Below, piece by piece: positions 1-64,000 of a stretch of 64,000 nt of DNA. Location: NCBI RefSeq assembly GCF_004339765.1, contig NZ_SMGO01000002.1, positions 62,001-126,000 of the forward strand, written 5' to 3'. A program made the translations under genes and the position numbers. Source of the stretch: Albibacterium bauzanense. Its GTDB lineage: Bacteria; Bacteroidota; Bacteroidia; Sphingobacteriales; Sphingobacteriaceae. Numbering within the stretch: the first letter of the stretch is position 1; each line of letters starts with the position of its first letter. Under the pieces are notes generated by a model. The model had not been told where the DNA came from and searched no databases. It was given only the letters and a program-made list of their open reading frames with translations.

Positions 1-87
1 ATGAAACCCTTTACTCTCCATATTAAGAATAAGGTTTTCTCCCATCACGGCAATCCCAATGACACCTATGTCAGATTTTTCTTGCAT
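1..87 (-). CDS. gnd: 6-phosphogluconate dehydrogenase, N-terminal 29 codons only
   Basis: Reading the minus strand from the ATG at 87-85 gives 29 codons running off the window edge. They contain the dinucleotide-binding start typical of 6-phosphogluconate dehydrogenase: IGVIGIAVMGENLILN followed by MESKGF. This cytoplasmic enzyme oxidises 6-phosphogluconate to ribulose 5-phosphate with NADP+ or NAD+ in the pentose phosphate pathway. The G-x-G-x-x-x-G/MG-x-N pattern matches family knowledge closely, so the assignment is firm although only the first turn of the Rossmann fold is present. The gene diverges from the SUMF1-like operon and has a good Bacteroidota promoter just upstream of its start. 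Confidence 0.88.
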   Translation of the reverse strand, partial: MQEKSDIGVIGIAVMGENLILNMESKGFH

Positions 88-115
88 ATCAGTTATTTAT
101 TTATTTTCCAATCTC

Positions 116-145
116 CAAAGTTATACTTTAGACGCGAAAAACAAA
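116..145 (-). promoter_or_regulatory. Bacteroidota-type promoter for gnd
   Basis: On the minus strand a TTTG box (142-145) is followed after 18 bp by TAACTTTG (116-123), fitting the TTTG-N(19-21)-TAnnTTTG pattern of the Bacteroidota primary sigma factor with one or two bases less spacing. The inferred start of transcription, near 110, leaves a leader of about 25 nt before the gnd ATG. Confidence 0.6.
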
Positions 146-313
146 CAGAAATTAAGGAAGTTTATCAGCGATGATGGTTATTTTATTCCTTTTCTACCTA
201 ATTCCATTTCACGCATTGAGTTAATTGCTTCAATCTTGTTTTTAAAATATTTATGTTACATTGGGTTTTCTTTTTTATCTTCAAAGTATAAGACCTATAC
301 AATCGATATATAC

Positions 314-1285
314 ATGAATTACAAATATTTATTTTTAATACCTCTTTTATTTATCAGTGTTTTTTCAATAGCCCAGCAAACAACAGCAACAGCACAGAAT
401 TATAGTCAAAAAATTGACGGAACAAATTTGTCTTTTACAATGCAGGCTATACCAGGCGGGACTTTCAAGATGGGTAGCGATCAAGGAAAGCCTGATGAAG
501 CACCTGTACACGATGTAAAACTGGATCCATTCTGGATGAGTACATTCGAAGTAACATGGGATATTTTTGAACCATTTCTATACAAAGATTTTGAAGTATC
601 TCATAGTACAGAATCCATACCTGCAGAAGTAGATGCAGTAACCCGGCCCACAAAGCCTTATTTGGATATGACATTCGGCATGGGTAAAGAAAATCACCCG
701 GCTTTAGCAATGACTCAATATAATGCGATTCAATTTTGCAAATGGCTCTATGTCAGAACAGGGGTTTTCTATCGCTTACCAACTGAAGCAGAATGGGAAT
801 ATGCTGCAAGAGCAAATAAGCAGTCAGCTTATTTTTTTGGTGAGGATGCCGCATTGTTAGATGAGTTTGCCTGGTTTAAAGATAACAGTGGTGATAAAAC
901 TCATGAAGTTGGTAAGAAGAAACCTAATCCATGGGGGCTATTTGATATTTATGGAAATGTAGCAGAATGGACTTACGATCAATATGTTGACAATTATTCA
1001 GCTTTTGCAGGTAAGGTTAGCCATAATCCGGTAGTTATACCAGAAACGCTTTATCCGCATAGTATTCGCGGAGGCTCATTTGTTGATGAAGCAATGGACT
1101 TGCGTTCAGCTGCCCGCCTGGCTTCTGATCCGGCATGGAAACAAATCGACCCTCAAATTCCTAAAAGCAACTGGTGGATGCCAGATGCTCCTTTTATTGG
1201 CATTCGCCTCGTAAGACCTGCCGTAACACCTTCAAAAGAGGAGATTGACGCTTACTATGATAAAAAACCTATAGAAGATTATTGA
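314..1285 (+). CDS. Exported SUMF1/FGE-fold protein lacking the copper cysteines
   Basis: This 323-residue protein has a signal peptide (about residues 1-20, ending SIAQQ) and then one formylglycine-generating-enzyme (SUMF1/EgtB/PvdO) fold. Visible family motifs are IPGGTFKMGS, RLPTEAEWEYAARA, the NPWGLFDIYGNVAEW segment, IRGGSF and a final GIRLVRP. True sulfatase-activating enzymes carry two C-terminal cysteines that bind copper; here the matching stretch reads RSAAR and the mature protein has only one cysteine (in QFCKWL), so sulfatase activation is unlikely. An upstream extension of 85 codons is possible in this frame but crosses gnd and its promoter, so the ATG followed by a clear signal peptide was chosen. 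It lies 18 bp before an exported Gfo/Idh/MocA gene, a common Bacteroidota pairing. The function is unknown; a ligand-binding or structural role, as in GldJ/GldK, is one option. Confidence 0.8.
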   Translation: MNYKYLFLIPLLFISVFSIAQQTTATAQNYSQKIDGTNLSFTMQAIPGGTFKMGSDQGKPDEAPVHDVKLDPFWMSTFEVTWDIFEPFLYKDFEVSHSTESIPAEVDAVTRPTKPYLDMTFGMGKENHPALAMTQYNAIQFCKWLYVRTGVFYRLPTEAEWEYAARANKQSAYFFGEDAALLDEFAWFKDNSGDKTHEVGKKKPNPWGLFDIYGNVAEWTYDQYVDNYSAFAGKVSHNPVVIPETLYPHSIRGGSFVDEAMDLRSAARLASDPAWKQIDPQIPKSNWWMPDAPFIGIRLVRPAVTPSKEEIDAYYDKKPIEDY

Positions 1286-1303
1286 AACCCTAAATAAACA
1301 GTT

Positions 1304-2614
1304 ATGAAAAATAAATATGATCGTCGTGATTTTCTAAAATCGACAGCAGTAATTGCAGGTGCTACAGCTATTGGCACAGCACCAATTTCTGGAGTTTTTG
1401 CTTCAGTTGATGATACTATCAAAATTGCATTGGTAGGATGTGGTGGTAGAGGTACTGGTGCTGCATTTCAAGCATTAAGTACGAAACAAAATCTTAAGAT
1501 TGTAGCACTGGCAGATGCTTTTAGAGAGCCTTTGGATGAGTGTTATAAAAAGCTTGTAGAACGCTTTAAAGATAAAGTTGACATACCTGAAGATCATAAG
1601 TTTGTAGGCTTTGATGCTTATGAAAAAGCTATTGCGCTTGCAGACGTAGTATTATTTGCTACTCCTCCTGGTTTTAGGCCTGCGCACTTTGCAGAAGCTA
1701 TTAAACAAAACAAACATGTCTTTATTGAAAAACCTCTGGCTGTAGATGCACCAGGTATTCGCCAGGTATTAGCTACAGCTAAAGAAGCAGAAACTAAAAA
1801 ACTAAATGTAGTTGTAGGTTTGCAACGCCGTTATCAAAAGAATTATCGCGAAACAATAAAGCAGATTCAAGATGGTGCAATCGGTAAAATTCAAGCCGGA
1901 CAGGTTTACTGGAATAGTGGTGGTGTTTGGGTAAGGCCTCGCACAGCTGATCAGACCGAAATGGAATATCAAGTAAGAAATTGGTATTATTTCAATTGGT
2001 TATGCGGTGATCATATTGTTGAGCAGCACGTGCATCAACTGGATGTGGCAAATTGGGTTGTTGGAGGGCATCCTGTATCTGCGCAAGGAACTGGAAGCAG
2101 AGCATGGCGGACAGGAAAAGAATATGGTGAAATTTATGATAACCATGCTGTTGAATTTACCTATGAAGATGGAGCGGTAATTTATAGTCAATGTCGACAT
2201 TTTGAAGGTACTTCCAATCGAGTAGATGAAACTTTTCAGGGTACGGGCGGTAAAGTCTATCTTTCTGCTTCTAATGTAGGAACACTTTGGGATAAAGATG
2301 GTAAAGAGATTTTCAACCATCAAGGAAAAGGTGATCCTAATCCATATCAGACAGAACATGACGAACTTTTTGAGGCGATTGCAAAAGGTGAATATAAGTT
2401 TGCTGATGCAGAACGCGGAGCAGAAAGTACATTTACAGGGATACTTGGTCGGTTAGCTACCTATTCAGGAAAAGTTTTGAAATGGGATGAAGCATTAGCG
2501 TCTGATATTAGCTTAATGCCAGACAAGTTAAGCTGGGATGCATTGCCAAAAGTTTTACCAGATTCAAATGGTTTTTATCCATATGCACAACCTGGAAAAA
2601 CAATAGTTATCTAA
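1304..2614 (+). CDS. Tat-exported Gfo/Idh/MocA family oxidoreductase
   Basis: The 436-residue protein opens with a twin-arginine signal (DRRDFLKST, residues 6-14, then a hydrophobic stretch to about 34). The NAD(P)-binding Rossmann motif follows (IALVGCGGRGTG, about 41-52), with the family EKP motif at 142-144 (VFIEKPLAVDAPG). A conserved histidine-rich segment, HIVEQHVHQLDVANW, lies in the C-terminal substrate domain. Members of this family oxidise or reduce sugars and inositols; the Tat signal means it is folded with its cofactor in the cytoplasm and then exported to the periplasm. The real substrate cannot be read from sequence. It sits between a SUMF1-like gene (18 bp) and an ApbE gene (7 bp), so the three are probably one transcript. 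Confidence 0.87.
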   Translation: MKNKYDRRDFLKSTAVIAGATAIGTAPISGVFASVDDTIKIALVGCGGRGTGAAFQALSTKQNLKIVALADAFREPLDECYKKLVERFKDKVDIPEDHKFVGFDAYEKAIALADVVLFATPPGFRPAHFAEAIKQNKHVFIEKPLAVDAPGIRQVLATAKEAETKKLNVVVGLQRRYQKNYRETIKQIQDGAIGKIQAGQVYWNSGGVWVRPRTADQTEMEYQVRNWYYFNWLCGDHIVEQHVHQLDVANWVVGGHPVSAQGTGSRAWRTGKEYGEIYDNHAVEFTYEDGAVIYSQCRHFEGTSNRVDETFQGTGGKVYLSASNVGTLWDKDGKEIFNHQGKGDPNPYQTEHDELFEAIAKGEYKFADAERGAESTFTGILGRLATYSGKVLKWDEALASDISLMPDKLSWDALPKVLPDSNGFYPYAQPGKTIVI

Positions 2615-2621
2615 AGTAAGG

Positions 2622-3629
2622 TTGAAAAACATCTTTAGTATAATCTTAATTAGTACTTGTTTGGGGTTTTGGTCTTTTCAGGATCCTGAACAAGTACATT
2701 ATACATTTAATGGTCAGGCACAAGGCACCAATTACCTGATCTCATACTATCATAATAGTGAAAAAGTTAGTCAAGGTCAGATTGATAGTATTTTGTTAGT
2801 GATTGACAATTCAATGTCTTTATATAAAAGTAATTCATTGATATCAACGATCAATGAATCTGCGCAAGGAGGAGAATTAGACTTTCATTTTCTTCAAGTT
2901 ATTAAGAAAGCTTTTCAAATTAATAAAGAAACAGATGGCATATTTGATGTAACTGTTGCGCCGCTGGTTGCAGCATGGGGTTTCTCTTCTGAAAAAATCA
3001 GGAAGCTTCCAGACAGTAATCAAATAGCACAGATTTTACCCTTTGTTGGTATGGAAAATATTGAACTCAATGGAAACTACCTAAAAAAGCTAAAACCAGA
3101 AGTTAAAATTGACTTAAATGGAATTGCCCAGGGTTATACGGTTGATGTGATAGCAGATTTTCTTACACAAAATGGAATAAAGAACTTTTTAGTTGAAATA
3201 GGAGGAGAGTTACGTGTTGAAGGCAAAAAGCCTGATGGAGAAGATTTCCATATAGGTATTGAAGGGCCTGTTAACTCTATAAATAATGAAAGTACAATAA
3301 AACATGTCGCTATTATTAAGGGAAAAGCCTTAACAACTTCCGGAAGCTATCAAAAATATATACAATATGGCAAAGACAGGCTGACCCATATTATTAATCC
3401 TAAGACCGGCTATCCGGTTCATTCAGAGATATTATCTGTCACAGTCCTTGCTAAAGGCGCTCTATCTGCTGATGGTTATGATAATGCCCTTTTGGCTATG
3501 GGCATAAAAAATGCTTTTAGCTTTTTGGATCAGTACCCTGATCTAGAAGCTTACTTTGTTTATAAAAATGAACAGGGCAGTATTGTTGATACGATGTCTA
3601 ATGGGTTTAAGAGCATTTTAAAAAACTAA
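2622..3629 (+). CDS. apbE: FAD:protein FMN transferase (ApbE family)
   Basis: ApbE enzymes take FMN from FAD and attach it covalently to a serine or threonine of exported flavoproteins; the reaction needs Mg2+. The 335-residue protein has a signal peptide (about residues 1-18) and the usual family blocks: FNGQAQGTNYLISYY, GIFDVTVAPLVAAWGF, KIDLNGIAQGYTVD, IGGELRVEGKKP, ALTTSGSYQKY, THIINPKTGYPV and ALSADGYDNALLAMG. The length matches the family. The start is a TTG codon 7 nt after the previous stop; no ATG fits the signal peptide. The gene closes the SUMF1-like/oxidoreductase operon. No obvious flavinylation target motif is seen in either partner, so its substrate may be encoded elsewhere. 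Confidence 0.9.
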   Translation: MKNIFSIILISTCLGFWSFQDPEQVHYTFNGQAQGTNYLISYYHNSEKVSQGQIDSILLVIDNSMSLYKSNSLISTINESAQGGELDFHFLQVIKKAFQINKETDGIFDVTVAPLVAAWGFSSEKIRKLPDSNQIAQILPFVGMENIELNGNYLKKLKPEVKIDLNGIAQGYTVDVIADFLTQNGIKNFLVEIGGELRVEGKKPDGEDFHIGIEGPVNSINNESTIKHVAIIKGKALTTSGSYQKYIQYGKDRLTHIINPKTGYPVHSEILSVTVLAKGALSADGYDNALLAMGIKNAFSFLDQYPDLEAYFVYKNEQGSIVDTMSNGFKSILKN

Positions 3630-3718
3630 TCAATTAATTAAATCAACGGTTTTTGAATTTAATTTTAATCCCTTCCTATTTGGTAGAGATTCTAAAAAAT
3701 TATTTGCATCTTTGCAGT

Positions 3719-3825
3719 GCTTATAGAGAAAGACGGAGGGATTAGACCCTACGAAGTCTTGGCAACCTGTACTTACAAGGTGCTACATTCTACCTGAACG
3801 AGAAATCAAACCAGGAAAGATAAGC
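3719..3825 (+). promoter_or_regulatory. SAM-I (S-box) riboswitch upstream of metH
   Basis: The sequence carries the S-box core: GGAGGGATTAGACCC, then GAAGTCTTGGCAACC, an AAGGTGCTACATTCTACC arm, and GAAAGATAAG near the 3' end. The P1 helix closes perfectly between 3719-3724 (GCTTAT) and 3820-3825 (ATAAGC). Binding of S-adenosylmethionine is expected to switch off the metH-metF transcript. No strong GC-rich hairpin with a U-run is visible in the 92 nt before metH, so the expression platform (transcriptional or translational) is not clear. A CATCTTTG box at 3707-3714, one base off TAnnTTTG, is a plausible -7 element placing the RNA start at about 3719, the first base of P1. Confidence 0.9.
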
Positions 3826-3917
3826 TGCAGTTTCATTACCTCCTGCTCCTCTATATTTAAAGCATTTTAAAATAATTTTTCCAGCGTATTTAATTACGAT
3901 GGTTATTTATCAATGAC

Positions 3918-6900
3918 ATGGATATTAGAGAAGAGTTACAAAAGCGTATTTTGATTATTGATGGAGCCATGGGAACGATGATTCAGCCTTATAAGCTGGA
4001 TGAAGCGTCTTTCCGCGGCGAACGATTTGCCCATCACCCTTGTGATGTTCAGGGGAACAATGATTTATTAAACCTGACTCAGCCTGAAATAATTTTAAGT
4101 ATTCACCGCGAGTATTTAGAAGCAGGGGCTGATATCATTGAGACGAACACGTTCAGTTCGCAGAAAATCTCAATGGCAGACTATCAGATGGAATCTCTGG
4201 TCTATGAACTCAACTTGGAAGGTGCTAAACTGGCAAAGAAAGCAGCCATTGAATCTACACAAAACAATCCTGATAAACCTCGTTTTGTAGCTGGAGCTAT
4301 TGGTCCAACAAACCGTACGGCATCTTTATCTCCGGATGTTAATGACCCGGGATTCCGTGCTGTTACTTTTATGGACTTAGTAGATGCCTATTATGAACAG
4401 GTACGCGGCTTGGTAGATGGTGGTGTGGATATACTTTTAATAGAAACAATATTTGATACTCTAAACGCGAAAGCAGCAATCTTTGCCATAAAAAAATATC
4501 AGCAAGAACTTTATGATAGTGGAAAGTTAGCAGCCGACAAACAACTGGAAATTATGATTTCCGGTACGATAACGGATGCGAGCGGAAGAACATTATCGGG
4601 GCAAACAGTTGAGGCTTTTCTTAATTCTGTAAGTCATGCCAATGCTTTAAGCATTGGTTTAAACTGTGCTTTGGGCGCTAAAGAAATGCGTCCGCATATT
4701 GCAGAGCTTTCTGAAAAGGCAGCATGCTATGTTTCGGCATATCCAAATGCAGGTTTACCCAATGAATTTGGGGCCTATGATGAGGATGCGCATGAAACCT
4801 CACACTTGCTAGAAGATTTTATTAAAAATGGTTTTGTTAATATTGTAGGTGGTTGTTGTGGTACAACACCCGAGCATATTTCTCATATTGCAGAAAAGGC
4901 AGCTGGTGTAACTCCGCGGAAACCTGCTGAACCTAAGCCTTATTTACGTTTAAGCGGATTAGAGCCTGTAACTCTTCAACCGGGCAGTCTTTTCGTAAAT
5001 ATTGGAGAACGGACCAACGTTACAGGCTCTCCAAAATTTTCTAAACTAATACTAAACGGTGATTTTGAAGCTGCGCTAGCAATTGCGAGACAGCAGGTTG
5101 AAGGAGGAGCGCAGGTAATTGACGTAAACATGGATGAAGGGATGTTGGATTCTGAAGCGGCCATGGTCAAATTCTTAAACCTGATTGCCTCTGAACCGGA
5201 TATTTCGAAATTACCTATTATGATCGACTCTTCCAGGTGGTCGGTTATTTATGCCGGGCTCCAATGTTTGCAAGGAAAAGGGATAGTAAATTCCATTTCA
5301 TTAAAGGAAGGTGAGAAAGAATTCCTGGAACATGCACGCATTATCATGAATTTTGGTGCTGCAGTCGTGGTCATGGGATTTGATGAAGTAGGACAGGCGG
5401 ATAGTTTTGAGCGCAGAATAGAAATTGCTGAACGATGTTATAAATTATTAACTGGTATAGGATTCCCTGCACAGGATATTATTTTCGATCCTAATATATT
5501 GACTGTAGCGACTGGCCTTGAAGAACATAACAATTATGCAGTTGATTTTATTCGTGCAACAAAATGGATTAAAGAAAATCTCCCTCTGGTTCATGTAAGT
5601 GGAGGGGTAAGTAATATTTCCTTCTCTTTCCGTGGAAATAACACAGTTCGGGAAGCTATGCACTCTGCGTTTCTATACCATGCGATTAAAGCTGGTTTGG
5701 ATATGGGAATTGTAAATGCAGGTATGCTGGAAGTATATGAAGCAATAGATCCGGAGCTACTGATCTATGTGGAAGATGTTTTGTTGAACAGAAGAGAAGA
5801 TGCAACAGAACGTTTGGTTGATTTTGCAGAAACCATTAAATCAAAAGGAAAGACAGTTGTTAAATCGGAAGAATGGAGAAATGGTACTGTTCAAGAACGT
5901 TTATCGCATGCATTGGTAAAAGGGATTATTGATTATTTGGATAATGATGTTGAGGAAGCGCGTTTAGCATACGATCAGCCATTGCAGGTAATTGAAGGAC
6001 CTTTAATGGATGGAATGAATGTAGTGGGAGATTTATTTGGGGCTGGAAAAATGTTTCTTCCCCAGGTAGTGAAATCTGCAAGGGTTATGAAAAAGGCGGT
6101 AGCCTACCTCCTACCTTTTATTGAAGCAGAAAAGCTAAAGAATAAAGATACCGTAAGTCGCAAAAATGCTGGTAAGATAGTTATGGCGACCGTAAAAGGA
6201 GACGTACATGATATTGGAAAGAATATTGTTGCGGTTGTATTAGCATGCAATAACTTTGAAGTAATCGATCTTGGAGTGATGGTTCCATTACAGCGGATTA
6301 TTGATGAGGCAATTAAAAATAATGCAGACATTATTGGTGTAAGTGGGTTGATTACCCCTTCATTAGATGAGATGGGGAATTTTGCCAAGGAAGCTGAACG
6401 GCAAGGATTAAAGTTGCCTATTTTAATTGGTGGAGCCACCACATCGCGCATTCATACAGCTGTTAAGATTGCACCCAATTATTCAGGACCTGTTGTGCAT
6501 GTACTGGACGCCTCACGAAGTGTAGGAGTTTGCACTAATTTATTAAACGAAGAGAATAAAAAGGTATATACTGATAAAATCAGAGATGATTATACCAGGG
6601 CGAGAGAAGCTCATTTAAGTAAGCGTTCTGATAAAAAATTCGTAACGATTCAGGAAGCAAGGAAAAATCGTTTTCAAACAGATTGGGTAGATTATACTCC
6701 TCCTAAACCTACTTTCTTTGGCACTAAAGTACTGGCTGATTTCCCATTGGAAGAACTAGAGCCTTATATTGACTGGACACCTTTTTTCCATACATGGGAA
6801 CTTCATGGAAGCTATCCCCGAATCTTAACAGATAAGGTTGTAGGTGCACAAGCCAGCATTTTATTTGAAGAAGCTAAAGTAATGCTTCGGAAATTAATCG

Positions 6901-7616
6901 ATAATAAACTGCTAAAAGCTAATGGAGTTATTGGTTTCTGGCCGGCTAATAGTATAAACGATGATGATATTGAATTATATACTGATGATACTCGAAAAAC
7001 GGTTTTAACAACTATTCATACGCTGCGTCAGCAATCTGAAAAGGTTAAAGGCGAACCGCATTATGCATTGGCCGATTTCATTGCTCCAAAAGACAGTGGA
7101 AGAGCCGATTATTGGGGTGGATTTGCTGTAACGACCGGATTGGGATGTGATGAATTGGTGAAAGAATATGAAGCAAATAACGATGACTATAATGCAATTC
7201 TTGTAAAGGCTCTTGCAGACCGCCTGGCAGAATCTTTTGCTGAAAAGATGCATGAACTGGTACGGAAAGATTTCTGGGCTTATGCACCTCAGGAAACTCT
7301 GAATAATGAAGAGTTGATTAAAGAGAAATACGATGGTATCAGACCAGCACCAGGTTATCCTGCTTGTCCGGATCATACAGAAAAGCGGACATTATTTGAT
7401 CTACTGAGCGCTGAAGTGAATGCAGGAATTCATTTAACTGAAAGCTTTGCCATGTATCCGACAGCTGCAGTTAGTGGCTTTTATTTTTCTCACCATCACT
7501 CACGCTATTTTGGATTGGGAAAAATCGCGAAAGATCAAGTGGAAGATTATGCTGTTCGTAAAGGAATGTCATTAGAAGTAGCAGAACAATGGTTAAGTCC
7601 GAATCTATCTTATTAA
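3918..7616 (+). CDS. metH: Cobalamin-dependent methionine synthase, full length
   Basis: The enzyme transfers a methyl group from methyltetrahydrofolate to homocysteine by way of cobalamin, giving methionine in the cytoplasm. At 1232 residues it is full length. The four modules are visible in order. The homocysteine domain carries zinc ligands Cys250 (GLNCALGA) and Cys313/Cys314 ([11 protein letters not shown]). The pterin domain ([14 protein letters not shown]) starts near 360. The cobalamin domain has DVHDIGKNI with axial His764, [11 protein letters not shown] and [16 protein letters not shown]. The SAM-binding reactivation domain has [12 protein letters not shown] and [18 protein letters not shown]. 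It is preceded by a SAM riboswitch and followed 39 bp later by metF, which supplies the methyl donor. Nothing is missing or truncated. Confidence 0.98.
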
Positions 7617-7655
7617 AACATTTTACCCATTTCCTTAAAGAAACAATTGACTCAA

Positions 7656-8612
7656 ATGAAAATAACGGAACACATTAAAAATGCTCAAGGAAAAGCTTTA
7701 TTCTCTTTTGAACTACTTCCTCCTGTTAAAGGTCAAAGTATAAAGCATATTTACGATACCATTGATCCGCTAATGGAATTTAACCCTCCTTTTATTGATG
7801 TAACCTATCATCGTGAAGATTATATCTACAAAGAACAGCCAGGGGGATTGTTACAAAAAATTGCCTATCGGAAACGACCAGGCACAGTAGCTATTTGTGC
7901 TGCTATTATGAACAGATATAAGGTAGATGCAGTTCCGCATCTTATTTGCGGAGGTTTTACCAAGGAAGAAACTGAAAATGCACTCATCGATTTACAATTT
8001 TTGGGAATCGATAATGTATTGGTACTTCGGGGAGATGCTCGTCAAACGGAGAATGCTTTTTATCCTACGCCGGGTGGGCATGCCTATGCATCTGATCTAT
8101 TGGAACATGTAGTAGATATGAATCAGGGTAAATATTTACACGATGCCATTGATGTTACGGATCAGAGTACCTTCTGTATTGGCGTTGCAGGATATCCAGA
8201 AAAGCATTTTGAAGCACCGAACTTAGAAACGGACTTTAAGTATTTAAAGAAGAAAGTTGATTTAGGTGCGAATTTTATTGTTACTCAAATGTTCTTCGAC
8301 AATCAGAAATACCTGGAGTTTGTTAAAAAGTGTAAGGAGTATGATATCCATGTTCCTATAATACCTGGACTAAAACCTATTACTCATTCAAGACAACTTA
8401 TATCTTTGCCAAAGACTTTTCATATTGATATTCCTGTTGATTTAAGTGATGCTGTACGTGCATGCAAATCTGAACTGGATGTTAAGGAAGTTGGTATTGA
8501 ATGGTTAATTTCACAAAGTAAGGAATTGATTGAAATGGGCGCACCGGTTCTTCATTATTATACAATGGGGAATGCTGAACCTACTAAACGAATTGCAGAA
8601 GCTGTATTTTAA
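7656..8612 (+). CDS. metF: Methylenetetrahydrofolate reductase
   Basis: MetF reduces 5,10-methylenetetrahydrofolate to 5-methyltetrahydrofolate using bound FAD, feeding MetH. The 318-residue TIM-barrel protein shows FSFELLPPVKG near the N-terminus (catalytic Glu in FE), IDVTYHRE, DNVLVLRGDAR, IGVAGYPEKH and FIVTQMFFDNQKY, all characteristic of the family. A TTG three codons upstream could extend the frame, but the ATG at 7656 begins with MKITEHIKNAQGK, which matches how the family normally starts. It lies in the SAM-riboswitch operon, after metH and 10 bp before an LDH2-family gene. Confidence 0.96.
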   Translation: MKITEHIKNAQGKALFSFELLPPVKGQSIKHIYDTIDPLMEFNPPFIDVTYHREDYIYKEQPGGLLQKIAYRKRPGTVAICAAIMNRYKVDAVPHLICGGFTKEETENALIDLQFLGIDNVLVLRGDARQTENAFYPTPGGHAYASDLLEHVVDMNQGKYLHDAIDVTDQSTFCIGVAGYPEKHFEAPNLETDFKYLKKKVDLGANFIVTQMFFDNQKYLEFVKKCKEYDIHVPIIPGLKPITHSRQLISLPKTFHIDIPVDLSDAVRACKSELDVKEVGIEWLISQSKELIEMGAPVLHYYTMGNAEPTKRIAEAVF

Positions 8613-8622
8613 ATAACAATAA

Positions 8623-9711
8623 ATGGAAATAGCACTTGAGAGAATCGCTGAAAAGAAATTACGAAAGTTTACGCAAGATGTATTTCTGGCAATAGGCTGC
8701 AGTAAAGATGATGCTGAACTGGCAGCCGATGTGTTGCTTAAGGCAGATTTACGTGGAATTGATTCTCATGGTGTGGCAAGACTTACGGGCTATGTTCGTT
8801 TGTGGGATAAGAAACGAATTAATCCGACTCCCCAGATCAAAGTTGTTTCTGAAACTCCAAGTACAGCTACTATTGATGGGGATGCTGGACTAGGTTTAGT
8901 TGTTGCACCATTCGCCATGAAAATTGCTCTTGAAAAAGCAAAGAAATGTGGTTCTGGATGGGTAGCTATTAAAAATTCAAATCATTTTGGAATTGCAGGT
9001 TATCATGCTTTAATGGCTGTTGAAAAAAATATGATTGGAATGGCAATGACCAATGCGAGTCCGTTGGTTACACCAACTTTTTCAAAAGAAAGGATGCTGG
9101 GAACGAATCCTATCTGCTACACTTTCCCTGCTGGTAAATACCCCCCAATTGTAATGGATATGGCAACTTCTACAGCAGCTAACGGAAAATTGGAAGTTGC
9201 TAAAAGAAAGGATTTGCCTATTCCAAGTGGATGGGCTCAAGATGTTGATGGAAAGCCTTCTGTGGATGCTGGTGTTGTTACAAGAGGTGGTTCTCTCCTG
9301 CCTCTTGGTGGTGATCGGGAACATGGCAGTCATAAGGGCTATGGTTTAAGTGCTGCAGTAGATATATTCTCTGCAGTAGTATCGGGAGCTAATTATGGGC
9401 CCTGGGCTCCTCCTTTTGTTGCTTATCTGGATCCGCTGAATGACCTTCCAGGAGAAGGATTGGGACATTTTTTAGGTGCCTGGCGTGTGGATGCTTTTCG
9501 ACCGATTGAAGATTATAAAAAGAATATTGATCAATGGATAGGGCGGTTTAAAAGCGCTGAAAGGATCGATGAATCGCAACCTGTAATTATTCCTGGTGAA
9601 CCTGAATATGAAGCTGAACTTGTTAACCGAGTGGAAGGGATTCCTTTGGTACAGTCGGTTAAGGATGATTTAAACACTTTAGCGATGAGGTTTGATATTG
9701 AAGCGTTGTAA
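8623..9711 (+). CDS. LDH2-family malate/lactate/ureidoglycolate-type dehydrogenase
   Basis: This 362-residue protein belongs to the NAD(P)H-dependent LDH2/MDG2 oxidoreductases, which are unrelated in fold to classic malate or lactate dehydrogenases. Visible family motifs are KADLRGIDSHGVARL (catalytic region), GDAGLGLVVAP, VAIKNSNHFGIAGYH with the conserved histidine, NPICYTFPAG, MDMATSTAANGK and HKGYGLSAAVDIFSAV. Substrates in the family include malate, L-lactate, ureidoglycolate, sulfolactate and several 2-oxo acids, and sequence alone does not separate them. It follows metF by only 10 bp and so probably shares the SAM-riboswitch transcript. That context makes a link to sulfur or one-carbon metabolism possible but unproven. 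No signal peptide is present, so it is cytoplasmic. Confidence 0.88.
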   Translation: MEIALERIAEKKLRKFTQDVFLAIGCSKDDAELAADVLLKADLRGIDSHGVARLTGYVRLWDKKRINPTPQIKVVSETPSTATIDGDAGLGLVVAPFAMKIALEKAKKCGSGWVAIKNSNHFGIAGYHALMAVEKNMIGMAMTNASPLVTPTFSKERMLGTNPICYTFPAGKYPPIVMDMATSTAANGKLEVAKRKDLPIPSGWAQDVDGKPSVDAGVVTRGGSLLPLGGDREHGSHKGYGLSAAVDIFSAVVSGANYGPWAPPFVAYLDPLNDLPGEGLGHFLGAWRVDAFRPIEDYKKNIDQWIGRFKSAERIDESQPVIIPGEPEYEAELVNRVEGIPLVQSVKDDLNTLAMRFDIEAL

Positions 9712-9734
9712 AGGTTTGTTTATTATTTTGATTT

Positions 9735-9804
9735 AAAGATCAATTATGATTTCAGTAGAATTTTTGTAGCCAAAAATAAGTTACCGAAATCACAATTGAT
9801 CTTT
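9735..9804. terminator. Long-loop inverted repeat between convergent genes
   Basis: Arms 9735-9753 and 9786-9804 are 19 nt each and complementary with a single mismatch, separated by a 32-nt loop. The right arm runs into a T-run (9802-9806), and the left arm begins with AAA as the mirror image. It sits in the 146-bp gap between the plus-strand LDH2 gene and the minus-strand lepB, the place expected for a bidirectional terminator. The large loop and low GC are unusual for an intrinsic terminator. Confidence 0.6.
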
Positions 9805-9857
9805 TTAGTTGGATACCTACATGAACACCTTTACTAGATCTATAATATTGAGAGTTA

Positions 9858-11276
9858 TTAATCAATCCCCATAAAGATTCGATTCCAGCGGACTTTATTA
9901 AAGAGATTCCCTACTTCATCCAAGCTTAACCATACAAACAAGGCTTTACCTACAATGTGATCCTCAGGTACAAAACCCCAGAAACGGGAATCGGCTGAAC
10001 TATGGCGATTGTCTCCCATCATCCAATAGTAATCCATTTTAAAAGTATAACTATCTGCTTTTTCAGAATTGATATAATAACCATCAGCACGCTTTTCGAA
10101 AGTATTACCTTCATACACACTGATTAATCGCTCGTAAAGTGGCACATTCGTACTATCTAATGCGACAGTCCATCCTTTTTTAGGGACGATAATGGGACCA
10201 TAATTATCAACATTCCAGGGGAAAGCTGCATCATGTGGGTAAATTTGATTGTCATAAACACCGGCAGGAGCAATATTAGGCTTAACGGCTTCTACATTCG
10301 CCCATGCAGAAACAGTTTTAGCTTGCCCTTCTGTCATAGTAAAAATATATTCTGTTTCAGATTGACGCATTCCCTCAATACGCATATCCAATAAAGTTTG
10401 TGGATTTAAGTCAGTGCCATTTGTTTTTACATAATAGGTTGTTTGACTCTCCGGAGGATTCACATCTGCTTTTCCATTTACATATACCTGAGAATTCACA
10501 ATACTCAATGTATCGCCAGCAATAGCAAGGCAACGTTTAATATAGTTCTCACGCTTATCAACCGGACGGCTTAAAGGTGCATCGGCATCCATAGGATAGT
10601 TGAATACAACAACATCATTCCGCTCTATTTTTTCAAAGCCGGGTAAACGGTGATAATCTAATTTAATTCCTTCCCAATAAGCTTTACCTCCTGTAGGTAA
10701 GGTATGATGGGAAAAAGGAAATGCTACGGGAGTCATGGGAACACGAGGTCCGTAATTCACTTTGCTTACAAAAATAAAATCGCCGATTAAAAGACTCTTT
10801 TCCATAGATCCGGTAGGAATCATATAGGCTTCAATCAGAAAACCACGAATCAACGTGGCAGCAACGACTGCGAATATAATGGCATCAGCCCATTCGCGGG
10901 CAGCATTCTTTTTAAAAGGGTATTTCTCTTTAAACTCGGGTGTGGCTGATTGACCCCAGTAGCTTGTTGTTGTATCCATTCCCCACAAAGGGAATACAAC
11001 AAAGGGCAATAGTACAGTACCGGCATGATCTAGAAAACTTCGTTTTCCGAAGCTTTTAACAAAATCGATATAAAGAGTAATACCTATAAAGATATTTAGG
11101 ATAGGGATAATTAAAAGAATTACCCACCAGGATTGTCTTCCTGTTAATTTCGTTATTATATATTCACGGTAAAATGGAATTAGTGCTTCCCAACCTGGTC
11201 GCCCGGCTTTAATAAACATTTTCCACAATCCAAAATGGATCAGAACAAGTATAATAAGACAGATGATATAATTCAT
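9858..11276 (-). CDS. lepB: Signal peptidase I with N-terminal membrane extension
   Basis: LepB removes signal peptides from exported proteins at the outer face of the inner membrane. The 472-residue protein has two N-terminal hydrophobic segments (about 3-20 and 50-70), a further one near 85-98, then the transmembrane anchor (about 132-147) directly before the catalytic region. The nucleophile is Ser157 in IPTGSMEKS and the general base is Lys247 in ENYIKRCLAIAGDTL. The late boxes MGDNRHSSADSRFWG and VPEDHIVGKA are present. The extra membrane domain before the peptidase is typical of Bacteroidota LepB, which is longer than the E. coli enzyme. It is the last gene of the parA-parB-DUF5683-dapB-lepB run, 24 bp after dapB. 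Confidence 0.95.
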   Translation of the reverse strand: MNYIICLIILVLIHFGLWKMFIKAGRPGWEALIPFYREYIITKLTGRQSWWVILLIIPILNIFIGITLYIDFVKSFGKRSFLDHAGTVLLPFVVFPLWGMDTTTSYWGQSATPEFKEKYPFKKNAAREWADAIIFAVVAATLIRGFLIEAYMIPTGSMEKSLLIGDFIFVSKVNYGPRVPMTPVAFPFSHHTLPTGGKAYWEGIKLDYHRLPGFEKIERNDVVVFNYPMDADAPLSRPVDKRENYIKRCLAIAGDTLSIVNSQVYVNGKADVNPPESQTTYYVKTNGTDLNPQTLLDMRIEGMRQSETEYIFTMTEGQAKTVSAWANVEAVKPNIAPAGVYDNQIYPHDAAFPWNVDNYGPIIVPKKGWTVALDSTNVPLYERLISVYEGNTFEKRADGYYINSEKADSYTFKMDYYWMMGDNRHSSADSRFWGFVPEDHIVGKALFVWLSLDEVGNLFNKVRWNRIFMGID

Positions 11277-11300
11277 TGTATGGTTATTTTGGTTGTTTAA

Positions 11301-12038
11301 TTAGTCGAATTTAAACATATCTTTCACATTATAGAATCCAGTTTTATCATGGAGCCATTCAGCGGCAATAACTGCGCCTAATGCAAATCCTGAGCGACTG
11401 TGGGCTGTATGCTTAAATTCAATCTGGTCTACTTCAGAACTATAAAGAACTGTATGTGTTCCAGGAACATCTTCTAATCGGTGAGATTCTATTAATAATT
11501 GATTGTTTTTAGGAATAGCTTCATCCTCTCCAATAACATTATTAATCCAGCTAGACTTGCTATCATAATTCTCTAAAATTCCTTCAGCAATGGTAATTGC
11601 AGTACCACTAGGAGCATCTAGCTTTTGGGTATGATGAATCTCTTCTACCTGAACTTCGTATTGTTTATAAGGATTCATGGCTTTCGCCAATAGTTTGTTA
11701 ATATGGAAAAAGATATTTACTCCAATGCTATAGTTCGATCCATACATAAGGGTATGATTATGAGTTAAACATTGCTCTTTAATATCATCCAGCTTATCAT
11801 ACCATCCTGTAGTTCCTACAACAAGGGGTACATTAGCCCTAAAGCAAAATTCTATGTTTTCTAAAACTGCACTGGGAGTACTAAAATCAATGGCGACATC
11901 GGCTTGCTGAAGTTCTTCAACCGTTACTTGATCGCGATTGTTTTCGTCAACTATCAGTACAATTTCATGGTTTCTATCGATGGCAAACTTCTCGATGATT
12001 TGCCCCATTTTACCATAGCCTATTAATGCGATGTTCAT
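11301..12038 (-). CDS. dapB: 4-hydroxy-tetrahydrodipicolinate reductase
   Basis: DapB reduces the product of DapA to tetrahydrodipicolinate in lysine and diaminopimelate synthesis, using NAD(P)H in the cytoplasm. The 245-residue protein begins with the nucleotide-binding motif IALIGYGKMGQ and has the family signature EEIHHTQKLDAPSGTA, with the catalytic histidine pair at 135-136, Lys139 and the substrate-binding SGTA. DFSTPSAV and VGTTGWY also match. It is slightly shorter than the proteobacterial enzyme but normal for Bacteroidota. It lies between DUF5683 and lepB on the minus strand. Confidence 0.96.
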   Translation of the reverse strand: MNIALIGYGKMGQIIEKFAIDRNHEIVLIVDENNRDQVTVEELQQADVAIDFSTPSAVLENIEFCFRANVPLVVGTTGWYDKLDDIKEQCLTHNHTLMYGSNYSIGVNIFFHINKLLAKAMNPYKQYEVQVEEIHHTQKLDAPSGTAITIAEGILENYDSKSSWINNVIGEDEAIPKNNQLLIESHRLEDVPGTHTVLYSSEVDQIEFKHTAHSRSGFALGAVIAAEWLHDKTGFYNVKDMFKFD

Positions 12039-12101
12039 CTTCTATTATTGATTGATTTAGATTGCAATATACGATATTATCTTTTTCTGTAAATTAAAAG
12101 G

Positions 12102-12785
12102 TCAGTGAATTGTAAGAGTCATTTTTAATCCGAAAACCGGTGTTCTGCTTGCGAATATGCCTGATGGCTTTTCAATTAACGGATTAATCTTAAAACTTAG
12201 GTCATCCTCCATATTGTAACGAAACATCATGCCATCTACATAAGCATCAATTAGATTCAATGCATAAAGTCCTGCACTCAGAAGGATCGTCAAATCCCGG
12301 TTTCTTCTGTAAAAATCTTTGGATTGAATAACCCATTCAGTACTGGCTTTGGCATACTTCTCGTATAAATATTGGTTATTATTAAGTGTACGGAACTGGG
12401 CTTCAGCAAGCATTTCTTTATAGCCGCTTTGAGCAACATCATAACTTATAATCAGACCAACAACTCCTCCATACAAGATAGGTACCTTCCACCAACGGTT
12501 ATTAGTAATCTGGCCCCAACCAGGGATAATAGCAGAACGTTTTACGGCGAGCCGGGATCTGTTTTCTAAGGCCAGGCGGGCAGAGTCTTTATATACAACG
12601 GATTGTTGCTCTTCAATTATACTTTTTTCTGCATCTTCATCATTAGGAATATTGGTGGTATCTTGCATATTTAAGCTATCCACAGAAATTATTTTGATTT
12701 CGCTGCTAACAGAATCGGGTGTTTGTGCTTGCGCAGATCCGATACAACAAATAATAACGATTAGGAATGCTTTAAAATATCGCAT
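12102..12785 (-). CDS. DUF5683 domain protein, exported or membrane-linked
   Basis: The 227-residue protein starts with a clear signal peptide (about residues 1-21, ending SAQAQ). After a variable acidic linker it shows the DUF5683 hallmark: AVKRSAIIPGWGQITN followed by WWKVPILYG, then hydrophobic stretches around the GGVVGLIISYD and LLSAGLYALNLIDAYVD segments. The biochemical role of this domain is not known to me. It is encoded in a fixed Bacteroidota neighbourhood between parB (3 bp away) and dapB, which suggests a cell-envelope or division-related task, but that is inference from context only. Confidence 0.82.
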   Translation of the reverse strand: MRYFKAFLIVIICCIGSAQAQTPDSVSSEIKIISVDSLNMQDTTNIPNDEDAEKSIIEEQQSVVYKDSARLALENRSRLAVKRSAIIPGWGQITNNRWWKVPILYGGVVGLIISYDVAQSGYKEMLAEAQFRTLNNNQYLYEKYAKASTEWVIQSKDFYRRNRDLTILLSAGLYALNLIDAYVDGMMFRYNMEDDLSFKINPLIEKPSGIFASRTPVFGLKMTLTIH

Positions 12786-12788
12786 TGT

Positions 12789-13703
12789 TTACCAATCTAA
12801 TAATTCTAAAATACGATTAAGGTCATCCTCCGAATTAAAAGGAATTTGAATGGAACCCTTACTCTTATCAGCAGCTACACTCAGTTTAACACGTGTAGCA
12901 AATTTAGTAGCCAAATCATCTTCAATCTTTTGAAATTGAAAGGATTTGGGATGTGTGTTTTTCTTTTGATTATTACTTTTATCGTCTGTATTCAGCATAC
13001 GAACAAGCTCTTCTACTTTTCGTACAGAAAGACCTTTTTTAATAATCTCCTGATGGATAAATAACTGCTTCTCTACTTCTGCAACATTTACTAGAGCACG
13101 TGCATGGCCCATACTAATTTTACCATCACGAATTGAGGCTTGTATGCTTGGCGGCAATCTTAATAAACGAAGGTAATTGGTTACAGTAGATCGGTTTTTA
13201 CTAACACGTTCGCCTAATTCTTCCTGCTTAAGATTACATTCGTCAATCATCCGTTGAAAACTCAGGGCTACTTCAATTGCGTTGAGGTTTTCTCGCTGAA
13301 TATTTTCTATCAATGCCATCTCTAGCATTTGTTGATCATTTGCACTACGCACATAGGCAGGAATTTCTACTAAACCTGCTAATTTTGAAGCACGTAACCT
13401 CCTCTCACCAGATATAAGCTGATAAGAATTGTTTGACATCCGACGAACTGTAATGGGCTGAATAAGTCCCTGTAACCTAATCGATTCAGCTAATTCTTCT
13501 AATGCCTGGCTATCGAATTCTGTTCTGGGTTGAAAAGGATTGACTTCAATGTCTTCAATCTTGATAGGATTTACAGAACCTAAAGATCTGTTAATTCTAT
13601 CTTCCGATACAGGTCCATTTTGAGGTTCTCTCCGTATATCCTCATTATCATTCAATAATGCACTTAATCCTTTTCCTAAACCTGTTTTTCGCTGCTGTGC
13701 CAT
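12789..13703 (-). CDS. parB: Chromosome partitioning protein ParB
   Basis: ParB is a CTP-dependent clamp that loads at parS sites near the origin and works with ParA to separate sister chromosomes. The 304-residue protein has a basic N-terminus (KTGLGKGLSALL), the ParB N-terminal domain with IEVNPFQPR and the nucleotide-binding GERRLRAS motif at 99-106, then ENIQRENLNAIEVA. A helix-turn-helix region follows (QEELGERVSKNRSTVTNYLRLL), and a C-terminal dimer domain ends RILELLDW. It is 1 bp from parA. I did not find a convincing parS palindrome in the window. Confidence 0.96.
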   Translation of the reverse strand: MAQQRKTGLGKGLSALLNDNEDIRREPQNGPVSEDRINRSLGSVNPIKIEDIEVNPFQPRTEFDSQALEELAESIRLQGLIQPITVRRMSNNSYQLISGERRLRASKLAGLVEIPAYVRSANDQQMLEMALIENIQRENLNAIEVALSFQRMIDECNLKQEELGERVSKNRSTVTNYLRLLRLPPSIQASIRDGKISMGHARALVNVAEVEKQLFIHQEIIKKGLSVRKVEELVRMLNTDDKSNNQKKNTHPKSFQFQKIEDDLATKFATRVKLSVAADKSKGSIQIPFNSEDDLNRILELLDW

Positions 13704-13704
13704 A

Positions 13705-14502
13705 TTATTTTGTCGTCTTTTGATCCTCGATCTTTCTTAAACCATTTTTCAATAGAACTTCTCTTGCTAAATTTAAGTAATTGATTGCTCCTTTTGAATT
13801 CGCATCATGCATAATCACAGAAACACCGAAACTAGGCGCCTCACTGAGACGTGTATTTCGCTGAATGATGGTATCAAACACCAAGTCTGTAAAGTGCGAA
13901 CGAACCTCTTCTACTACCTGATTAGAAAGACGCAAACGCACATCGTACATCGTTAGCAAAATTCCTTCAATTTCCAGATCCATGTTTAAACGATTCTGTA
14001 CGATTTTAATGGTGTTTAATAGCTTACCCAAACCTTCTAATGCAAAATATTCGCATTGTACAGGAATAATAACTGAATTAGCGGCTGTTAAAGCATTAAT
14101 GGTAATTAAACCAAGAGACGGGGAACAATCGATAATAATAAAATCATATTGATCCTGAATCTGACTAAGAACGTGTTTCATTTTAAACTCACGATTCTCT
14201 AAATTGATCATCTCAATTTCTGCCCCAACTAAATCGATATGGGCAGGCAAGAGATCCAGGTTAGGAGTGTCTGTAGTACAGATTGCCTCGATAGCAGGGA
14301 CATCATTAATTATACACTCGTAAATGCTGGTCTTTATGGTTCGTGGATCGTAGCCTATTCCGGATGTAGAATTAGCTTGTGGATCTGCATCCACCAATAA
14401 GGTTCGATATTCTAAAACAGCCAAACTAGCGGCCAAGTTGATTGAAGATGTAGTTTTCCCAACTCCGCCTTTCTGGTTAGCTAATGCGATAATTTTACCC
14501 AT
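13705..14502 (-). CDS. parA: Chromosome partitioning ATPase ParA/Soj
   Basis: This 265-residue Walker-type ATPase positions origins together with ParB. The deviant Walker A motif KGGVGKTT lies at residues 11-18, followed by NLAASLA. LLVDADPQANSTSG and DFIIIDCSPSLGLITINAL (Walker B region) complete the fold. The length and absence of an N-terminal DNA-binding extension mark it as a small chromosomal Soj/ParA rather than a plasmid P1-type protein. It heads the minus-strand operon; the 176-bp gap upstream separates it from the divergent FMN reductase. Confidence 0.96.
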   Translation of the reverse strand: MGKIIALANQKGGVGKTTSSINLAASLAVLEYRTLLVDADPQANSTSGIGYDPRTIKTSIYECIINDVPAIEAICTTDTPNLDLLPAHIDLVGAEIEMINLENREFKMKHVLSQIQDQYDFIIIDCSPSLGLITINALTAANSVIIPVQCEYFALEGLGKLLNTIKIVQNRLNMDLEIEGILLTMYDVRLRLSNQVVEEVRSHFTDLVFDTIIQRNTRLSEAPSFGVSVIMHDANSKGAINYLNLAREVLLKNGLRKIEDQKTTK

Positions 14503-14582
14503 ATATGCAATTTCCTGCTATGTATATAAACTGCTAAAGACTAAATCTATTGTCTTTAATTTAATAAGCAAGCTAATATGTT

Positions 14583-14590
14583 TAACTTTG
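14583..14590 (+). promoter_or_regulatory. Putative -7 box for the FMN reductase gene
   Basis: TAACTTTG matches TAnnTTTG. No clear TTTG box lies 19-21 bp upstream, so only half of the promoter is supported. Transcription from here would give a leader of about 80 nt before the ATG at 14679. Confidence 0.35.
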
Positions 14591-14678
14591 CATTATTAGC
14601 AATTATGAAAGGGCTAAGATACAAAAATTAAAATTTTAACTTCTTCTCTACGCGCTTATATTATCTTTAATTTTAAAC

Positions 14679-15200
14679 ATGATTACGATCATTTCTGGCA
14701 CAAACCGTTTAAATAGCAGCACATTAAAGCTTTCGAAGTACTATCAAAAACAATTTGCAAAATTAGGGGCAGATACTAGCCTTCTTTCTTTAGAAGATTT
14801 ACCTTCGAATTTAATTGTATCTGATCTTTATGGCGCCAGAAGCGAAGCCTTTAGTAATATACTAGCTACAATTGAACGGAGTGAGAAGCTTGTTTTTGTT
14901 ATACCTGAATACAATGGAAGTTTCCCGGGAGTTCTAAAAACCTTTCTTGATGCTACTAAATACCCGGATAGCTTTCAAGGAAAAAAGGTTGCATTAGTTG
15001 GCCTATCAAGCGGAAAATACGGTAATATCCGAGGCATTGAACACTTTACCGGTGTTTGCCATTATATGCAAATGCATGTACTACCTCTCAAGATTCATAT
15101 TCCTTATATCCGTCAGGAAATAAATGAACAAGGCGACCTCTTTAAAGAGGAAACTGTGATGTTTACGCAAATGCAAATTGAAAACTTCCTGAAATTTTAA
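14679..15200 (+). CDS. NADPH-dependent FMN reductase family protein
   Basis: The 173-residue protein has a flavodoxin-like fold of the NADPH-dependent FMN reductase/azoreductase type. Supporting motifs are the phosphate-binding start IISGTNRLNSSTLKLS, the conserved PEYNGSFPGVLKTFLD segment and the VALVGLSSGKYG loop. Such enzymes reduce FMN or quinone-type substrates with NADPH in the cytoplasm; the physiological target is not evident. It is a single-gene unit that diverges from parA and converges on the M16 peptidases, with only 4 bp between its stop and the stop of the inactive peptidase gene. Confidence 0.88.
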   Translation: MITIISGTNRLNSSTLKLSKYYQKQFAKLGADTSLLSLEDLPSNLIVSDLYGARSEAFSNILATIERSEKLVFVIPEYNGSFPGVLKTFLDATKYPDSFQGKKVALVGLSSGKYGNIRGIEHFTGVCHYMQMHVLPLKIHIPYIRQEINEQGDLFKEETVMFTQMQIENFLKF

Positions 15201-15204
15201 AGAT

Positions 15205-16608
15205 TTATTTAGGATCTCCTTCTACTGTATAATTTTTCACCTCTCCAAACTGACCAATTGTATCTTTAAAGGTTGCAATATTACCTACGATGATTAAGTA
15301 AGCATTAGCCGGTTTAATATATTTTGGGGCAATCGTGTTAAGCGCCTCAATTGTTACTGCATCTAAATTCTTTAAATAATTTTTATAGTAATCTTTGGGC
15401 AGGTCATAGATTTCAGTATTCAATGCAAAATTAGCAATGGTAGCGGGGTTCTCTAAAGAGCGTCCAAAACTACCTGTTAAATACGCTTTTGCTGCAGCCA
15501 CTTCTTCTTCTGTAATAGTTTTCTCAGTAATATTCTTTAATTCATAAAAGAACTGATATGCTGCACTATCAGTAACCTCGGTACGGACACTGGCATCTGC
15601 TGTAAAATTACCGCTGATCCTATCCGGACTAATACTAGAATAGGCGCCATAGGTGTATCCTTTACTTTCACGTAAATTCATAAACAAACGAGAGGATGAA
15701 CCTCCACCCAATATATACGTTAATAACGTAGCACTAATCCTATCCGGACTGTTATATTGAAGCTCTACAGGGTAAGTTATATTCATTACTGATTGTACAC
15801 TGGCTGGTCTGTCAACCAAGATAACCTGATTTTCTGCAGGAGCAACAGCCTTTCTCCATTCATGAGTAGGAACGGGTGCTTTCTCCCAATCTCCAAAATA
15901 TTTCTTCACCAGAGCTTCTGCCTCGCTCTTAGTTATATCTCCAACAATTGCCATATAAGCAATATTTGGCCTAAAATAGCTCTTGTAATAATTGGTAATG
16001 TCGGCTACTTCAATAGCATTGACAGTTGCTTCAGTAGCATTCTCGCCATAAGGGTGATCTTTGCCATATAAAACTGCATTACTAACAACCATTCCAATAG
16101 ATCCCGGATCGTCTTTCTCTGCAGCTAAAACTGAAATTGTTTGCTTTTTTAGCTTATCCAGCTCTTCCTGCGGAAAGCTTGGATTAAACAATACATCTGC
16201 AAATAGATTTAAGAGAGCTTCCTGGTGTTTAGTTAGAGAGGACGCAACTGCAGAAGTGGAACTTACATTAATGCTTGCGCCAATCTGATCAATGGCTTCA
16301 TCTAATTGATCTTTATTTAAACTAGTAGTTCCGCCCATCATTAAGGGACCAACTAAACTAGTATATCCGGCTTTATTACCTTCAAGAATAGGATCCCTAT
16401 CCAATTTCAACGAAAAGGTAACGCGTGGGAGTTTATGATTTTCTACAACAAATACTTTAAGTCCGTTTGGCAAAACAAAGGTTTCAGCATCGCCAATATT
16501 AATAATAGGCGCAGGTGCAGGCTCAGGATAATGACTACGATCAACCTGAGCTGAAACACTATTAAAGGTAAAAAACAGAAGCGAGATATAAATACTTATC
16601 GATTTCAT
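15205..16608 (-). CDS. M16 family peptidase-like protein, zinc motif lost
   Basis: This exported 467-residue protein (signal peptide about 1-20) has the two-lobed M16 architecture: LPNGLKVFVVENHKLPRV near the N-terminus, PSFPQEELDKLKK, a middle VGDITKSEAEALVKKYFG, and the C-terminal SRLFMNLRESKGYTYGAYS signature. The position that should carry the zinc-binding HxxEH reads TSLVGPLMMGGT, so it cannot bind catalytic zinc in the normal way. The retained R/Y substrate-binding region is typical of the non-catalytic subunit of heterodimeric M16B enzymes. It follows the active partner by 23 bp and is therefore best read as its structural subunit in the periplasm. Confidence 0.9.
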   Translation of the reverse strand: MKSISIYISLLFFTFNSVSAQVDRSHYPEPAPAPIINIGDAETFVLPNGLKVFVVENHKLPRVTFSLKLDRDPILEGNKAGYTSLVGPLMMGGTTSLNKDQLDEAIDQIGASINVSSTSAVASSLTKHQEALLNLFADVLFNPSFPQEELDKLKKQTISVLAAEKDDPGSIGMVVSNAVLYGKDHPYGENATEATVNAIEVADITNYYKSYFRPNIAYMAIVGDITKSEAEALVKKYFGDWEKAPVPTHEWRKAVAPAENQVILVDRPASVQSVMNITYPVELQYNSPDRISATLLTYILGGGSSSRLFMNLRESKGYTYGAYSSISPDRISGNFTADASVRTEVTDSAAYQFFYELKNITEKTITEEEVAAAKAYLTGSFGRSLENPATIANFALNTEIYDLPKDYYKNYLKNLDAVTIEALNTIAPKYIKPANAYLIIVGNIATFKDTIGQFGEVKNYTVEGDPK

Positions 16609-16631
16609 TTGTTTTCGTTTTAATTTTAATC

Positions 16632-17975
16632 TTATTGAACAGGGTTTCCAGGTTGAGCAGACTTTGGCAAATAATGCAAAACGACACGCCCGCTCCTATC
16701 AAAATATTCTTTTGCTACGCGTTGAATATCTTCTCTTTTAACCTTATTATACTTCTCCATCTCCTTATTTATTTCATTGGCATCTCCAAAATAAACTTTG
16801 CTTTCTGCCAAATTCTCTGCAATACCAGCAACGGATGAATTCTGAGTTACAACAGCGTTTTCAACTTGAGCCAATAGTTTCTGAAAATCTTTCTCAGAAA
16901 TGCCTTCAGCTTTTACTTTTTCAATTTGAACATCAATGCTGTGCTCAAGAGAATCAGCTTCAATACCCATATTTGCGATACCATACAATAAGAAAACACC
17001 TCCATCTTCCAAGTCTAAAGGAATTGCAGCTATTTGCAAGGCTACTTGTTCCTTATCAACAAGTTCTTTATTCAATAAAGAACTGTTTCCACCCGTTAAA
17101 TAAGTAGAAAGCATATCTAAGGCGTAAGAATCTGGATGATCTTTACGTGGAAGATTATAAGCTTCAATCACTGCCGGTAATTGGATATTATCATAAATTA
17201 CATCTCTTATTTCTTCATTTCTTCTTGGCTCTGTCACTGTTGGACGAGGGATCTCTTTGGTTCCTTTTGGTATTTCTGCAAAGTAAGTTCTTATCCATTT
17301 TTCAGCCTGATCATAATCAATATCTCCGGCAATGGTTAGAACTGCATTATTAGGTACGTAAAAAGTTTTATAAAAATCCATAAATTCATCCAGCCTTGCA
17401 GAGTTCAAATGTTCCATAGAACCAATGGGCGGCCATTGATAAGGATGAACATGATAGGAACGTTTTAATACTTCAGGAAGGATTGTCCCATAAGGTTGAT
17501 TTTCATAACGCTGTCTTCTCTCCTCTTTTACTACTTCTCGCTGAGTATTTACTCCAACGGTATCTATTTTAGCATGGAGCATACGCTCGCTCTCCATATA
17601 AAGTGCAGTTTCCAGGTAATTAGAAGGTACAACTTCGTAGTAATAGGTTTGATCATTTGAGGTATAGGCATTTAATGTTCCTCCGATGGACTGAATCTTC
17701 TTCATATACTCACCCCGACCAATATTCTCGCTCCCCTCGAATAGTAAATGCTCAAAGAAATGCGCAAAACCAGTACGTTCTGGATTTTCATTTTTTGATC
17801 CAACATGATATAATACAGATACAGCAACAATAGGTGTCGTTTTATCCTGATGCATAATAACGTTTAAACCGTTATCCAGTTTAAACTCCTTAAACTTAAT
17901 CTCATTTTGAGCATGTACATTTAAGCCAATACACAAAAAAGCAGTAATTAAGGTTGATGCGAATAATTTCTTCAT
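16632..17975 (-). CDS. Zinc-dependent M16 family peptidase, catalytic subunit
   Basis: The 447-residue exported protein (signal peptide about 1-22, cut after HAQ) carries the inverted zinc motif HFFEH at residues 72-76 in GFAHFFEHLLFEGS. The downstream EERR segment near 151 supplies the third ligand. The start LDNGLNVIMHQDKTTPIVAV is the usual M16 opening. These peptidases cut oligopeptides or act as processing enzymes in the periplasm. The active subunit precedes the inactive one, a standard order for the M16B pair. A TAATTTTG box on the minus strand at 18007-18014 lies just upstream of its ATG. Confidence 0.93.
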   Translation of the reverse strand: MKKLFASTLITAFLCIGLNVHAQNEIKFKEFKLDNGLNVIMHQDKTTPIVAVSVLYHVGSKNENPERTGFAHFFEHLLFEGSENIGRGEYMKKIQSIGGTLNAYTSNDQTYYYEVVPSNYLETALYMESERMLHAKIDTVGVNTQREVVKEERRQRYENQPYGTILPEVLKRSYHVHPYQWPPIGSMEHLNSARLDEFMDFYKTFYVPNNAVLTIAGDIDYDQAEKWIRTYFAEIPKGTKEIPRPTVTEPRRNEEIRDVIYDNIQLPAVIEAYNLPRKDHPDSYALDMLSTYLTGGNSSLLNKELVDKEQVALQIAAIPLDLEDGGVFLLYGIANMGIEADSLEHSIDVQIEKVKAEGISEKDFQKLLAQVENAVVTQNSSVAGIAENLAESKVYFGDANEINKEMEKYNKVKREDIQRVAKEYFDRSGRVVLHYLPKSAQPGNPVQ

Positions 17976-18006
17976 TTAAGTGATTTTAAAGTTTCTTGAG
18001 CTTTCG

Positions 18007-18014
18007 CAAAATTA
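18007..18014 (-). promoter_or_regulatory. Putative -7 box for the M16 peptidase operon
   Basis: The minus strand reads TAATTTTG, a TAnnTTTG match about 32 bp upstream of the catalytic M16 gene. No matching TTTG box was found at the right distance. Confidence 0.4.
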
Positions 18015-18165
18015 TAAAAATTAGATGACTTCTCAGGACATTAACCAAACCCATCTATTTGTTGTTTCCAAGCCTGATAAGATCAGGATATCATAATTCT
18101 AATAGTAAATTAATGCCTTGAATAACAAAGTAGGTATAATTTTATTCATCTTTGCTCACTTTATG

Positions 18166-18173
18166 TAGTTTTG
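18166..18173 (+). promoter_or_regulatory. Putative -7 box for the lacI-type regulator gene
   Basis: TAGTTTTG fits TAnnTTTG, 57 bp before the regulator ATG. The -33 element is not evident at 19-21 bp, so this is tentative. Confidence 0.4.
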
Positions 18174-18229
18174 TAACGAAAAAGAGACTTGTTTGATAAA
18201 ACGAGAACAGTGGAAATTTTTAGATCTAA

Positions 18230-19237
18230 ATGGGAAATGTAAATATTAAAGATTTGGCACATGCCTTAGGGCTTTCTACTTCAACAGTATCCAGAGCATT
18301 TCGGGGAAACAGCGATATTAATCCTAAAACAAAAGAACGCATATTGGCTCAGGCAAAAGAGATGAACTATCTGCCTAATCATTATGCTAGTAATTTAAGA
18401 GATCAAAGGAGCCATACAATTGCCGTTATTGTTCCTGAATTGGCTAATAATTTCTTTTCACAAGCTATTAATGGAATTGAAAAGATAGCACAGAAAAATG
18501 GCTATCATATTCTGATATATCGTACAGGCGATGACTTCGAAAAAGAAGTATCCTTTATCAACGCTTTGCATAATGGACGTGCAGAAGGAATCATTATGTC
18601 GGTTTCTGGCGAATCTCAAAACCACAGTTACTTAAAGACTTTAAAAGCCAAGGGAATAAAACTTGTCTTTTTTGACCGCGTATATGATGATATACCCGCT
18701 TCAAAAGTTATTACTAACGATTATGAAAGCAGTTTTCTGGCAACGAAACATTTAATTGAGGCAGGCTGTAAACGACTAGCTTATCTGGTAATTAATAAAA
18801 AGCTTTCTATTGGAAAAATGCGTATGCAAGGGTATTTAGATGCCTTAAAAGAATCATCTATTCCTTTTGATGAAGAATTAATTATTAATTGCAGCAATGA
18901 GGCCGAAGAAAATCATAAAATCTTAAGAAAGGTTTTTACTAACCTCAAGCCAGATGGTGTTTTTGCCTCAGTTGAACGTTTGGCAATAGCTAGTTATTAT
19001 ACCTGTCAGCATCTTGGATTAAGCATTCCAGATGATATGAAAATCATTGGTTTCTCCAGTTTAGAAATTGCCCCTTTATTAAATCCATCTCTTACTACTG
19101 TAACGCAACCTGCTTATGAAATGGGTATAAAAGCTGCCACGCTTTTATTCGATTCTCTAAAATCTCCGGAACCAGCTCATGATTTTGAGACCCTGGTTTT
19201 AGAGTCTAAAATCATTCAAAGAAAGTCGACTTCCTGA
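18230..19237 (+). CDS. LacI-family transcriptional regulator of the alpha-glucan locus
   Basis: The 335-residue protein has an N-terminal LacI helix-turn-helix (VNIKDLAHALGLSTSTVSRAF, about 4-24) and the hinge region YLPNHYASNLR. A periplasmic-binding-protein-like effector domain follows (IAVIVPELANNFFSQAINGIE, GIIMSVSGES, GIKLVFFDRVYDD, and a C-terminal TVTQPAYEMGIKAA). It should bind a palindromic operator and release or engage it on binding a sugar or sugar phosphate. The adjacent susC promoter holds a perfect 18-bp palindrome with a central CG, the classical LacI-family operator form, which makes this protein its likely regulator. Here it takes the place of the SusR or hybrid two-component regulators found in many Bacteroidota loci. 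The effector (maltose, or glucose phosphates) is not known. Confidence 0.92.
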   Translation: MGNVNIKDLAHALGLSTSTVSRAFRGNSDINPKTKERILAQAKEMNYLPNHYASNLRDQRSHTIAVIVPELANNFFSQAINGIEKIAQKNGYHILIYRTGDDFEKEVSFINALHNGRAEGIIMSVSGESQNHSYLKTLKAKGIKLVFFDRVYDDIPASKVITNDYESSFLATKHLIEAGCKRLAYLVINKKLSIGKMRMQGYLDALKESSIPFDEELIINCSNEAEENHKILRKVFTNLKPDGVFASVERLAIASYYTCQHLGLSIPDDMKIIGFSSLEIAPLLNPSLTTVTQPAYEMGIKAATLLFDSLKSPEPAHDFETLVLESKIIQRKSTS

Positions 19238-19502
19238 TTTTTAAGTTGTTATTTCATCTTCATTAGCGAATAAACCCTTAAAAAGTTATCCACATTTTAA
19301 ACAAAAGGGAAAAATTGTAATTGTTAATCTTCATTTTACAATTTATTAATCTCAATTAAAAAAAATCAAGATTTATATTACAACTTGTTTATAACAAGTG
19401 TGTTATAAATTAAAAATCAAGAGTGTAAAATTTACGCTTACTCAATTGCTTTTTCATTGAATTCCGAACCTTCTTCGAATGTTAATAACTTTTAATGAAT
19501 TA

Positions 19503-19534
19503 TTTGTTTTCGGGAACGTTCCCGAATATCTTTG
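19503..19534 (+). promoter_or_regulatory. susC promoter with operator in the spacer
   Basis: TTTG (19503-19506), 20 bp, then TATCTTTG (19527-19534) is a textbook Bacteroidota promoter. It should start RNA near 19540 and drive the susC-susD-susE operon and probably the downstream enzymes. Confidence 0.85.
19509..19526. promoter_or_regulatory. LacI-type operator, perfect 18-bp palindrome
   Basis: TTCGGGAACGTTCCCGAA is self-complementary over all 18 bases, with the central CG usual for LacI-family sites. It fills the gap between the -33 and -7 boxes of the susC promoter, so bound repressor would directly block RNA polymerase. The adjacent LacI-family gene is the obvious binder. No second copy was noticed in the window. 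Confidence 0.82.
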
Positions 19535-19591
19535 ATTCTACACAACCACTCTTAAAGGAAGATCAATAATTGAGAACTAAAACCCAGTAAA

Positions 19592-22500
19592 ATGAAAAAA
19601 CAATACTTAAAAAAGTTTAGTCTCTTTTTGTTTCTGACAATGCTGACCAACCTGGCATTTTCTCAAACAGGAAGCATCAGCGGTCTCGTGACCGATGAGA
19701 CTAATGAACCTGTGATTGGTGCGTCTATTTTTGTAAATGGAACGACAATAGCTACATCCACAGATTTAAATGGAAACTATGTTCTATCATCAGTTCCCAC
19801 AGGCAACCAAACCTTAACCATCCGATATATAGGATATCTCAATCAGGAACGTCAGGTTTCTGTTTCAGGAGATATTACTGTAAATATTCAGTTAGAAGAG
19901 GATGACCTTTTGCTAGATGAAGTAGTCGTGGTGGGATACGGTACGCAAAAGAAAAGCGATTTGACCGGATCAATCGCAAGTGTTTCTACTGATGATTTCC
20001 AACAAGGTGCAATCACAACCCCGGAACAATTGATTTCAGGAAAAATTGCTGGTGTTGCTATTACCTCCAATAGCGGTGCACCAGGATCAGGAAGCACCAT
20101 TCGGATTCGAGGTGGAGCTTCATTAAATGCAAGTAATGACCCGCTTATTGTTATTGACGGAGTACCTGTCAGCAATAGTACAATTTCAGGATCAGCCAAT
20201 CCTTTAAACTTAATAAACCCGAATGACATTGAGAACTTTACGGTTTTAAAGGATGCCTCTGCAACTGCTATTTATGGATCCAGAGCTTCTAACGGGGTTA
20301 TTCTAATAACTACCAAAAAAGGTAAAGTGGGAGCAACCAAGATTGACTTTAGTTCCCAATTTTCTATCGCTACTCCTTATAAACAAGCAGATGTTTTATC
20401 TGCCGATCAGCTTAGAGACTATGTTAATACACATGGAAATGACACATACAAAAGCTTATTAGGAACAGCTAATACTGACTGGCAAAAAGAGATTTTCCAA
20501 AATGCGGCCAGTACCGATAACAATCTAAGTATTTCGGGTTCCCTAAAAGATTATTTACCATACCGAGTTTCGGTTGGATATTTGAATCAAGACGGGATTC
20601 TTAAAACTGGAAGCTTAGATCGTATGACGGCAGCAGTGAATTTAAGTCCGAGTTTATTGAATAATCATTTAAAGGTGAACCTTAATGTAAAGGGAACCTA
20701 CAGTAAGAATAGATTTGCAAACCAAGGTGCTATTGGTGCGGCTGTTAGCTTCGATCCTACCCAACCGGTTTATTCAGGAAATGATAATTACGGTGGCTAT
20801 TTCGAATGGTTAGATCCGGATCCGACATCATCTACAGGAATTAAGCAATTGGCTCCTAGAAATCCGTTAGGCTTATTGGAACAAAGAAATGATAGAAGTA
20901 CAGTACAAAGAAGTATTGGAAATATACAACTAGATTATAGCTTGCCCTTTTTACCTGATTTACATGCCAATTTAAACCTTGGTTATGATATATCAAAAGG
21001 AGAAGGTACTATTGTAGTTCCTGAATCTGCTGCTGCTTCCTACCGTAGATTCCAAGATGACAATCAGAATTTCTATAGCGGAATAAACAATCAATATAAA
21101 CAAACTCAACAAAATCAACTTTTAGAGTTCTATTTGAATTACGGAAAAGATCTTGATTTTTGGAATAGTCGTTTAGATGTTGTTGGTGGTTATGCTTATC
21201 AGGCTTTTTCAACTACTAATTATAATTATGGCGATTACAGCATTGACGGTCAACTACGTCCGGGATCAACGCCATTATATGAATTTGATAAACCAGAAAA
21301 CAGATTGGTATCTTTTTATGGACGTGCCAACTACTCAATTAACAATCGTTACTTATTAACAGCTACTGTTCGTACAGATGGTTCTTCTCGCTTTAGTAAG
21401 GAAAACAGATGGGCAACTTTCCCTTCTGCTGCCTTTGCATGGAGAATTATCGATGAACCTTTTATGATGGATACTAAAGTTGTTTCTGATTTGAAACTTC
21501 GTATCGGTTATGGAATTACTGGTCAGCAGGAAGGTATCGGAAACTATGATTACATTTCCTATTATAACCTAAGTACCGGCTCAGCTCAATACCAATTTGG
21601 TGATGAATTCTATAACATGTATCGTCCGGGAGGTTATTATTATAACCGTAAATGGGAACAAACAGCTACCTCAAACATTGGTATTGACTATGGATTTTTA
21701 AACAACCGGATTACTGGTAGCGTAGACCTGTATTATAAAAAGACTAGTGATCTTCTCAATGAAATTGGACAGTCGGCAGGAACCAATTTCTCTAATAAGA
21801 TTGTTGCCAATGTTGGAACAATGGAAAACAAGGGAATTGAATTTGGCTTGAACGCCCAGGCTATCCAAAGAGATAATTTCAACTGGGACATCGGCTTTAA
21901 CATGACCTATAATAAAAATGAAATCACTAAGTTAACCATTGAAGATAATCCTACTTCTCCAGGAAATAAATACGCAGGAATTTCGGGCGGTACAGGACAG
22001 ACTGTTCAAATATTCTCGGTAAACTATCCTCGTAGTACATTCTATGTTTATCAGCAAGTATACGGCGACGATGGTCTTCCTTTAGATGGCATCTTTGTAG
22101 ATAGAAATGAAGACGGGGTTATTAATGAAAATGACTTGTACCATTATCAAAACTCAGATCCTAAACTATATTTCGGATTAAGCAGTAATGTTAACTACAA
22201 AAAATGGACAGCTGGTTTTTCATTAAGGGCTAGTTATGATAATTACATTTATAATAATGTATTCTCAAATACAGGAATTGAACGCAATATTTTAAATCCA
22301 TTAGTTTACTTAAATAATGGCTCAACAGATGTTCTAAACAGTCATATTTCTGGGAACATCAATGGCGATCGCACCTTGCTTTCGGATTATTACATTCAAA
22401 ACGGTTCTTTTATAAGAATGGATAACATCAATATAGGTTACAATTTCGGCAAAGTTTTAAAGAACGCCGGGGATTTAAGTATTGGATTTAATGTTCAAAA

Positions 22501-22615
22501 TGCATTTGTAATCACAAATTATAAAGGTGTGGATCCAGAATTAGGGAACGGTATAGACAATAACTTATACCCAAGACCGAGAACTTATGTTTTAGGATTA
22601 AACTTATCCTTTTAA
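19592..22615 (+). CDS. susC: SusC-like TonB-dependent outer-membrane transporter
   Basis: The 1007-residue protein has a signal peptide (to about residue 25), a carboxypeptidase-regulatory-like domain (GSISGLVTDETNEPVIGASI, to about 108), the SusC signature LLLDEVVVVGYGTQKK, and a plug domain (GKIAGVAITSN, IRIRGGASLNASNDPLIVIDG, SATAIYGSRASNGVILITTKKG). The rest is a beta-barrel ending in the aromatic LNLSF. It imports oligosaccharides across the outer membrane with energy from TonB, capped by its SusD partner 67 bp downstream. The context of three GH13 enzymes and a GH65 phosphorylase points to maltooligosaccharides. Confidence 0.96.
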   Translation: MKKQYLKKFSLFLFLTMLTNLAFSQTGSISGLVTDETNEPVIGASIFVNGTTIATSTDLNGNYVLSSVPTGNQTLTIRYIGYLNQERQVSVSGDITVNIQLEEDDLLLDEVVVVGYGTQKKSDLTGSIASVSTDDFQQGAITTPEQLISGKIAGVAITSNSGAPGSGSTIRIRGGASLNASNDPLIVIDGVPVSNSTISGSANPLNLINPNDIENFTVLKDASATAIYGSRASNGVILITTKKGKVGATKIDFSSQFSIATPYKQADVLSADQLRDYVNTHGNDTYKSLLGTANTDWQKEIFQNAASTDNNLSISGSLKDYLPYRVSVGYLNQDGILKTGSLDRMTAAVNLSPSLLNNHLKVNLNVKGTYSKNRFANQGAIGAAVSFDPTQPVYSGNDNYGGYFEWLDPDPTSSTGIKQLAPRNPLGLLEQRNDRSTVQRSIGNIQLDYSLPFLPDLHANLNLGYDISKGEGTIVVPESAAASYRRFQDDNQNFYSGINNQYKQTQQNQLLEFYLNYGKDLDFWNSRLDVVGGYAYQAFSTTNYNYGDYSIDGQLRPGSTPLYEFDKPENRLVSFYGRANYSINNRYLLTATVRTDGSSRFSKENRWATFPSAAFAWRIIDEPFMMDTKVVSDLKLRIGYGITGQQEGIGNYDYISYYNLSTGSAQYQFGDEFYNMYRPGGYYYNRKWEQTATSNIGIDYGFLNNRITGSVDLYYKKTSDLLNEIGQSAGTNFSNKIVANVGTMENKGIEFGLNAQAIQRDNFNWDIGFNMTYNKNEITKLTIEDNPTSPGNKYAGISGGTGQTVQIFSVNYPRSTFYVYQQVYGDDGLPLDGIFVDRNEDGVINENDLYHYQNSDPKLYFGLSSNVNYKKWTAGFSLRASYDNYIYNNVFSNTGIERNILNPLVYLNNGSTDVLNSHISGNINGDRTLLSDYYIQNGSFIRMDNINIGYNFGKVLKNAGDLSIGFNVQNAFVITNYKGVDPELGNGIDNNLYPRPRTYVLGLNLSF

Positions 22616-22644
22616 TTGATTAAACCATTTAAATAGTGTTTGGA

Positions 22645-22673
22645 ATTTTATTCTTCACTGCTTAAAATAAAAT
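22645..22673 (+). other. AU-only hairpin between susC and susD
   Basis: ATTTTATT (22645-22652) and AATAAAAT (22666-22673) are perfectly complementary around a 13-nt loop in the 67-bp gap. It is too weak for a terminator but could mark an RNA-processing or stability site that sets the susC to susD ratio. Confidence 0.3.
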
Positions 22674-22682
22674 ATAAAGAAG

Positions 22683-24272
22683 ATGAATCTATCATTAATA
22701 AAAACCATGATTGCCGCAGCGTTGATTACAACTGCAGCATCTTGTACAGATAAACTGGACCTTCTCCCAACAAATGATGTAACTGCAGATATTGTTTACA
22801 GCACACCAGAAGGGTACAAACAAGCTTTAGCTAAAGTGTATGGTGCTTATGCCCTTACAGGAAATACTGGCCCGGCAGGAAATAAAGACATTCAAGGATC
22901 TATCGATGAAGGAAACTTTACTGACTTTCTTCGTACTTATTGGTATGCGCAAGAGTTGAGCACAGATGAAGCCGTTTTAGGATGGAGCGATCCCGGATTG
23001 CCTGATTTCCATAACATGAACTGGTCACCAACGAATCCTGCATTAACCGGATTATATTATCGCTCTTTGTTCCAAATTACTTTGGCAAATGATTTCCTTA
23101 GACAAGCAACAGATGCCAAGATCTCTGAACATGGAATTACAGGTAGCGATGCCGATGCCATTAAAGCTTATCGAAGTGAAGTTCGCTTTTTAAGAGCTTT
23201 CCAATATTGGGTATTAATAGATCTATATGGTACACCTGCTTTTGTTACTGAAAATGATGTATTAGGAGCTAATTTACCTCAACAAATTCAAAGAGCAGAT
23301 CTATTTACTTACATAGAATCCGAATTAAAAGCCATTGAGACTGAACTATTAGACCCACGCACTAATGAATATGGACGAGCAGATAAAGCTGCGGCCTGGG
23401 CATTACTAGCTAGATTATATTTGAATGCTGAAGTATATACTGGAACTGCAAAATATAGTGAAGCTATTACCTATTCTAAAAAAGTAATTGATGCTGGTTA
23501 TAGTTTAAGTAGTGATTATCGTCATTTGTTTTTAGCCGATAATCACAAAAACAAAAATGAATTTATTCTGACCATTAATTATGATGGTACTCGCAGCCAG
23601 AGTTATGGAGGAACCTCTTTTATAACACATGCAGCTGTAGGAGGATCAATGCCAGCACAAAGTTTCGGTATTAGCGGCGGCTGGGGTGGTATCAGAACAA
23701 CAGAAAACTTACCTAAACTATTTCCCGATTATAGCGGAACTGCAGATAAGCGTGCACAATTCTATCAGGATGGTCAAAATATTGAGATCAAGGATATTAG
23801 TCTATTTACTGACGGTTTTGGAGTAACTAAATTTAGAAACGTAACACAAGCAGGAGTAGCAGGTTCAAGTTTAGACTTTGCAGACATTGATTTTCCATTG
23901 TTCCGTCTTCCAGAAATGTATTTGATTTATGCTGAGGCTACTCTAAGAGGAGGTGCTGGTGGCGATAAAGCTACTGCCATAGCTTATATCAATAAAATGC
24001 GGGAAAGAGCTTACACGAACACTTCAGGAAATGTGAGTGATATCAATTTAGATTTCATTTTAGATGAACGTGCAAGAGAATTGTATTGGGAAGGTTTCCG
24101 CCGTACAGATCTTATACGTTACAAAAGATTTGTAGAAAATTCATACTTATGGCCTTGGAAAGGTGGATCAAAGAACGGACAAGAAGTAGCATCGTATCGC
24201 ACATTATTTCCAATCCCTTCAGATGACTTAACGGCTAATCCGAATTTGAAACAAAACACCGGTTATAATTAA
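22683..24272 (+). CDS. susD: SusD-like surface glycan-binding lipoprotein
   Basis: The 529-residue lipoprotein has a signal peptide with lipobox cysteine at 21 (TTAASC). The SusD/RagB fold is indicated by the N-terminal tetratricopeptide-like region (YSTPEGYKQALAKVYGAYAL), EVRFLRAFQYWVLIDLYGTPAFV, WALLARLYLNAEVY and the C-terminal LDERARELYWEGFRRTDLIR with LFPIPSDDL. It sits on the cell surface, binds glycan and closes the SusC channel. The gene is immediately downstream of susC, the defining pair of a polysaccharide utilisation locus. Confidence 0.96.
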   Translation: MNLSLIKTMIAAALITTAASCTDKLDLLPTNDVTADIVYSTPEGYKQALAKVYGAYALTGNTGPAGNKDIQGSIDEGNFTDFLRTYWYAQELSTDEAVLGWSDPGLPDFHNMNWSPTNPALTGLYYRSLFQITLANDFLRQATDAKISEHGITGSDADAIKAYRSEVRFLRAFQYWVLIDLYGTPAFVTENDVLGANLPQQIQRADLFTYIESELKAIETELLDPRTNEYGRADKAAAWALLARLYLNAEVYTGTAKYSEAITYSKKVIDAGYSLSSDYRHLFLADNHKNKNEFILTINYDGTRSQSYGGTSFITHAAVGGSMPAQSFGISGGWGGIRTTENLPKLFPDYSGTADKRAQFYQDGQNIEIKDISLFTDGFGVTKFRNVTQAGVAGSSLDFADIDFPLFRLPEMYLIYAEATLRGGAGGDKATAIAYINKMRERAYTNTSGNVSDINLDFILDERARELYWEGFRRTDLIRYKRFVENSYLWPWKGGSKNGQEVASYRTLFPIPSDDLTANPNLKQNTGYN

Positions 24273-24308
24273 GGTTAGACTTTATATGTTCAAATAAAAA
24301 AAATAAAG

Positions 24309-25328
24309 ATGAAATCAATCAACTATATTCTTCTATTTACCATGATTTTTGTTTTGCTTGGATCATGTAAAAAGGATGAACAAAAAGCTATAGCTACCTC
24401 TGGAACGGCTACTACTTTCAGCGCATCCACTTCAACTGTTGCTCTTTCTAAGGAAAATGCAGACGAGCCAGTCCTTACACTAGAATGGACAAAAGCAGAT
24501 TTTGGCTATTCGGCGGAAATTGCTAATACAATTCAATTTGATGTACAGGGAGGAGATTTTTCGAATGCAAAAGAAGTTACTACGGATGTTGCTTCTCTTT
24601 CTAAGGAATTTCTAGGATCAGAATTTAACAACATGCTATTGTCTATGGATTTGCCAGTAGGTGAACCTGTGCAGCTAATTGCCCGGTTAAAAACTCAGAT
24701 CAAATCATCCACTTTAACCCCTGTTTATTCAGATGTGTTGAATTTGGAAGCTACTCCATTCTCATTAATCTCATATATCTATGTACCTGGAGATTATCAA
24801 GGTTGGAACCCTGCAACAGCCGATAGTTTAACTTCGCTAAAAAGTAATGGTATTTATGATGGGATTATTTATTTCCCAGATAACGCTGGTGCTTCTTTCG
24901 AATTCAAAATTACTACCGCTAAAAACTGGGATAATGGATATGGAGATGCTGGTGATGGTAAGTTAAGCACCGATGGAGGTAACTTAAAAGCACCAGGTGC
25001 AGGAAGTTATCAAATAAAAGCAGATCTAAATGCTCTTACTTTTGAAATGGTTTACAATCAAATGGGAGTTATTGGAAATGCTACACCAGGTGATTGGAGC
25101 ACAGATACAGATATGATTTTTGACAATGGAAAACAAACCTGGTCTGTTACAACCCAATTGGTAGCTGGAGAACTTAAATTTAGAAAGAACCATGATTGGG
25201 GAGTAAATTATGGAGGAGCTGATGGTACTGCTGTATTAAATGGTGATAACATCAAAATCACCGAAGCAGGCGAATATGTGATTACGTTAGATACAAACAC
25301 ATTAACATATAGCATCATTAAAAAATAA
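24309..25328 (+). CDS. susE: SusE/SusF-like starch-binding lipoprotein
   Basis: The 339-residue lipoprotein has its lipid-attachment cysteine at residue 20 (VLLGSC). An N-terminal SusE domain (ATTFSASTSTVALSKENADEP, LTLEWTKADFGYS) is followed by two repeats of the SusE/SusF carbohydrate-binding type. The first is about 153-243 (YVPGDYQGWNPATADSL, FEFKITTAKNWDNGYGD); the second is about 243-339 (VIGNATPGDWSTDTDM, LKFRKNHDWGVNYGG). Paired tryptophans of this pattern bind maltooligosaccharides in the Bacteroides proteins. It is a surface protein that helps hold starch but is not catalytic. The gene ends just before a strong intra-operon hairpin. Confidence 0.92.
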   Translation: MKSINYILLFTMIFVLLGSCKKDEQKAIATSGTATTFSASTSTVALSKENADEPVLTLEWTKADFGYSAEIANTIQFDVQGGDFSNAKEVTTDVASLSKEFLGSEFNNMLLSMDLPVGEPVQLIARLKTQIKSSTLTPVYSDVLNLEATPFSLISYIYVPGDYQGWNPATADSLTSLKSNGIYDGIIYFPDNAGASFEFKITTAKNWDNGYGDAGDGKLSTDGGNLKAPGAGSYQIKADLNALTFEMVYNQMGVIGNATPGDWSTDTDMIFDNGKQTWSVTTQLVAGELKFRKNHDWGVNYGGADGTAVLNGDNIKITEAGEYVITLDTNTLTYSIIKK

Positions 25329-25334
25329 AAAATG

Positions 25335-25383
25335 GAGGTGGTTCTTATAGTCGCAGACATCTTGTGGCTATAAAAACCACCTC
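25335..25383 (+). terminator. Strong hairpin between susE and the first GH13 gene
   Basis: Arms 25335-25350 and 25368-25383 pair over 16 bases with one mismatch around a 17-nt loop. Only a mixed TCTTATT follows, so it is more likely a partial terminator or an RNA stabiliser than a full stop. It would reduce enzyme gene expression relative to susCDE or protect the susCDE message. Confidence 0.6.
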
Positions 25384-25408
25384 TCTTATTCCATTTCAAT
25401 CTTCTACT

Positions 25409-27262
25409 ATGAAACTTAAATATATCCTTTCCGTCTTCTTATTTTTCATTTTATCTTCTTTATATGCTCAAATTCCATCTCTTGAGCGTATCGAACCTGC
25501 GAATTGGTGGGTAGGAATGAAAAACCCAAACTTGCAATTAATTGTCCATGGCAATAACATTGCTGAACGAACAGTTTCTATCGATTATCCGGGTGTTAGC
25601 CTTAAAAAGGCAAATCTCGTAGAAAATCCTAATTATTTATTTCTTGATTTAGAAATCTCTGCTACTGCAAAAGCAGGTACATTCCCAATTGTATTTCAAA
25701 AGAACGGAGAAAAGAACATTGAATTTCTCTATTCTTTAAAAGATAGAATAGTCGATGCGAATAGAAACCAAGGTGTAAACAACGAGGATTTCATTTACTT
25801 GATTATGCCAGATCGATTTGCAAACGGAGATCCTGAAAATGATATCGTAAAAGGGATGCGTGAAACGAGTTTAAATCGTGATTCGATGTATAAACGTCAT
25901 GGCGGAGATTTACAAGGGATTATAGATCATCTGGATTATATCGAGGAGTTAGGAGTAACCGCCTTATGGTTAAATCCAGTTTTAGAAAATGATCAGCCTA
26001 CCACATCTTATCATGGCTATGCTAATACTGAGAATTATAAAATCGATCCTCGATTTGGAAGCAATGAATTGTATAAGAAACTAGTTGAAGAAAGTCACAA
26101 ACGTGGAATAAAAGTTATTAAAGACCTGGTGCATAACCATATTGGCAGTCAACATTGGACTATGTTGGATTTACCTATGAAAAACTGGGTACACCAATGG
26201 CCAAGTTATACCAAAACAAATTATCGAGAACAAGTTTGGATGGATCCTTACGTTGCTCAAGCAGATAAAAAGATTATGGTTGACGGTTGGTTTGATAATC
26301 ACATGCCCGATGTAGATCAATCGAATCCTTTTGTAAAGAACTATATTACACAAAGCCATATCTGGTGGTTGGAGTACAGCGGCTTAGATGGTTTCAGATT
26401 AGACACCTATGCATATAATGACTTAGATTATATGGCTGAATGGGGGGAAATTATTAAAGAAGAATTTCCCAGAGTTACCTTTTTTGGTGAAACCTGGGTT
26501 CATGGGGTTCCCAATCAAGCATATTTTACACAGGGAAACACCCTAAATCAAGGATTTGATACGCAATTAGAAGGAGTAACTGACTTTCAGGCCTTATGGG
26601 GAATCAATGAAGCCTTAAATGGAAAATTTGGGTGGATGGACGGTGTGGCTCGTTTATATAATGTATTTGCCAATGATTTTGTTTACCAAGATCCAACCCG
26701 AAATGTAGTGTTCCTGGATAATCATGATTTATCACGTTTCTACTCTGTAATAGGAGAAGATTTCGATAAGTACAAATCAGGGATTTCTTGGTTAATGACT
26801 ACAAGAGGCATCCCACAATTGTATTATGGGACTGAAATTTTGATGAAGAACTTCTCTAATCCTGATGGGCTGGTAAGAGAAGATTTCAAAGGAGGTTGGA
26901 AAAACGATAAAGAGAATAAATTCATTCAAGATGGCAGAAACGCTCAAGAGAATGAAGCTTTTAATTTCGTAAAAACCTTAGCTAATTATCGTAAGAACCA
27001 TAAGGTATTACAGAGTGGTAAAATGATGCAATTTATACCTGAAGAAGGTATCTATGTCTACTTTCGATATAATGCTGATGAAACCATTATGGTTATCATG
27101 AATAGTAATGAAAAAGAAGAAGAAGTGACTACTACTCGCTTTGCTGAGCGCATAAACGGTTTTAATAAAGCGGTGAATGTAGTATCACAAGAAGAAATAA
27201 GCGAATTGAAAACAATAAAGATCCCTGCTAAAACCACTTGGGTATTAGAATTAAGAAAATAA
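25409..27262 (+). CDS. Periplasmic GH13 cyclomaltodextrinase/neopullulanase-type enzyme
   Basis: The 617-residue enzyme has a signal peptide (1-20, ending SLYA before Q), an N-terminal beta-sandwich of the cyclomaltodextrinase type (about 24-112, SLERIEPANWWVGM) and a GH13 barrel. Catalytic residues are visible: nucleophile Asp332 (GLDGFRLDTYAYND), acid/base Glu361 (FFGETW) and Asp440 (FLDNHDLSRF). A C-terminal beta domain ends VLELRK. It hydrolyses alpha-1,4-glucans or cyclodextrins to maltose-size products, as SusA does. The GTG at 25364 in the same frame lies inside the hairpin and gives no signal peptide, so the ATG at 25409 was chosen. pgmB starts 1 bp after its stop. Confidence 0.93.
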   Translation: MKLKYILSVFLFFILSSLYAQIPSLERIEPANWWVGMKNPNLQLIVHGNNIAERTVSIDYPGVSLKKANLVENPNYLFLDLEISATAKAGTFPIVFQKNGEKNIEFLYSLKDRIVDANRNQGVNNEDFIYLIMPDRFANGDPENDIVKGMRETSLNRDSMYKRHGGDLQGIIDHLDYIEELGVTALWLNPVLENDQPTTSYHGYANTENYKIDPRFGSNELYKKLVEESHKRGIKVIKDLVHNHIGSQHWTMLDLPMKNWVHQWPSYTKTNYREQVWMDPYVAQADKKIMVDGWFDNHMPDVDQSNPFVKNYITQSHIWWLEYSGLDGFRLDTYAYNDLDYMAEWGEIIKEEFPRVTFFGETWVHGVPNQAYFTQGNTLNQGFDTQLEGVTDFQALWGINEALNGKFGWMDGVARLYNVFANDFVYQDPTRNVVFLDNHDLSRFYSVIGEDFDKYKSGISWLMTTRGIPQLYYGTEILMKNFSNPDGLVREDFKGGWKNDKENKFIQDGRNAQENEAFNFVKTLANYRKNHKVLQSGKMMQFIPEEGIYVYFRYNADETIMVIMNSNEKEEEVTTTRFAERINGFNKAVNVVSQEEISELKTIKIPAKTTWVLELRK

Positions 27263-27263
27263 A

Positions 27264-27914
27264 ATGAGAGAAATTAATGCTTGCCTATTCGACTTAGATG
27301 GGGTTTTAGTTGATACAGCAATTTATCATTACAAAGCATGGCGACGATTAGCCAATGAATTAGGTTTCGATTTCACTGAAAAAGATAATGAAAAGTTAAA
27401 AGGAATCAGCCGTATACAATCATTGAAACTGATCCTAGAATGGGGTGGAATTAAGAAAACATCAAAAGAAATTGAAGAGCTGTCTCAGAAAAAGAATGAT
27501 TGGTATTTGGAAATGATTGCTGACATACAGCCAAATGAATTATTGCCAGGTTCACGAGAGTTTTTACAAGAACTGAAAGACCATGGTATAAAAATCGCTT
27601 TAGGGTCTGCCAGTAAAAATGCCATCATCATCTTGGACAAAACTAATATACGTCATTTCTTTGATGCCATCGTGGATGGGAATATGGTTCAGGCATCTAA
27701 ACCTGATCCCGAAGTTTTCTTAATCGGTGCTAAGCTTTTAAATATTCAACCTCAACAGTGTGTAGTAATTGAAGATGCGGTTGCTGGTGTAGAAGCAGCT
27801 TTAGCAGGCAATATGAAAGTCATAGGTATTGGTGATAAAGGAGTATTGAAAGAGGCAAATTTAGTAGTTGCCAGTTTAGCAGAAATGAGTATTGATCAAT
27901 TGAACAGTTTATAA
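27264..27914 (+). CDS. pgmB: Beta-phosphoglucomutase (HAD family)
   Basis: PgmB converts beta-glucose 1-phosphate, the product of inverting maltose phosphorylases, into glucose 6-phosphate. The 216-residue cytoplasmic HAD protein has the phosphorylated Asp10 and general acid/base Asp12 in LFDLDGVLVDT. The cap-domain segment IYHYKAWRRLANELG and the LKGISRIQSL loop are typical of beta-phosphoglucomutase. LGSASKNA, KPDPEVFL and VIEDAVAGVEAA provide the remaining HAD motifs. It is placed directly before the GH65 phosphorylase gene, the classic pgmB-GH65 pairing, so the function is well supported by both motif and context. Confidence 0.94.
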   Translation: MREINACLFDLDGVLVDTAIYHYKAWRRLANELGFDFTEKDNEKLKGISRIQSLKLILEWGGIKKTSKEIEELSQKKNDWYLEMIADIQPNELLPGSREFLQELKDHGIKIALGSASKNAIIILDKTNIRHFFDAIVDGNMVQASKPDPEVFLIGAKLLNIQPQQCVVIEDAVAGVEAALAGNMKVIGIGDKGVLKEANLVVASLAEMSIDQLNSL

Positions 27915-27941
27915 TCCTACTATTTGAAGGATTGATATTAT

Positions 27942-30269
27942 ATGAAGAATTACATAAAAATAGATGAGTGGAATATCATCGAAGAAGGATTTGATCCTAC
28001 TTTAAATAAAATATCAGAAAGTATATTTAGTATCGGTAATGGTCGTTTTGGACAACGTGCTAATTTTGAAGAGTCTTATTCGGGCAATACATTGCAAGGA
28101 AACTACATAGCAGGGATTTATTATCCTGATAAAACACGGGTAGGATGGTGGAAAAACGGATATCCTGAATACTTTGCTAAAGTCTTGAATTCGGCAAACT
28201 GGATTGCAATTCTAGTAGAAATAGAAGGAGAACAACTGGATTTGAATACATGTAAAATTTCAAATTTTAAACGAATCCTTCATATGAAAGAAGGCTATTT
28301 GGAGCGATCTTTTGTTGCTGAATTCAAAAATGGTAAACAAATTAAAGTAAATACTGCTCGTTTTTGTAGTATCGCGGACAGTGAAATTGGTGCTATCCGT
28401 TACTCCATTACTCCTTTAAACTTTTCGGGAATCATAACAATCACTTCTTTAATTGATGGCGATGTTAAAAACAAAGACTCCAATTATGATGAAAAATTTT
28501 GGGATGAAGTTTATCAGGAGATACAAAATGAAGAAGCTTTTTTAACTCTTCGTACCAAGAAGACCGCATTCGACGTATGTACAGGAATCAGCACTTCTAT
28601 TTTCAATGAAGAAAAACCTCTTTCTGTAAAAAGCGAAGCGATTTCCAAAGAAAAGTGGGTAGGGAATCGCATTCAACAAGAAGTGGCAGAAAAAGTAGAA
28701 TATACACTCTATAAATATGCTGCTATTGTTTCATCCGAAAATTATAAAAAGCCTGAACTAGTAGATGCTTGTAAAAAAACTTTGAAGCGAGCAACTGAAA
28801 AAGGTTTTGAAAAACTCTTAGAAGAACAAGAACAAGCCTGGAAAAAGAAATGGGAAGAGAGCGATATCTTGATTGAAGGTGATGCCGCTGCACAACAGGG
28901 TATCCGTTTTAATATTTTTCAACTCAACCAGACCTATACAGGCGAAGATGCAAGATTAAACATTGGACCCAAAGGTTTCACAGGGGAAAAATATGGAGGA
29001 TCTACCTATTGGGATACCGAAGCCTATTGTGTTCCCTTTTATTTAGCAACTGCAGAACAAAAGGTCAGCAAGAATCTATTAATATATAGATATAGACACT
29101 TACAGAAAGCCATTGAGAATGCTGAAAAATTAGGTTTTGAAAAGGGCGCTGCATTATATCCAATGGTAACTATTAATGGAGAAGAATGTCATAACGAATG
29201 GGAAATTACCTTTGAAGAAATTCATCGGAATGGAGCTATTGCTTATGCTATTTTCAATTACATCCGATACACCGGCGATCAAGATTATTTAATTGATTAC
29301 GGGCTGGAAGTGCTCATTGGTATTGCCCGTTTCTGGAGCCAACGTGTGAATTGGAGTGAAGAAAGAAAACAATTTGTTATTTTAGGAGTGACAGGGCCTA
29401 ATGAATATGAAAATAACGTTAATAATAACTGGTACACTAATTTAATGGCTACTTGGTGCTTAAGTTATACTATGGAAGGATTAGCGTATGTTGCAGAACA
29501 ATCACCAACAAAATATCAAACCTTAATTCAAAAAACTAATTTCGATCAAGAAGCCGAAACAGCTCGTTGGAAAGAAATCATAGACAACATGTATTTCCCA
29601 GGCGATGATAGATTGGGAATTTTTCTTCAACAAGATGGATATTTAGATAAAGAACAAACATTAGTAAAAGACCTAAACAGAAAACACTATCCTATTCATC
29701 AAAACTGGAGCTGGGATCGGATTTTACGCTCCTGCTTTATTAAACAGGCTGACGTTCTACAGGGCTTATATTTCTTTGAAGATGATTATGATATCGAGAC
29801 TTTAAGAAGGAATTTTGATTTTTATGAAGCACGTACAATTCATGAAAGCTCTTTATCTCCCTGTGTACACTCTATTTTAGCTGCTAAACTAGGAGATGAA
29901 GAAAGAGCCTATGACTTTTATCTCCGTACCTCACGTTTAGACTTAGACGATTACAACAATGATACGCAAGACGGCTTGCATATTACATCAATGGCTGGAA
30001 CCTGGATGAGTGTAGTAGAAGGTTTTGCTGGAATGCGTGTGAGAAATAATCAATTGTATTTTAATCCAATACTTCCAGAGAAATGGTCTTCTTATTCTTT
30101 TACTATTGGTTTTAGAGGTAGTAAACTAAATATAAGAATTCAAGAAAGTCTTATTAAGATAAGTAATCACTCCGGAAAAGACCTGGTTGTTGTTATTCAT
30201 AATCAAGAATACTCCATTGCAGGGAAAACGAACGTAGAAGTTTCAAGCCTTAAAGACTATCAAAAATGA
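27942..30269 (+). CDS. GH65 disaccharide phosphorylase, probably maltose phosphorylase
   Basis: The 775-residue cytoplasmic enzyme is a full-length GH65 glycoside phosphorylase. It has the N-terminal super-sandwich domain (SIFSIGNGRFGQRANFEE, LQGNYIAGIYYPDKT), a helical barrel with GSTYWDTEAYCVPFYL, and the catalytic acid Glu488 in VTGPNEYENNVNNNWYTN; this position equals Glu487 of the Lactobacillus brevis maltose phosphorylase. HESSLSPCVHSILAAKLG lies near the C-terminal part. It would cleave maltose with phosphate into glucose and beta-glucose 1-phosphate. Trehalose or kojibiose phosphorylases share the fold, but the amylase and SusCDE neighbours favour maltose. Its stop overlaps the next start by 4 bp (ATGA), suggesting coupled translation. 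Confidence 0.92.
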   Translation: MKNYIKIDEWNIIEEGFDPTLNKISESIFSIGNGRFGQRANFEESYSGNTLQGNYIAGIYYPDKTRVGWWKNGYPEYFAKVLNSANWIAILVEIEGEQLDLNTCKISNFKRILHMKEGYLERSFVAEFKNGKQIKVNTARFCSIADSEIGAIRYSITPLNFSGIITITSLIDGDVKNKDSNYDEKFWDEVYQEIQNEEAFLTLRTKKTAFDVCTGISTSIFNEEKPLSVKSEAISKEKWVGNRIQQEVAEKVEYTLYKYAAIVSSENYKKPELVDACKKTLKRATEKGFEKLLEEQEQAWKKKWEESDILIEGDAAAQQGIRFNIFQLNQTYTGEDARLNIGPKGFTGEKYGGSTYWDTEAYCVPFYLATAEQKVSKNLLIYRYRHLQKAIENAEKLGFEKGAALYPMVTINGEECHNEWEITFEEIHRNGAIAYAIFNYIRYTGDQDYLIDYGLEVLIGIARFWSQRVNWSEERKQFVILGVTGPNEYENNVNNNWYTNLMATWCLSYTMEGLAYVAEQSPTKYQTLIQKTNFDQEAETARWKEIIDNMYFPGDDRLGIFLQQDGYLDKEQTLVKDLNRKHYPIHQNWSWDRILRSCFIKQADVLQGLYFFEDDYDIETLRRNFDFYEARTIHESSLSPCVHSILAAKLGDEERAYDFYLRTSRLDLDDYNNDTQDGLHITSMAGTWMSVVEGFAGMRVRNNQLYFNPILPEKWSSYSFTIGFRGSKLNIRIQESLIKISNHSGKDLVVVIHNQEYSIAGKTNVEVSSLKDYQK

Positions 30270-32041
30270 AGATTGCCAATTGCATACTTATTATATTGTT
30301 CGCTGCTCTTAGTATGTCTTGTCAAACTATGAAAAAGAATGCTGAGGTCAATAAAGAGAAGGTTGTACTTTATCAAATGATGGTCCGTCTTTTTGGCAAT
30401 CAAGATCAAACCAATGCCCATTATGGTTCTAAAGAAGAAAATGGAGTTGGGAAGTTTAACGATATTACGACCCTTGCCTTATCAGAAATTAAAAAATTAG
30501 GCGTTTCACATATTTGGTATACAGGTGTTTTAGAACACGCTATGATGACTGATTACACCACTTACGGAATATCATTGGATGATGGGGATGTAGTAAAAGG
30601 AAGAGCAGGATCACCTTATGCCATCAAAGATTATTATGATGTTGATCCTGATCTGGCAGTAAAAGTCGATCAGCGAATAGAAGAATTTGAAGCACTTGTT
30701 AAACGAACACATGCTCTTGATTTAAAAGTAATCATCGACTTCGTTCCTAATCACGTGGCACGTAAATATCATTCAGATAAGAAACCAGCTGGTGTGCGTG
30801 ATTTTGGAGAAGATGACAATAGAAGTAAGGCCTTCAGTGCAACCAACGACTTCTATTATATACCAGGAGAGCCTTTCATAGTTCCCACACAAGAAAGACT
30901 CAGCCTCCCACAATTTGAAGGTGATATCAGAGACGGAAGATTTGATGAGAACCCCGCTAAAGCAACTGGGAATAATATTTTTTCAGCAAATCCTTCTGAT
31001 CAAGATTGGTACGAAACCGTTAAACTAAACTATGGAATTGATTACCAAAATGGTGATAAAGAGTATCTTGAGCCTATTCCTCCAGTCTGGGAAAAGACCA
31101 AAGCCATTTTATTATACTGGGCAGAAAAAGGAGTAGATGGCTTCCGTTGTGATATGGCAGAAATGGTTCCTGTAGAATTTTGGAATTGGGTTATCCCACA
31201 AGTAAAAACGGAATATCCCAACCTTATTTTCATTGCCGAAGCATATAATCCTATGGTTTATGAAAAGTATTTAACCATCGGAAAATTTGACTATTTATAT
31301 GATAAAGTAGGGCTTTACGATGCTTTGAAGCCTTTGATTAAGAATGATGAAGGTGCAAATGTAGAAATGATCCGCCAAAGCAAGAACTTCATCAAAGATT
31401 ATCAAAACCAGTTTTTAAGCTTTTTAGAAAATCATGATGAAGAACGGATCGCTTCTGCAGGCTTCGCCGGGAACCCACTTTATGCACAACCGGCGATGGT
31501 GGTTTCAGCAACAATTTCTGGTGGACCAATTATGCTTTATTTCGGACAAGAAGTGGGTGAGCCTGGAAAAGGGAATGAAGGCTATGGTGGAGAGGATAAC
31601 CGAACTACTATTTTTGATTATTGGGGTGTTCCTGAACATCAAAAATGGATGAACAATGGAAAGTTTGATGGCGGTGGATTATCCACCACGCAAAAAGATC
31701 TGCGTTCATTTTATGGCAATCTATTACGTTTTGTAAAAAATGATCCTGCTATTGTAGAGGGAACTTTTACAGAATTAGAAGTATCTTCCAATACACCTGA
31801 AAAAATATATGCTTTTATCCGCTCTTTTGAGAATCAACACGTATTAGTCCTTGCTAATTTTAATCGCGATTCATCAAATGTAACCATTACGCTTCCGAAA
31901 GAATTACTTACTCGTCAAGATCAAAGCCTCACTATTAAGAAAGTACTCACTGGGAACTCTTTTCAAATAAACTCCTTTAATGATGGAATTTCTTTACAAA
32001 TTGAACCGTCATTCGCCCAAATACTAAAATTTGAACTATGA
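30266..32041 (+). CDS. GH13 alpha-amylase lipoprotein
   Basis: The 591-residue lipoprotein has a signal peptide with cysteine 19 (SMSC). The barrel shows VVLYQMMVRLFGNQ, IIDFVPNHVARKYH, nucleophile Asp296 (GVDGFRCDMAEMVP), acid/base Glu325 (FIAEAYNP) and Asp391 (FLENHDEERIAS). The insert TTYGISLDDGDVVKGRAGSP and the short C-terminal beta domain are typical of Bacteroidota alpha-amylases of this group. It should hydrolyse alpha-1,4-glucans at the outer membrane or in the periplasm; whether it faces the surface is not decidable here. It overlaps both GH65 and the MFS gene by 4 bp, so the block is tightly co-translated. Confidence 0.92.
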   Translation: MKIANCILIILFAALSMSCQTMKKNAEVNKEKVVLYQMMVRLFGNQDQTNAHYGSKEENGVGKFNDITTLALSEIKKLGVSHIWYTGVLEHAMMTDYTTYGISLDDGDVVKGRAGSPYAIKDYYDVDPDLAVKVDQRIEEFEALVKRTHALDLKVIIDFVPNHVARKYHSDKKPAGVRDFGEDDNRSKAFSATNDFYYIPGEPFIVPTQERLSLPQFEGDIRDGRFDENPAKATGNNIFSANPSDQDWYETVKLNYGIDYQNGDKEYLEPIPPVWEKTKAILLYWAEKGVDGFRCDMAEMVPVEFWNWVIPQVKTEYPNLIFIAEAYNPMVYEKYLTIGKFDYLYDKVGLYDALKPLIKNDEGANVEMIRQSKNFIKDYQNQFLSFLENHDEERIASAGFAGNPLYAQPAMVVSATISGGPIMLYFGQEVGEPGKGNEGYGGEDNRTTIFDYWGVPEHQKWMNNGKFDGGGLSTTQKDLRSFYGNLLRFVKNDPAIVEGTFTELEVSSNTPEKIYAFIRSFENQHVLVLANFNRDSSNVTITLPKELLTRQDQSLTIKKVLTGNSFQINSFNDGISLQIEPSFAQILKFEL

Positions 32042-33405
32042 AACGAATAGAGAAACCTACCCTTTCTTTTTGGCAAATATGGAATATGAGCTTTGGATTT
32101 CTAGGAATCCAATTTGGCTTTGCCCTTCAAAACAGTAATGCTTCTCGAATTTTACAAACATTTGGAGCAGATGTAGAACATCTTTCTCTATTCTGGCTAG
32201 CTGCACCTATTACAGGCATGATCATACAACCTATTATTGGACATTATAGTGATCGAACCTGGACCAAGCTAGGAAGAAGAAGACCTTATTTTTTAGTGGG
32301 AGCCTTATTCGCTGCATTCGCTCTTATGGTAATGCCTAATGCCCATTTATTGGCTTATTTACTTCCACCAATTATGATTGGGGCTGGAATGCTCATGATT
32401 ATGGACGCTTCTTTCAATGTAGCGATGGAACCTTTCCGAGCATTGGTTGCAGATAATTTACCTGATAAGCAAAGAAGTCTTGGTTTCTCTATACAAACAT
32501 TTTTAATCGGAACAGGAGCTGTCTTAGGCTCCTGGTTACCTTATTTATTAAGTGAATATTTAGGAGTTTCCAAAGTAGCTCCTCCAGGAGAAATTCCTGA
32601 TAATGTTATTTTCTCTTTTTATGTTGGTGCAGCCACCTTAGTAGCTACTTTGCTTTGGACCGTCTTTACGACCAAAGAATATACTCCAGAAGAGTTACAT
32701 CGTTATGATCCTGCTGAAATCGAGGCAGAATCTGAGACAAAAGGAATACTTAGCATTTTTACTGATTTCTCGAATATGCCTAAGGCGATGAAGCAATTAG
32801 GTTTAGTACAATTTTTCTCTTGGTTTGCTTTGTTTTCTATGTGGGTGTTTTCAACACCAGCTATCGCACAACATGTCTATAAGTTAATGCCTAGCGATAC
32901 TTCGTCCAGCACTTACGCTGATGCGGCAAACTGGGTTGGAATTTTATTTGGAATCTATAATGGTGTTTCGGCTATTTATGCTCTATGTTTACCTAAAATA
33001 GCCAGATTCACATCTCGCAAAATAACACATGCTTTCTCATTAATCATGGGAGGGGTCGGGCTATTATCTATCTATTTTATAGAAGATCCTACTCTATTAA
33101 TTTTCTCAATGATTGGAGTTGGTTTAGCTTGGGGAAGTATTTTAGCAATGCCATATGCTATTCTTTCTAGCTCTATTCCTGCACGTAAAATGGGTGTTTA
33201 TATGGGAATATTTAACTTCTTTATCACTTTACCACAAATTGTAAATGGCTTTTTTGGAGGCATAATCGTAAAAGAGATTTTTGGTGGTCAAGCAATTTTT
33301 GCATTAGTAATGGCTGGAATTCTAATGATTGTTGCCGCAATTTCAGTGTTATATGTACAAGACGAGGAAAGTAATCCTGAAAAAAGCCCTATTCTACCAA
33401 ATTAA
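32038..33405 (+). CDS. MFS sugar transporter (SLC45-like/GPH type), likely maltose importer
   Basis: The 455-residue inner-membrane protein has about twelve hydrophobic segments. Its start SFWQIWNMSFGFLGIQFGFALQNSNASRI and the loop GHYSDRTWTKLGRRRPYF (the DR-x(5)-GRRRP family signature) mark it as the sugar-cation symporter type common in Bacteroidota maltose/sucrose loci. It also shows MDASFNVAMEPFRALVADNLP and GLAWGSILAMPYAILSSSIP. Placed between two GH13 genes and downstream of GH65-pgmB, it most likely brings maltose from the periplasm to the cytoplasmic phosphorylase. The cation used is not predictable here. Confidence 0.9.
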   Translation: MKRIEKPTLSFWQIWNMSFGFLGIQFGFALQNSNASRILQTFGADVEHLSLFWLAAPITGMIIQPIIGHYSDRTWTKLGRRRPYFLVGALFAAFALMVMPNAHLLAYLLPPIMIGAGMLMIMDASFNVAMEPFRALVADNLPDKQRSLGFSIQTFLIGTGAVLGSWLPYLLSEYLGVSKVAPPGEIPDNVIFSFYVGAATLVATLLWTVFTTKEYTPEELHRYDPAEIEAESETKGILSIFTDFSNMPKAMKQLGLVQFFSWFALFSMWVFSTPAIAQHVYKLMPSDTSSSTYADAANWVGILFGIYNGVSAIYALCLPKIARFTSRKITHAFSLIMGGVGLLSIYFIEDPTLLIFSMIGVGLAWGSILAMPYAILSSSIPARKMGVYMGIFNFFITLPQIVNGFFGGIIVKEIFGGQAIFALVMAGILMIVAAISVLYVQDEESNPEKSPILPN

Positions 33406-33423
33406 ACGATTAAAGAACGAGTT

Positions 33424-36033
33424 ATGAAAACGGTGAAGAAATTACTACTCATATTGACAATCCTTAGCCTTGTAGTTTCGGCATGTAAGAAATCAATTGA
33501 TTCGGGAGAGCCAGGAACAGATCCAACACCTATTCCTCCAAATACTGTAACGGGCGGTCTCCTTTCTTTTTCACCTAACTTTCCATCCGGTAAAGAAGCA
33601 ATAACTTTTATTTTTGACGCTTCAAAAGGAGACGGTGGCTTAAAAAACTACACAGGAGATGTGTATGTATATACAGGTGTTATTACTGATAAAAGCAATC
33701 AAGCTGGTGATTGGAAATACAACAAATGGGATTGGGATCAGACCCCTCCCACTGATGTAAAGATGAAAGCTATTGGCGGAGGAAAATACAGTCTTGAAAT
33801 AAAAGATTTAAACACTTTCTACAAAATACCAGCAGGTGAAACCATTTTGAAATTAGCGATCATTTTTAGAAATAGTGATGGCTCCCAAACAGGTAGAAAT
33901 AGTGATGGAAGTGATATATTCTTACCTCTATACAAAGAAAATCAACTCCATATTCGCATTATTTCACCAAGTTTAGAACCTACTTTTAATCCATCTATCA
34001 GTGCTGTCTCTAAAGTAGTGGGAGAAGAATTAGAAGTAAAAGCTATCTCTTCAAAACCTGCAAACCTCAGCTTGTCTTTGAATGGCAAGGTCTTTCAATC
34101 CAAAGACAACGAGAGCACGATCTCTGGAACAATAAAATTAACAGAAAGTGGCAGTCAACTCATTGAAGCAAAGGCTAGTTCTTCAGGCGAAAATGCAGTA
34201 GCCAATTTTGAATTTGCAACTACTGGTGAAGTAGAACAAGCTGAAATACCATCAACAGCCAAGATAGATGGATTTACGCGCTTAAATAATGGTACTTCAG
34301 TTATTCTTACCCTTTATGCCCCTGAAAAGAAAGGTATATTTATTATCGGTGATTTCAATGATTGGAAAGCACAATCCGATTACTTTATGAAGCGCAGCCC
34401 TGATGGAAAACGATGGTGGTTGCAAATAGATGGGCTTGATCCTCAACGCGAATATGCTTATCAGTTTCTGGTAGATGGTACTTTAAAAATTGCTGACCCT
34501 TATGCAGAAAAGATATTAGACCCTGATAATGACACGTATATTCCGGCAGCCAATTACAAGGGTAATAAAACCTATCCCAGTGGTAAAACTACAGGTATTG
34601 TCAGTGTGTTCCAAGGTAAACCTGAATCATATAGTTGGGGAATCAACAATTTTAATCGACCAGAAAAGAATAAACTCGTTATTTACGAATTGCATTTACG
34701 AGATTTCCTAAAAGCAAATAACTATACTACATTAACAGATACCTTATCTTATTTAAAAAGATTAGGTGTAAATGCTCTACAATTAATGCCTGTTAATGAA
34801 TTTGAAGGGAATTCAAGTTGGGGTTATAATCCATCTTTTTATTTCACTCCAGATAAATTTTATGGTAGCCCAGCAATGCTTAAAAAACTAATTGATGAAT
34901 CTCATAAAGCAGGTATGGCTGTTATATTAGACATGGTACTCAACCATTCTTTCGGTCAATCACCCATGGTACAATTATATTTTGATCAAGGCAACAATAG
35001 GCCGGCTGCAAATAGTCCATGGTTTAACGCAATTCCTACCCATCCATATAATGTAGGATATGATTTTAATCATGAAAGTGAAGCGACTAAACAGTTCACC
35101 AAAAATGTTGTGAAATTCTGGATGCAAGAATATAAAATAGATGGCTTCCGTTTTGATCTCTCAAAAGGATTTACACAGAAGAATTCAGGAAGCGATGTAG
35201 GCGGATGGAGCAGCTATGATGCCTCACGTGTTGCTATTTGGAAAGATTACAACAAATACATGAAGAGTCTTGACCCTGATAACTTTTATGTAATATTAGA
35301 GCACTTTGCAGACGATCAGGAAGAACAGGAATTATCAAAAGATGGTATGATGCTATGGAATAACCTAAATGCTAGCTTCAATGAAGCAAGTATGGGTTAT
35401 TTGCCAGGCTCAAACTTCTCAAGAGGATTTTATAATACCCATGGCTTCCAAAGTTCTGAAAACCTAATCTCCTATATGGAAAGCCATGACGAAGAACGGA
35501 TGATGTATAAAAATTTACAATATGGCAATTCCGCAGGCACCTATTCTATTAAATCATTGGCTACCGCTTTAAAACGTCAGGAAATGGCCGCGGCCTTCTT
35601 CTTTGCTATTCCAGGTCCAAAAATGATCTGGCAATTCGGAGAGTTAGGCTATGATCAGTCTATTGAGGAAAATGGCCGCACTGGAGAAAAACCCATCCTT
35701 TGGAACTACAAAGAGAATCCAGACCGAATAAAGCTATATCAGACTTATGCAAAACTCATCGCATTAAAGAAAAGCAAAGCTGTCTTCAATACCACTAATT
35801 TTGAATATAAATTAGATGGAGCTATCAAATATATTATATTGACAGGCACGGAAGAAACCTTGTTTATAGTTGGAAATTTTGGTGTCAGCTCACAAGAAGC
35901 GAAGGTTACTTTACCTAAAACCGCTACTTGGTACAGTCAATTAACAAATGAGCAAATAGCTCTTGCAACAAATAACTATGTCAAGAACCTGGCTCCTGGA
36001 GAATATTATATTTTCAGCGACAAAGCAAAATAA
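33424..36033 (+). CDS. Multidomain GH13 amylase/pullulanase-like lipoprotein with DUF4961 and CBM48
   Basis: The 869-residue lipoprotein (Cys21 in LVVSAC) begins with a proline/glycine linker and a DUF4961-like region (about 40-180, SFSPNFPSGKEAITFIFDAS, then WDWDQTPP). A bacterial beta-sandwich (about 188-265) precedes a CBM48-like domain (about 280-375, GIFIIGDFNDWKAQSDYF). The C-terminal GH13 barrel has YELHLRDFL, VILDMVLNHSFGQSPMVQLY, nucleophile Asp578 (IDGFRFDLSKG), acid/base Glu626 (VILEHFADD) and Asp689 (MESHDEERM). CBM48 before GH13 is usual for debranching or branching-type enzymes, so alpha-1,6 activity is possible; product specificity is uncertain. It closes the operon, 18 bp after the transporter gene. 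Confidence 0.9.
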   Translation: MKTVKKLLLILTILSLVVSACKKSIDSGEPGTDPTPIPPNTVTGGLLSFSPNFPSGKEAITFIFDASKGDGGLKNYTGDVYVYTGVITDKSNQAGDWKYNKWDWDQTPPTDVKMKAIGGGKYSLEIKDLNTFYKIPAGETILKLAIIFRNSDGSQTGRNSDGSDIFLPLYKENQLHIRIISPSLEPTFNPSISAVSKVVGEELEVKAISSKPANLSLSLNGKVFQSKDNESTISGTIKLTESGSQLIEAKASSSGENAVANFEFATTGEVEQAEIPSTAKIDGFTRLNNGTSVILTLYAPEKKGIFIIGDFNDWKAQSDYFMKRSPDGKRWWLQIDGLDPQREYAYQFLVDGTLKIADPYAEKILDPDNDTYIPAANYKGNKTYPSGKTTGIVSVFQGKPESYSWGINNFNRPEKNKLVIYELHLRDFLKANNYTTLTDTLSYLKRLGVNALQLMPVNEFEGNSSWGYNPSFYFTPDKFYGSPAMLKKLIDESHKAGMAVILDMVLNHSFGQSPMVQLYFDQGNNRPAANSPWFNAIPTHPYNVGYDFNHESEATKQFTKNVVKFWMQEYKIDGFRFDLSKGFTQKNSGSDVGGWSSYDASRVAIWKDYNKYMKSLDPDNFYVILEHFADDQEEQELSKDGMMLWNNLNASFNEASMGYLPGSNFSRGFYNTHGFQSSENLISYMESHDEERMMYKNLQYGNSAGTYSIKSLATALKRQEMAAAFFFAIPGPKMIWQFGELGYDQSIEENGRTGEKPILWNYKENPDRIKLYQTYAKLIALKKSKAVFNTTNFEYKLDGAIKYIILTGTEETLFIVGNFGVSSQEAKVTLPKTATWYSQLTNEQIALATNNYVKNLAPGEYYIFSDKAK

Positions 36034-36080
36034 AGTTTAATCTGTTTAATCAATCAAAAGGTAAGAATCAAAAAGTATAA

Positions 36081-36111
36081 TTGCTCTTTTATTTTTTATT
36101 GTGTAAGTTTG
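36081..36111 (+). promoter_or_regulatory. Promoter of the GreA/GreB-like gene
   Basis: TTG(C) at 36081-36084 is followed after 20 bp by TAAGTTTG (36104-36111), a good Bacteroidota promoter. RNA would begin near 36115, giving a leader of nearly 190 nt. Confidence 0.65.
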
Positions 36112-36300
36112 GAAAGATGAATCAAGCATTAACATATAACAGGCTCAGTCTGTATCGAAGTTCCTATTCAAATAAGGAACATACTCGATTCATCAAATTC
36201 CTTATTGTATAAGATAGCTGCATCTCAGCAATCTGTTTCTAAAACCAAATTTCTTACATATTCATTAACCTTATCAGTTTGATAATTAACATACAATAGC
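36112..36300 (+). ncRNA. Candidate structured leader RNA with competing helices
   Basis: The transcript would start with GATGAATC (36116-36123), which is perfectly complementary to GATTCATC (36187-36194). Inside lies GTTCCT (36160-36165) with AGGAAC (36175-36180), flanked by ATCGA (36154-36158) with TCGAT (36185-36189). A competing 9-bp helix joins AATAAGGAA (36171-36179) to TTCCTTATT (36198-36206). A GCTG-CATCT-CAGC hairpin follows near 36216-36230. Several of these pairings exclude each other. I do not recognise the fold as a known riboswitch or 6S RNA. It could equally be an independent small RNA. Confidence 0.4.
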
Positions 36301-36303
36301 TTT

Positions 36304-36690
36304 ATGAAAAATAACACCAATACAGCAGTAGTTTTAAGCGAAGAAGACTTCGAACTACTAAAAAGCTTTGTGACACCTTCTGCAAATGATGAAAACCCAA
36401 TGTCCTTAGCTTATGAATTAAGCCGGGCTAAAGTTGTGAAAAAAGATCAGGTCCCAGAAGGTCAGGTTAGAATAAACTCAAAAGTTACAATCGAAGATTT
36501 AGTGAGTAAAGCTAAAACTACAGTCACTATAGTTCACCCTTCAGATGCTGATATTAAACAACAAAAAATATCTGTTTTAACACCTATTGGTTCTGCACTG
36601 ATCGGCCTTAAAATTAATGACGAAATTGAATGGAAGATGCCTGTAGGCCTAAGAAAATACATCATATTGGAAGTAAGTAACCCTAGTTAG
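36304..36690 (+). CDS. GreA/GreB C-terminal-domain protein (Rnk-like)
   Basis: The 128-residue protein matches the family of GreA/GreB C-terminal-domain proteins annotated as nucleoside diphosphate kinase regulators. Visible features are an N-terminal helix (VLSEEDFELLKSFV), LAYELSRAKVV, VRINSKVTIEDL, the VTIVHPSDAD strand, and the GreA/B-like ending ISVLTPIGSALIGLKINDEIEWKMP. Members bind the secondary channel of RNA polymerase; here the coiled-coil arm of GreA is replaced by a short helix, so transcript cleavage is not expected. It is monocistronic: its own promoter and a long leader lie upstream, and a 48-bp palindromic terminator follows. Confidence 0.82.
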   Translation: MKNNTNTAVVLSEEDFELLKSFVTPSANDENPMSLAYELSRAKVVKKDQVPEGQVRINSKVTIEDLVSKAKTTVTIVHPSDADIKQQKISVLTPIGSALIGLKINDEIEWKMPVGLRKYIILEVSNPS

Positions 36691-36737
36691 TAACTTACTT
36701 TATCAAAGGTTAATCTTTATCCATTACATCTTCCAAC

Positions 36738-36785
36738 TTATAAGAAAGCCCTTCAACAATTAATTGTTGAAGGGCTTTCTTATAA
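36738..36785. terminator. Bidirectional terminator, perfect 48-bp palindrome
   Basis: All 48 bases are self-complementary (centre between 36761 and 36762), forming a stem with AAGAAAGCCCTTCAAC on one side and its mirror on the other. It lies between the convergent GreA/GreB-like gene and the isomerase-like gene and would end transcription from both sides. A perfect palindrome with almost no loop is exceptional. Confidence 0.88.
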
Positions 36786-36797
36786 ATGTATCAAATC

Positions 36798-37700
36798 CTA
36801 AGAATAGATATTTTTATTCAACCATTTCACACTTTCTGCTACATCATCAATAGTTTTGGCTCCATCCTGTTCAATAAAAGTATGCTGCACCCCGGAAAGC
36901 TGTGAATTTTCAAAAATCCGTTTAAAATCAACCTTCCCTTTTCCTACACTGATAGGCCGATTAGTTGATGGGTCGATATCTTTCACATGCCATAAAGGAA
37001 AACGGGCAGGATATTCCTTAAACATTTCAACCGGATCCATACCAGCTTGTGTAGCCCAAGCAAGATCTACTTCCATAAAAACCTCATCTTTACTTGTGTT
37101 ATCAAGAATATAGTTATAAGCACTTACTCCGTCAATCTTATCAAATTCCGATTCATGGTTATGGTAGGCGAATTTCATTCCACTTTTCTTTGCTGCTTCA
37201 CCTGCTTTAGCAAAAACTTCTGTTGTTTCCTTTATTTCATCCATGGTCGACTCTGCAGACATAGAGCATATAACCCAAGGACATCCACCCTCAGCTGCCT
37301 CATCGATTACCTGTTGCAAATTATCACGGAAGTTTGTCAGCTTTCCAAACTGATTGTTTTTTGGCATAACTCCAAACACATGATTACCGATCCATTTCAT
37401 TCCCAAATCATTAACCATAGCAGCAAACTCTTTCGGTTTATGACCATAATAAAGCCCGCCTGTATAAGCTGTTGCAGTCTCTAATTCTAAAATACCAATA
37501 TCTGCAATCTGTTTCAATGCAACCTTGGTATCAATTTCTTTGTTATTAAGAAGGAAACCCAATGTATAAGTTTGCAAACCTATTGCAGGATAATTAGCCG
37601 CATAACTCTTAAATATTGAATTTCCGCGACTTAATCCTGGTAACATACTGGCAACAGCCAATGCACCGCTAGTCTTTAAAAAAGATCTTCTATTAACCAT
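36798..37700 (-). CDS. Tat-exported sugar phosphate isomerase/epimerase-like protein
   Basis: The 300-residue protein has a twin-arginine signal (NRRSFLKTSG, residues 3-12, hydrophobic to about 24) and an AP-endonuclease-2/xylose-isomerase-like TIM barrel. Likely metal-site segments are AYHNHESEFD, MEVDLAWATQAG, LWHVKDID and FIEQDG. Such exported proteins are numerous in Bacteroidota and act on unknown sugars or inositol derivatives, sometimes alongside Gfo/Idh/MocA enzymes like the one at 1304-2614. A second, only distantly similar family member is encoded at 60576-61466. No substrate can be assigned. Confidence 0.85.
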   Translation of the reverse strand: MVNRRSFLKTSGALAVASMLPGLSRGNSIFKSYAANYPAIGLQTYTLGFLLNNKEIDTKVALKQIADIGILELETATAYTGGLYYGHKPKEFAAMVNDLGMKWIGNHVFGVMPKNNQFGKLTNFRDNLQQVIDEAAEGGCPWVICSMSAESTMDEIKETTEVFAKAGEAAKKSGMKFAYHNHESEFDKIDGVSAYNYILDNTSKDEVFMEVDLAWATQAGMDPVEMFKEYPARFPLWHVKDIDPSTNRPISVGKGKVDFKRIFENSQLSGVQHTFIEQDGAKTIDDVAESVKWLNKNIYS

Positions 37701-37837
37701 AATTTATCGTTTACTTTTTTTATTAATAGTACTATTTAACTATTGCGTTATAAATACACAATAAAAGTAAACAACTATTTTAACAATCCATAATTATTTT
37801 ATTCGGAAATTATTTTCACTTTCGAACAGTTATTGGC

Positions 37838-37870
37838 TTTGCTTTTTAAAACATTATATTATTAGCTTTG
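37838..37870 (+). promoter_or_regulatory. Promoter of the NrtR-type gene, giving a leaderless message
   Basis: TTTG (37838-37841), 21 bp, TAGCTTTG (37863-37870). The ATG begins at 37874, only 3 bp after the -7 box, so transcription should start at or next to the start codon. Confidence 0.65.
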
Positions 37871-37873
37871 ATT

Positions 37874-38647
37874 ATGAATACAAAAGAAGAGTTGCATGAT
37901 TTCATAAAAAATGGCCATCTTCATTATTTACCCCATCTTGCAATAGACTGTGCTATTTTTGGATACCATAATCAAAAACTAAAGATTCTATTGGGAAAAA
38001 GAAGCATGCAAAACGGGTGGAGTCTACCTGGCGGTTTTTTTGGAAAAAAAGAAAGCCTTTCTTTTGCGGCAGCAAGAATACTGAAAGAACAAACTGGATT
38101 AGATCAGGTATTTTTACAACAATTCTATACTTTTGGAGACAACGAATACAGATTAAAAGATAAAGGCGATTCTCTTCCAAAAGAGTTTTATGAAATATAT
38201 GGTGAAGACAATTGGTTAGCAAAACGAACCATCGCCATTGGCTTTTATGCCCTGGTTGATTTCTCAAAAGTAAAGATCAGTCCTGACTTGTTTTTTGAAG
38301 AATTCCAGTGGTTTGATTTTAATGAAATACCTTCCTTACTGTATGATCATAACGATATGATTGACAAAGCAACTAAAGTCCTTCGTCAACAATTATTTCA
38401 CCAACCAATTGGTTACAATTTACTAGATGAAGAATTTACTTTGCCAGAAATCCAATCTCTCTATGAAACCATTTTAAACAAATCACTTGATAGAAGAAAT
38501 TTTCCTAAAAAACTAATCAGTCATAGCATCATTAAAAAGCTACCAAAGAGAAGAAGCATCGGACCACATCGTTCTCCTTACCTATATTCTTTTGATAAAG
38601 AAAATTATTATAAAGCCCTGAAAGAAGGTATAATCCTGGTGTTCTAA
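37874..38647 (+). CDS. NrtR-type Nudix-domain transcriptional regulator
   Basis: The 257-residue protein joins an N-terminal Nudix fold (LHYLPHLAIDCAIFGY, WSLPGGFFGKKESLSFAAAR) to a C-terminal winged-helix region (about 180-257, with LPEIQSLYETILN and the FPKKLIS segment). In the Nudix box (about 54-76) the catalytic RE and EE pairs read RI and EQ, so hydrolysis is probably lost and the fold serves as an effector sensor. Nudix regulators of this kind control NAD or sugar (for example arabinose) genes in Bacteroidota. Its target here is not evident from the neighbours. A TTG two codons upstream is in frame, but it lies within the -7 box, so the ATG was chosen. Confidence 0.87.
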   Translation: MNTKEELHDFIKNGHLHYLPHLAIDCAIFGYHNQKLKILLGKRSMQNGWSLPGGFFGKKESLSFAAARILKEQTGLDQVFLQQFYTFGDNEYRLKDKGDSLPKEFYEIYGEDNWLAKRTIAIGFYALVDFSKVKISPDLFFEEFQWFDFNEIPSLLYDHNDMIDKATKVLRQQLFHQPIGYNLLDEEFTLPEIQSLYETILNKSLDRRNFPKKLISHSIIKKLPKRRSIGPHRSPYLYSFDKENYYKALKEGIILVF

Positions 38648-38654
38648 AATTCTG

Positions 38655-41435
38655 TTATAGTACGATATTTACAATCCTACCTTTCACAACAATTACTTTT
38701 TTAGGAGACTTGCCATCCAGGTATTTCTGCACATCCTTATTCTTTAAAACCTCTTCTTCAACTTCAGAAACTTCCATATCCAATGAAAGTTGAATCTTCA
38801 TCCGTACCTTTCCATTAACAGAGATTGGATAAACAAATTCACTCTCAACTAAATGTTGTGGATTAAATATAGGATACGTAGCGTAACTTATTGTACCTGC
38901 TTGATTTCCCAATTTCTCCCATAAGTCTTCTGTAATATGTGGAGCATAGGGCGAAAGCACAATACACAAATCCTGTAGAATCTCTCTTTTATTACATTTA
39001 AGGTCAGTTAACTCATTAATGCAGATCATAAATGCAGAAACAGAAGTATTAAACGAGAAACGATCGATATCCTCCTGAACCTTTTTAATAATCTTATGGA
39101 GGGCCTTTAACTCAGCTGGTGTTGCCTTATCTTCTGATATATTAAAATTAAAATCAGCATCATGAAAAAGCTTCCAGAACTTACGTAGAAACTTAAATAC
39201 TCCCTCAATACCGTTTGTATTCCATGGCTTACTTTGCTCTAAAGGTCCTAAGAACATTTCATACATTCTCAATGTATCAGCCCCATATGCTTCAATAATA
39301 TCATCCGGACTAACTACATTAAATTTCGACTTAGACATTTTTTCTACTTCATGTCCACAATGGTACTTACCATTCTCTAATATAAATTCAGCATCCTTAT
39401 ATTCAGGTCTTGAGGCTTTAAATTTCTCAATATTTAAGATATCATTAATAACAATATTAACATCGACATGAAGGGCATTCGTTTTATAATTATCTTTCAA
39501 TCCGTATGAAACAAACGTATTGGTCCCTTTACCTTCTTCATCCAATACCCGATAAATAAAATTAGATCTCCCCTGAATCATTCCCTGGTTAATCAACTTT
39601 TTGAAAGGCTCTTCTTCAGGAACATAACCTAAGTCTTTAAGGAATTTATTCCAAAAACGGCTGTATAACAAATGGCCGGTAGCATGCTCAGATCCTCCGA
39701 TATAAAGATCGACGGCATGCCAGTAATTAACGGCACTTTTCGAAACAAACTGCTCCTTATTTTGAACATCCATGTAACGATACCAATACCAGCTAGAACC
39801 TGCCCAGCCAGGCATAGTACTTAATTCATAATCATATTGATCCTGATATTTCCAATTCTTTGCTCTACCCAAAGGAGGCTCGCCACTTTCGGTAGGAAGA
39901 TATTGATCAACTTCTGGCAATATCAATGGCAATTCACTCTCTTTCATTAAATAGGGCAACCCATTCTTAAAATAAACAGGAACAGGCTCTCCCCAATAGC
40001 GCTGGCGACCAAAAATAGCATCGCGCATTCGATAATTTACTTTTCCTTTTCCCTTATGCATCTCCTCCAATTTTTCTAATAAAAATGGAACCGCTTCTGA
40101 ATAGGTCATCCCATTGATAAGGTCAGAATTAATATACTTTCCATCTTTTGATGGATCTGCTTCTTGTTCAATATTCTGTTGATCGTGAATTGGGATAATT
40201 GGCAAGTCAAAGTGCTTTGCAAAAAGATAATCGCGTTGATCGCCTGATGGAACTGCCATAACGGCTCCAGTCCCATAACCAGCCAATACATAATCAGCAA
40301 TCCAGATTGGAATAGATTCTCCAGTTAAAGGATGAGTTGCATAACTACCTGTAAAAGCACCTGATACTGCTTTAGTATCAGCCATTCTCTCCAGCTCCGA
40401 TTTCTTCTTAGTCTTTTCAATATAAGATTCTATTGCAGCTTTTTGCTCAACTTGAGTTAGTTCACTAACCCATTCATGTTCGGGTGCTAAAACAATAAAA
40501 CTAACTCCGTATATAGTATCTACACGTGTAGTAAAAACTTCAATATCTTTATTGGCTTCTGTCGTAAAATTAACTAAAGCACCAATACTTTTACCAATCC
40601 AGTTCCGCTGCATTTCAACCAAAGGATCCGGCCAATCAATGGTTTCAAGACCTTGCAATAAACGTTCAGCATAAGCAACAATACGCATACTCCATTGCAT
40701 CATCTTTTTTTGCTCTACCGGATAACCTCCTCTTTCAGATAAACCACCAATAACTTCATCATTGGCTAATACAGTTCCGAGCGCTGCACACCAATTCACA
40801 GAACTTTCTCTTAGATAAGCAAGTCGGTACTTCAACAATTCACGTTGCTTTTCTTCTTCTGTAAAATCATTCCATTCCTCAGGAGAGAACTCTCTTATAT
40901 CCTCATCAGAAACAGCGTAAATACCGACACTCCCTTTTTCCTCAAAATGTTGAATAAGCTGATCGATAGGTTCGGCTTTATCACTTGCAAGATTATACCA
41001 TGCATTAAATAGCTGCATAAATATCCATTGTGACCAATGGTAGTAATCAGGATCGCTGGTACGTACCTCACGACTCCAATCAAAAGAAAAACCTATTTTA
41101 TCAAGTTGAACACGGTAGCGATTTATATTTTCCTCTGTAGTTATTGCCGGGTGCTGACCTGTTTGAATAGCATATTGTTCTGCCGGCAAACCAAAAGAAT
41201 CAAAACCCATTGGATGCAATACGTTGAATCCTTTTAACCGTTTATAGCGTGCATAAATATCTGAGGCAATATATCCAAGTGGATGACCAACATGCAACCC
41301 GGCACCCGAAGGATAAGGAAACATATCCAAAACATAATATTTTGGTTTTTCCGACGTATTATTTACTTTATAAGTTTGGTTGGCCGCCCAAAATTTTTGC
41401 CATTTTCGTTCTATTTCCTTAAATTGGTAATCCAT
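38655..41435 (-). CDS. leuS: Leucyl-tRNA synthetase
   Basis: LeuS attaches leucine to its tRNAs and edits mischarged ones. The 926-residue class I enzyme has the HIGH-type motif HVGH at 48-51 ([18 protein letters not shown]), the early [15 protein letters not shown] block, the editing domain ([37 protein letters not shown]) and the KMSKS loop near residue 700 ([12 protein letters not shown]). The CP1 and C-terminal tRNA-binding regions are complete. Its 3' end lies 7 bp from the end of the convergent Nudix regulator gene, without a visible terminator. Confidence 0.98.
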
Positions 41436-41460
41436 TTTATTGCGTTTTCAAGCTTAATGG

Positions 41461-41468
41461 CAAAAATA
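41461..41468 (-). promoter_or_regulatory. Putative -7 box for leuS
   Basis: The minus strand reads TATTTTTG, a TAnnTTTG match 25 bp upstream of the leuS ATG. No convincing TTTG box was found at the expected distance. Confidence 0.4.
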
Positions 41469-41555
41469 GAATTTTTTTACGGCATTGGGAGTTTTTGAAT
41501 AAGGATAGTCCTTTTCTCACATCATTTAGTTAATTTCGCACTTTAATACTTGGAC

Positions 41556-42434
41556 ATGGAAGAATTTGAAGTAAGTACAACCTCCAGAAAAACAAAATCA
41601 GTATATATCTCTACGGTAATAAGTATTGCTTTGGTGCTATTAATGACTGGTTTGTTAGGTTTAATCCTGGTTCACGCAAAGAATCTTTCCAACTACGTTA
41701 AAGAAAACATCGTTCTAAACATCATCTTGGATGGAGATGCTAAAGAAGCGGAAGTGCTGAATTTTCAAAAAGAAATCAATGCAGATAAATATGTGCTCAA
41801 AACACAATATATAAGCAAAGAACTTGCCGCCAGAAACTTACAACAAGATCTAGGAGAAGATTTCGTTGAGTTTTTAGGCTATAATCCTTTACTATCCTCT
41901 ATTGATGTATATCTAAAAGCAGAATATGCAAACAAAGACAGTATTGATGTTTTCACCAAACAGATTACAGAAAATAAAATGGTTAACGAGGTTGTATATC
42001 AAGAATCTTTAATTGATATGGTCAATCAAAATATCCGTATAATAGGATTGATTATTCTTGGATTCGCATTTATACTATTAATTATTGCGGTTGCATTAAT
42101 TAACAATACCATTCGTCTGGCAATCTATTCTCAACGCTTTCTGATTAAAAGTATGCAGATGGTGGGAGCAACCAAAGGTTTTATTCGAAAACCATTTATC
42201 GGTTATGGCTTAGTCCATGGCCTTTTAGGTGCACTCATCGCCATCATTATGCTAATGCTTTTACTGTACTTCGGACAAGAACAAATTCCTGAATTAGTAA
42301 TCCTGAGAAATTACTATGAATTTGCTTTGATCTTCCTTGGCGTTATCATCCTCGGGATACTAATGTCCGGCCTTAGTACTTACTTTGCAGTGTCAAAATA
42401 TCTAAGATTAAGAATGAACGATTTATACCGTTAA
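41556..42434 (+). CDS. ftsX: Cell division protein FtsX
   Basis: FtsX is the membrane subunit of the FtsEX complex, which activates peptidoglycan hydrolases during division. The 292-residue protein has an N-terminal transmembrane helix (about 18-40, ISIALVLLMTGLLGLILVHA), a periplasmic domain, and three C-terminal helices with the conserved MQMVGATKGFIRKPFIGYG motif between them and a final ILGILMSGLSTYFAVSKYLR. A TTG two codons upstream could extend it, but the ATG start matches relatives better. It heads the ftsX-DUF3098-uppP-truB-ribF operon, a conserved Bacteroidota arrangement. Confidence 0.94.
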   Translation: MEEFEVSTTSRKTKSVYISTVISIALVLLMTGLLGLILVHAKNLSNYVKENIVLNIILDGDAKEAEVLNFQKEINADKYVLKTQYISKELAARNLQQDLGEDFVEFLGYNPLLSSIDVYLKAEYANKDSIDVFTKQITENKMVNEVVYQESLIDMVNQNIRIIGLIILGFAFILLIIAVALINNTIRLAIYSQRFLIKSMQMVGATKGFIRKPFIGYGLVHGLLGALIAIIMLMLLLYFGQEQIPELVILRNYYEFALIFLGVIILGILMSGLSTYFAVSKYLRLRMNDLYR

Positions 42435-42435
42435 A

Positions 42436-42672
42436 ATGGCTCAAAAAACGAAAGAAACCACCCAAAAAAACCAATCATCAGGAATGGTATTTGGCAAAAT
42501 AAATTACCAGTTTATGCTGGCCAGTATATTAGTAGTTGCCCTAGGATTTTTTCTAATGTCGGGAACTACAGATATTTATAGTTTTACAAAAATAACCCTA
42601 GCACCCATTGTTGTTATTATTGGATTCGCATTAGGATTTGTTTCTATCCTGATCAGACCAAAACGTAATTAA
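42436..42672 (+). CDS. DUF3098 small membrane protein
   Basis: The 78-residue protein has a charged N-terminus and two transmembrane helices (about 28-46, FMLASILVVALGFFLMSG, and 54-72, LAPIVVIIGFALGFVSIL), with the GKINYQFMLA and SGTTDIYSFTK motifs of DUF3098. Its function is unknown. It starts 1 bp after the ftsX stop and ends 3 bp before uppP, so it is translated with cell-envelope genes and may assist division or undecaprenyl phosphate recycling. Confidence 0.85.
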   Translation: MAQKTKETTQKNQSSGMVFGKINYQFMLASILVVALGFFLMSGTTDIYSFTKITLAPIVVIIGFALGFVSILIRPKRN

Positions 42673-42675
42673 GCT

Positions 42676-43470
42676 ATGACTTTATTTGAGACGTTAGTCT
42701 TAGCTATTATTGAAGGCCTAACAGAATTCTTACCGGTTTCATCAACCGGGCATATGATTATAGCGACCTCCTTATTGGGCATGGAATCCTCGGCTTTTGT
42801 AAAGTTATTTACTGTAGCAATTCAACTGGGTACTATTCTCTCTGTTGTTGTTCTTTACTTCAAACGTTTTTTCAGATCAATCAATTTCTATTATAAGCTA
42901 TTGGTAGCTTTTATACCTGCCGCAATTTTTGGTTTGGTCTTTAATGATCTGATTGATGATATGCTTGAGAGTCCCATGACCGTTGCAATATCGCTGGTTA
43001 TTGGAGGGGTTGTTTTATTATTTGTTGATAAATGGTTTAATAATGCTGAAATTAACGACTCCGATGAGATTAGTTATGCAACAGCCCTAAAGATTGGCTT
43101 GTATCAGTGTTTAGCGATGATTCCAGGAACTTCCCGCTCAGGCGCAAGCATTGTTGGAGGGATGTCTCAAAAGCTAAGTAGAAAGGCTGCAGCCGAATTT
43201 TCATTTTTCCTGGCAGTACCCACTATGTTTGGAGCAACCGTTAAAAAGCTGATCGATTTCTATAAAGGTGGTGATACACTTACTTCTCATGAAGTAGGAA
43301 TGTTGTTTGTAGGAAACGTAGTTGGCTTCATTGTTGCCATTATTGCAATCAGGTCCTTTATTGGCTTCCTCACTAAAAACGGATTCCAACTCTTCGGCTG
43401 GTACCGTATTATAGTTGGAGCAGTCATTATAATATTATTGCTGAGTGGGCAGAGTTTAAGTATGGTGTAA
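42676..43470 (+). CDS. uppP: Undecaprenyl-diphosphate phosphatase
   Basis: UppP (BacA) dephosphorylates undecaprenyl diphosphate on the outer side of the inner membrane, recycling the lipid carrier for peptidoglycan and polysaccharide synthesis. The 264-residue polytopic protein has the two active-site signatures, EGLTEFLPVSSTGHM (about 13-27) and PGTSRSGASI (near 150), and the length and eight-helix profile of the family. Its stop codon TAA overlaps the truB ATG by one base. Confidence 0.97.
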   Translation: MTLFETLVLAIIEGLTEFLPVSSTGHMIIATSLLGMESSAFVKLFTVAIQLGTILSVVVLYFKRFFRSINFYYKLLVAFIPAAIFGLVFNDLIDDMLESPMTVAISLVIGGVVLLFVDKWFNNAEINDSDEISYATALKIGLYQCLAMIPGTSRSGASIVGGMSQKLSRKAAAEFSFFLAVPTMFGATVKKLIDFYKGGDTLTSHEVGMLFVGNVVGFIVAIIAIRSFIGFLTKNGFQLFGWYRIIVGAVIIILLLSGQSLSMV

Positions 43471-44192
43471 TGAATCAAGTTGAAAATATAAGTTTTCCAA
43501 CCTTTAATTTTGAAGAAGGAGAGGTTCTATTAATTGATAAGCCACTACGTTGGACAAGCTTTGATGTAGTTGGAAAGATAAGAAACTCCATAAAACCCCT
43601 TAAAGTTAAAGTAGGTCATGCCGGAACATTAGATCCATTAGCAAGTGGCTTACTAATTCTTTGTACTGGGAAAAAAACAAAGATCATTGATCAATTTCAA
43701 GCTCAGGAGAAAGAATATACAGGAACTATCCATTTAGGAGCAACCACCCCTTCTTATGATTTAGAAACCGAAATAGATCAGGAGTTTGATATTAGCCACA
43801 TAACTCCAGAACAGATTATAAAAGCTACTCAGCAATTCACGGGCGAGATCAGTCAATTTCCTCCACCCCATTCTGCTATAAAGATTGATGGTGAACGTCT
43901 TTATGAAAAGGCTCGCAGAGGAGAAGTTGTTGAACAAAGACCTAGATTAGTTAATATCACTACCTTTGAAATAACTGCTATAAATATGCCTGAGATAAGC
44001 TTTCGGGTTGTTTGTAGTAAAGGAACATATATACGTTCACTGGCTTTTGATTTTGGAAAGGCTTTAAATGCGGGGGCTTACCTGAGTTCTCTTCGTCGGA
44101 CCAAAAGTGGCGATTTCTCTGTAGAGAATAGCTATAAAGTAATGGAACTGGTGAATCATATACGTTCACTAAACCAAAAGATTACACAGTAA
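43470..44192 (+). CDS. truB: tRNA pseudouridine-55 synthase
   Basis: TruB makes pseudouridine 55 in the T-loop of tRNAs. The 240-residue protein has the catalytic aspartate Asp55 in VGHAGTLDPLASGLL, plus IDKPLRWTSFDVV, GATTPSYDLETEI, the PPPHSAIKIDGERLYEKARRG segment and the late VVCSKGTYIRSLAFDFG motif. It is a little shorter than the E. coli protein because the C-terminal PUA domain is missing, which is usual in this phylum. Translation is probably coupled to uppP. Confidence 0.96.
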   Translation: MNQVENISFPTFNFEEGEVLLIDKPLRWTSFDVVGKIRNSIKPLKVKVGHAGTLDPLASGLLILCTGKKTKIIDQFQAQEKEYTGTIHLGATTPSYDLETEIDQEFDISHITPEQIIKATQQFTGEISQFPPPHSAIKIDGERLYEKARRGEVVEQRPRLVNITTFEITAINMPEISFRVVCSKGTYIRSLAFDFGKALNAGAYLSSLRRTKSGDFSVENSYKVMELVNHIRSLNQKITQ

Positions 44193-44227
44193 ATTATTGA
44201 AGAAAATCGAGATTATCTTGCATTCAT

Positions 44228-45211
44228 ATGAAAATCTATAGAAACATAGAAGATTTTATACCTGTTGATAATGCAGTTGTCACTATAGGAACATTTGATG
44301 GTGTTCATATAGGTCATCAGAAGATTTTATCGAACCTCAGGGAGAGTGCGAAAGAAATAAATGGAGAAACAGTTCTGTTAACTTTTTTTCCTCATCCCCG
44401 AATGATATTGCATCCGGAAGATGACAGCTTACGATTAATTAATACAATTGAAGAAAAAGCACATCAATTAGCAGCTTGCGGAATTGATCACCTGATTATT
44501 ACTCCATTTACAAAAGAATTCTCCCAACAAAGTCCGGAAGATTATATTCGTGATGTTTTAGTAAGCAAAATAGGAACAAAAAGGATTGTAATTGGTTATG
44601 ACCACCGATTTGGAATCGATAGATCGGGATCCCTAAGCGACCTTCTTTTCTATGCACCGATATTCGGGTACAGCGTTCAGGAAATTCCAGAGCAAGATAT
44701 CAATGCAGTTACGGTTTCATCTACTAAAATACGAGAGGCTTTAATAAAGGGGCAGATTGAAGTAGCAAATAGTTTCTTAGGCTATCCATATGAACTTACA
44801 GGAACTGTTATTAAGGGAAAAAAGGTAGGAAGAGAAATAGGCTTTCCAACAGCAAACCTTTCAATCGACGAGAGCTATAAACTTATTCCGGCATATGGAA
44901 TTTACGCTGTAGAAGTATCCATTGTTAATCATATTCAGATTAAGGATGGTGAATTTGAGGATCAAAAAGAATACGAAAAATTTAAAGGTATGGGCTATAT
45001 CGGCACTAGTCCCACTGTAGATGGCACGAAGAGAACTATTGAAGTTAACTTATTCGATTATCATGATAATCTATATGGCAAAACTTTGCGTGTTAAATTT
45101 CTACATTTCGTTCGACAAGACATCCGCTTTGATTCACTCGAAGAAATGATTCAACAAATTGCAGAAGATGAGAAGACAATCAAAAACCTATTGTCTTATA
45201 AACTGCACTGA
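44228..45211 (+). CDS. ribF: Bifunctional riboflavin kinase/FAD synthetase
   Basis: RibF phosphorylates riboflavin to FMN and adenylates FMN to FAD. The 327-residue protein has the N-terminal nucleotidyltransferase motif TIGTFDGVHIGHQKIL (about 20-35), FFPHPRMIL, VIGYDHRFG and VSSTKIREAL. The C-terminal kinase domain has GTVIKGKKVGREIGFPTANL and YIGTSPTVDGTKRTIEVNLFDY. It is the last gene of the ftsX operon, and its 3' end overlaps the 3' end of the minus-strand yceI-like gene by 24 bp. Confidence 0.96.
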   Translation: MKIYRNIEDFIPVDNAVVTIGTFDGVHIGHQKILSNLRESAKEINGETVLLTFFPHPRMILHPEDDSLRLINTIEEKAHQLAACGIDHLIITPFTKEFSQQSPEDYIRDVLVSKIGTKRIVIGYDHRFGIDRSGSLSDLLFYAPIFGYSVQEIPEQDINAVTVSSTKIREALIKGQIEVANSFLGYPYELTGTVIKGKKVGREIGFPTANLSIDESYKLIPAYGIYAVEVSIVNHIQIKDGEFEDQKEYEKFKGMGYIGTSPTVDGTKRTIEVNLFDYHDNLYGKTLRVKFLHFVRQDIRFDSLEEMIQQIAEDEKTIKNLLSYKLH

Positions 45212-45724
45212 TATCTGAAACCGTATTATATCTCCCACAACAACAGAACCTGCCTCTGTTACCGCATTCCAGCTTAAGCCAAATTCTTTACGGTTAACCT
45301 TACCAGAAACATCAAAACCTGCTTTAAAATTCCCATAGGCATCCGTCGTTGTCCCACCAAATTCAACATCAACATCTATTGATTTAGTAATTCCTCGGAT
45401 TGTTAAATCACCAGTCAAAACAAATTCATCACTTTCATTACCTTTTGCCTTTAAAGAAGTTGATTTAAACGTTATAGTGGGATGATTAGCCGCGTCAAAG
45501 AAATCAGCTGAACGGAGGTGTTCATCACGAGGTTCCTGATTGGTGTCAATACTTGCTACATCAATTGTAAAGTCGACCTTAGCAGAATCAAAGCTATTAT
45601 CATTTGGAGTCTCAACTGTACCGTTAAATTTTCTAAACTTACCAGAAACGGTTGAAATAACGAGATGCTTGGCTTTGAAATTTACTTCTGAGTGTGTAGG
45701 ATCCAATACCCATTTAGTTGCCAT
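45188..45724 (-). CDS. YceI-like lipid-binding family protein, cytoplasmic
   Basis: The 178-residue protein is a single YceI-domain lipocalin-like barrel: WVLDPTHSEVNFKAKHLVISTVSGKF, VDFTIDVASIDTNQEPRDEHLRSADFFD, LTGDLTIRGITKSI and KVNRKEFGLSWN. YceI proteins bind isoprenoid lipids; the best known are exported, but this one lacks a signal peptide. The role is unknown. Its terminal codons overlap the end of ribF on the other strand, so no terminator separates the two. Confidence 0.9.
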   Translation of the reverse strand: MATKWVLDPTHSEVNFKAKHLVISTVSGKFRKFNGTVETPNDNSFDSAKVDFTIDVASIDTNQEPRDEHLRSADFFDAANHPTITFKSTSLKAKGNESDEFVLTGDLTIRGITKSIDVDVEFGGTTTDAYGNFKAGFDVSGKVNRKEFGLSWNAVTEAGSVVVGDIIRFQISVQFIRQ

Positions 45725-45812
45725 AATTTGTTGGTTTTAATAACATTCATATTGTATGAAAACAATACGTTATCTCCACTAACAAACAATGACAAACATT
45801 TGTTTATGAAAA

Positions 45813-46232
45813 CTAGGAAAGTATAATTTCATAGGTAATTTCTACTCCCCCGGAAGCGAGCATATCATGAACTGAACAATATTTTTTAACAGCTAGTTCT
45901 GCTGCCTTTTCAGCTTTTTCAAGTGAGATTTGATTCCCCTTTATAAAGAACTTAATATGAATATCAGTAAACACCTTTGGGATAACATCCGTTCTATTCC
46001 CTGATATTTCAATTTGTATATCCTGAACATCCTGTCTTTGTTTCTTCAATATACTAATAAGATCAAGCACACTACAAGAACCCAAAGCCATTAAAACCAA
46101 TTCCATTGGTCGAACACCCAAAGCCTCGCCACCTATCTCCGGCGAACCATCAATATGTACTTTTACTTCAGAACTCGATGATGAGCCTTCAAAATGCACT
46201 GCTTGATTAGCGAGTTTTAAATTTACTTCCAT
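45813..46232 (-). CDS. OsmC family peroxiredoxin-like protein
   Basis: OsmC/Ohr proteins reduce organic peroxides with two cysteines. The 139-residue protein has the peroxidatic Cys53 in MALGSCSVLDLI and the resolving Cys119 in KKYCSVHDML, with the RPMELVLMALGSC block typical of the OsmC/YhfA branch. It lies 20 bp downstream of metZ and is probably co-transcribed with it, which ties it to sulfur metabolism or to detoxifying reactive by-products, although that link is inference. Confidence 0.9.
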   Translation of the reverse strand: MEVNLKLANQAVHFEGSSSSSEVKVHIDGSPEIGGEALGVRPMELVLMALGSCSVLDLISILKKQRQDVQDIQIEISGNRTDVIPKVFTDIHIKFFIKGNQISLEKAEKAAELAVKKYCSVHDMLASGGVEITYEIILS

Positions 46233-46252
46233 TTCAACCCTTATTATTTTTC

Positions 46253-47422
46253 TTAATTGCTATTTCTTAATGCTTGCAAAATATCTTCTTGTATATCTTC
46301 GATAGCTTCTAAACCAACAGATATCCGGATACTTCCTGCTAATATACCTAAATTCACACGTTCCTCTTCAGACAGTTTTGAATGTGTGGTAGATGCCGGG
46401 TGTGTTACAATTGTCCGGGAATCTCCCAAATTAGATGTTATTAAAATCATCTTCAAACTATCCATAAAACGCTGTGCCTGCTCATATCCACCTTTCAGAA
46501 CAAAAGTTACCACACCTCCTCCTTGTTTCATTTGTCTCTTAGCCAACTCATATTGTGGATGTGACGGTAAAAAAGGATAACGAACTAATTCTATTTCAGG
46601 TTGCTGTTCTAATAACTCAGCAATAACCAATGCATTACTGCAGTGGCGATCCATCCTCAAAGGAAGTGTTTCCAGACTTTTAGATAATACCCAAGCATTA
46701 AACGGTGACATCGCCGGACCTGTATGACGGATAAAGAATAACATTTCATCAATCAATTCCTGTTTTCCTACAACCACGCCACCTAATACCCGTCCTTGCC
46801 CATCCATATATTTTGTGGCAGAATGACTTACCAAATCAAACCCATATTGAACTGGTTTTTGCAAATAAGGAGTAGCAAAACAATTATCAATATTCAAAAT
46901 AATATGCGGATATTTCTTTTTAAACCCACCAAGCCATTCTAAATCTACCAATTCAAGACCCGGATTAGAAGGTGTTTCAAGAAATATCATCTTAGTATTA
47001 TCCTGAACAGCCTTTTCCCAATCTTCTGGCTTTCCAGCATCAACGTAAGTATGAGTTATTCCCCAACGAGAAAATAATTGAGTAAACAATTGATGGGTAG
47101 AACCAAAAATGGCACGACTAGAAACAATATGATCACCACTTTTTAAAAGGGCAGCAAAAGAAGCAAATACCGCCGCCATTCCTGATGAAAATGCGAGACC
47201 GGCTTCAGCACCTTCTAAAGCACAAACTTTCTGAATAAATTCGGTGGTATTTGGATTCGAATATCGTGAATATATAATACCTTCTTCTTCATTGGCAAAT
47301 ACAGCACGACACTGCTCAGCATCGTCAAAAATAAAGCTAGACGTTAAATATAATGGTACTGAATGTTCCCGGTTTTGAGAGCGAGGGAACTGCTCGCGGA
47401 TGACTTTGCTTTCGTCTTTCAT
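46253..47422 (-). CDS. metZ: PLP-dependent homoserine-ester sulfhydrylase (MetZ type)
   Basis: The 389-residue enzyme belongs to the Cys/Met metabolism PLP family. It binds pyridoxal phosphate at Lys204 (HSATKYMDGQGRVLGGVVVG) and has SRYSNPNT, the glycine loop FSSGMAAVFA, DNCFATPYLQKP and the C-terminal THPASTTHSKLSEEER. MetZ-type enzymes combine O-succinyl- or O-acetylhomoserine with sulfide to give homocysteine. Direct sulfhydrylation fits well: the gene follows the sulfate reduction operon, and metH, the next enzyme, is elsewhere in the window. Cystathionine gamma-synthase cannot be excluded from sequence alone. Upstream lie two hairpins with no known identity. Confidence 0.88.
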   Translation of the reverse strand: MKDESKVIREQFPRSQNREHSVPLYLTSSFIFDDAEQCRAVFANEEEGIIYSRYSNPNTTEFIQKVCALEGAEAGLAFSSGMAAVFASFAALLKSGDHIVSSRAIFGSTHQLFTQLFSRWGITHTYVDAGKPEDWEKAVQDNTKMIFLETPSNPGLELVDLEWLGGFKKKYPHIILNIDNCFATPYLQKPVQYGFDLVSHSATKYMDGQGRVLGGVVVGKQELIDEMLFFIRHTGPAMSPFNAWVLSKSLETLPLRMDRHCSNALVIAELLEQQPEIELVRYPFLPSHPQYELAKRQMKQGGGVVTFVLKGGYEQAQRFMDSLKMILITSNLGDSRTIVTHPASTTHSKLSEEERVNLGILAGSIRISVGLEAIEDIQEDILQALRNSN

Positions 47423-47439
47423 TGAATTTGATTACATAG

Positions 47440-47516
47440 AACAAGACTAAAAGCAATATCATTTAGTCTTGTTTATTCCCTGCGAATTTAATGAAAACAA
47501 TAGACCTTCAGGGAAT
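47440..47516 (-). promoter_or_regulatory. Two hairpins in the leader between cysN and metZ
   Basis: In the 132-bp gap, the arms 47440-47451 and 47462-47473 pair perfectly over 12 bp with a 10-nt loop, ending 17 nt before the metZ ATG. Next to it, ATTCCCTG (47475-47482) and CAGGGAAT (47509-47516) pair over 8 bp. Neither is followed by a U-run in the minus direction. They may terminate part of the cys transcript or control metZ translation. I do not recognise a SAM riboswitch here. Confidence 0.45.
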
Positions 47517-47554
47517 TATTTTTGTAAAATAACAGCTCTTTTTGACAGAAAATT

Positions 47555-48820
47555 CTAGCTAAACATCAAGGCACCAACCGTAAGGTTTGTACGGGTATCA
47601 ATTAAGATAGCTCCACCGGTCGCTTTATTCTCTGCATAAGTATCAACTACCAATTCATCAGCAGATCTAATTCTAACCTTTCCAATATCATTCAAAGAAA
47701 AGGTATCAGCAGGAATTTCTTCAAGCGTATTAATATTAACTTTATGAAGTATATCCTGAATTTTTACACGAGATAACTTACTATTTGTTTGAAGAAGATA
47801 AGTCTGCGATAAATCTAAAGGCCGTAAATCCATCCAGCAGATAGAAGCTTCAATATCTTTCGTAACTTCAGGAATATCAGCAGCTGATACAATAAGGTCT
47901 CCCCGGCTGATATCAATATCGTCTTCTAAACGAATAATAACCGATTCACCCTCTTCCGCATCCACCTTTTGCTCATTATTCAGCTCAATATGGGTAATGG
48001 TACTTCTAAAACCAGAAGGCATAATTGCCACTTTATCTCCAACTTTAAAAGAACCTCCAACAATTCGGCCTGCATAACCACGGTAATCATGAAGTTCATC
48101 TGTCTGTGGCCTTACAATCCACTGCACAGGAAATCTCCCTTTACCCGATGTCGCAAATGGCTTTACATCAACAGTTTCTAAAAAATGAATCAATGAAGGT
48201 CCATCATACCAAGGCATATTCCTTGATTTAATAACAATATTATCTCCTCGCAACGCACTAACCGGAATAAATTCAATATTCTGGATCGTTAATTTGTTCG
48301 AAAATTGCAGATAATCACTCTTTATTTTCTCAAAAGATTCCTGGTCATAATCAACCATATCCATTTTATTAACGCAAACCAGTACGTGCTGAATATTCAA
48401 TAAAGAGACTAAAAATGTATGACGAATAGTTTGTTCAATAACACCTTTACGGGCATCAATTAAAATAATCGCAAGATCAGCGCCAGAAGCACCAGTTACC
48501 ATATTTCTGGTGTACTGTATATGTCCCGGAGTATCAGCAATTATAAACTTGCGTTTATCTGTCTGAAAGTACTTATAAGCAACATCAATCGTTATACCTT
48601 GTTCTCTTTCAGCCTTTAAACCATCCGTTATTATAGCCAAATCTACCGTTCCGTCATCGTTCTTACGGTTCGCACTTTTTATTGCTTCAAGCTGATCCTC
48701 TAATATAGAATCTGTATCATAAAGTAAACGACCAATTAATGTACTCTTTCCATCATCAACGCTTCCCGCAGTTATGAATTTTAATATATCCATTTTATAG
48801 TAATTCTTGTTTTCAATCAA
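47555..48820 (-). CDS. cysN: Sulfate adenylyltransferase subunit 1 (GTPase)
   Basis: CysN is the GTPase that drives sulfate activation to APS by CysD. The 421-residue protein shows the P-loop GSVDDGKST (19-27), LKAEREQGITIDVAYKYF (switch I), ADTPGHIQYTRNMVTGAS (switch II) and the NKMD guanine motif (VCVNKMDMV). Elongation-factor-like beta domains follow. There is no fused CysC kinase domain, so the product is APS, matching the APS-type CysH in the same operon. It follows cysD without a gap. Confidence 0.97.
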   Translation of the reverse strand: MIENKNYYKMDILKFITAGSVDDGKSTLIGRLLYDTDSILEDQLEAIKSANRKNDDGTVDLAIITDGLKAEREQGITIDVAYKYFQTDKRKFIIADTPGHIQYTRNMVTGASGADLAIILIDARKGVIEQTIRHTFLVSLLNIQHVLVCVNKMDMVDYDQESFEKIKSDYLQFSNKLTIQNIEFIPVSALRGDNIVIKSRNMPWYDGPSLIHFLETVDVKPFATSGKGRFPVQWIVRPQTDELHDYRGYAGRIVGGSFKVGDKVAIMPSGFRSTITHIELNNEQKVDAEEGESVIIRLEDDIDISRGDLIVSAADIPEVTKDIEASICWMDLRPLDLSQTYLLQTNSKLSRVKIQDILHKVNINTLEEIPADTFSLNDIGKVRIRSADELVVDTYAENKATGGAILIDTRTNLTVGALMFS

Positions 48821-49711
48821 TTAAAAATAGCCGCCTTTTTTACGGTCTTCCATGGCTGCTTCTGAAACTTTATCATCCATCCTAGCCCCTCTCTCAGAAA
48901 TACGAGATTGACTGATTTCAAGAATCACACCATCAATATCACTTTTATCCGACTCAACTGCAGCCGTACAAGTCATATCACCAATGGTTCTAAAACGAAC
49001 TTGTTTACGCTCAATTTTATCTTCATGATCAAGATTTAAACTTGGGTCTGCGGTCATCCATTGTCCATTACGATAAATACAATCACGCTCATGAGCAAAA
49101 TATAAGGAAGGTATCTCTATATTTTCTCTTTTAATATAATTCCAAACGTCTAATTCAGTCCAGTTGCTGATAGGGAATACCCGAACATTCTCTCCCTTCT
49201 GAATCTTACCATTGAATATATTCCAAAGCTCAGGCCTTTGTCTCTTAGGATCCCATTGTCCAAACTCATCACGAACAGAAAATATACGTTCTTTTGCTCT
49301 GGCCTTTTCTTCATCTCTACGTGCACCACCAATACAGGCATCAAAACCATTCTGTTCAATAGTCTCTAATAAAGTAACAGTTTGTAATGGATTCCGACTA
49401 GCATTTTTACCTTTTTGCTCTACTACTTTTCCTTGGTCAATTGCATCCTGAACATTTCCTACAATCAATCTCTCACCCAATTCTTCAATTAAATTATCAC
49501 GAAAAGTTATCGTCTCAGAAAAGTTATGTCCTGTATCGATATGTACCAAAGGAAAAGGAAATTTCCCAGGTCTGAAGGCTTTTTTCGCAAGATGAACTAA
49601 AGTAATTGAATCTTTCCCTCCTGAAAATAACAAAGCAGGTTTTTCAAACTGGCCAGCTACTTCCCTTAATATTGATATTGCTTCTGCTTCTAAATGATCT
49701 AAATAATCCAT
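48821..49711 (-). CDS. cysD: Sulfate adenylyltransferase subunit 2
   Basis: CysD transfers AMP from ATP to sulfate, forming APS. The 296-residue protein has the PP-loop motif SGGKDS at 30-35 (PALLFSGGKDSITLVHLA), VHIDTGHNFSETI, IGGARRDEEKARAKERIFS, WTELDVWNYI and the CTAAVESDKSDIDGVILEI region, all diagnostic. It is directly adjacent to cysN and 14 bp downstream of cysH. Confidence 0.97.
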   Translation of the reverse strand: MDYLDHLEAEAISILREVAGQFEKPALLFSGGKDSITLVHLAKKAFRPGKFPFPLVHIDTGHNFSETITFRDNLIEELGERLIVGNVQDAIDQGKVVEQKGKNASRNPLQTVTLLETIEQNGFDACIGGARRDEEKARAKERIFSVRDEFGQWDPKRQRPELWNIFNGKIQKGENVRVFPISNWTELDVWNYIKRENIEIPSLYFAHERDCIYRNGQWMTADPSLNLDHEDKIERKQVRFRTIGDMTCTAAVESDKSDIDGVILEISQSRISERGARMDDKVSEAAMEDRKKGGYF

Positions 49712-49725
49712 TTCAATCTATAATT

Positions 49726-50445
49726 TTATACACTTTCTGATGCAGGATCCGTAATATGTAGCCCACATTCTTTTTTACTTTTATCTTCCCACCACCAACG
49801 TCCGGCTCGAAAATCTTCTCCAGGTTGAACAGCCCTTGTACAAGGAGCACAACCTATACTCGGAAATCCGCGATCATGCAAGGCATTATAAGGTACATTA
49901 TTCACCCGGATATACGACTTCACTTCTTCCAATGTCCACAAAAACAAAGGATGAACCTTAATCAACTGATGGCCTTCGTCCCACTCAATCCAATGCATCT
50001 GCTCCCGATTTAAAGATTGGTCAGCACGAATTCCTGTTATCCATATCTTTTTACCTTTTAAAGCCCGATTCAAAGGTTCAACTTTTCGGATTCCACAACA
50101 TTCCTTGCGGTTATCAACCGACTCATAAAAACTATTTGGCCCCTTCTGGCCAATCATCGCTTCAAGCTTTTCATGATCCGGATAGTAAGCCTTAATATCT
50201 TTCTTATAACGATCACGCATTCTGCTCCAAACCGAATAAGTTTCAGGAAAAAGCCTGCCTGTATCTAAAGTAAATACTTCGATTTCTAAATTATTGGAAA
50301 ATATCATATCAGCAATTACCTGATCTTCCCAACCAAAACTTGTAGAAAACGTAATTTGATCCTTAAACCTCTCAGCTAGTAATGCTAATACCTGCTGCGG
50401 TTCAAGATCTTTTATTAACTCTTCAACTTCTATTATTTTATCCAT
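49726..50445 (-). CDS. cysH: APS (adenylyl-sulfate) reductase with [4Fe-4S] cluster
   Basis: The enzyme reduces APS to sulfite with thioredoxin or a similar donor. The 239-residue protein has the PP-loop-like TFSTSFGWEDQVIADM, the cluster cysteines Cys116/Cys117 (RKECCGIRK) and Cys199/Cys202 (SIGCAPCTRA), and the catalytic Cys227 in KKECGLH near the C-terminus. The CC...CxxC set marks the assimilatory APS type, which fits the absence of CysC. A longer frame starts at 50481 but would overlap the upstream gene; the ATG at 50445 fits family starts. Confidence 0.95.
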   Translation of the reverse strand: MDKIIEVEELIKDLEPQQVLALLAERFKDQITFSTSFGWEDQVIADMIFSNNLEIEVFTLDTGRLFPETYSVWSRMRDRYKKDIKAYYPDHEKLEAMIGQKGPNSFYESVDNRKECCGIRKVEPLNRALKGKKIWITGIRADQSLNREQMHWIEWDEGHQLIKVHPLFLWTLEEVKSYIRVNNVPYNALHDRGFPSIGCAPCTRAVQPGEDFRAGRWWWEDKSKKECGLHITDPASESV

Positions 50446-50455
50446 TGCATTACAT

Positions 50456-51136
50456 TTAAAATCTCCAAAGAAGGAGAGCAAAAATAATCAAAACTAAAAG
50501 AACAGCAGTTCCAATCATTAATCTGAATGTCAATAAAGAAATAGTCAGCGTTTTAGGCTTATCAACCAAGCCAGCTGTTATTTCATTTAGCTTTCTAACT
50601 TTATAAGAGAAATCTCCTTTCAACGAATCCCGAACCGCATTTAAACGATCCAGAGTTTCATCTATTTCATTAGGAAGAGCATCATTAAGCACTTCCTTTA
50701 AACGCTTGGCAAATGTTGGCGATTTACCATTTGTAGAGATAGCTACCTTTAGGTTTCCTTTTTTTACGATAGATCCTAAATATAAATCACATAAATCAGG
50801 AGTATCTGCCACATTCAATAAAATCCCCCGTTCTTTTGCTAGCTCATAAATATATTCATGGAGACCACGATTATCAGTAGCTAAAATAATAAGAGAAATT
50901 CCATCTAAATCACTTTCTTCGAAGAACCTCTTCTCAATATGAACATGAGGATAGCCAGAAGCAAAAGATTCAAATTCAGAAGACACCTCTGTTGCTACAA
51001 CTAAAATATTTGCTAATGGGTCATTTCCTACAAGTGCGGTAAGCTTCTCCAAACCCACATTTCCAGCCCCTAATAACAGAGTATGGAAATTCTGAAGCTT
51101 TAGAAATATCGGAAAAAGCTCATTCGTGCTCTTCAT
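50456..51136 (-). CDS. Precorrin-2 dehydrogenase/ferrochelatase-like protein with C-terminal membrane helix
   Basis: This 226-residue protein resembles the N-terminal half of CysG and the SirC/Met8 family: LFPIFLKLQNFHTLLLGAGNVGLEK (Rossmann motif about 23-28), IILATDNRGLHEYI, LLNVADTPDLCDLYLGSIVKKG and ISTNGKSPTFAKRLKE. It should oxidise precorrin-2 to sirohydrochlorin and possibly insert iron to make siroheme for the neighbouring sulfite reductase. Unusually, the last 30 residues form a clear transmembrane helix (about 197-223, RLMIGTAVLLVLIIFALLLW). A start at 51181 is possible but overlaps cobA and adds 15 residues that look unlike the family. Confidence 0.88.
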   Translation of the reverse strand: MKSTNELFPIFLKLQNFHTLLLGAGNVGLEKLTALVGNDPLANILVVATEVSSEFESFASGYPHVHIEKRFFEESDLDGISLIILATDNRGLHEYIYELAKERGILLNVADTPDLCDLYLGSIVKKGNLKVAISTNGKSPTFAKRLKEVLNDALPNEIDETLDRLNAVRDSLKGDFSYKVRKLNEITAGLVDKPKTLTISLLTFRLMIGTAVLLVLIIFALLLWRF

Positions 51137-51155
51137 CTCCTGCTTATCAACTGTT

Positions 51156-51920
51156 TCAAATATTAATGAGTTCATTTTCACGAATCAATTTTTGATAGTC
51201 TGCATGAAACGACACCACTTCTCCAATAACAATTACTGCCGGCGACTCAATATGCAGCTCTTTAGCAACATTTTCAATAGACTGAATATCGGCTACAGCT
51301 ATTTTCTCATTGGGCATTGCTCCATTCTGAATAATAGCAATCGGCAAAGAATCGCGGCCCGCTTCTTTATAAATACGAACAATTTCCGGCAACTTTCTTA
51401 CTCCCATCAATATAACAACTGTGGCAGAGGTCTTCGCTGCTGTATAAACATCTTGCGCAATCTTTCCTGATGATGTAGTTCCTGTAATAACCCAAAAGCT
51501 TTCTGTAGTTCCACGATGCGTAATAGGAATCCCTTGTAAACTCGGAACACCAATCGCACTCGAAATACCAGGAATTACTTCTGTTTCAATATTATTCTTA
51601 TGTGCAAATTCTATCTCTTCATATCCTCTTCCAAAAACAAAAGGATCTCCACCTTTCAAACGTACTACATGGCCATGAGAAAGTGCATATTTAACCAACA
51701 TTTCATTAATCTGATCTTGGCTATAAGCATGCTTATTAGCCCTCTTCCCGACATATATTTTCTGAACTGCCTGTGGACAATATTGCAAAAGCTCCTCACT
51801 CACTAAAGCATCATATAATACAATATCAGCTTTAGCCAGAGCTTTTAATCCACGTAAACTAATTAAATCCGTACCTCCAGGCCCTGCTCCGACCAATGTT
51901 ATTTTTGAACTTACTGTCAT
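51156..51920 (-). CDS. cobA: Uroporphyrinogen-III C-methyltransferase
   Basis: CobA adds two SAM methyl groups to uroporphyrinogen III, giving precorrin-2 for siroheme. The 254-residue protein has the tetrapyrrole methylase motifs VGAGPGGTDLISLRGL near the N-terminus, YDALVSEELL, VVRLKGGDPFVFGRGYEE, VIPGISSAIGVPSLQGIPITHRG and TVVILMGVRKLPEIV. It is a separate gene rather than part of a CysG fusion. It is located between sulfite reductase and the SirC-like gene, which uses its product. Confidence 0.96.
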   Translation of the reverse strand: MTVSSKITLVGAGPGGTDLISLRGLKALAKADIVLYDALVSEELLQYCPQAVQKIYVGKRANKHAYSQDQINEMLVKYALSHGHVVRLKGGDPFVFGRGYEEIEFAHKNNIETEVIPGISSAIGVPSLQGIPITHRGTTESFWVITGTTSSGKIAQDVYTAAKTSATVVILMGVRKLPEIVRIYKEAGRDSLPIAIIQNGAMPNEKIAVADIQSIENVAKELHIESPAVIVIGEVVSFHADYQKLIRENELINI

Positions 51921-51929
51921 CTTTTCTAA

Positions 51930-54029
51930 TTAGCTATTCGCTAGTTCACGAACCTTGCTTACAATTTGATAAAACTCATTAGCATCTTTTAAATAAGATG
52001 CTGCAAAAGCCTGCGTCGGTTCATTGTCTTTTATTTGCATAATAATGTTTGTGAAACTATCTCTAAGTTTGATTTCACCAGTTTCAATAAAGTTCTCTTC
52101 AAAGGCCTTAATAGTAGCTACTTGCGTGCTATTATTAACTCCTTTATCTAAAAGGAGAGCTTTGGCTCCTGTAATGAAAACATTATAGGTATGAAAAATA
52201 GAGTCAGCCCATGCACCAATTTCATAGCTCTCATTAGCCCACTCAAGTTTCTCTTCTGTCTCGAACAATAGAGTCGCAACTAAATCGATTATCACACCCG
52301 CACATTCACCTACACCAATCGCTGGCTCATACAATACGGTATGGCCCCAATCAACATATTCGTCTTCAGTCAATGTTGTTAAATCTGCCAAAGGCTTTAA
52401 CAAACGATAAAAATAATCCTTCGTTTGACGATCGAAATAATCATGAAAAAGTTCGCTATCAACCGAATTATCCTTAAAATCATCAATAAGATAATTTAAT
52501 GCTTTGGTTACTCGCTTAGAAGGCACCTTAATAACCCGTTCAGCTGCTCTGCCAATACCGCCACCTAAAGAAGCACCTCCTAACATAATCTGAGCTGCAG
52601 GAACAACCGACTTGCCGGCTTTTAATGAGCTACCATGAAATCCGATATGAGCCAAACTATGCTGTCCACATGAGTTCATACATCCGCTTATCTTGATCTT
52701 CAAATCACGGTTGTATATTAAGTCGGCATATTCATCCAAGATTACCTTTTCAAGTACCCTTGCCATTTCTGTACTATTAGAAATACCCAGGTTACAAGTA
52801 TCCGTTCCCGGACAAGTAGTAATATCTGCTACACTATCAAAACCAGGAGCGGCTAAATCTAGCTTTGTTAAAACTTCATATACATGAGAAAGACCCTCTT
52901 CCTTAACAAATTTGATCATCAGGCCTTGATTTTGCGTAATGCGAATCTCATCAGCAGCATAAGGTCTTATACCGTCTACTAATATCCGAGCCTTGGCTGT
53001 ACTAAGATCACCGGTAGGAACCTTTACAAACACACAGAAATACCCATCTTGTTTTTGCTCAAAAACATTCGTTTTGCGCCATATCTCATAGGCTAACGGA
53101 TTAGCAACTTCAATGGCTTTTACATTTTCGTAATCAGGCAAATCAAGAGGTTTGATTTTATCCCTGTCAATTTTATATGATTTACTCTTTATAGATGGCC
53201 GCTCTTCTTCAATCAAACGCAAAGCCTCATCTACTCCAATCTTCTGAATAACAAATTTGAAACGAGCCTTATTACGATTATTTCTTTCTCCTACCCGGCC
53301 AAATACCCGGATAGTAGCTTCAGTAAATGGAATAATTTGATCTTCATGCAAGAATTCATGCGCTACATAAGCCATCATAGGCTGAGCACCCAAGCCCCCG
53401 CCAATCATTACTTTAAAACCTCGCTCTTCAACTCCATTTACCACTCTCACTCTTGGAACAAAGCCCAAATCGTGGATATAAGCAAATGCAGTATCTTTCT
53501 CACTTGAAGAAAAAGAGATTTTAAACTTTCTACCTAATTCCTGGCAAATAGGATTACGAACCAGGTACTCAAACATCTCGCGCGCATAAGGAGAAACATC
53601 AAAAGGCTCTTCCCGGTCAATACCAGCAGTAGGAGATGCAGTAACATTCCGCACTGTATTACCACAAGCCTCACGCAATGTAATATCATCTTCAGCAAGT
53701 TTCGCCCAAAGTTCAGGGGTACGATCCAGGCTTACAAAGTGAATTTGAATATCCTGCCTTGTAGTTAAATGCAGGTTTTTAATAGCATATTCATCCGAGA
53801 TATCAGATATCTTTAACAATTGCTTAAAAGTCACCTGACCAAATGGAAGTTTTATCCGCACCATTTGTACACCAGGCTGCCGTTGACCGTAAATTCCACG
53901 GGCCAAACGTAAACTCCTGAACTTGTCATCATCAATCTTTCCATCTCTAAACAAACGGATCTTCTTCTCCAGATCAATAATTTCCTTTTCTACAATTGGA
54001 TTTTCTAATTCTGTGCGAAAGCTTTGCAT
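51930..54029 (-). CDS. Siroheme nitrite/sulfite reductase with C-terminal HEPN-like domain
   Basis: The 699-residue protein is a siroheme-[4Fe-4S] reductase, expected to reduce sulfite to sulfide here. Family motifs are LRLARGIYGQRQPGVQMVRIK, HLTTRQDIQIHFV, ACGNTVRNVTASPTAGID and the two halves of the cluster site, TTCPGTDTCNLG (about 405) and ISGCMNSCGQHSLAHIGF (about 450). After about residue 550 comes an extra helical domain (ELFHDYFDRQTKDYFYRLL to the end) that resembles HEPN-type domains and is absent from E. coli CysI. The frame is open 13 codons further upstream, but that ATG lies inside a terminator hairpin, so the start at 54029 was chosen. Nitrite is an alternative substrate. Confidence 0.9.
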   Translation of the reverse strand: MQSFRTELENPIVEKEIIDLEKKIRLFRDGKIDDDKFRSLRLARGIYGQRQPGVQMVRIKLPFGQVTFKQLLKISDISDEYAIKNLHLTTRQDIQIHFVSLDRTPELWAKLAEDDITLREACGNTVRNVTASPTAGIDREEPFDVSPYAREMFEYLVRNPICQELGRKFKISFSSSEKDTAFAYIHDLGFVPRVRVVNGVEERGFKVMIGGGLGAQPMMAYVAHEFLHEDQIIPFTEATIRVFGRVGERNNRNKARFKFVIQKIGVDEALRLIEEERPSIKSKSYKIDRDKIKPLDLPDYENVKAIEVANPLAYEIWRKTNVFEQKQDGYFCVFVKVPTGDLSTAKARILVDGIRPYAADEIRITQNQGLMIKFVKEEGLSHVYEVLTKLDLAAPGFDSVADITTCPGTDTCNLGISNSTEMARVLEKVILDEYADLIYNRDLKIKISGCMNSCGQHSLAHIGFHGSSLKAGKSVVPAAQIMLGGASLGGGIGRAAERVIKVPSKRVTKALNYLIDDFKDNSVDSELFHDYFDRQTKDYFYRLLKPLADLTTLTEDEYVDWGHTVLYEPAIGVGECAGVIIDLVATLLFETEEKLEWANESYEIGAWADSIFHTYNVFITGAKALLLDKGVNNSTQVATIKAFEENFIETGEIKLRDSFTNIIMQIKDNEPTQAFAASYLKDANEFYQIVSKVRELANS

Positions 54030-54047
54030 CTTCTTATTTTTATTAAT

Positions 54048-54074
54048 AAAAAAACCTCTTTTTTTCATAAGAGG
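54048..54074 (-). terminator. Intrinsic terminator/attenuator in the sulfite reductase leader
   Basis: The minus strand reads CCTCTT, an 8-nt loop, AAGAGG, then seven T (stem 54055-54060 with 54069-54074, T-run 54054-54048). It lies 18 bp upstream of the sulfite reductase ATG and downstream of the candidate promoter, so it is better placed as an attenuator of the cys operon than as the end of uvrA-rrf2. Confidence 0.65.
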
Positions 54075-54168
54075 CTTACAATAAATTACATTTAATTCAT
54101 AGTGTTAGCCTGCGCTATTCAAAACACATACACATTGAATATAAATTGAACTTCTCCATACTACATTG

Positions 54169-54201
54169 CAAATATATATATAATCCCTATGTATTTGGTA
54201 T
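54169..54201 (-). promoter_or_regulatory. Putative cys operon promoter with possible Rrf2 operator
   Basis: TATATTTG on the minus strand (54169-54176) is a good -7 box, about 140 bp before the sulfite reductase gene. Just upstream, 54180-54201 reads ATACCAAATACATAGGGATTAT on that strand in two halves: ATA...CC and GG...TAT, an imperfect inverted form that resembles Rrf2-family (IscR/CymR) sites. A -33 box is lacking, as in many regulated promoters. The operator call is tentative. Confidence 0.4.
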
Positions 54202-54262
54202 ACTTTAAATGCAAATAAACAAAAAAGTTGCAATTAGCTGATTATCAAACATAAAAATTCCG

Positions 54263-54700
54263 TTACAATTTCAATATCGAAGAAGATTCCTTCTCAATAA
54301 TATCAGCGATACTGGTATCATTTAATATTTGTAACATCGCGTCACGAACTTCTACAAAGGTATCACGGATGCCACATACCTCTTCTGATTTGCACTCATC
54401 ACACTTCTGATAGAAGTTCAAACTAACGCAAGGCAGCAAAGCAATAGGCCCGTCCAATAGTCGGATAACCTGCGTTAAACGAATATCTTTTGGATCCTTG
54501 TTTAAGCTGTATCCTCCTTTCGCGCCCTTTACACTATACAATAAACCTGCATTGCGAAGCTCAAGAAGAATCTGTTCCAAAAACTTTTTAGGAATCTGCT
54601 CTTCTGTTGCTATTCTCATTATCTGAACAGGTTGAGCACCGTAATTTTTCCCTAAAAAAATTAATGCCTTTATACCGTACTTTGATTTTTTTGTTAACAT
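54263..54700 (-). CDS. Rrf2-family transcriptional regulator with cysteine cluster
   Basis: The 145-residue protein has the Rrf2 winged-helix domain: KYGIKALIFLGKNYG, IPKKFLEQILLELRNAGLLYSVKGAKGGY and the RLTQVIRLLDGP segment. Four cysteines follow at 91, 100, 103 and 109 (LLPCVSLNFYQKCDECKSEEVCG), a pattern able to bind an iron-sulfur cluster or metal. Members such as CymR and IscR sense cysteine supply or cluster status. It is encoded immediately upstream of the sulfate assimilation operon on the same strand, so control of that operon is the natural guess. It starts 1 bp after the uvrA stop and must share its transcript. Confidence 0.88.
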   Translation of the reverse strand: MLTKKSKYGIKALIFLGKNYGAQPVQIMRIATEEQIPKKFLEQILLELRNAGLLYSVKGAKGGYSLNKDPKDIRLTQVIRLLDGPIALLPCVSLNFYQKCDECKSEEVCGIRDTFVEVRDAMLQILNDTSIADIIEKESSSILKL

Positions 54701-54701
54701 G

Positions 54702-57518
54702 TTAAATCGTATTAGTAAATGCCTTTAAATGAGGAGCAAGATATTGACCTGTGTAAGACTGATCACAATTTACAATATCTTCTGGTTTACCTGCAAACAC
54801 TATTTGTCCACCCTTCTCTCCTCCTTCCGGACCAATATCAATAAGCCAATCGGCACATTTTATAACATCCATATTATGCTCTATAACAAGAATTGTATTC
54901 CCTTGTTCCAATAATGCATTAAAAGACTTCAACAGTTTTTTAATATCATGAAAATGCAATCCTGTGGTCGGCTCATCAAATATAAACAAGGTATTCTTAC
55001 AAGCATTACCTTTTACAAGGAAAGAAGCTAATTTAATACGCTGCGCTTCTCCGCCCGATAATGTATTAGATGATTGCCCGAGCTGCACATAACCCAAACC
55101 AACATCTGATAATGGTTTTAATCTGGCGGCAATTTTAGGATGATCTTTAAAGAACTCCAAAGCCTCATCAATGGTCAACCTTAATATATCAGCAATTGAT
55201 TTCTCATTATAAACCACGTCAATCACATGTTGTTTAAATCGATTTCCATCACAAGCCTCACACGGAAGATAAATATCGGCAATAAATTGCATTTCAACCT
55301 TAATCTCCCCTTCGCCCTGGCAAACATCGCAACGACCACCCTCTACATTAAAAGAAAAGGAAGAAGGTTTTAACCCCAAAGCTTTGGCTGAAGGCAAACT
55401 ACTATATAAATTCCTGATCTCATCCCAGGCTTTCACATATGTAACAGGATTTGACCTGGAAGAACGGCCTATTGGGTTTTGATCAACCATTTCAATATGT
55501 TCCACCAAATTAACATCACCCTCTAAGCCATCAAATAAACCTGTTTGCTCACCCGCATAACTACCAATCGCCTTTTGCAGCGCAGGATATAATATTTGCT
55601 TAATCAATGAAGTTTTCCCAGAGCCCGAAACCCCCGTAACAACCGTAAACACCCCTAAAGGAAAAGTAACATCAACTCCCTTCAAATTATTTTGCCGCGC
55701 GCCCTTTACAATAACAGAAGAGTTCCATGAGCGTCTATAAGAAGGTGTTTCTATAGCCTCTCTGCCACTCAAATATTTACCCGTATAGCTTTCTTCACTT
55801 TCTAATATTCCATCATAATCTCCAGCATATACCAACTCTCCTCCTTGCGAACCAGCTTCCGGCCCAATATCAATAATGTAATCGGCAGCCTGCATCATCT
55901 CTTGTTCATGCTCTACAACAACAACTGAATTACCAACATCACGCAATGATTTTAACACAGAAATTAATCGGTTTGTGTCTCTTGGGTGCAAACCAATACT
56001 AGGTTCATCAAGCACGTAAATAGATCCAACCAATGAACTTCCTAAAGAAGTAGCCAGGTTAATACGTTGCGATTCTCCGCCTGACAAGGAATTCGACAAC
56101 CGATTTAATGTTAAATAAGGCAAACCAACTTCGTTAAGAAAAGTTAAACGATTGTTGATTTCCAATAAAAGCCGTTTTGCAATTTTAATTTCCGTATCAG
56201 TCAATGTTAACTGCTGAAAAAACTCCAACGCTTTTGCAACAGGCAACAATACAACATCTTGAATAGACCGACCATTTATTTTAACATAGGCTGCATCTTT
56301 CCGCAAGCGTGTACCCCTGCATTCAGGACAATCTGTTTTACCTCGATAACGAGAAAGCATAACCCGATATTGAATCTTATAGGCATGTTCTTCCAGGTCC
56401 TTAAAAAAAGCATTTAAACCTGAGAAATGTTTATTGCCTGTCCATAATAATTCTTTCTGCGCTTCTGTTAAATCGCTATAAGAACGATGAATAGGAAAAT
56501 CAAACTTAAGAGCATTATCAACTAGCTTATTTAACCATTCACCCATCTTCAATCCACGCCATGGAGCAATTGCTCCGTCGTATACAGATTTACTTTTATC
56601 TGGGATCACCAAATCCGGATCAATTCCAATTATCTTTCCATAACCTTCACAACGAGGACAAGCGCCATAAGGATTGTTAAAACTAAAGAAATTCGGGCTT
56701 GGCTCTTCAAAGCTCATTCCATCACTCTCAAACAAATCACTAAAAAGATACTCTTCTCCATTGGCTTCAATGGTACAAACTCCCTTTCCTTCAAAGAAAG
56801 CAGTTTGTACAGAATCTCCCATTCTACTCATAGTTTCCTCTTCTCCATCAACACGGATCCGATCAACCACAATAGAAAGGTCTCCCACTTTAAGCATCTC
56901 ATTTGGAATAGACTGATCTTCCAAAAGAGTTTCAGTTTTCTCTATAACGCCCATCCATTTCACCCTCACAAAGCCCTTTTGCAGTAAAATAGAAAGCTCC
57001 TCTTTTAAAGTACGTTCATTATGAGGCTGTAGCGGACTAAATAAGGTTACAACTGTGTCTTCCGGCAAAGCAATCATAAAGTTTACAACCGAAGTCACCG
57101 TATCTTTTGTTACTTCCTTGCCCGAAATCGGAGAAATAGTTTTCCCAACCCGGGAAAAAAGCAACTTTAAATAATCATAGATCTCAGTAGAGGTTCCAAC
57201 TGTCGATCTCGGATTACTCGTAATTACCTTTTGCTCAATCGCAATAGCTGGTGCTATTCCTTTAATATAATCAACCTCTGGTTTATTCATTCTGCCCATA
57301 AATTGGCGGGCATAAGACGACAGGCTTTCAATATATCTCCTTCTACCTTCTGCATAAAGCGTATCAAAAGCTAAAGAAGATTTCCCTGAACCCGACATCC
57401 CTGTAATAACTACAAGTCTATTCTTGGGTATAGAAACATCAATGTTTTTTAGATTATGAACACGAGCTCCTTTGATCAAGATATGGGTTTTGGGGTTTTC
57501 AGCGGTATTTCCTGCCAT
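54702..57518 (-). CDS. uvrA: Excinuclease ABC subunit UvrA
   Basis: UvrA detects bulky DNA damage and loads UvrB. The 938-residue protein is of full, canonical length with two ABC ATPase modules: Walker [10 protein letters not shown] near 40 and GVSGSGKTS near 635, and signatures [12 protein letters not shown] and [12 protein letters not shown]. It has zinc-binding cysteines ([29 protein letters not shown] with the CEACDGNRF partner) and the UvrB-interaction region, so it is UvrA proper and not the shorter UvrA2. It precedes the Rrf2 gene by 1 bp. Confidence 0.97.
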
Positions 57519-57755
57519 AAAAATTTCGGATTACAGTATTCAAGAAATTAGTGAATACGAATTATTTACAAAAATAATGAATATGTGGCAGAACACATTA
57601 TTTTATAGATTATTCTTTGTTTTATAAAAAAAAATGCCTTTTTTTGAGCCGTTACAATTTCTTAATAGGATTTTAACTTTTAACACAGATACTATCGCAT
57701 AAACTACTACTTAATTATTACTTTTTATTTAAACGAAAAGAATAAATAGCGTAGT

Positions 57756-58364
57756 ATGGACCTACTGTCAAGAACTGACCAAGAACTGATACATTTCTAT
57801 CTTTCCGGAAACAATACCGGATTAGAAACGTTGATTAATCGACATAAATCAAAAATATATACATCTATATTCTTACTGGTAAAAGATACGTACCTGGCTG
57901 AGGATTTATTTCAGGACACTTTTATTAAAGTTATTAAAACTCTGAAAAACGGTAAATATAACGAAGAAGGTAAATTTCTTCCATGGGTTATGCGAATTGC
58001 ACACAACCTGGTTATAGATTATTTCAGAAAAGAAAAACGCACTCCGGTAATTACCAATTACGATGGCTTCGATATTTTCGATGTTTTGCATTTTTACGAT
58101 GAAAGCATTGAAGACCAGCTGCTAAGAGAGCAGACGCATCAAGATTTACGAACGATGATACAAAGGCTTCCTGATAGCCAAAAAGAGGTATTAATTATGC
58201 GACACTATGGAGAGATGAGCTTTAAAGATATTGCTGAAGCAACCGGTGTAAGTATTAATACGGCTTTGGGAAGGATGCGTTATGCTATTAACAATTTAAA
58301 GAAAATGATGGAAATTAAGGAACTATCACTTAATTCTCAAAAGCTTCCAACGTTTTTACAATAA
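57756..58364 (+). CDS. ECF-type RNA polymerase sigma factor
   Basis: The 202-residue protein has sigma region 2 ([64 protein letters not shown]) and region 4 ([43 protein letters not shown]). It is longer than minimal ECF factors and resembles the conserved RpoE/SigX-like factors of Sphingobacteria. No anti-sigma gene adjoins it: the next gene, rocD, is convergent and overlaps its last 35 bp. The regulon is unknown. Confidence 0.93.
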
Positions 58365-59577
58365 TAGCAACACACTCTAATAACTGATCTTCAGTAATAA
58401 TTAATGGCGGAGCAAAACGAATGATGTTACCATGGGTCGGTTTTGCTAACAGACCATTATCCCGGAGGGCTAAGCAAATATTAAATGCAGTTTCACTTTC
58501 TTCAGTGTCGTTAATAACAATTGCATTTAACAATCCTTTACCTCGGATTAGCTTAGCGATCTTACTATGAGCGGTATAGTCGTTTAGTTTGGTCCGGAAT
58601 AGATGACCCAGCTTTTCAGCATTTTCAGCAAGATTTTCATCTTGAATTACCTGCAAAGCAGCAATAGCAACCGCAGCGGCAATCGGGTTTCCACCAAAAG
58701 TAGAGCCATGCTGTCCGGGTTTAATAACATTCATAATGCTATCATTAGCCAGAACTGCCGAAACCGGATAAACTCCTCCTGAAAGCGCTTTCCCTAATAT
58801 TAAAACATCTGGCTGAACGTTTTCATGATTTACAGCCAACAATTTACCTGTCCGCGCAATACCTGTCTGCACCTCATCAACCATCAATAGCACGTTGTAT
58901 TTTGTGCAGAGTTCTCTTATCTTAGCTAAATAACCATCATGAGGCACAAAAACACCAGCCTCTCCTTGAATGGGTTCAACCAAAAAACCGGCAATATTCT
59001 TATTGGTTGCCAATACAGTTTCTAAAGCCTCAATATCGTCATAAGGAATCCGAATAAATCCGGCTGTATACGGACCAAAGCCACCTCGTGAATCAGCATC
59101 GCTTGAGAAAGAAATGATAGTCGTTGTTCTGCCGTGGAAATTATTCTCGCAAACAATAATTTGTGCTTCTCCCTCCTGAATACCTTTTTTCTCATAAGCC
59201 CACTTACGGCAAATTTTCAATGCGGTTTCTACTGCTTCAGCGCCTGTATTCATCGGCAATACTTTATCAAAGCCGAAAAGTTGAGTGATATACTTTTCAT
59301 ATATACCCAATTGATCATTGTAAAAAGCACGCGAAGTTAACGTCAGCGTTTGTGCCTGATTTACCAAAGCTTCCACAATTTTTGGATGACCATGCCCCTG
59401 ATTCAAAGCAGAATATGCCGACAAAAAATCAAAGTATTTTTTACCCTCTACATCCCATACAAAAACCCCTTCTCCTCTGGCTAATACAACCGGCAAAGGA
59501 TGGTAATTATGAGCTCCATACTTATTTTCTAATTCAATATAATCAGCCGATGATTTTTTATTCTTGAGCAATGACAT
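58330..59577 (-). CDS. rocD: Ornithine aminotransferase
   Basis: RocD moves the delta-amino group of ornithine to 2-oxoglutarate, giving glutamate semialdehyde, in arginine and proline metabolism. The 415-residue class III aminotransferase has [100 protein letters not shown] and the PLP lysine in [17 protein letters not shown] (about 262). An ATG eight codons upstream also fits the frame, but the one at 59577 has a GGAAG ribosome-binding-like sequence. The YGAHNY stretch is specific for ornithine aminotransferase. Confidence 0.95.
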
Positions 59578-59642
59578 TCTACTTCCGGATTTACTTTTCA
59601 AGCAATTTACAAAAAATATAATAACAGTTTTAGATTATCAGC

Positions 59643-59667
59643 TATCTTTGGTATCAGAACAAAGATG
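59643..59667. promoter_or_regulatory. Opposed -7 boxes between rocD and the DinB-family gene
   Basis: TATCTTTG (59643-59650, plus strand) faces CATCTTTG (59660-59667, minus strand); ATCTTTG and CAAAGAT form a 7-bp inverted repeat with a 9-bp gap. Both could serve as -7 boxes, giving overlapping face-to-face promoters, but neither has a clear TTTG box. Confidence 0.35.
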
Positions 59668-59702
59668 TATAAAAACATCCTTACAATAACTTCTTAAATC
59701 TT

Positions 59703-60158
59703 ATGAAAAACATCAGTTTTCTAATCAACATTCGTACTACCACACTTCTTGCAATACAAGATCTCTCACCCGATCAGCTCAATGAAATTCCATCCGGATT
59801 CAACAACAATATTATTTGGAATGCAGCACATCTGGTGGCTTCCGAACAGCGAATGCTTTATTCAAGAAGCGGACAAACCCCTCTTGTCTCATCCGAATTT
59901 TTCGACAAATACCAGAAAGGTACACGTCCTGATGGATATGTTAACGAGGAGGAAATTGAAAAGATCAAAAAGCTTCTTATCTACTCTATTGAGAAGTTTG
60001 AAAAGGATTATAAAAACAACTTGTTTACGAGCTATGACTCCTGGACTACCTCTTATGGAAATAGCATATCTGATCTCGATGATGCTATTACCTTCTTACC
60101 TTTTCATGAAGGCCTTCACCTTGGCTGCATAAAAGCACTTAAGAAACTTGTAAAATAG
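59703..60158 (+). CDS. DinB-family protein (putative metal-dependent hydrolase)
   Basis: The 151-residue four-helix-bundle protein has the three-histidine pattern of the DinB superfamily: His43 (WNAAHLVASEQ), His135 and His139 (FHEGLHLG). It also carries the YNxxNxxWT-like region at TSYDSWTTSYGN and starts with MKNISFLINIRTTTLLAI. Relatives include thiol S-transferases such as BstA and maleylpyruvate isomerase-type enzymes; the actual substrate is unknown. It stands alone between rocD, which diverges from it, and a long non-coding spacer. Confidence 0.85.
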   Translation: MKNISFLINIRTTTLLAIQDLSPDQLNEIPSGFNNNIIWNAAHLVASEQRMLYSRSGQTPLVSSEFFDKYQKGTRPDGYVNEEEIEKIKKLLIYSIEKFEKDYKNNLFTSYDSWTTSYGNSISDLDDAITFLPFHEGLHLGCIKALKKLVK

Positions 60159-60202
60159 TTCAGGCTCTCTTAAAAGCCCCTTTATCCATTCAAGTCATAC
60201 CC

Positions 60203-60269
60203 AAACAATCCTTGAACAGAAGATGTACAGTCTTTGACCAGTCCTTTTACCACTGTTCAAGGACTGTTT
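60203..60269 (+). terminator. 17-bp inverted repeat downstream of the DinB-family gene
   Basis: The arms 60203-60219 and 60253-60269 pair over 17 positions with one mismatch around a 33-nt loop. The right arm is part of the tandem array, so the left arm is an inverted copy of the repeat. It could end dinB transcription, but there is no U-run. Confidence 0.5.
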
Positions 60270-60303
60270 AACCACTGTTCAACCACTGTTTGACTACTGT
60301 TTA
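60249..60303 (+). repeat. Five tandem 11-bp repeats (consensus ACCACTGTTTA)
   Basis: Units start at 60249, 60260, 60271, 60282 and 60293: ACCACTGTTCA, AGGACTGTTTA, ACCACTGTTCA, ACCACTGTTTG, ACTACTGTTTA. ACTGTT is invariant in all five and the period is exactly 11, about one helical turn, so the copies face the same side of the DNA. Confidence 0.88.
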
Positions 60304-60575
60304 ATTAAAACCAATCTTTCTACATAATTCTGTTAGCTATGACGATTGTATTATCGTTCACTAACAGCGCTTCTTCCAATACAGTTCTTAGGGTCTCAAT
60401 TTTTAAAAGACTAATAGATAGGCAAATGAGCAATGCTTTGGCAACGATTGCGCAGATTTTCTTGACCTAATGTAACATCTTTGTAATTTCCATTTAGTAA
60501 TATTGTGTATTGACCATCTAAATATTTACGCCGTTCATTAGAGCGTAATACCAGTTATATTAAGCACCTATTGCT

Positions 60576-61466
60576 ATGAAAAACAAATTATCCAGGCGAG
60601 ATTTTATACAAAATAGCCTAGCCGTCGGTATCGGTATCTCTATGACCAACCCTTTGTCGGTTTTTGCCATGCAGAAGGAGCAGCAAATGCGCCTGGGCCT
60701 GGTTACTTACCAGTGGGGAAAAGACTGGGACCTGCCAACGCTGATTGCTAATTGTGAGAAAACAGGCTTTTTAGGCGTGGAGCTCAGAACACAACATGCG
60801 CATGGAGTAGAAACCAGCCTAAACGCTATTCAGCGCGCAGAAGTGAAAAAACGCTTTGCTGATAGTTCAGTTACTTGTGTAGGCTATGGCTCCAATTTCG
60901 AGTACCATAGTCCAGACCAGGCGAAGCTTCGTGAAAATATTGAACAGACAAAAGAATACATCAAACTTTGCAAAGATATTGGCGCAACGGGAATCAAAGT
61001 AAAACCTAATACCTTGCCAGCTGGTGTTCCAAGAGAGAAAACCATTGCTCAGATTGCTGCTTCGCTTAATGAAGTGGGTAAATTTGCGCAAGATTACGGA
61101 CAGCTCGTCAGGGTGGAAGTTCACGGACCTATTACTGCTGAAATTCCCAATATGAAGGCAATCTTTGATCAGGTGAACGAGAAAAATGTAAAAATATGCT
61201 GGAATAGCAATGACCTGGATCTGGCGCCTCCCGGTTTCGCAGGAAATTTTGATATGTTAAAAGAATGGATTGGAGACACCGTACATGTTCGTTCATTAAA
61301 CGTTGAAGAATATCCGTATCAAGAATTGTTAAATTCATTAGCAGGCATCAACTATAAAGGATGGATACTGCTGGAAGCAGCCAATGAAGTTCCAGACAGG
61401 ATTACTGGTATGAAAGAACAATTGAAGCTTTTTAACGGCTTAAAAGCAAATATCAAGACGAAATAA
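60576..61466 (+). CDS. Exported sugar phosphate isomerase/epimerase-like protein
   Basis: The 296-residue protein has a Tat-like signal (LSRRDFIQNSLAVGIG, residues 4-19; mature part after VFAM) and a xylose-isomerase-like TIM barrel. It shows LGLVTYQWGKDWDLPTLIANCEK, GFLGVELRT, ATGIKVKPN, VRVEVHG, VKICWNSNDLD and WILLEAANEVPD. The metal-binding residues appear less complete than in active isomerases. It resembles the exported protein at 36798-37700 in type but not closely in sequence. The substrate and pathway are unknown; an upstream promoter is not clear. Confidence 0.83.
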   Translation: MKNKLSRRDFIQNSLAVGIGISMTNPLSVFAMQKEQQMRLGLVTYQWGKDWDLPTLIANCEKTGFLGVELRTQHAHGVETSLNAIQRAEVKKRFADSSVTCVGYGSNFEYHSPDQAKLRENIEQTKEYIKLCKDIGATGIKVKPNTLPAGVPREKTIAQIAASLNEVGKFAQDYGQLVRVEVHGPITAEIPNMKAIFDQVNEKNVKICWNSNDLDLAPPGFAGNFDMLKEWIGDTVHVRSLNVEEYPYQELLNSLAGINYKGWILLEAANEVPDRITGMKEQLKLFNGLKANIKTK

Positions 61467-61498
61467 ATAGAAGTATCTGCTTTCTTTAGCACATAAAA

Positions 61499-61534
61499 AA
61501 AGGAGACACTATGTAATAACATGGTGTCTCCTTT
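61499..61534 (-). terminator. Strong terminator behind tRNA-Met, usable in both directions
   Basis: Arms 61499-61514 and 61519-61534 form a 16-bp stem (one G-T pair) with an AATA loop. On the minus strand it ends in seven T, so it is a classical intrinsic terminator for the tRNA, beginning 3 bp beyond its 3' end. It may also stop plus-strand transcripts from the isomerase-like gene. Confidence 0.9.
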
Positions 61535-61536
61535 AG

Positions 61537-61610
61537 TAGCGGGGAGCAGAATCGAACTGCCGACCTCAGGGTTATGAATCCTGCGCTCTAACCATCTGAG
61601 CTACCCCGCC
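61537..61610 (-). tRNA. tRNA-Met, anticodon CAT (elongator type)
   Basis: The 74-nt minus-strand sequence folds as a full cloverleaf: acceptor GGCGGGG with CCCCGCT (G1-U72 wobble), D-arm GCTC/GAGC, anticodon loop TTCATAA, variable AGGTC, T-arm GGCAG-TTCGATT-CTGCT, discriminator A. CCA is not encoded. The anticodon stem CAGGA/CCCTG has an A31-C39 mismatch next to the loop. The stem lacks the three G-C pairs of initiator tRNA and position 1-72 is paired, so it is the elongator; an Ile(CAT) identity by lysidine is less likely. Confidence 0.93.
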
Positions 61611-61708
61611 ATATTAAAATGCTATCTTTCAAACAATACGCTTAATAATAATTAAGCACGTTCTGGTTAAGCATATGTCCCAAAAAAGAAGGTTGCTTTT
61701 TCGGTTTG

Positions 61709-61716
61709 CAAATATA
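61709..61716 (-). promoter_or_regulatory. Putative -7 box for tRNA-Met
   Basis: The minus strand reads TATATTTG, with a near-match TTTC 20 bp upstream (61737-61740). This would give a leader of about 95 nt before the tRNA. Confidence 0.5.
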
Positions 61717-61754
61717 GTTTAATTTCCCTTTCTTTAGAAAAAAACTTTACAATC

Positions 61755-61762
61755 TATTTTTG
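61755..61762 (+). promoter_or_regulatory. Putative -7 box for the START-like gene
   Basis: TATTTTTG matches TAnnTTTG; a TTTA lies 18 bp upstream (61733-61736). The leader would be about 20 nt. Confidence 0.5.
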
Positions 61763-61785
61763 CATTTTAATTGATCAAGAGATAT

Positions 61786-62163
61786 ATGTCAGAGAAAATA
61801 AAATTCCATTTAGAATATGAAATAAAATCATCCCCCAAAATTCTGTTCTCCTTTTTAATTGAGCCAAATGCCTTATCGCAGTGGTTTGCAGATGAGGTAT
61901 CAACCCGTGAACATGTATACACATTCACTTGGCATGATGATAGCAGAAAAGCTAAATTAATGAACGAAAGGGAAAACAAGCTTGTTCGTTATAAATGGTT
62001 AGAGGATGATCCTTACTATTTTGAGTTGGAAATTGTTCAAGACGAATTAACAAATGACGTTGCACTTGCCGTAACTGACTTTGCATATGAGGATAATCTC
62101 GAAGACCGTAAATCAATTTGGGATAACCAAATCGACTATCTACTAAGCGTTTTAGGTGCTTAA
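61786..62163 (+). CDS. START-like/AHSA1-type domain protein
   Basis: The 125-residue protein has the compact SRPBCC (START-like) fold seen in Bacteroidota proteins of this length: FHLEYEIKSSPKILFSFLIEPNALSQWFADEV, then TFTWHDDSRKA, LVRYKWLEDDPYYFELEI and a C-terminal helix WDNQIDYLLSVLG. Such proteins bind hydrophobic ligands, but no ligand is known here. A TTG five codons earlier is in frame; the ATG was preferred. It lies 28 bp before the LptF/G gene. Confidence 0.87.
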   Translation: MSEKIKFHLEYEIKSSPKILFSFLIEPNALSQWFADEVSTREHVYTFTWHDDSRKAKLMNERENKLVRYKWLEDDPYYFELEIVQDELTNDVALAVTDFAYEDNLEDRKSIWDNQIDYLLSVLGA

Positions 62164-62179
62164 ATCATAAATTTCTCCT

Positions 62180-62187
62180 TACCTTTG
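62180..62187 (+). promoter_or_regulatory. Putative -7 box almost adjoining the lptF/G start
   Basis: TACCTTTG ends 4 bp before the GTG start at 62192, which would make the transcript leaderless or nearly so. No TTTG box is present at the right distance, and readthrough from the START-like gene is also possible. Confidence 0.4.
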
Positions 62188-62191
62188 CAAG

Positions 62192-63625
62192 GTGAAAAAG
62201 ATTCATGTACTTGTACTTAAGGCATTCATAAAGCCTTTCATCGTTACGTTTTTTATCGTAATGTTCGTACTCTTGATGCTTTTTCTATTCAAATATATTG
62301 ATGATCTTATAGGAAAAGGCTTCGAGTGGTATGTCATTCTGCAATTACTCTGGTATGCTTCTGCAACCAATGTAGCGATGGCATTGCCTCTATCTATGCT
62401 GCTTTCATCCATCATGACCTTCGGTAATTTGGGGGAAAGTTCTGAACTTACTGCAATTAAAGCGGCAGGTATTTCCTTAAGAAAGGCAATGATGCCTTTA
62501 ATTATATTCGTTTCTCTTTTTAGCATGAGCGCTTTCTTATTTAGCGATTATATGCTTCCGATAGCCAATTTAAAGATGGGCTCTCTCTTGTATGATGTGC
62601 GTGAAAAGAAAGCAGACTTTTTAATAACTGAGGGAGTATTTAACAATAGCATCCCGGGCTACGCTATCCGTGCAAAAAGTAAGAGTGAAAAGGGCAGCAA
62701 GCTCGAAGATCTTATTATCTATCAGCATACGCCAAATACCTCAGGCACCAATGTGTTGATGGCTAAAGAAGGGAAAATGTACAATTCTCCGGATAATAAT
62801 TACATGGTTCTTGAACTTAAAGATGGAGTTCGTTATGAAGAAACATCAGGATCAAGAACATACAATCCGAGACAGCTTTTTACGCGTTATTATTTTGACC
62901 AAACAGAACAGAAATTCGATATGTCGGCATTTCAAATGAAAAGGACAGATGAAAACCTTTTCAAAAGCCATTATGCCATGCTGAATTTAAGGCAATTAGA
63001 ATATTATGCCGATTCTATATCTCATTACAATGATAGCTTACGTCAAGAGGTATTTCAGGAGCTAGAGCCTTATTATAAGATATATTCTCAATATTCATCT
63101 GCCAAAAATGCTGCAGATCCGGTTAACTACAAGAACAACCTTCTGGAAATTATTCCCGAGGACAACAGAATGATTGCCATTGCCGAGGCTCAAAGTCAAG
63201 TGCGCTATATACAAGATGTACTTTCTATAAAATCAACCATTGACAATGAATATTCCAGCTCAATCAGACGTTATTTGATGGAGTATCAAAGGAAGTTCAC
63301 CCTATCTGTAGTTTGTCTGGTATTTTTCTCAATTGGCGCACCTTTGGGAGCCATTATTCGAAAGGGAGGACTGGGTTTACCTGTTGTGATGGCCATAATT
63401 TTCTTCCTGATCTATTATGTAATTTCAACACTTGCCGAAAAGTCTGCACGAGAAGGAAATATGGATGCCACATTAGGGATGTGGACTGCAATAATTATTC
63501 TGGCACCTCTAGGAATTTTCTTAACTTACAAAGCGGCAACAGACTCTGCTTTATTTGATATTGAACAATATAAGCTTACCCTTAAAAATTTATGGGATAA
63601 GCTTAGAAAGCGAATCTCCGCTTAG
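62192..63625 (+). CDS. LptF/LptG family permease (lipopolysaccharide export)
   Basis: This 477-residue inner-membrane protein is a YjgP/YjgQ-type permease of the Lpt transporter, which moves lipopolysaccharide from the inner membrane towards the outer membrane. It has N-terminal helices (about 12-35 FIVTFFIVMFVLLMLFLFKY; 50-75; 95-120), the conserved LGESSELTAIKAAGISL motif, a periplasmic beta-jellyroll region (about 130-260), and three C-terminal helices after about 370 (LSVVCLVFFSIGAPLGAII). The start is GTG. It is longer than E. coli LptF because of an insert before the last helices. Which of LptF or LptG it represents is undetermined. Confidence 0.92.
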   Translation: MKKIHVLVLKAFIKPFIVTFFIVMFVLLMLFLFKYIDDLIGKGFEWYVILQLLWYASATNVAMALPLSMLLSSIMTFGNLGESSELTAIKAAGISLRKAMMPLIIFVSLFSMSAFLFSDYMLPIANLKMGSLLYDVREKKADFLITEGVFNNSIPGYAIRAKSKSEKGSKLEDLIIYQHTPNTSGTNVLMAKEGKMYNSPDNNYMVLELKDGVRYEETSGSRTYNPRQLFTRYYFDQTEQKFDMSAFQMKRTDENLFKSHYAMLNLRQLEYYADSISHYNDSLRQEVFQELEPYYKIYSQYSSAKNAADPVNYKNNLLEIIPEDNRMIAIAEAQSQVRYIQDVLSIKSTIDNEYSSSIRRYLMEYQRKFTLSVVCLVFFSIGAPLGAIIRKGGLGLPVVMAIIFFLIYYVISTLAEKSAREGNMDATLGMWTAIIILAPLGIFLTYKAATDSALFDIEQYKLTLKNLWDKLRKRISA

Positions 63626-63666
63626 TTTAATGACGGTCATATTATCTAATAAACATTCATAAAACG

Positions 63667-63674
63667 TACTTTTG
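63667..63674 (+). promoter_or_regulatory. Putative -7 box for ribBA
   Basis: TACTTTTG fits TAnnTTTG 25 bp upstream of the ATG. A clear TTTG box is missing. Confidence 0.45.
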
Positions 63675-63699
63675 TACAAATTTTCAATACCCATAATCT

Positions 63700-64000
63700 A
63701 TGACAATTCGTTTAAATACAATCCAAGAAGCGATTGAAGATATAAAAGCTGGAAAAGTAGTTATCGTAGTCGATGACGAAGACCGCGAAAATGAAGGTGA
63801 TTTCGTGACAGCTGCAGCGAATGCGACGCCCGAAGTAATTAATTTCATGGCAACGCATGGTCGGGGTTTAATTTGTGTTCCGCTAACCGAAGAGCGATGT
63901 GATGAGTTAAAACTGGATTTAATGGTAGGTAAGAATACAGCAGCTTACGAAACTAATTTTACAGTTTCTATTGATTTAATTGGCCACGGCTGTACAACAG
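63700..64000 (+). CDS. ribB: 3,4-dihydroxy-2-butanone 4-phosphate synthase, N-terminal part (RibB/RibBA)
   Basis: The first 100 codons are present before the window ends. They show the RibB motifs [14 protein letters not shown] (metal-binding acids), [20 protein letters not shown] and [10 protein letters not shown]. The enzyme makes the four-carbon precursor of riboflavin from ribulose 5-phosphate. In Bacteroidota it is normally fused to GTP cyclohydrolase II (RibBA), but the second domain lies outside the window, so the fusion cannot be confirmed. It also connects to ribF, which finishes flavin cofactor synthesis. Confidence 0.95.

Follow-up and report, generated by a model that had tools for sequence, protein, structure and literature searches.

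The window, i.e. the whole 64,000-nucleotide stretch of Albibacterium bauzanense DNA analysed here, contains at positions 36304–36690 (forward strand) a Rnk-type gene of the GreA/GreB family, and the DNA just upstream of it raises the question of how the expression of such a gene might be controlled. The gene codes for a protein of 128 aa (PF01272, E 3.9e-24), for which the best NCBIfam model is the nucleoside diphosphate kinase regulator, the score of 108.6 bits lying just under the cut-off of 109. In a preliminary description the segment upstream, of which this gene is the presumed target, was regarded as a switching leader or a separate small RNA. Its view of the segment as a likely regulatory leader of a Rnk/GreA-like gene is supported, and in relatives this gene is preceded by a conserved element; what is conserved, however, is a putatively translated ORF with a terminal hairpin, and a riboswitch or a separate small RNA is not supported. 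We favour, with moderate confidence, the reading that the leader consists of a leader peptide and an RNA hairpin and belongs to a type of leader-peptide attenuator widespread in Bacteroidota, in which ribosomes on the leader ORF probably set the amount of an RNA-polymerase helper protein. The ORF, the peptide motif, the spacing and the covariation of the hairpin, and the place of the leader before Rnk-like or glutamate-synthase-like genes are established by comparison of sequences.

A putative promoter lies at 36081–36111 on the forward strand, where the preliminary description had placed it, with TTG at 36081–36083 and a −7 box, TAAGTTTG, at 36104–36111; the box is of the TAnnTTTG type, which we take to be the Bacteroidota −7 consensus, and the same TAAGTTTG is found upstream of the leader of the congener described below. 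From the position of the box, the 5′ end of the transcript is expected near 36116–36118 (near 36115 in that description). A sigma-70 promoter scan made no call at the leader, as expected for Bacteroidota promoters, and an intrinsic terminator scan called none between 35900 and 36900 of the window. Five nucleotides downstream of the −7 box stands the ATG (36117) of an ORF overlooked in the earlier reading. It spans 36117–36212, directly upstream of the Rnk-like gene and on the same strand, ends with TAA at 36210–36212, and has 31 codons, specifying the peptide MNQALTYNRLSLYRSSYSNKEHTRFIKFLIV.

The only other genome of the genus compared (G001; n = 2 for the genus) codes for a Rnk-like protein 73% identical to that of the window, and upstream of its gene the same −7 box is followed by an ORF for MNQNITYRLTERSRSSKLRYPCFIKYLIL, with the start, the stop, and the frame kept. 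The two peptides in the ORF frame score 47 versus 19.9 ± 4.2 for shuffles, none of 1000 being as high, and for the other two frames 203 and 1 of 1000 shuffles are as high. The differences between the ORFs, 14, 8, and 16 at codon positions 1, 2, and 3, respectively, are distributed in a manner only weakly typical of coding DNA. A DNA search with the window leader returned only the leader itself in its own genome, and the best match in the congener (E 0.69) lies elsewhere. Translation of ORF 36117–36212 as a leader is the more secure part of the explanation and is considered highly probable.

Relatives from eight families carry, before a Rnk-like or a glutamate-synthase-like gene, a short ORF ending with K-[D/A/E]-F, followed after 9–10 nt by a hairpin with a C-rich 5′ arm. 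In Sphingobacteriaceae, the ORFs before Rnk-like genes end with YSFxxSSKDFI[KNQ], with GCCCC...GGGGC directly past the stop codon, and the leader peptide of one genome (G085) is identical to that of Olivibacter jilunii (L035). Among the 16 best-scoring Rnk-like loci in this family (L002–L017), 12 have K[DEA]F with the hairpin, two (L016, L017) have a variant leader ending with A-F-N-x-F-T-P-D-L, read by eye, and the last two are the window and its congener. The Rnk clade of the window comprises 19 loci at E ≤ 1e-26 in the 399 genomes of the family, and a KxF leader with a hairpin is found in 15 of them; the remaining four are the divergent pair of the window and G001, and L192 and L193, in which another gene intervenes, only the immediate upstream segment being considered. 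Leaders of families f29, f34, f36, f41, f50, f54, and f61 have either NKAF[IV]x or HSKAFVD before the stop codon, or [FY]xxxFKDFxxx[TSA]P, and the same kinds of leader are present in Agriterribacter and Dyadobacter. Several leaders precede a glutamate-synthase-like gene (PF01645); in L078, L085, and L086, Rnk comes next after this gene. Tandem leaders occur as well, with two copies in L014, L085, L086, and L148, and three in L078.

With the first peptide profile, A2, matches at E ≤ 1 were obtained in 115 of the 201 genomes, the weaker ones being noise, and those in L061, L063, L065, L066, and L145–L147 were rejected on inspection. In the family of G038 (10 genomes), with one Rnk-like locus (L087) and the others GreA-like, no clear leader was seen, and the leader script picked up none before the Rnk-like genes located right after pntB in other families (L135–L140); the pntB neighbour was confirmed by PF02233 in L136 and L139 and judged by length and resemblance in L135, L137, L138, and L140. 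Downstream of the hairpin and before the next ATG, L044, L050, L056, L057, and L069 have the stretch CAGT..AAAC..GTTT..ACTGTCTT, which can be folded as a second hairpin; the same stretch precedes the second and the third leader of a tandem array. In L043 (the same as L009), one extra base 5′ of the hairpin moves the stop codon, so that the peptide becomes SSKDFIKLSPCHSG, and the spacing between the motif and the hairpin is unchanged.

The geometry of the leaders was determined in 73 of them, from 65 loci, left after removal by hand of 25 rows outside the operon position from a set of 98 rows (69 hand-chosen loci) with the motif and a stem starting 7–12 nt after F. When stems were scanned 0–44 nt after the F codon, the best one started at 9 or 10 in 55 of the 73 leaders versus none of the 25 removed rows, a count which reflects also the preselection of the set for a stem start at 7–12 nt and its cleaning by hand. 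The stop codon is located at +6 in 58 leaders and at +3 or from +15 to +39 in the other 15, of which 11 still have their best stem at 9–10. As the distance from F is retained in leaders with a displaced stop codon, the hairpin is tied to the peptide motif and not to the stop codon, as would be expected if the ribosome at the motif matters. C is found at +10, +11, and +12 after F in 71, 71, and 69 of the 73 leaders, respectively. In a later set of 11 leaders of the window's Rnk clade, collected by peptide only, a stem at +8 to +10 is present in all 11 when examined there, and an unrestricted scan gave the best stem at +8 to +10 in seven and at +5 or +6 in four.

The hairpin also covaries. Alignment A4, comprising 55 of the 73 leaders and a hairpin of seven pairs, has 57 cells changed on both sides versus 17.9 ± 5.4 in shuffled alignments (0/500) and a covariation score of 0.348 versus 0.160 (0/500), a shuffle control inflated by the relatedness of the rows; versions of the hairpin slid along the alignment give 7–32 double-change cells. 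Less marked are the number of pairs with a double change (6; 23/500 shuffles) and that of further pair types (20; 28/500). The pN/pS ratio of the leader ORFs is 0.19–0.57 in eight of ten pairs and about 1 in two. The 59 stop codons adjoining the hairpin comprise 50 TAA, nine TAG, and no TGA, versus TGA in 19 of 154 background ORFs (naive p 4e-4). The K and F codons of the motif vary synonymously, and its D/A codon is GAC in 51 cases, GAT in two, and GCC in 13, the background being 31% GAC among Asp and 25% GCC among Ala codons. This GAC wobble bias was rejected as a universal rule, as the later set has GAT in eight of nine cases; the Asp bias being reversed there, the preference for GAC is a feature of some clades only. 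The AARGMCTTY core pairs with upstream or downstream sequence no more than in shuffles. Frameshifting at the motif was set aside after a look by eye, in which no conserved product was seen. A U-run follows the hairpin in 10 of the 73 leaders versus 6.7 expected and is clear in a few (L130, L133); an intrinsic terminator as the general rule was rejected since U-runs are not enriched, and for the same reason termination does not seem to be the general controlled step. In L049, L064, and others, a possible second hairpin (GGCC..GGYC) overlapping the 3′ arm and followed by a U-rich stretch was noticed by eye.

A covariance model of the leader, R1, was run with stricter filters on 295 genomes of the class. 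At E ≤ 0.1 it had 16 hits, distributed among 14 genomes and all of them preceding, by coordinates, Rnk-like or glutamate-synthase-like genes (PF01645 in the case of the G422 hit); 13 of the 16 are training rows, and of the others, in G306, G376, and G422, that of G376 is nearly identical to a training row. At least one leader known from a searched genome was not detected by the model (L100, G306). The leader matches no Rfam family, either in the window or in the relatives, a search proposed in the preliminary description: at the gathering score only a SAM riboswitch and a tRNA were found elsewhere in the window and a single tRNA in the 39 relative loci, and at a permissive threshold the segment 36000–36400 gave five weak matches, none near its gathering score. 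The remark made there that no riboswitch class with this layout is known before Rnk-like genes has to be qualified, as attenuator-type rnk- and greA-leaders of Proteobacteria and bacilli have been published (PMC2965389).

The action of such a leader can be envisaged as follows. The short ORF would be translated from the 5′ end of the mRNA, or almost from it, and the ribosome would pause with K-[D/A/E]-F in or near the P site. When F occupies the P site, the ribosome footprint extends about 12–13 nt past that codon. By that measure the start of the hairpin would be covered at this point, and most of its 5′ arm once the ribosome stands at the stop codon, so that the leading edge of the paused ribosome would hold the hairpin open. 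Formation of the hairpin would then report how the end of the peptide is translated, and would decide on the expression of the Rnk-like gene and, where present, the glutamate-synthase-like one. In the clades with a terminator-like hairpin and a U-run (e.g. L130, L133), the pause would lead to readthrough; in other clades the effect would lie elsewhere, in a second hairpin, Rho, mRNA decay, or translation, and a second hairpin overlapping the 3′ arm (e.g. L049, L064) would reverse the sense of control. In its widest form the proposal is tentative: the leaders might be nascent-peptide sensors widespread in Bacteroidota, in which the pause at K-[D/A/E]-F reports translational stress, or else the condition of the ribosome, through the leading-edge hairpin and sets the level of a secondary-channel factor (Rnk/Gre) and a glutamate-synthase-like enzyme, with up to three such sensors in series in some lineages.

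The same layout might instead sense the coupling of the ribosome to RNA polymerase with no peptide-specific arrest, a close ribosome keeping the hairpin open and a scarcity of Gre resulting in a lagging polymerase and more Rnk. The model here is the pyrBI attenuator, a coupling-type one, whose leader ORF extends as far as a hairpin, or into it, so that the hairpin can be masked by a ribosome close by; the K[DAE]F leaders resemble it in having an ORF that reaches a hairpin maskable by the ribosome, but they keep a peptide motif and most of their hairpins have no U-run. The position of the hairpin is indeed one that would be masked by a trailing ribosome, the target encodes a factor acting on RNA polymerase, and in E. 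coli the greA gene is repressed by GreA via the greA leader (PMC6829880). However, pure coupling leaves unexplained both the conservation of a peptide motif whose K and F codons vary synonymously and the fixed distance of the hairpin from F and not from the stop codon, and we consider it unlikely.

The copy present in the window departs from the family pattern. K-[D/A/E]-F is absent near the end of its peptide (R-F-I-K-F-L-I-V) and of that of the congener (C-F-I-K-Y-L-I-L), and the window peptide carries I-K-F where the family has K-D-F. In an alignment made by eye to L199, whose peptide ends with YIPCFKDFDHFTPGL, the congener ends with RYPCFIKYLIL and the window with HTRFIKFLIV, and F28 of the window (Y in the congener) may correspond to the conserved F. 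Past F28, the best stem begins at +11 (9–10 nt in the family) and its 5′ arm is not C-rich; it forms a weak hairpin of AGAT/ATCT and GCTG/CAGC with an A·A mismatch (36212–36234, forward strand), which begins at the last base of the stop codon, 11 nt past the F28 codon, and is matched in stability by 9 of 1000 mononucleotide shuffles of the stretch. In the congener a hairpin of different sequence begins at the same place, at the last base of the stop codon, with 104 of 1000 shuffles as stable. Compared to the leaders of six relatives, the window peptide shows marginal similarity, the best values being reached in 73 and 93 of 2000 shuffles, and R1 has no match at the window leader and one weak match elsewhere in the window (40524, E 1.9). 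The best reading is that the window leader is a divergent, derived copy of the family, assigned to it by gene, position, and geometry; for the window, the pause with the hairpin would be a weaker part of the explanation than the translated ORF.

For the window alone it can also be argued that the genus has lost the device and that a decayed leader remains, its RNA fold being incidental. The disappearance of K-D-F, the weakness of the hairpin, the missing R1 match, and the ordinary fold of the congener's ORF would fit such a loss, but the two species retain the ORF in frame, and each has a hairpin, albeit not of the same sequence, beginning with the last base of the stop codon; we regard decay as improbable.

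A derived copy of the family must also be weighed against the RNA structures from which the preliminary description started. All its pairings are perfect complements at the coordinates it gave, as rechecking of the letters confirmed. The 5′ arm of the 5′-end helix, GATGAATC (36116–36123, forward strand), includes the start codon and is fully complementary to the 3′ arm, GATTCATC (36187–36194, forward strand; codons R-F-I). Downstream of the 5′ arm and on the same strand lie the 6-bp hairpin GTTCCT/AGGAAC (36160–36180, pairing 36160–36165 with 36175–36180), a 9-bp helix of AATAAGGAA (36171–36179) with TTCCTTATT (36198–36206), together spanning 36171–36206, and the pairing of ATCGA (36154–36158) with TCGAT (36185–36189). 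Because the ORF spans 36117–36212, every one of these helices lies within coding sequence, the 5′-end helix beginning one base 5′ of the ATG. The leader folds stably, with −22.5 kcal/mol for 36116–36215 (z −4.20) and −35.6 kcal/mol for 36116–36303 (z −4.66), in each case with none of 200 dinucleotide shuffles as stable. The minimum free energy structure contains the 5′-end helix, a hairpin ACAGGC/GUCUGU (36139–36153), and the 6-bp helix, to which the 9-bp helix is an alternative. The fold of the window ORF is unusual also when compared to 1000 synonymous recodings (6/1000 as stable), that of the congener's ORF is ordinary (173/1000), and the complementarity of the 5′-end pairing has a p of 0.004 in the window and 0.138 in the congener.

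The conservation of these helices in relatives, on which the earlier interpretation depended, is not observed for most of them. The 6-bp hairpin is not seen in G001, the one congener compared, and neither P2, P3, nor the 9-bp helix is kept in it; what the relatives share is the peptide with its terminal hairpin. The start-codon helix is kept in part in the minimum free energy structure of the congener (AUGAA/UUCAU and CAG/CUG), its letters also encoding M-N and F-I. In the window it could add a further layer of control by concealing the start codon before translation of the ORF, a proposal drawn from a single genus. Comparable start-codon pairings are found in L004 (p 0.038) and L035 (p 0.022); pairing of the start codon with the F region was rejected as a general leader feature, p being below 0.05 in two of 68 leaders. 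A riboswitch or another structured RNA whose helices exclude one another, or a distinct small RNA, would account for the strong fold and its excess over synonymous recodings, and greA- and rnk-leaders of other phyla can yield small RNAs (PMC2965389); with no Rfam match, P2, P3, and the 9-bp helix not retained in the congener, and the reading frame kept, this is very unlikely. That the ORF codes for a small protein acting independently, as its conserved frame and a pN/pS below 1 in most pairs would allow, is the least credible proposal, considering that the N-terminal parts vary widely, that copies are arranged in tandem immediately 5′ of one and the same operon, and that the ORF end is linked to a hairpin.

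In Proteobacteria, bacilli, and Clostridia, attenuation is a frequent mode of control of the greA/rnk gene family, although no feature common to greA- and rnk-leaders was found (PMC2965389); the studied greA-leader case is the E. coli GraL (PMC6829880). Like the leader-peptide attenuator proposed here, these are leaders of Gre/Rnk-family genes with alternative structures, attenuation, and possible autoregulation (PMC2965389, PMC6829880); unlike it, they are terminator/antiterminator RNAs, with neither a leader peptide nor Bacteroidota mentioned in the portion of the source available to us (PMC2965389). Arrest peptides of the TnaC type also control a downstream operon by halting the ribosome at the end of a short leader peptide (PMC8429421), and we infer a similar stall on the peptide for the K[DAE]F leaders; these differ in the motif, in the hairpin starting 9–10 nt past it, and in the stop codon, which may lie beyond. 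In the toiL-type uORFs, which sense translation stress, the position of the ribosome on the uORF likewise changes RNA structure, but the toiL structure, as described in the accessible text, covers the ribosome-binding site (PMC12121999), whereas the K[DAE]F hairpin lies tens to hundreds of nucleotides before the start codon. Leader-peptide-like ORFs are mentioned in general terms in the available parts of two Bacteroidota transcriptome papers (PMC9723704, PMC7366714), and among the literature matches listed (titles and abstract openings, mainly of the open literature) there is no description of the K[DAE]F leader. If the proposal is true, a peptide-plus-hairpin device before a Gre-family gene couples the rescue of RNA polymerase to translation in Bacteroidota, the mRNAs of which are reported to have no Shine–Dalgarno sequences (PMC6847099), and a translated solution is added to a gene family known elsewhere for frequent attenuation (PMC2965389). 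The device comes with a short testable motif (K-[DAE]-F, 9–10 nt, hairpin) and a clear set of operons.

Two further elements of the window deserve mention. The SAM riboswitch found by Rfam lies at 3718–3826 (forward strand; RF00162, 66.3 bits). Just 3′ of the Rnk-like gene, between convergent genes, there is a perfect 44-nt palindrome with no loop (36740–36783), which is probably a two-way terminator.
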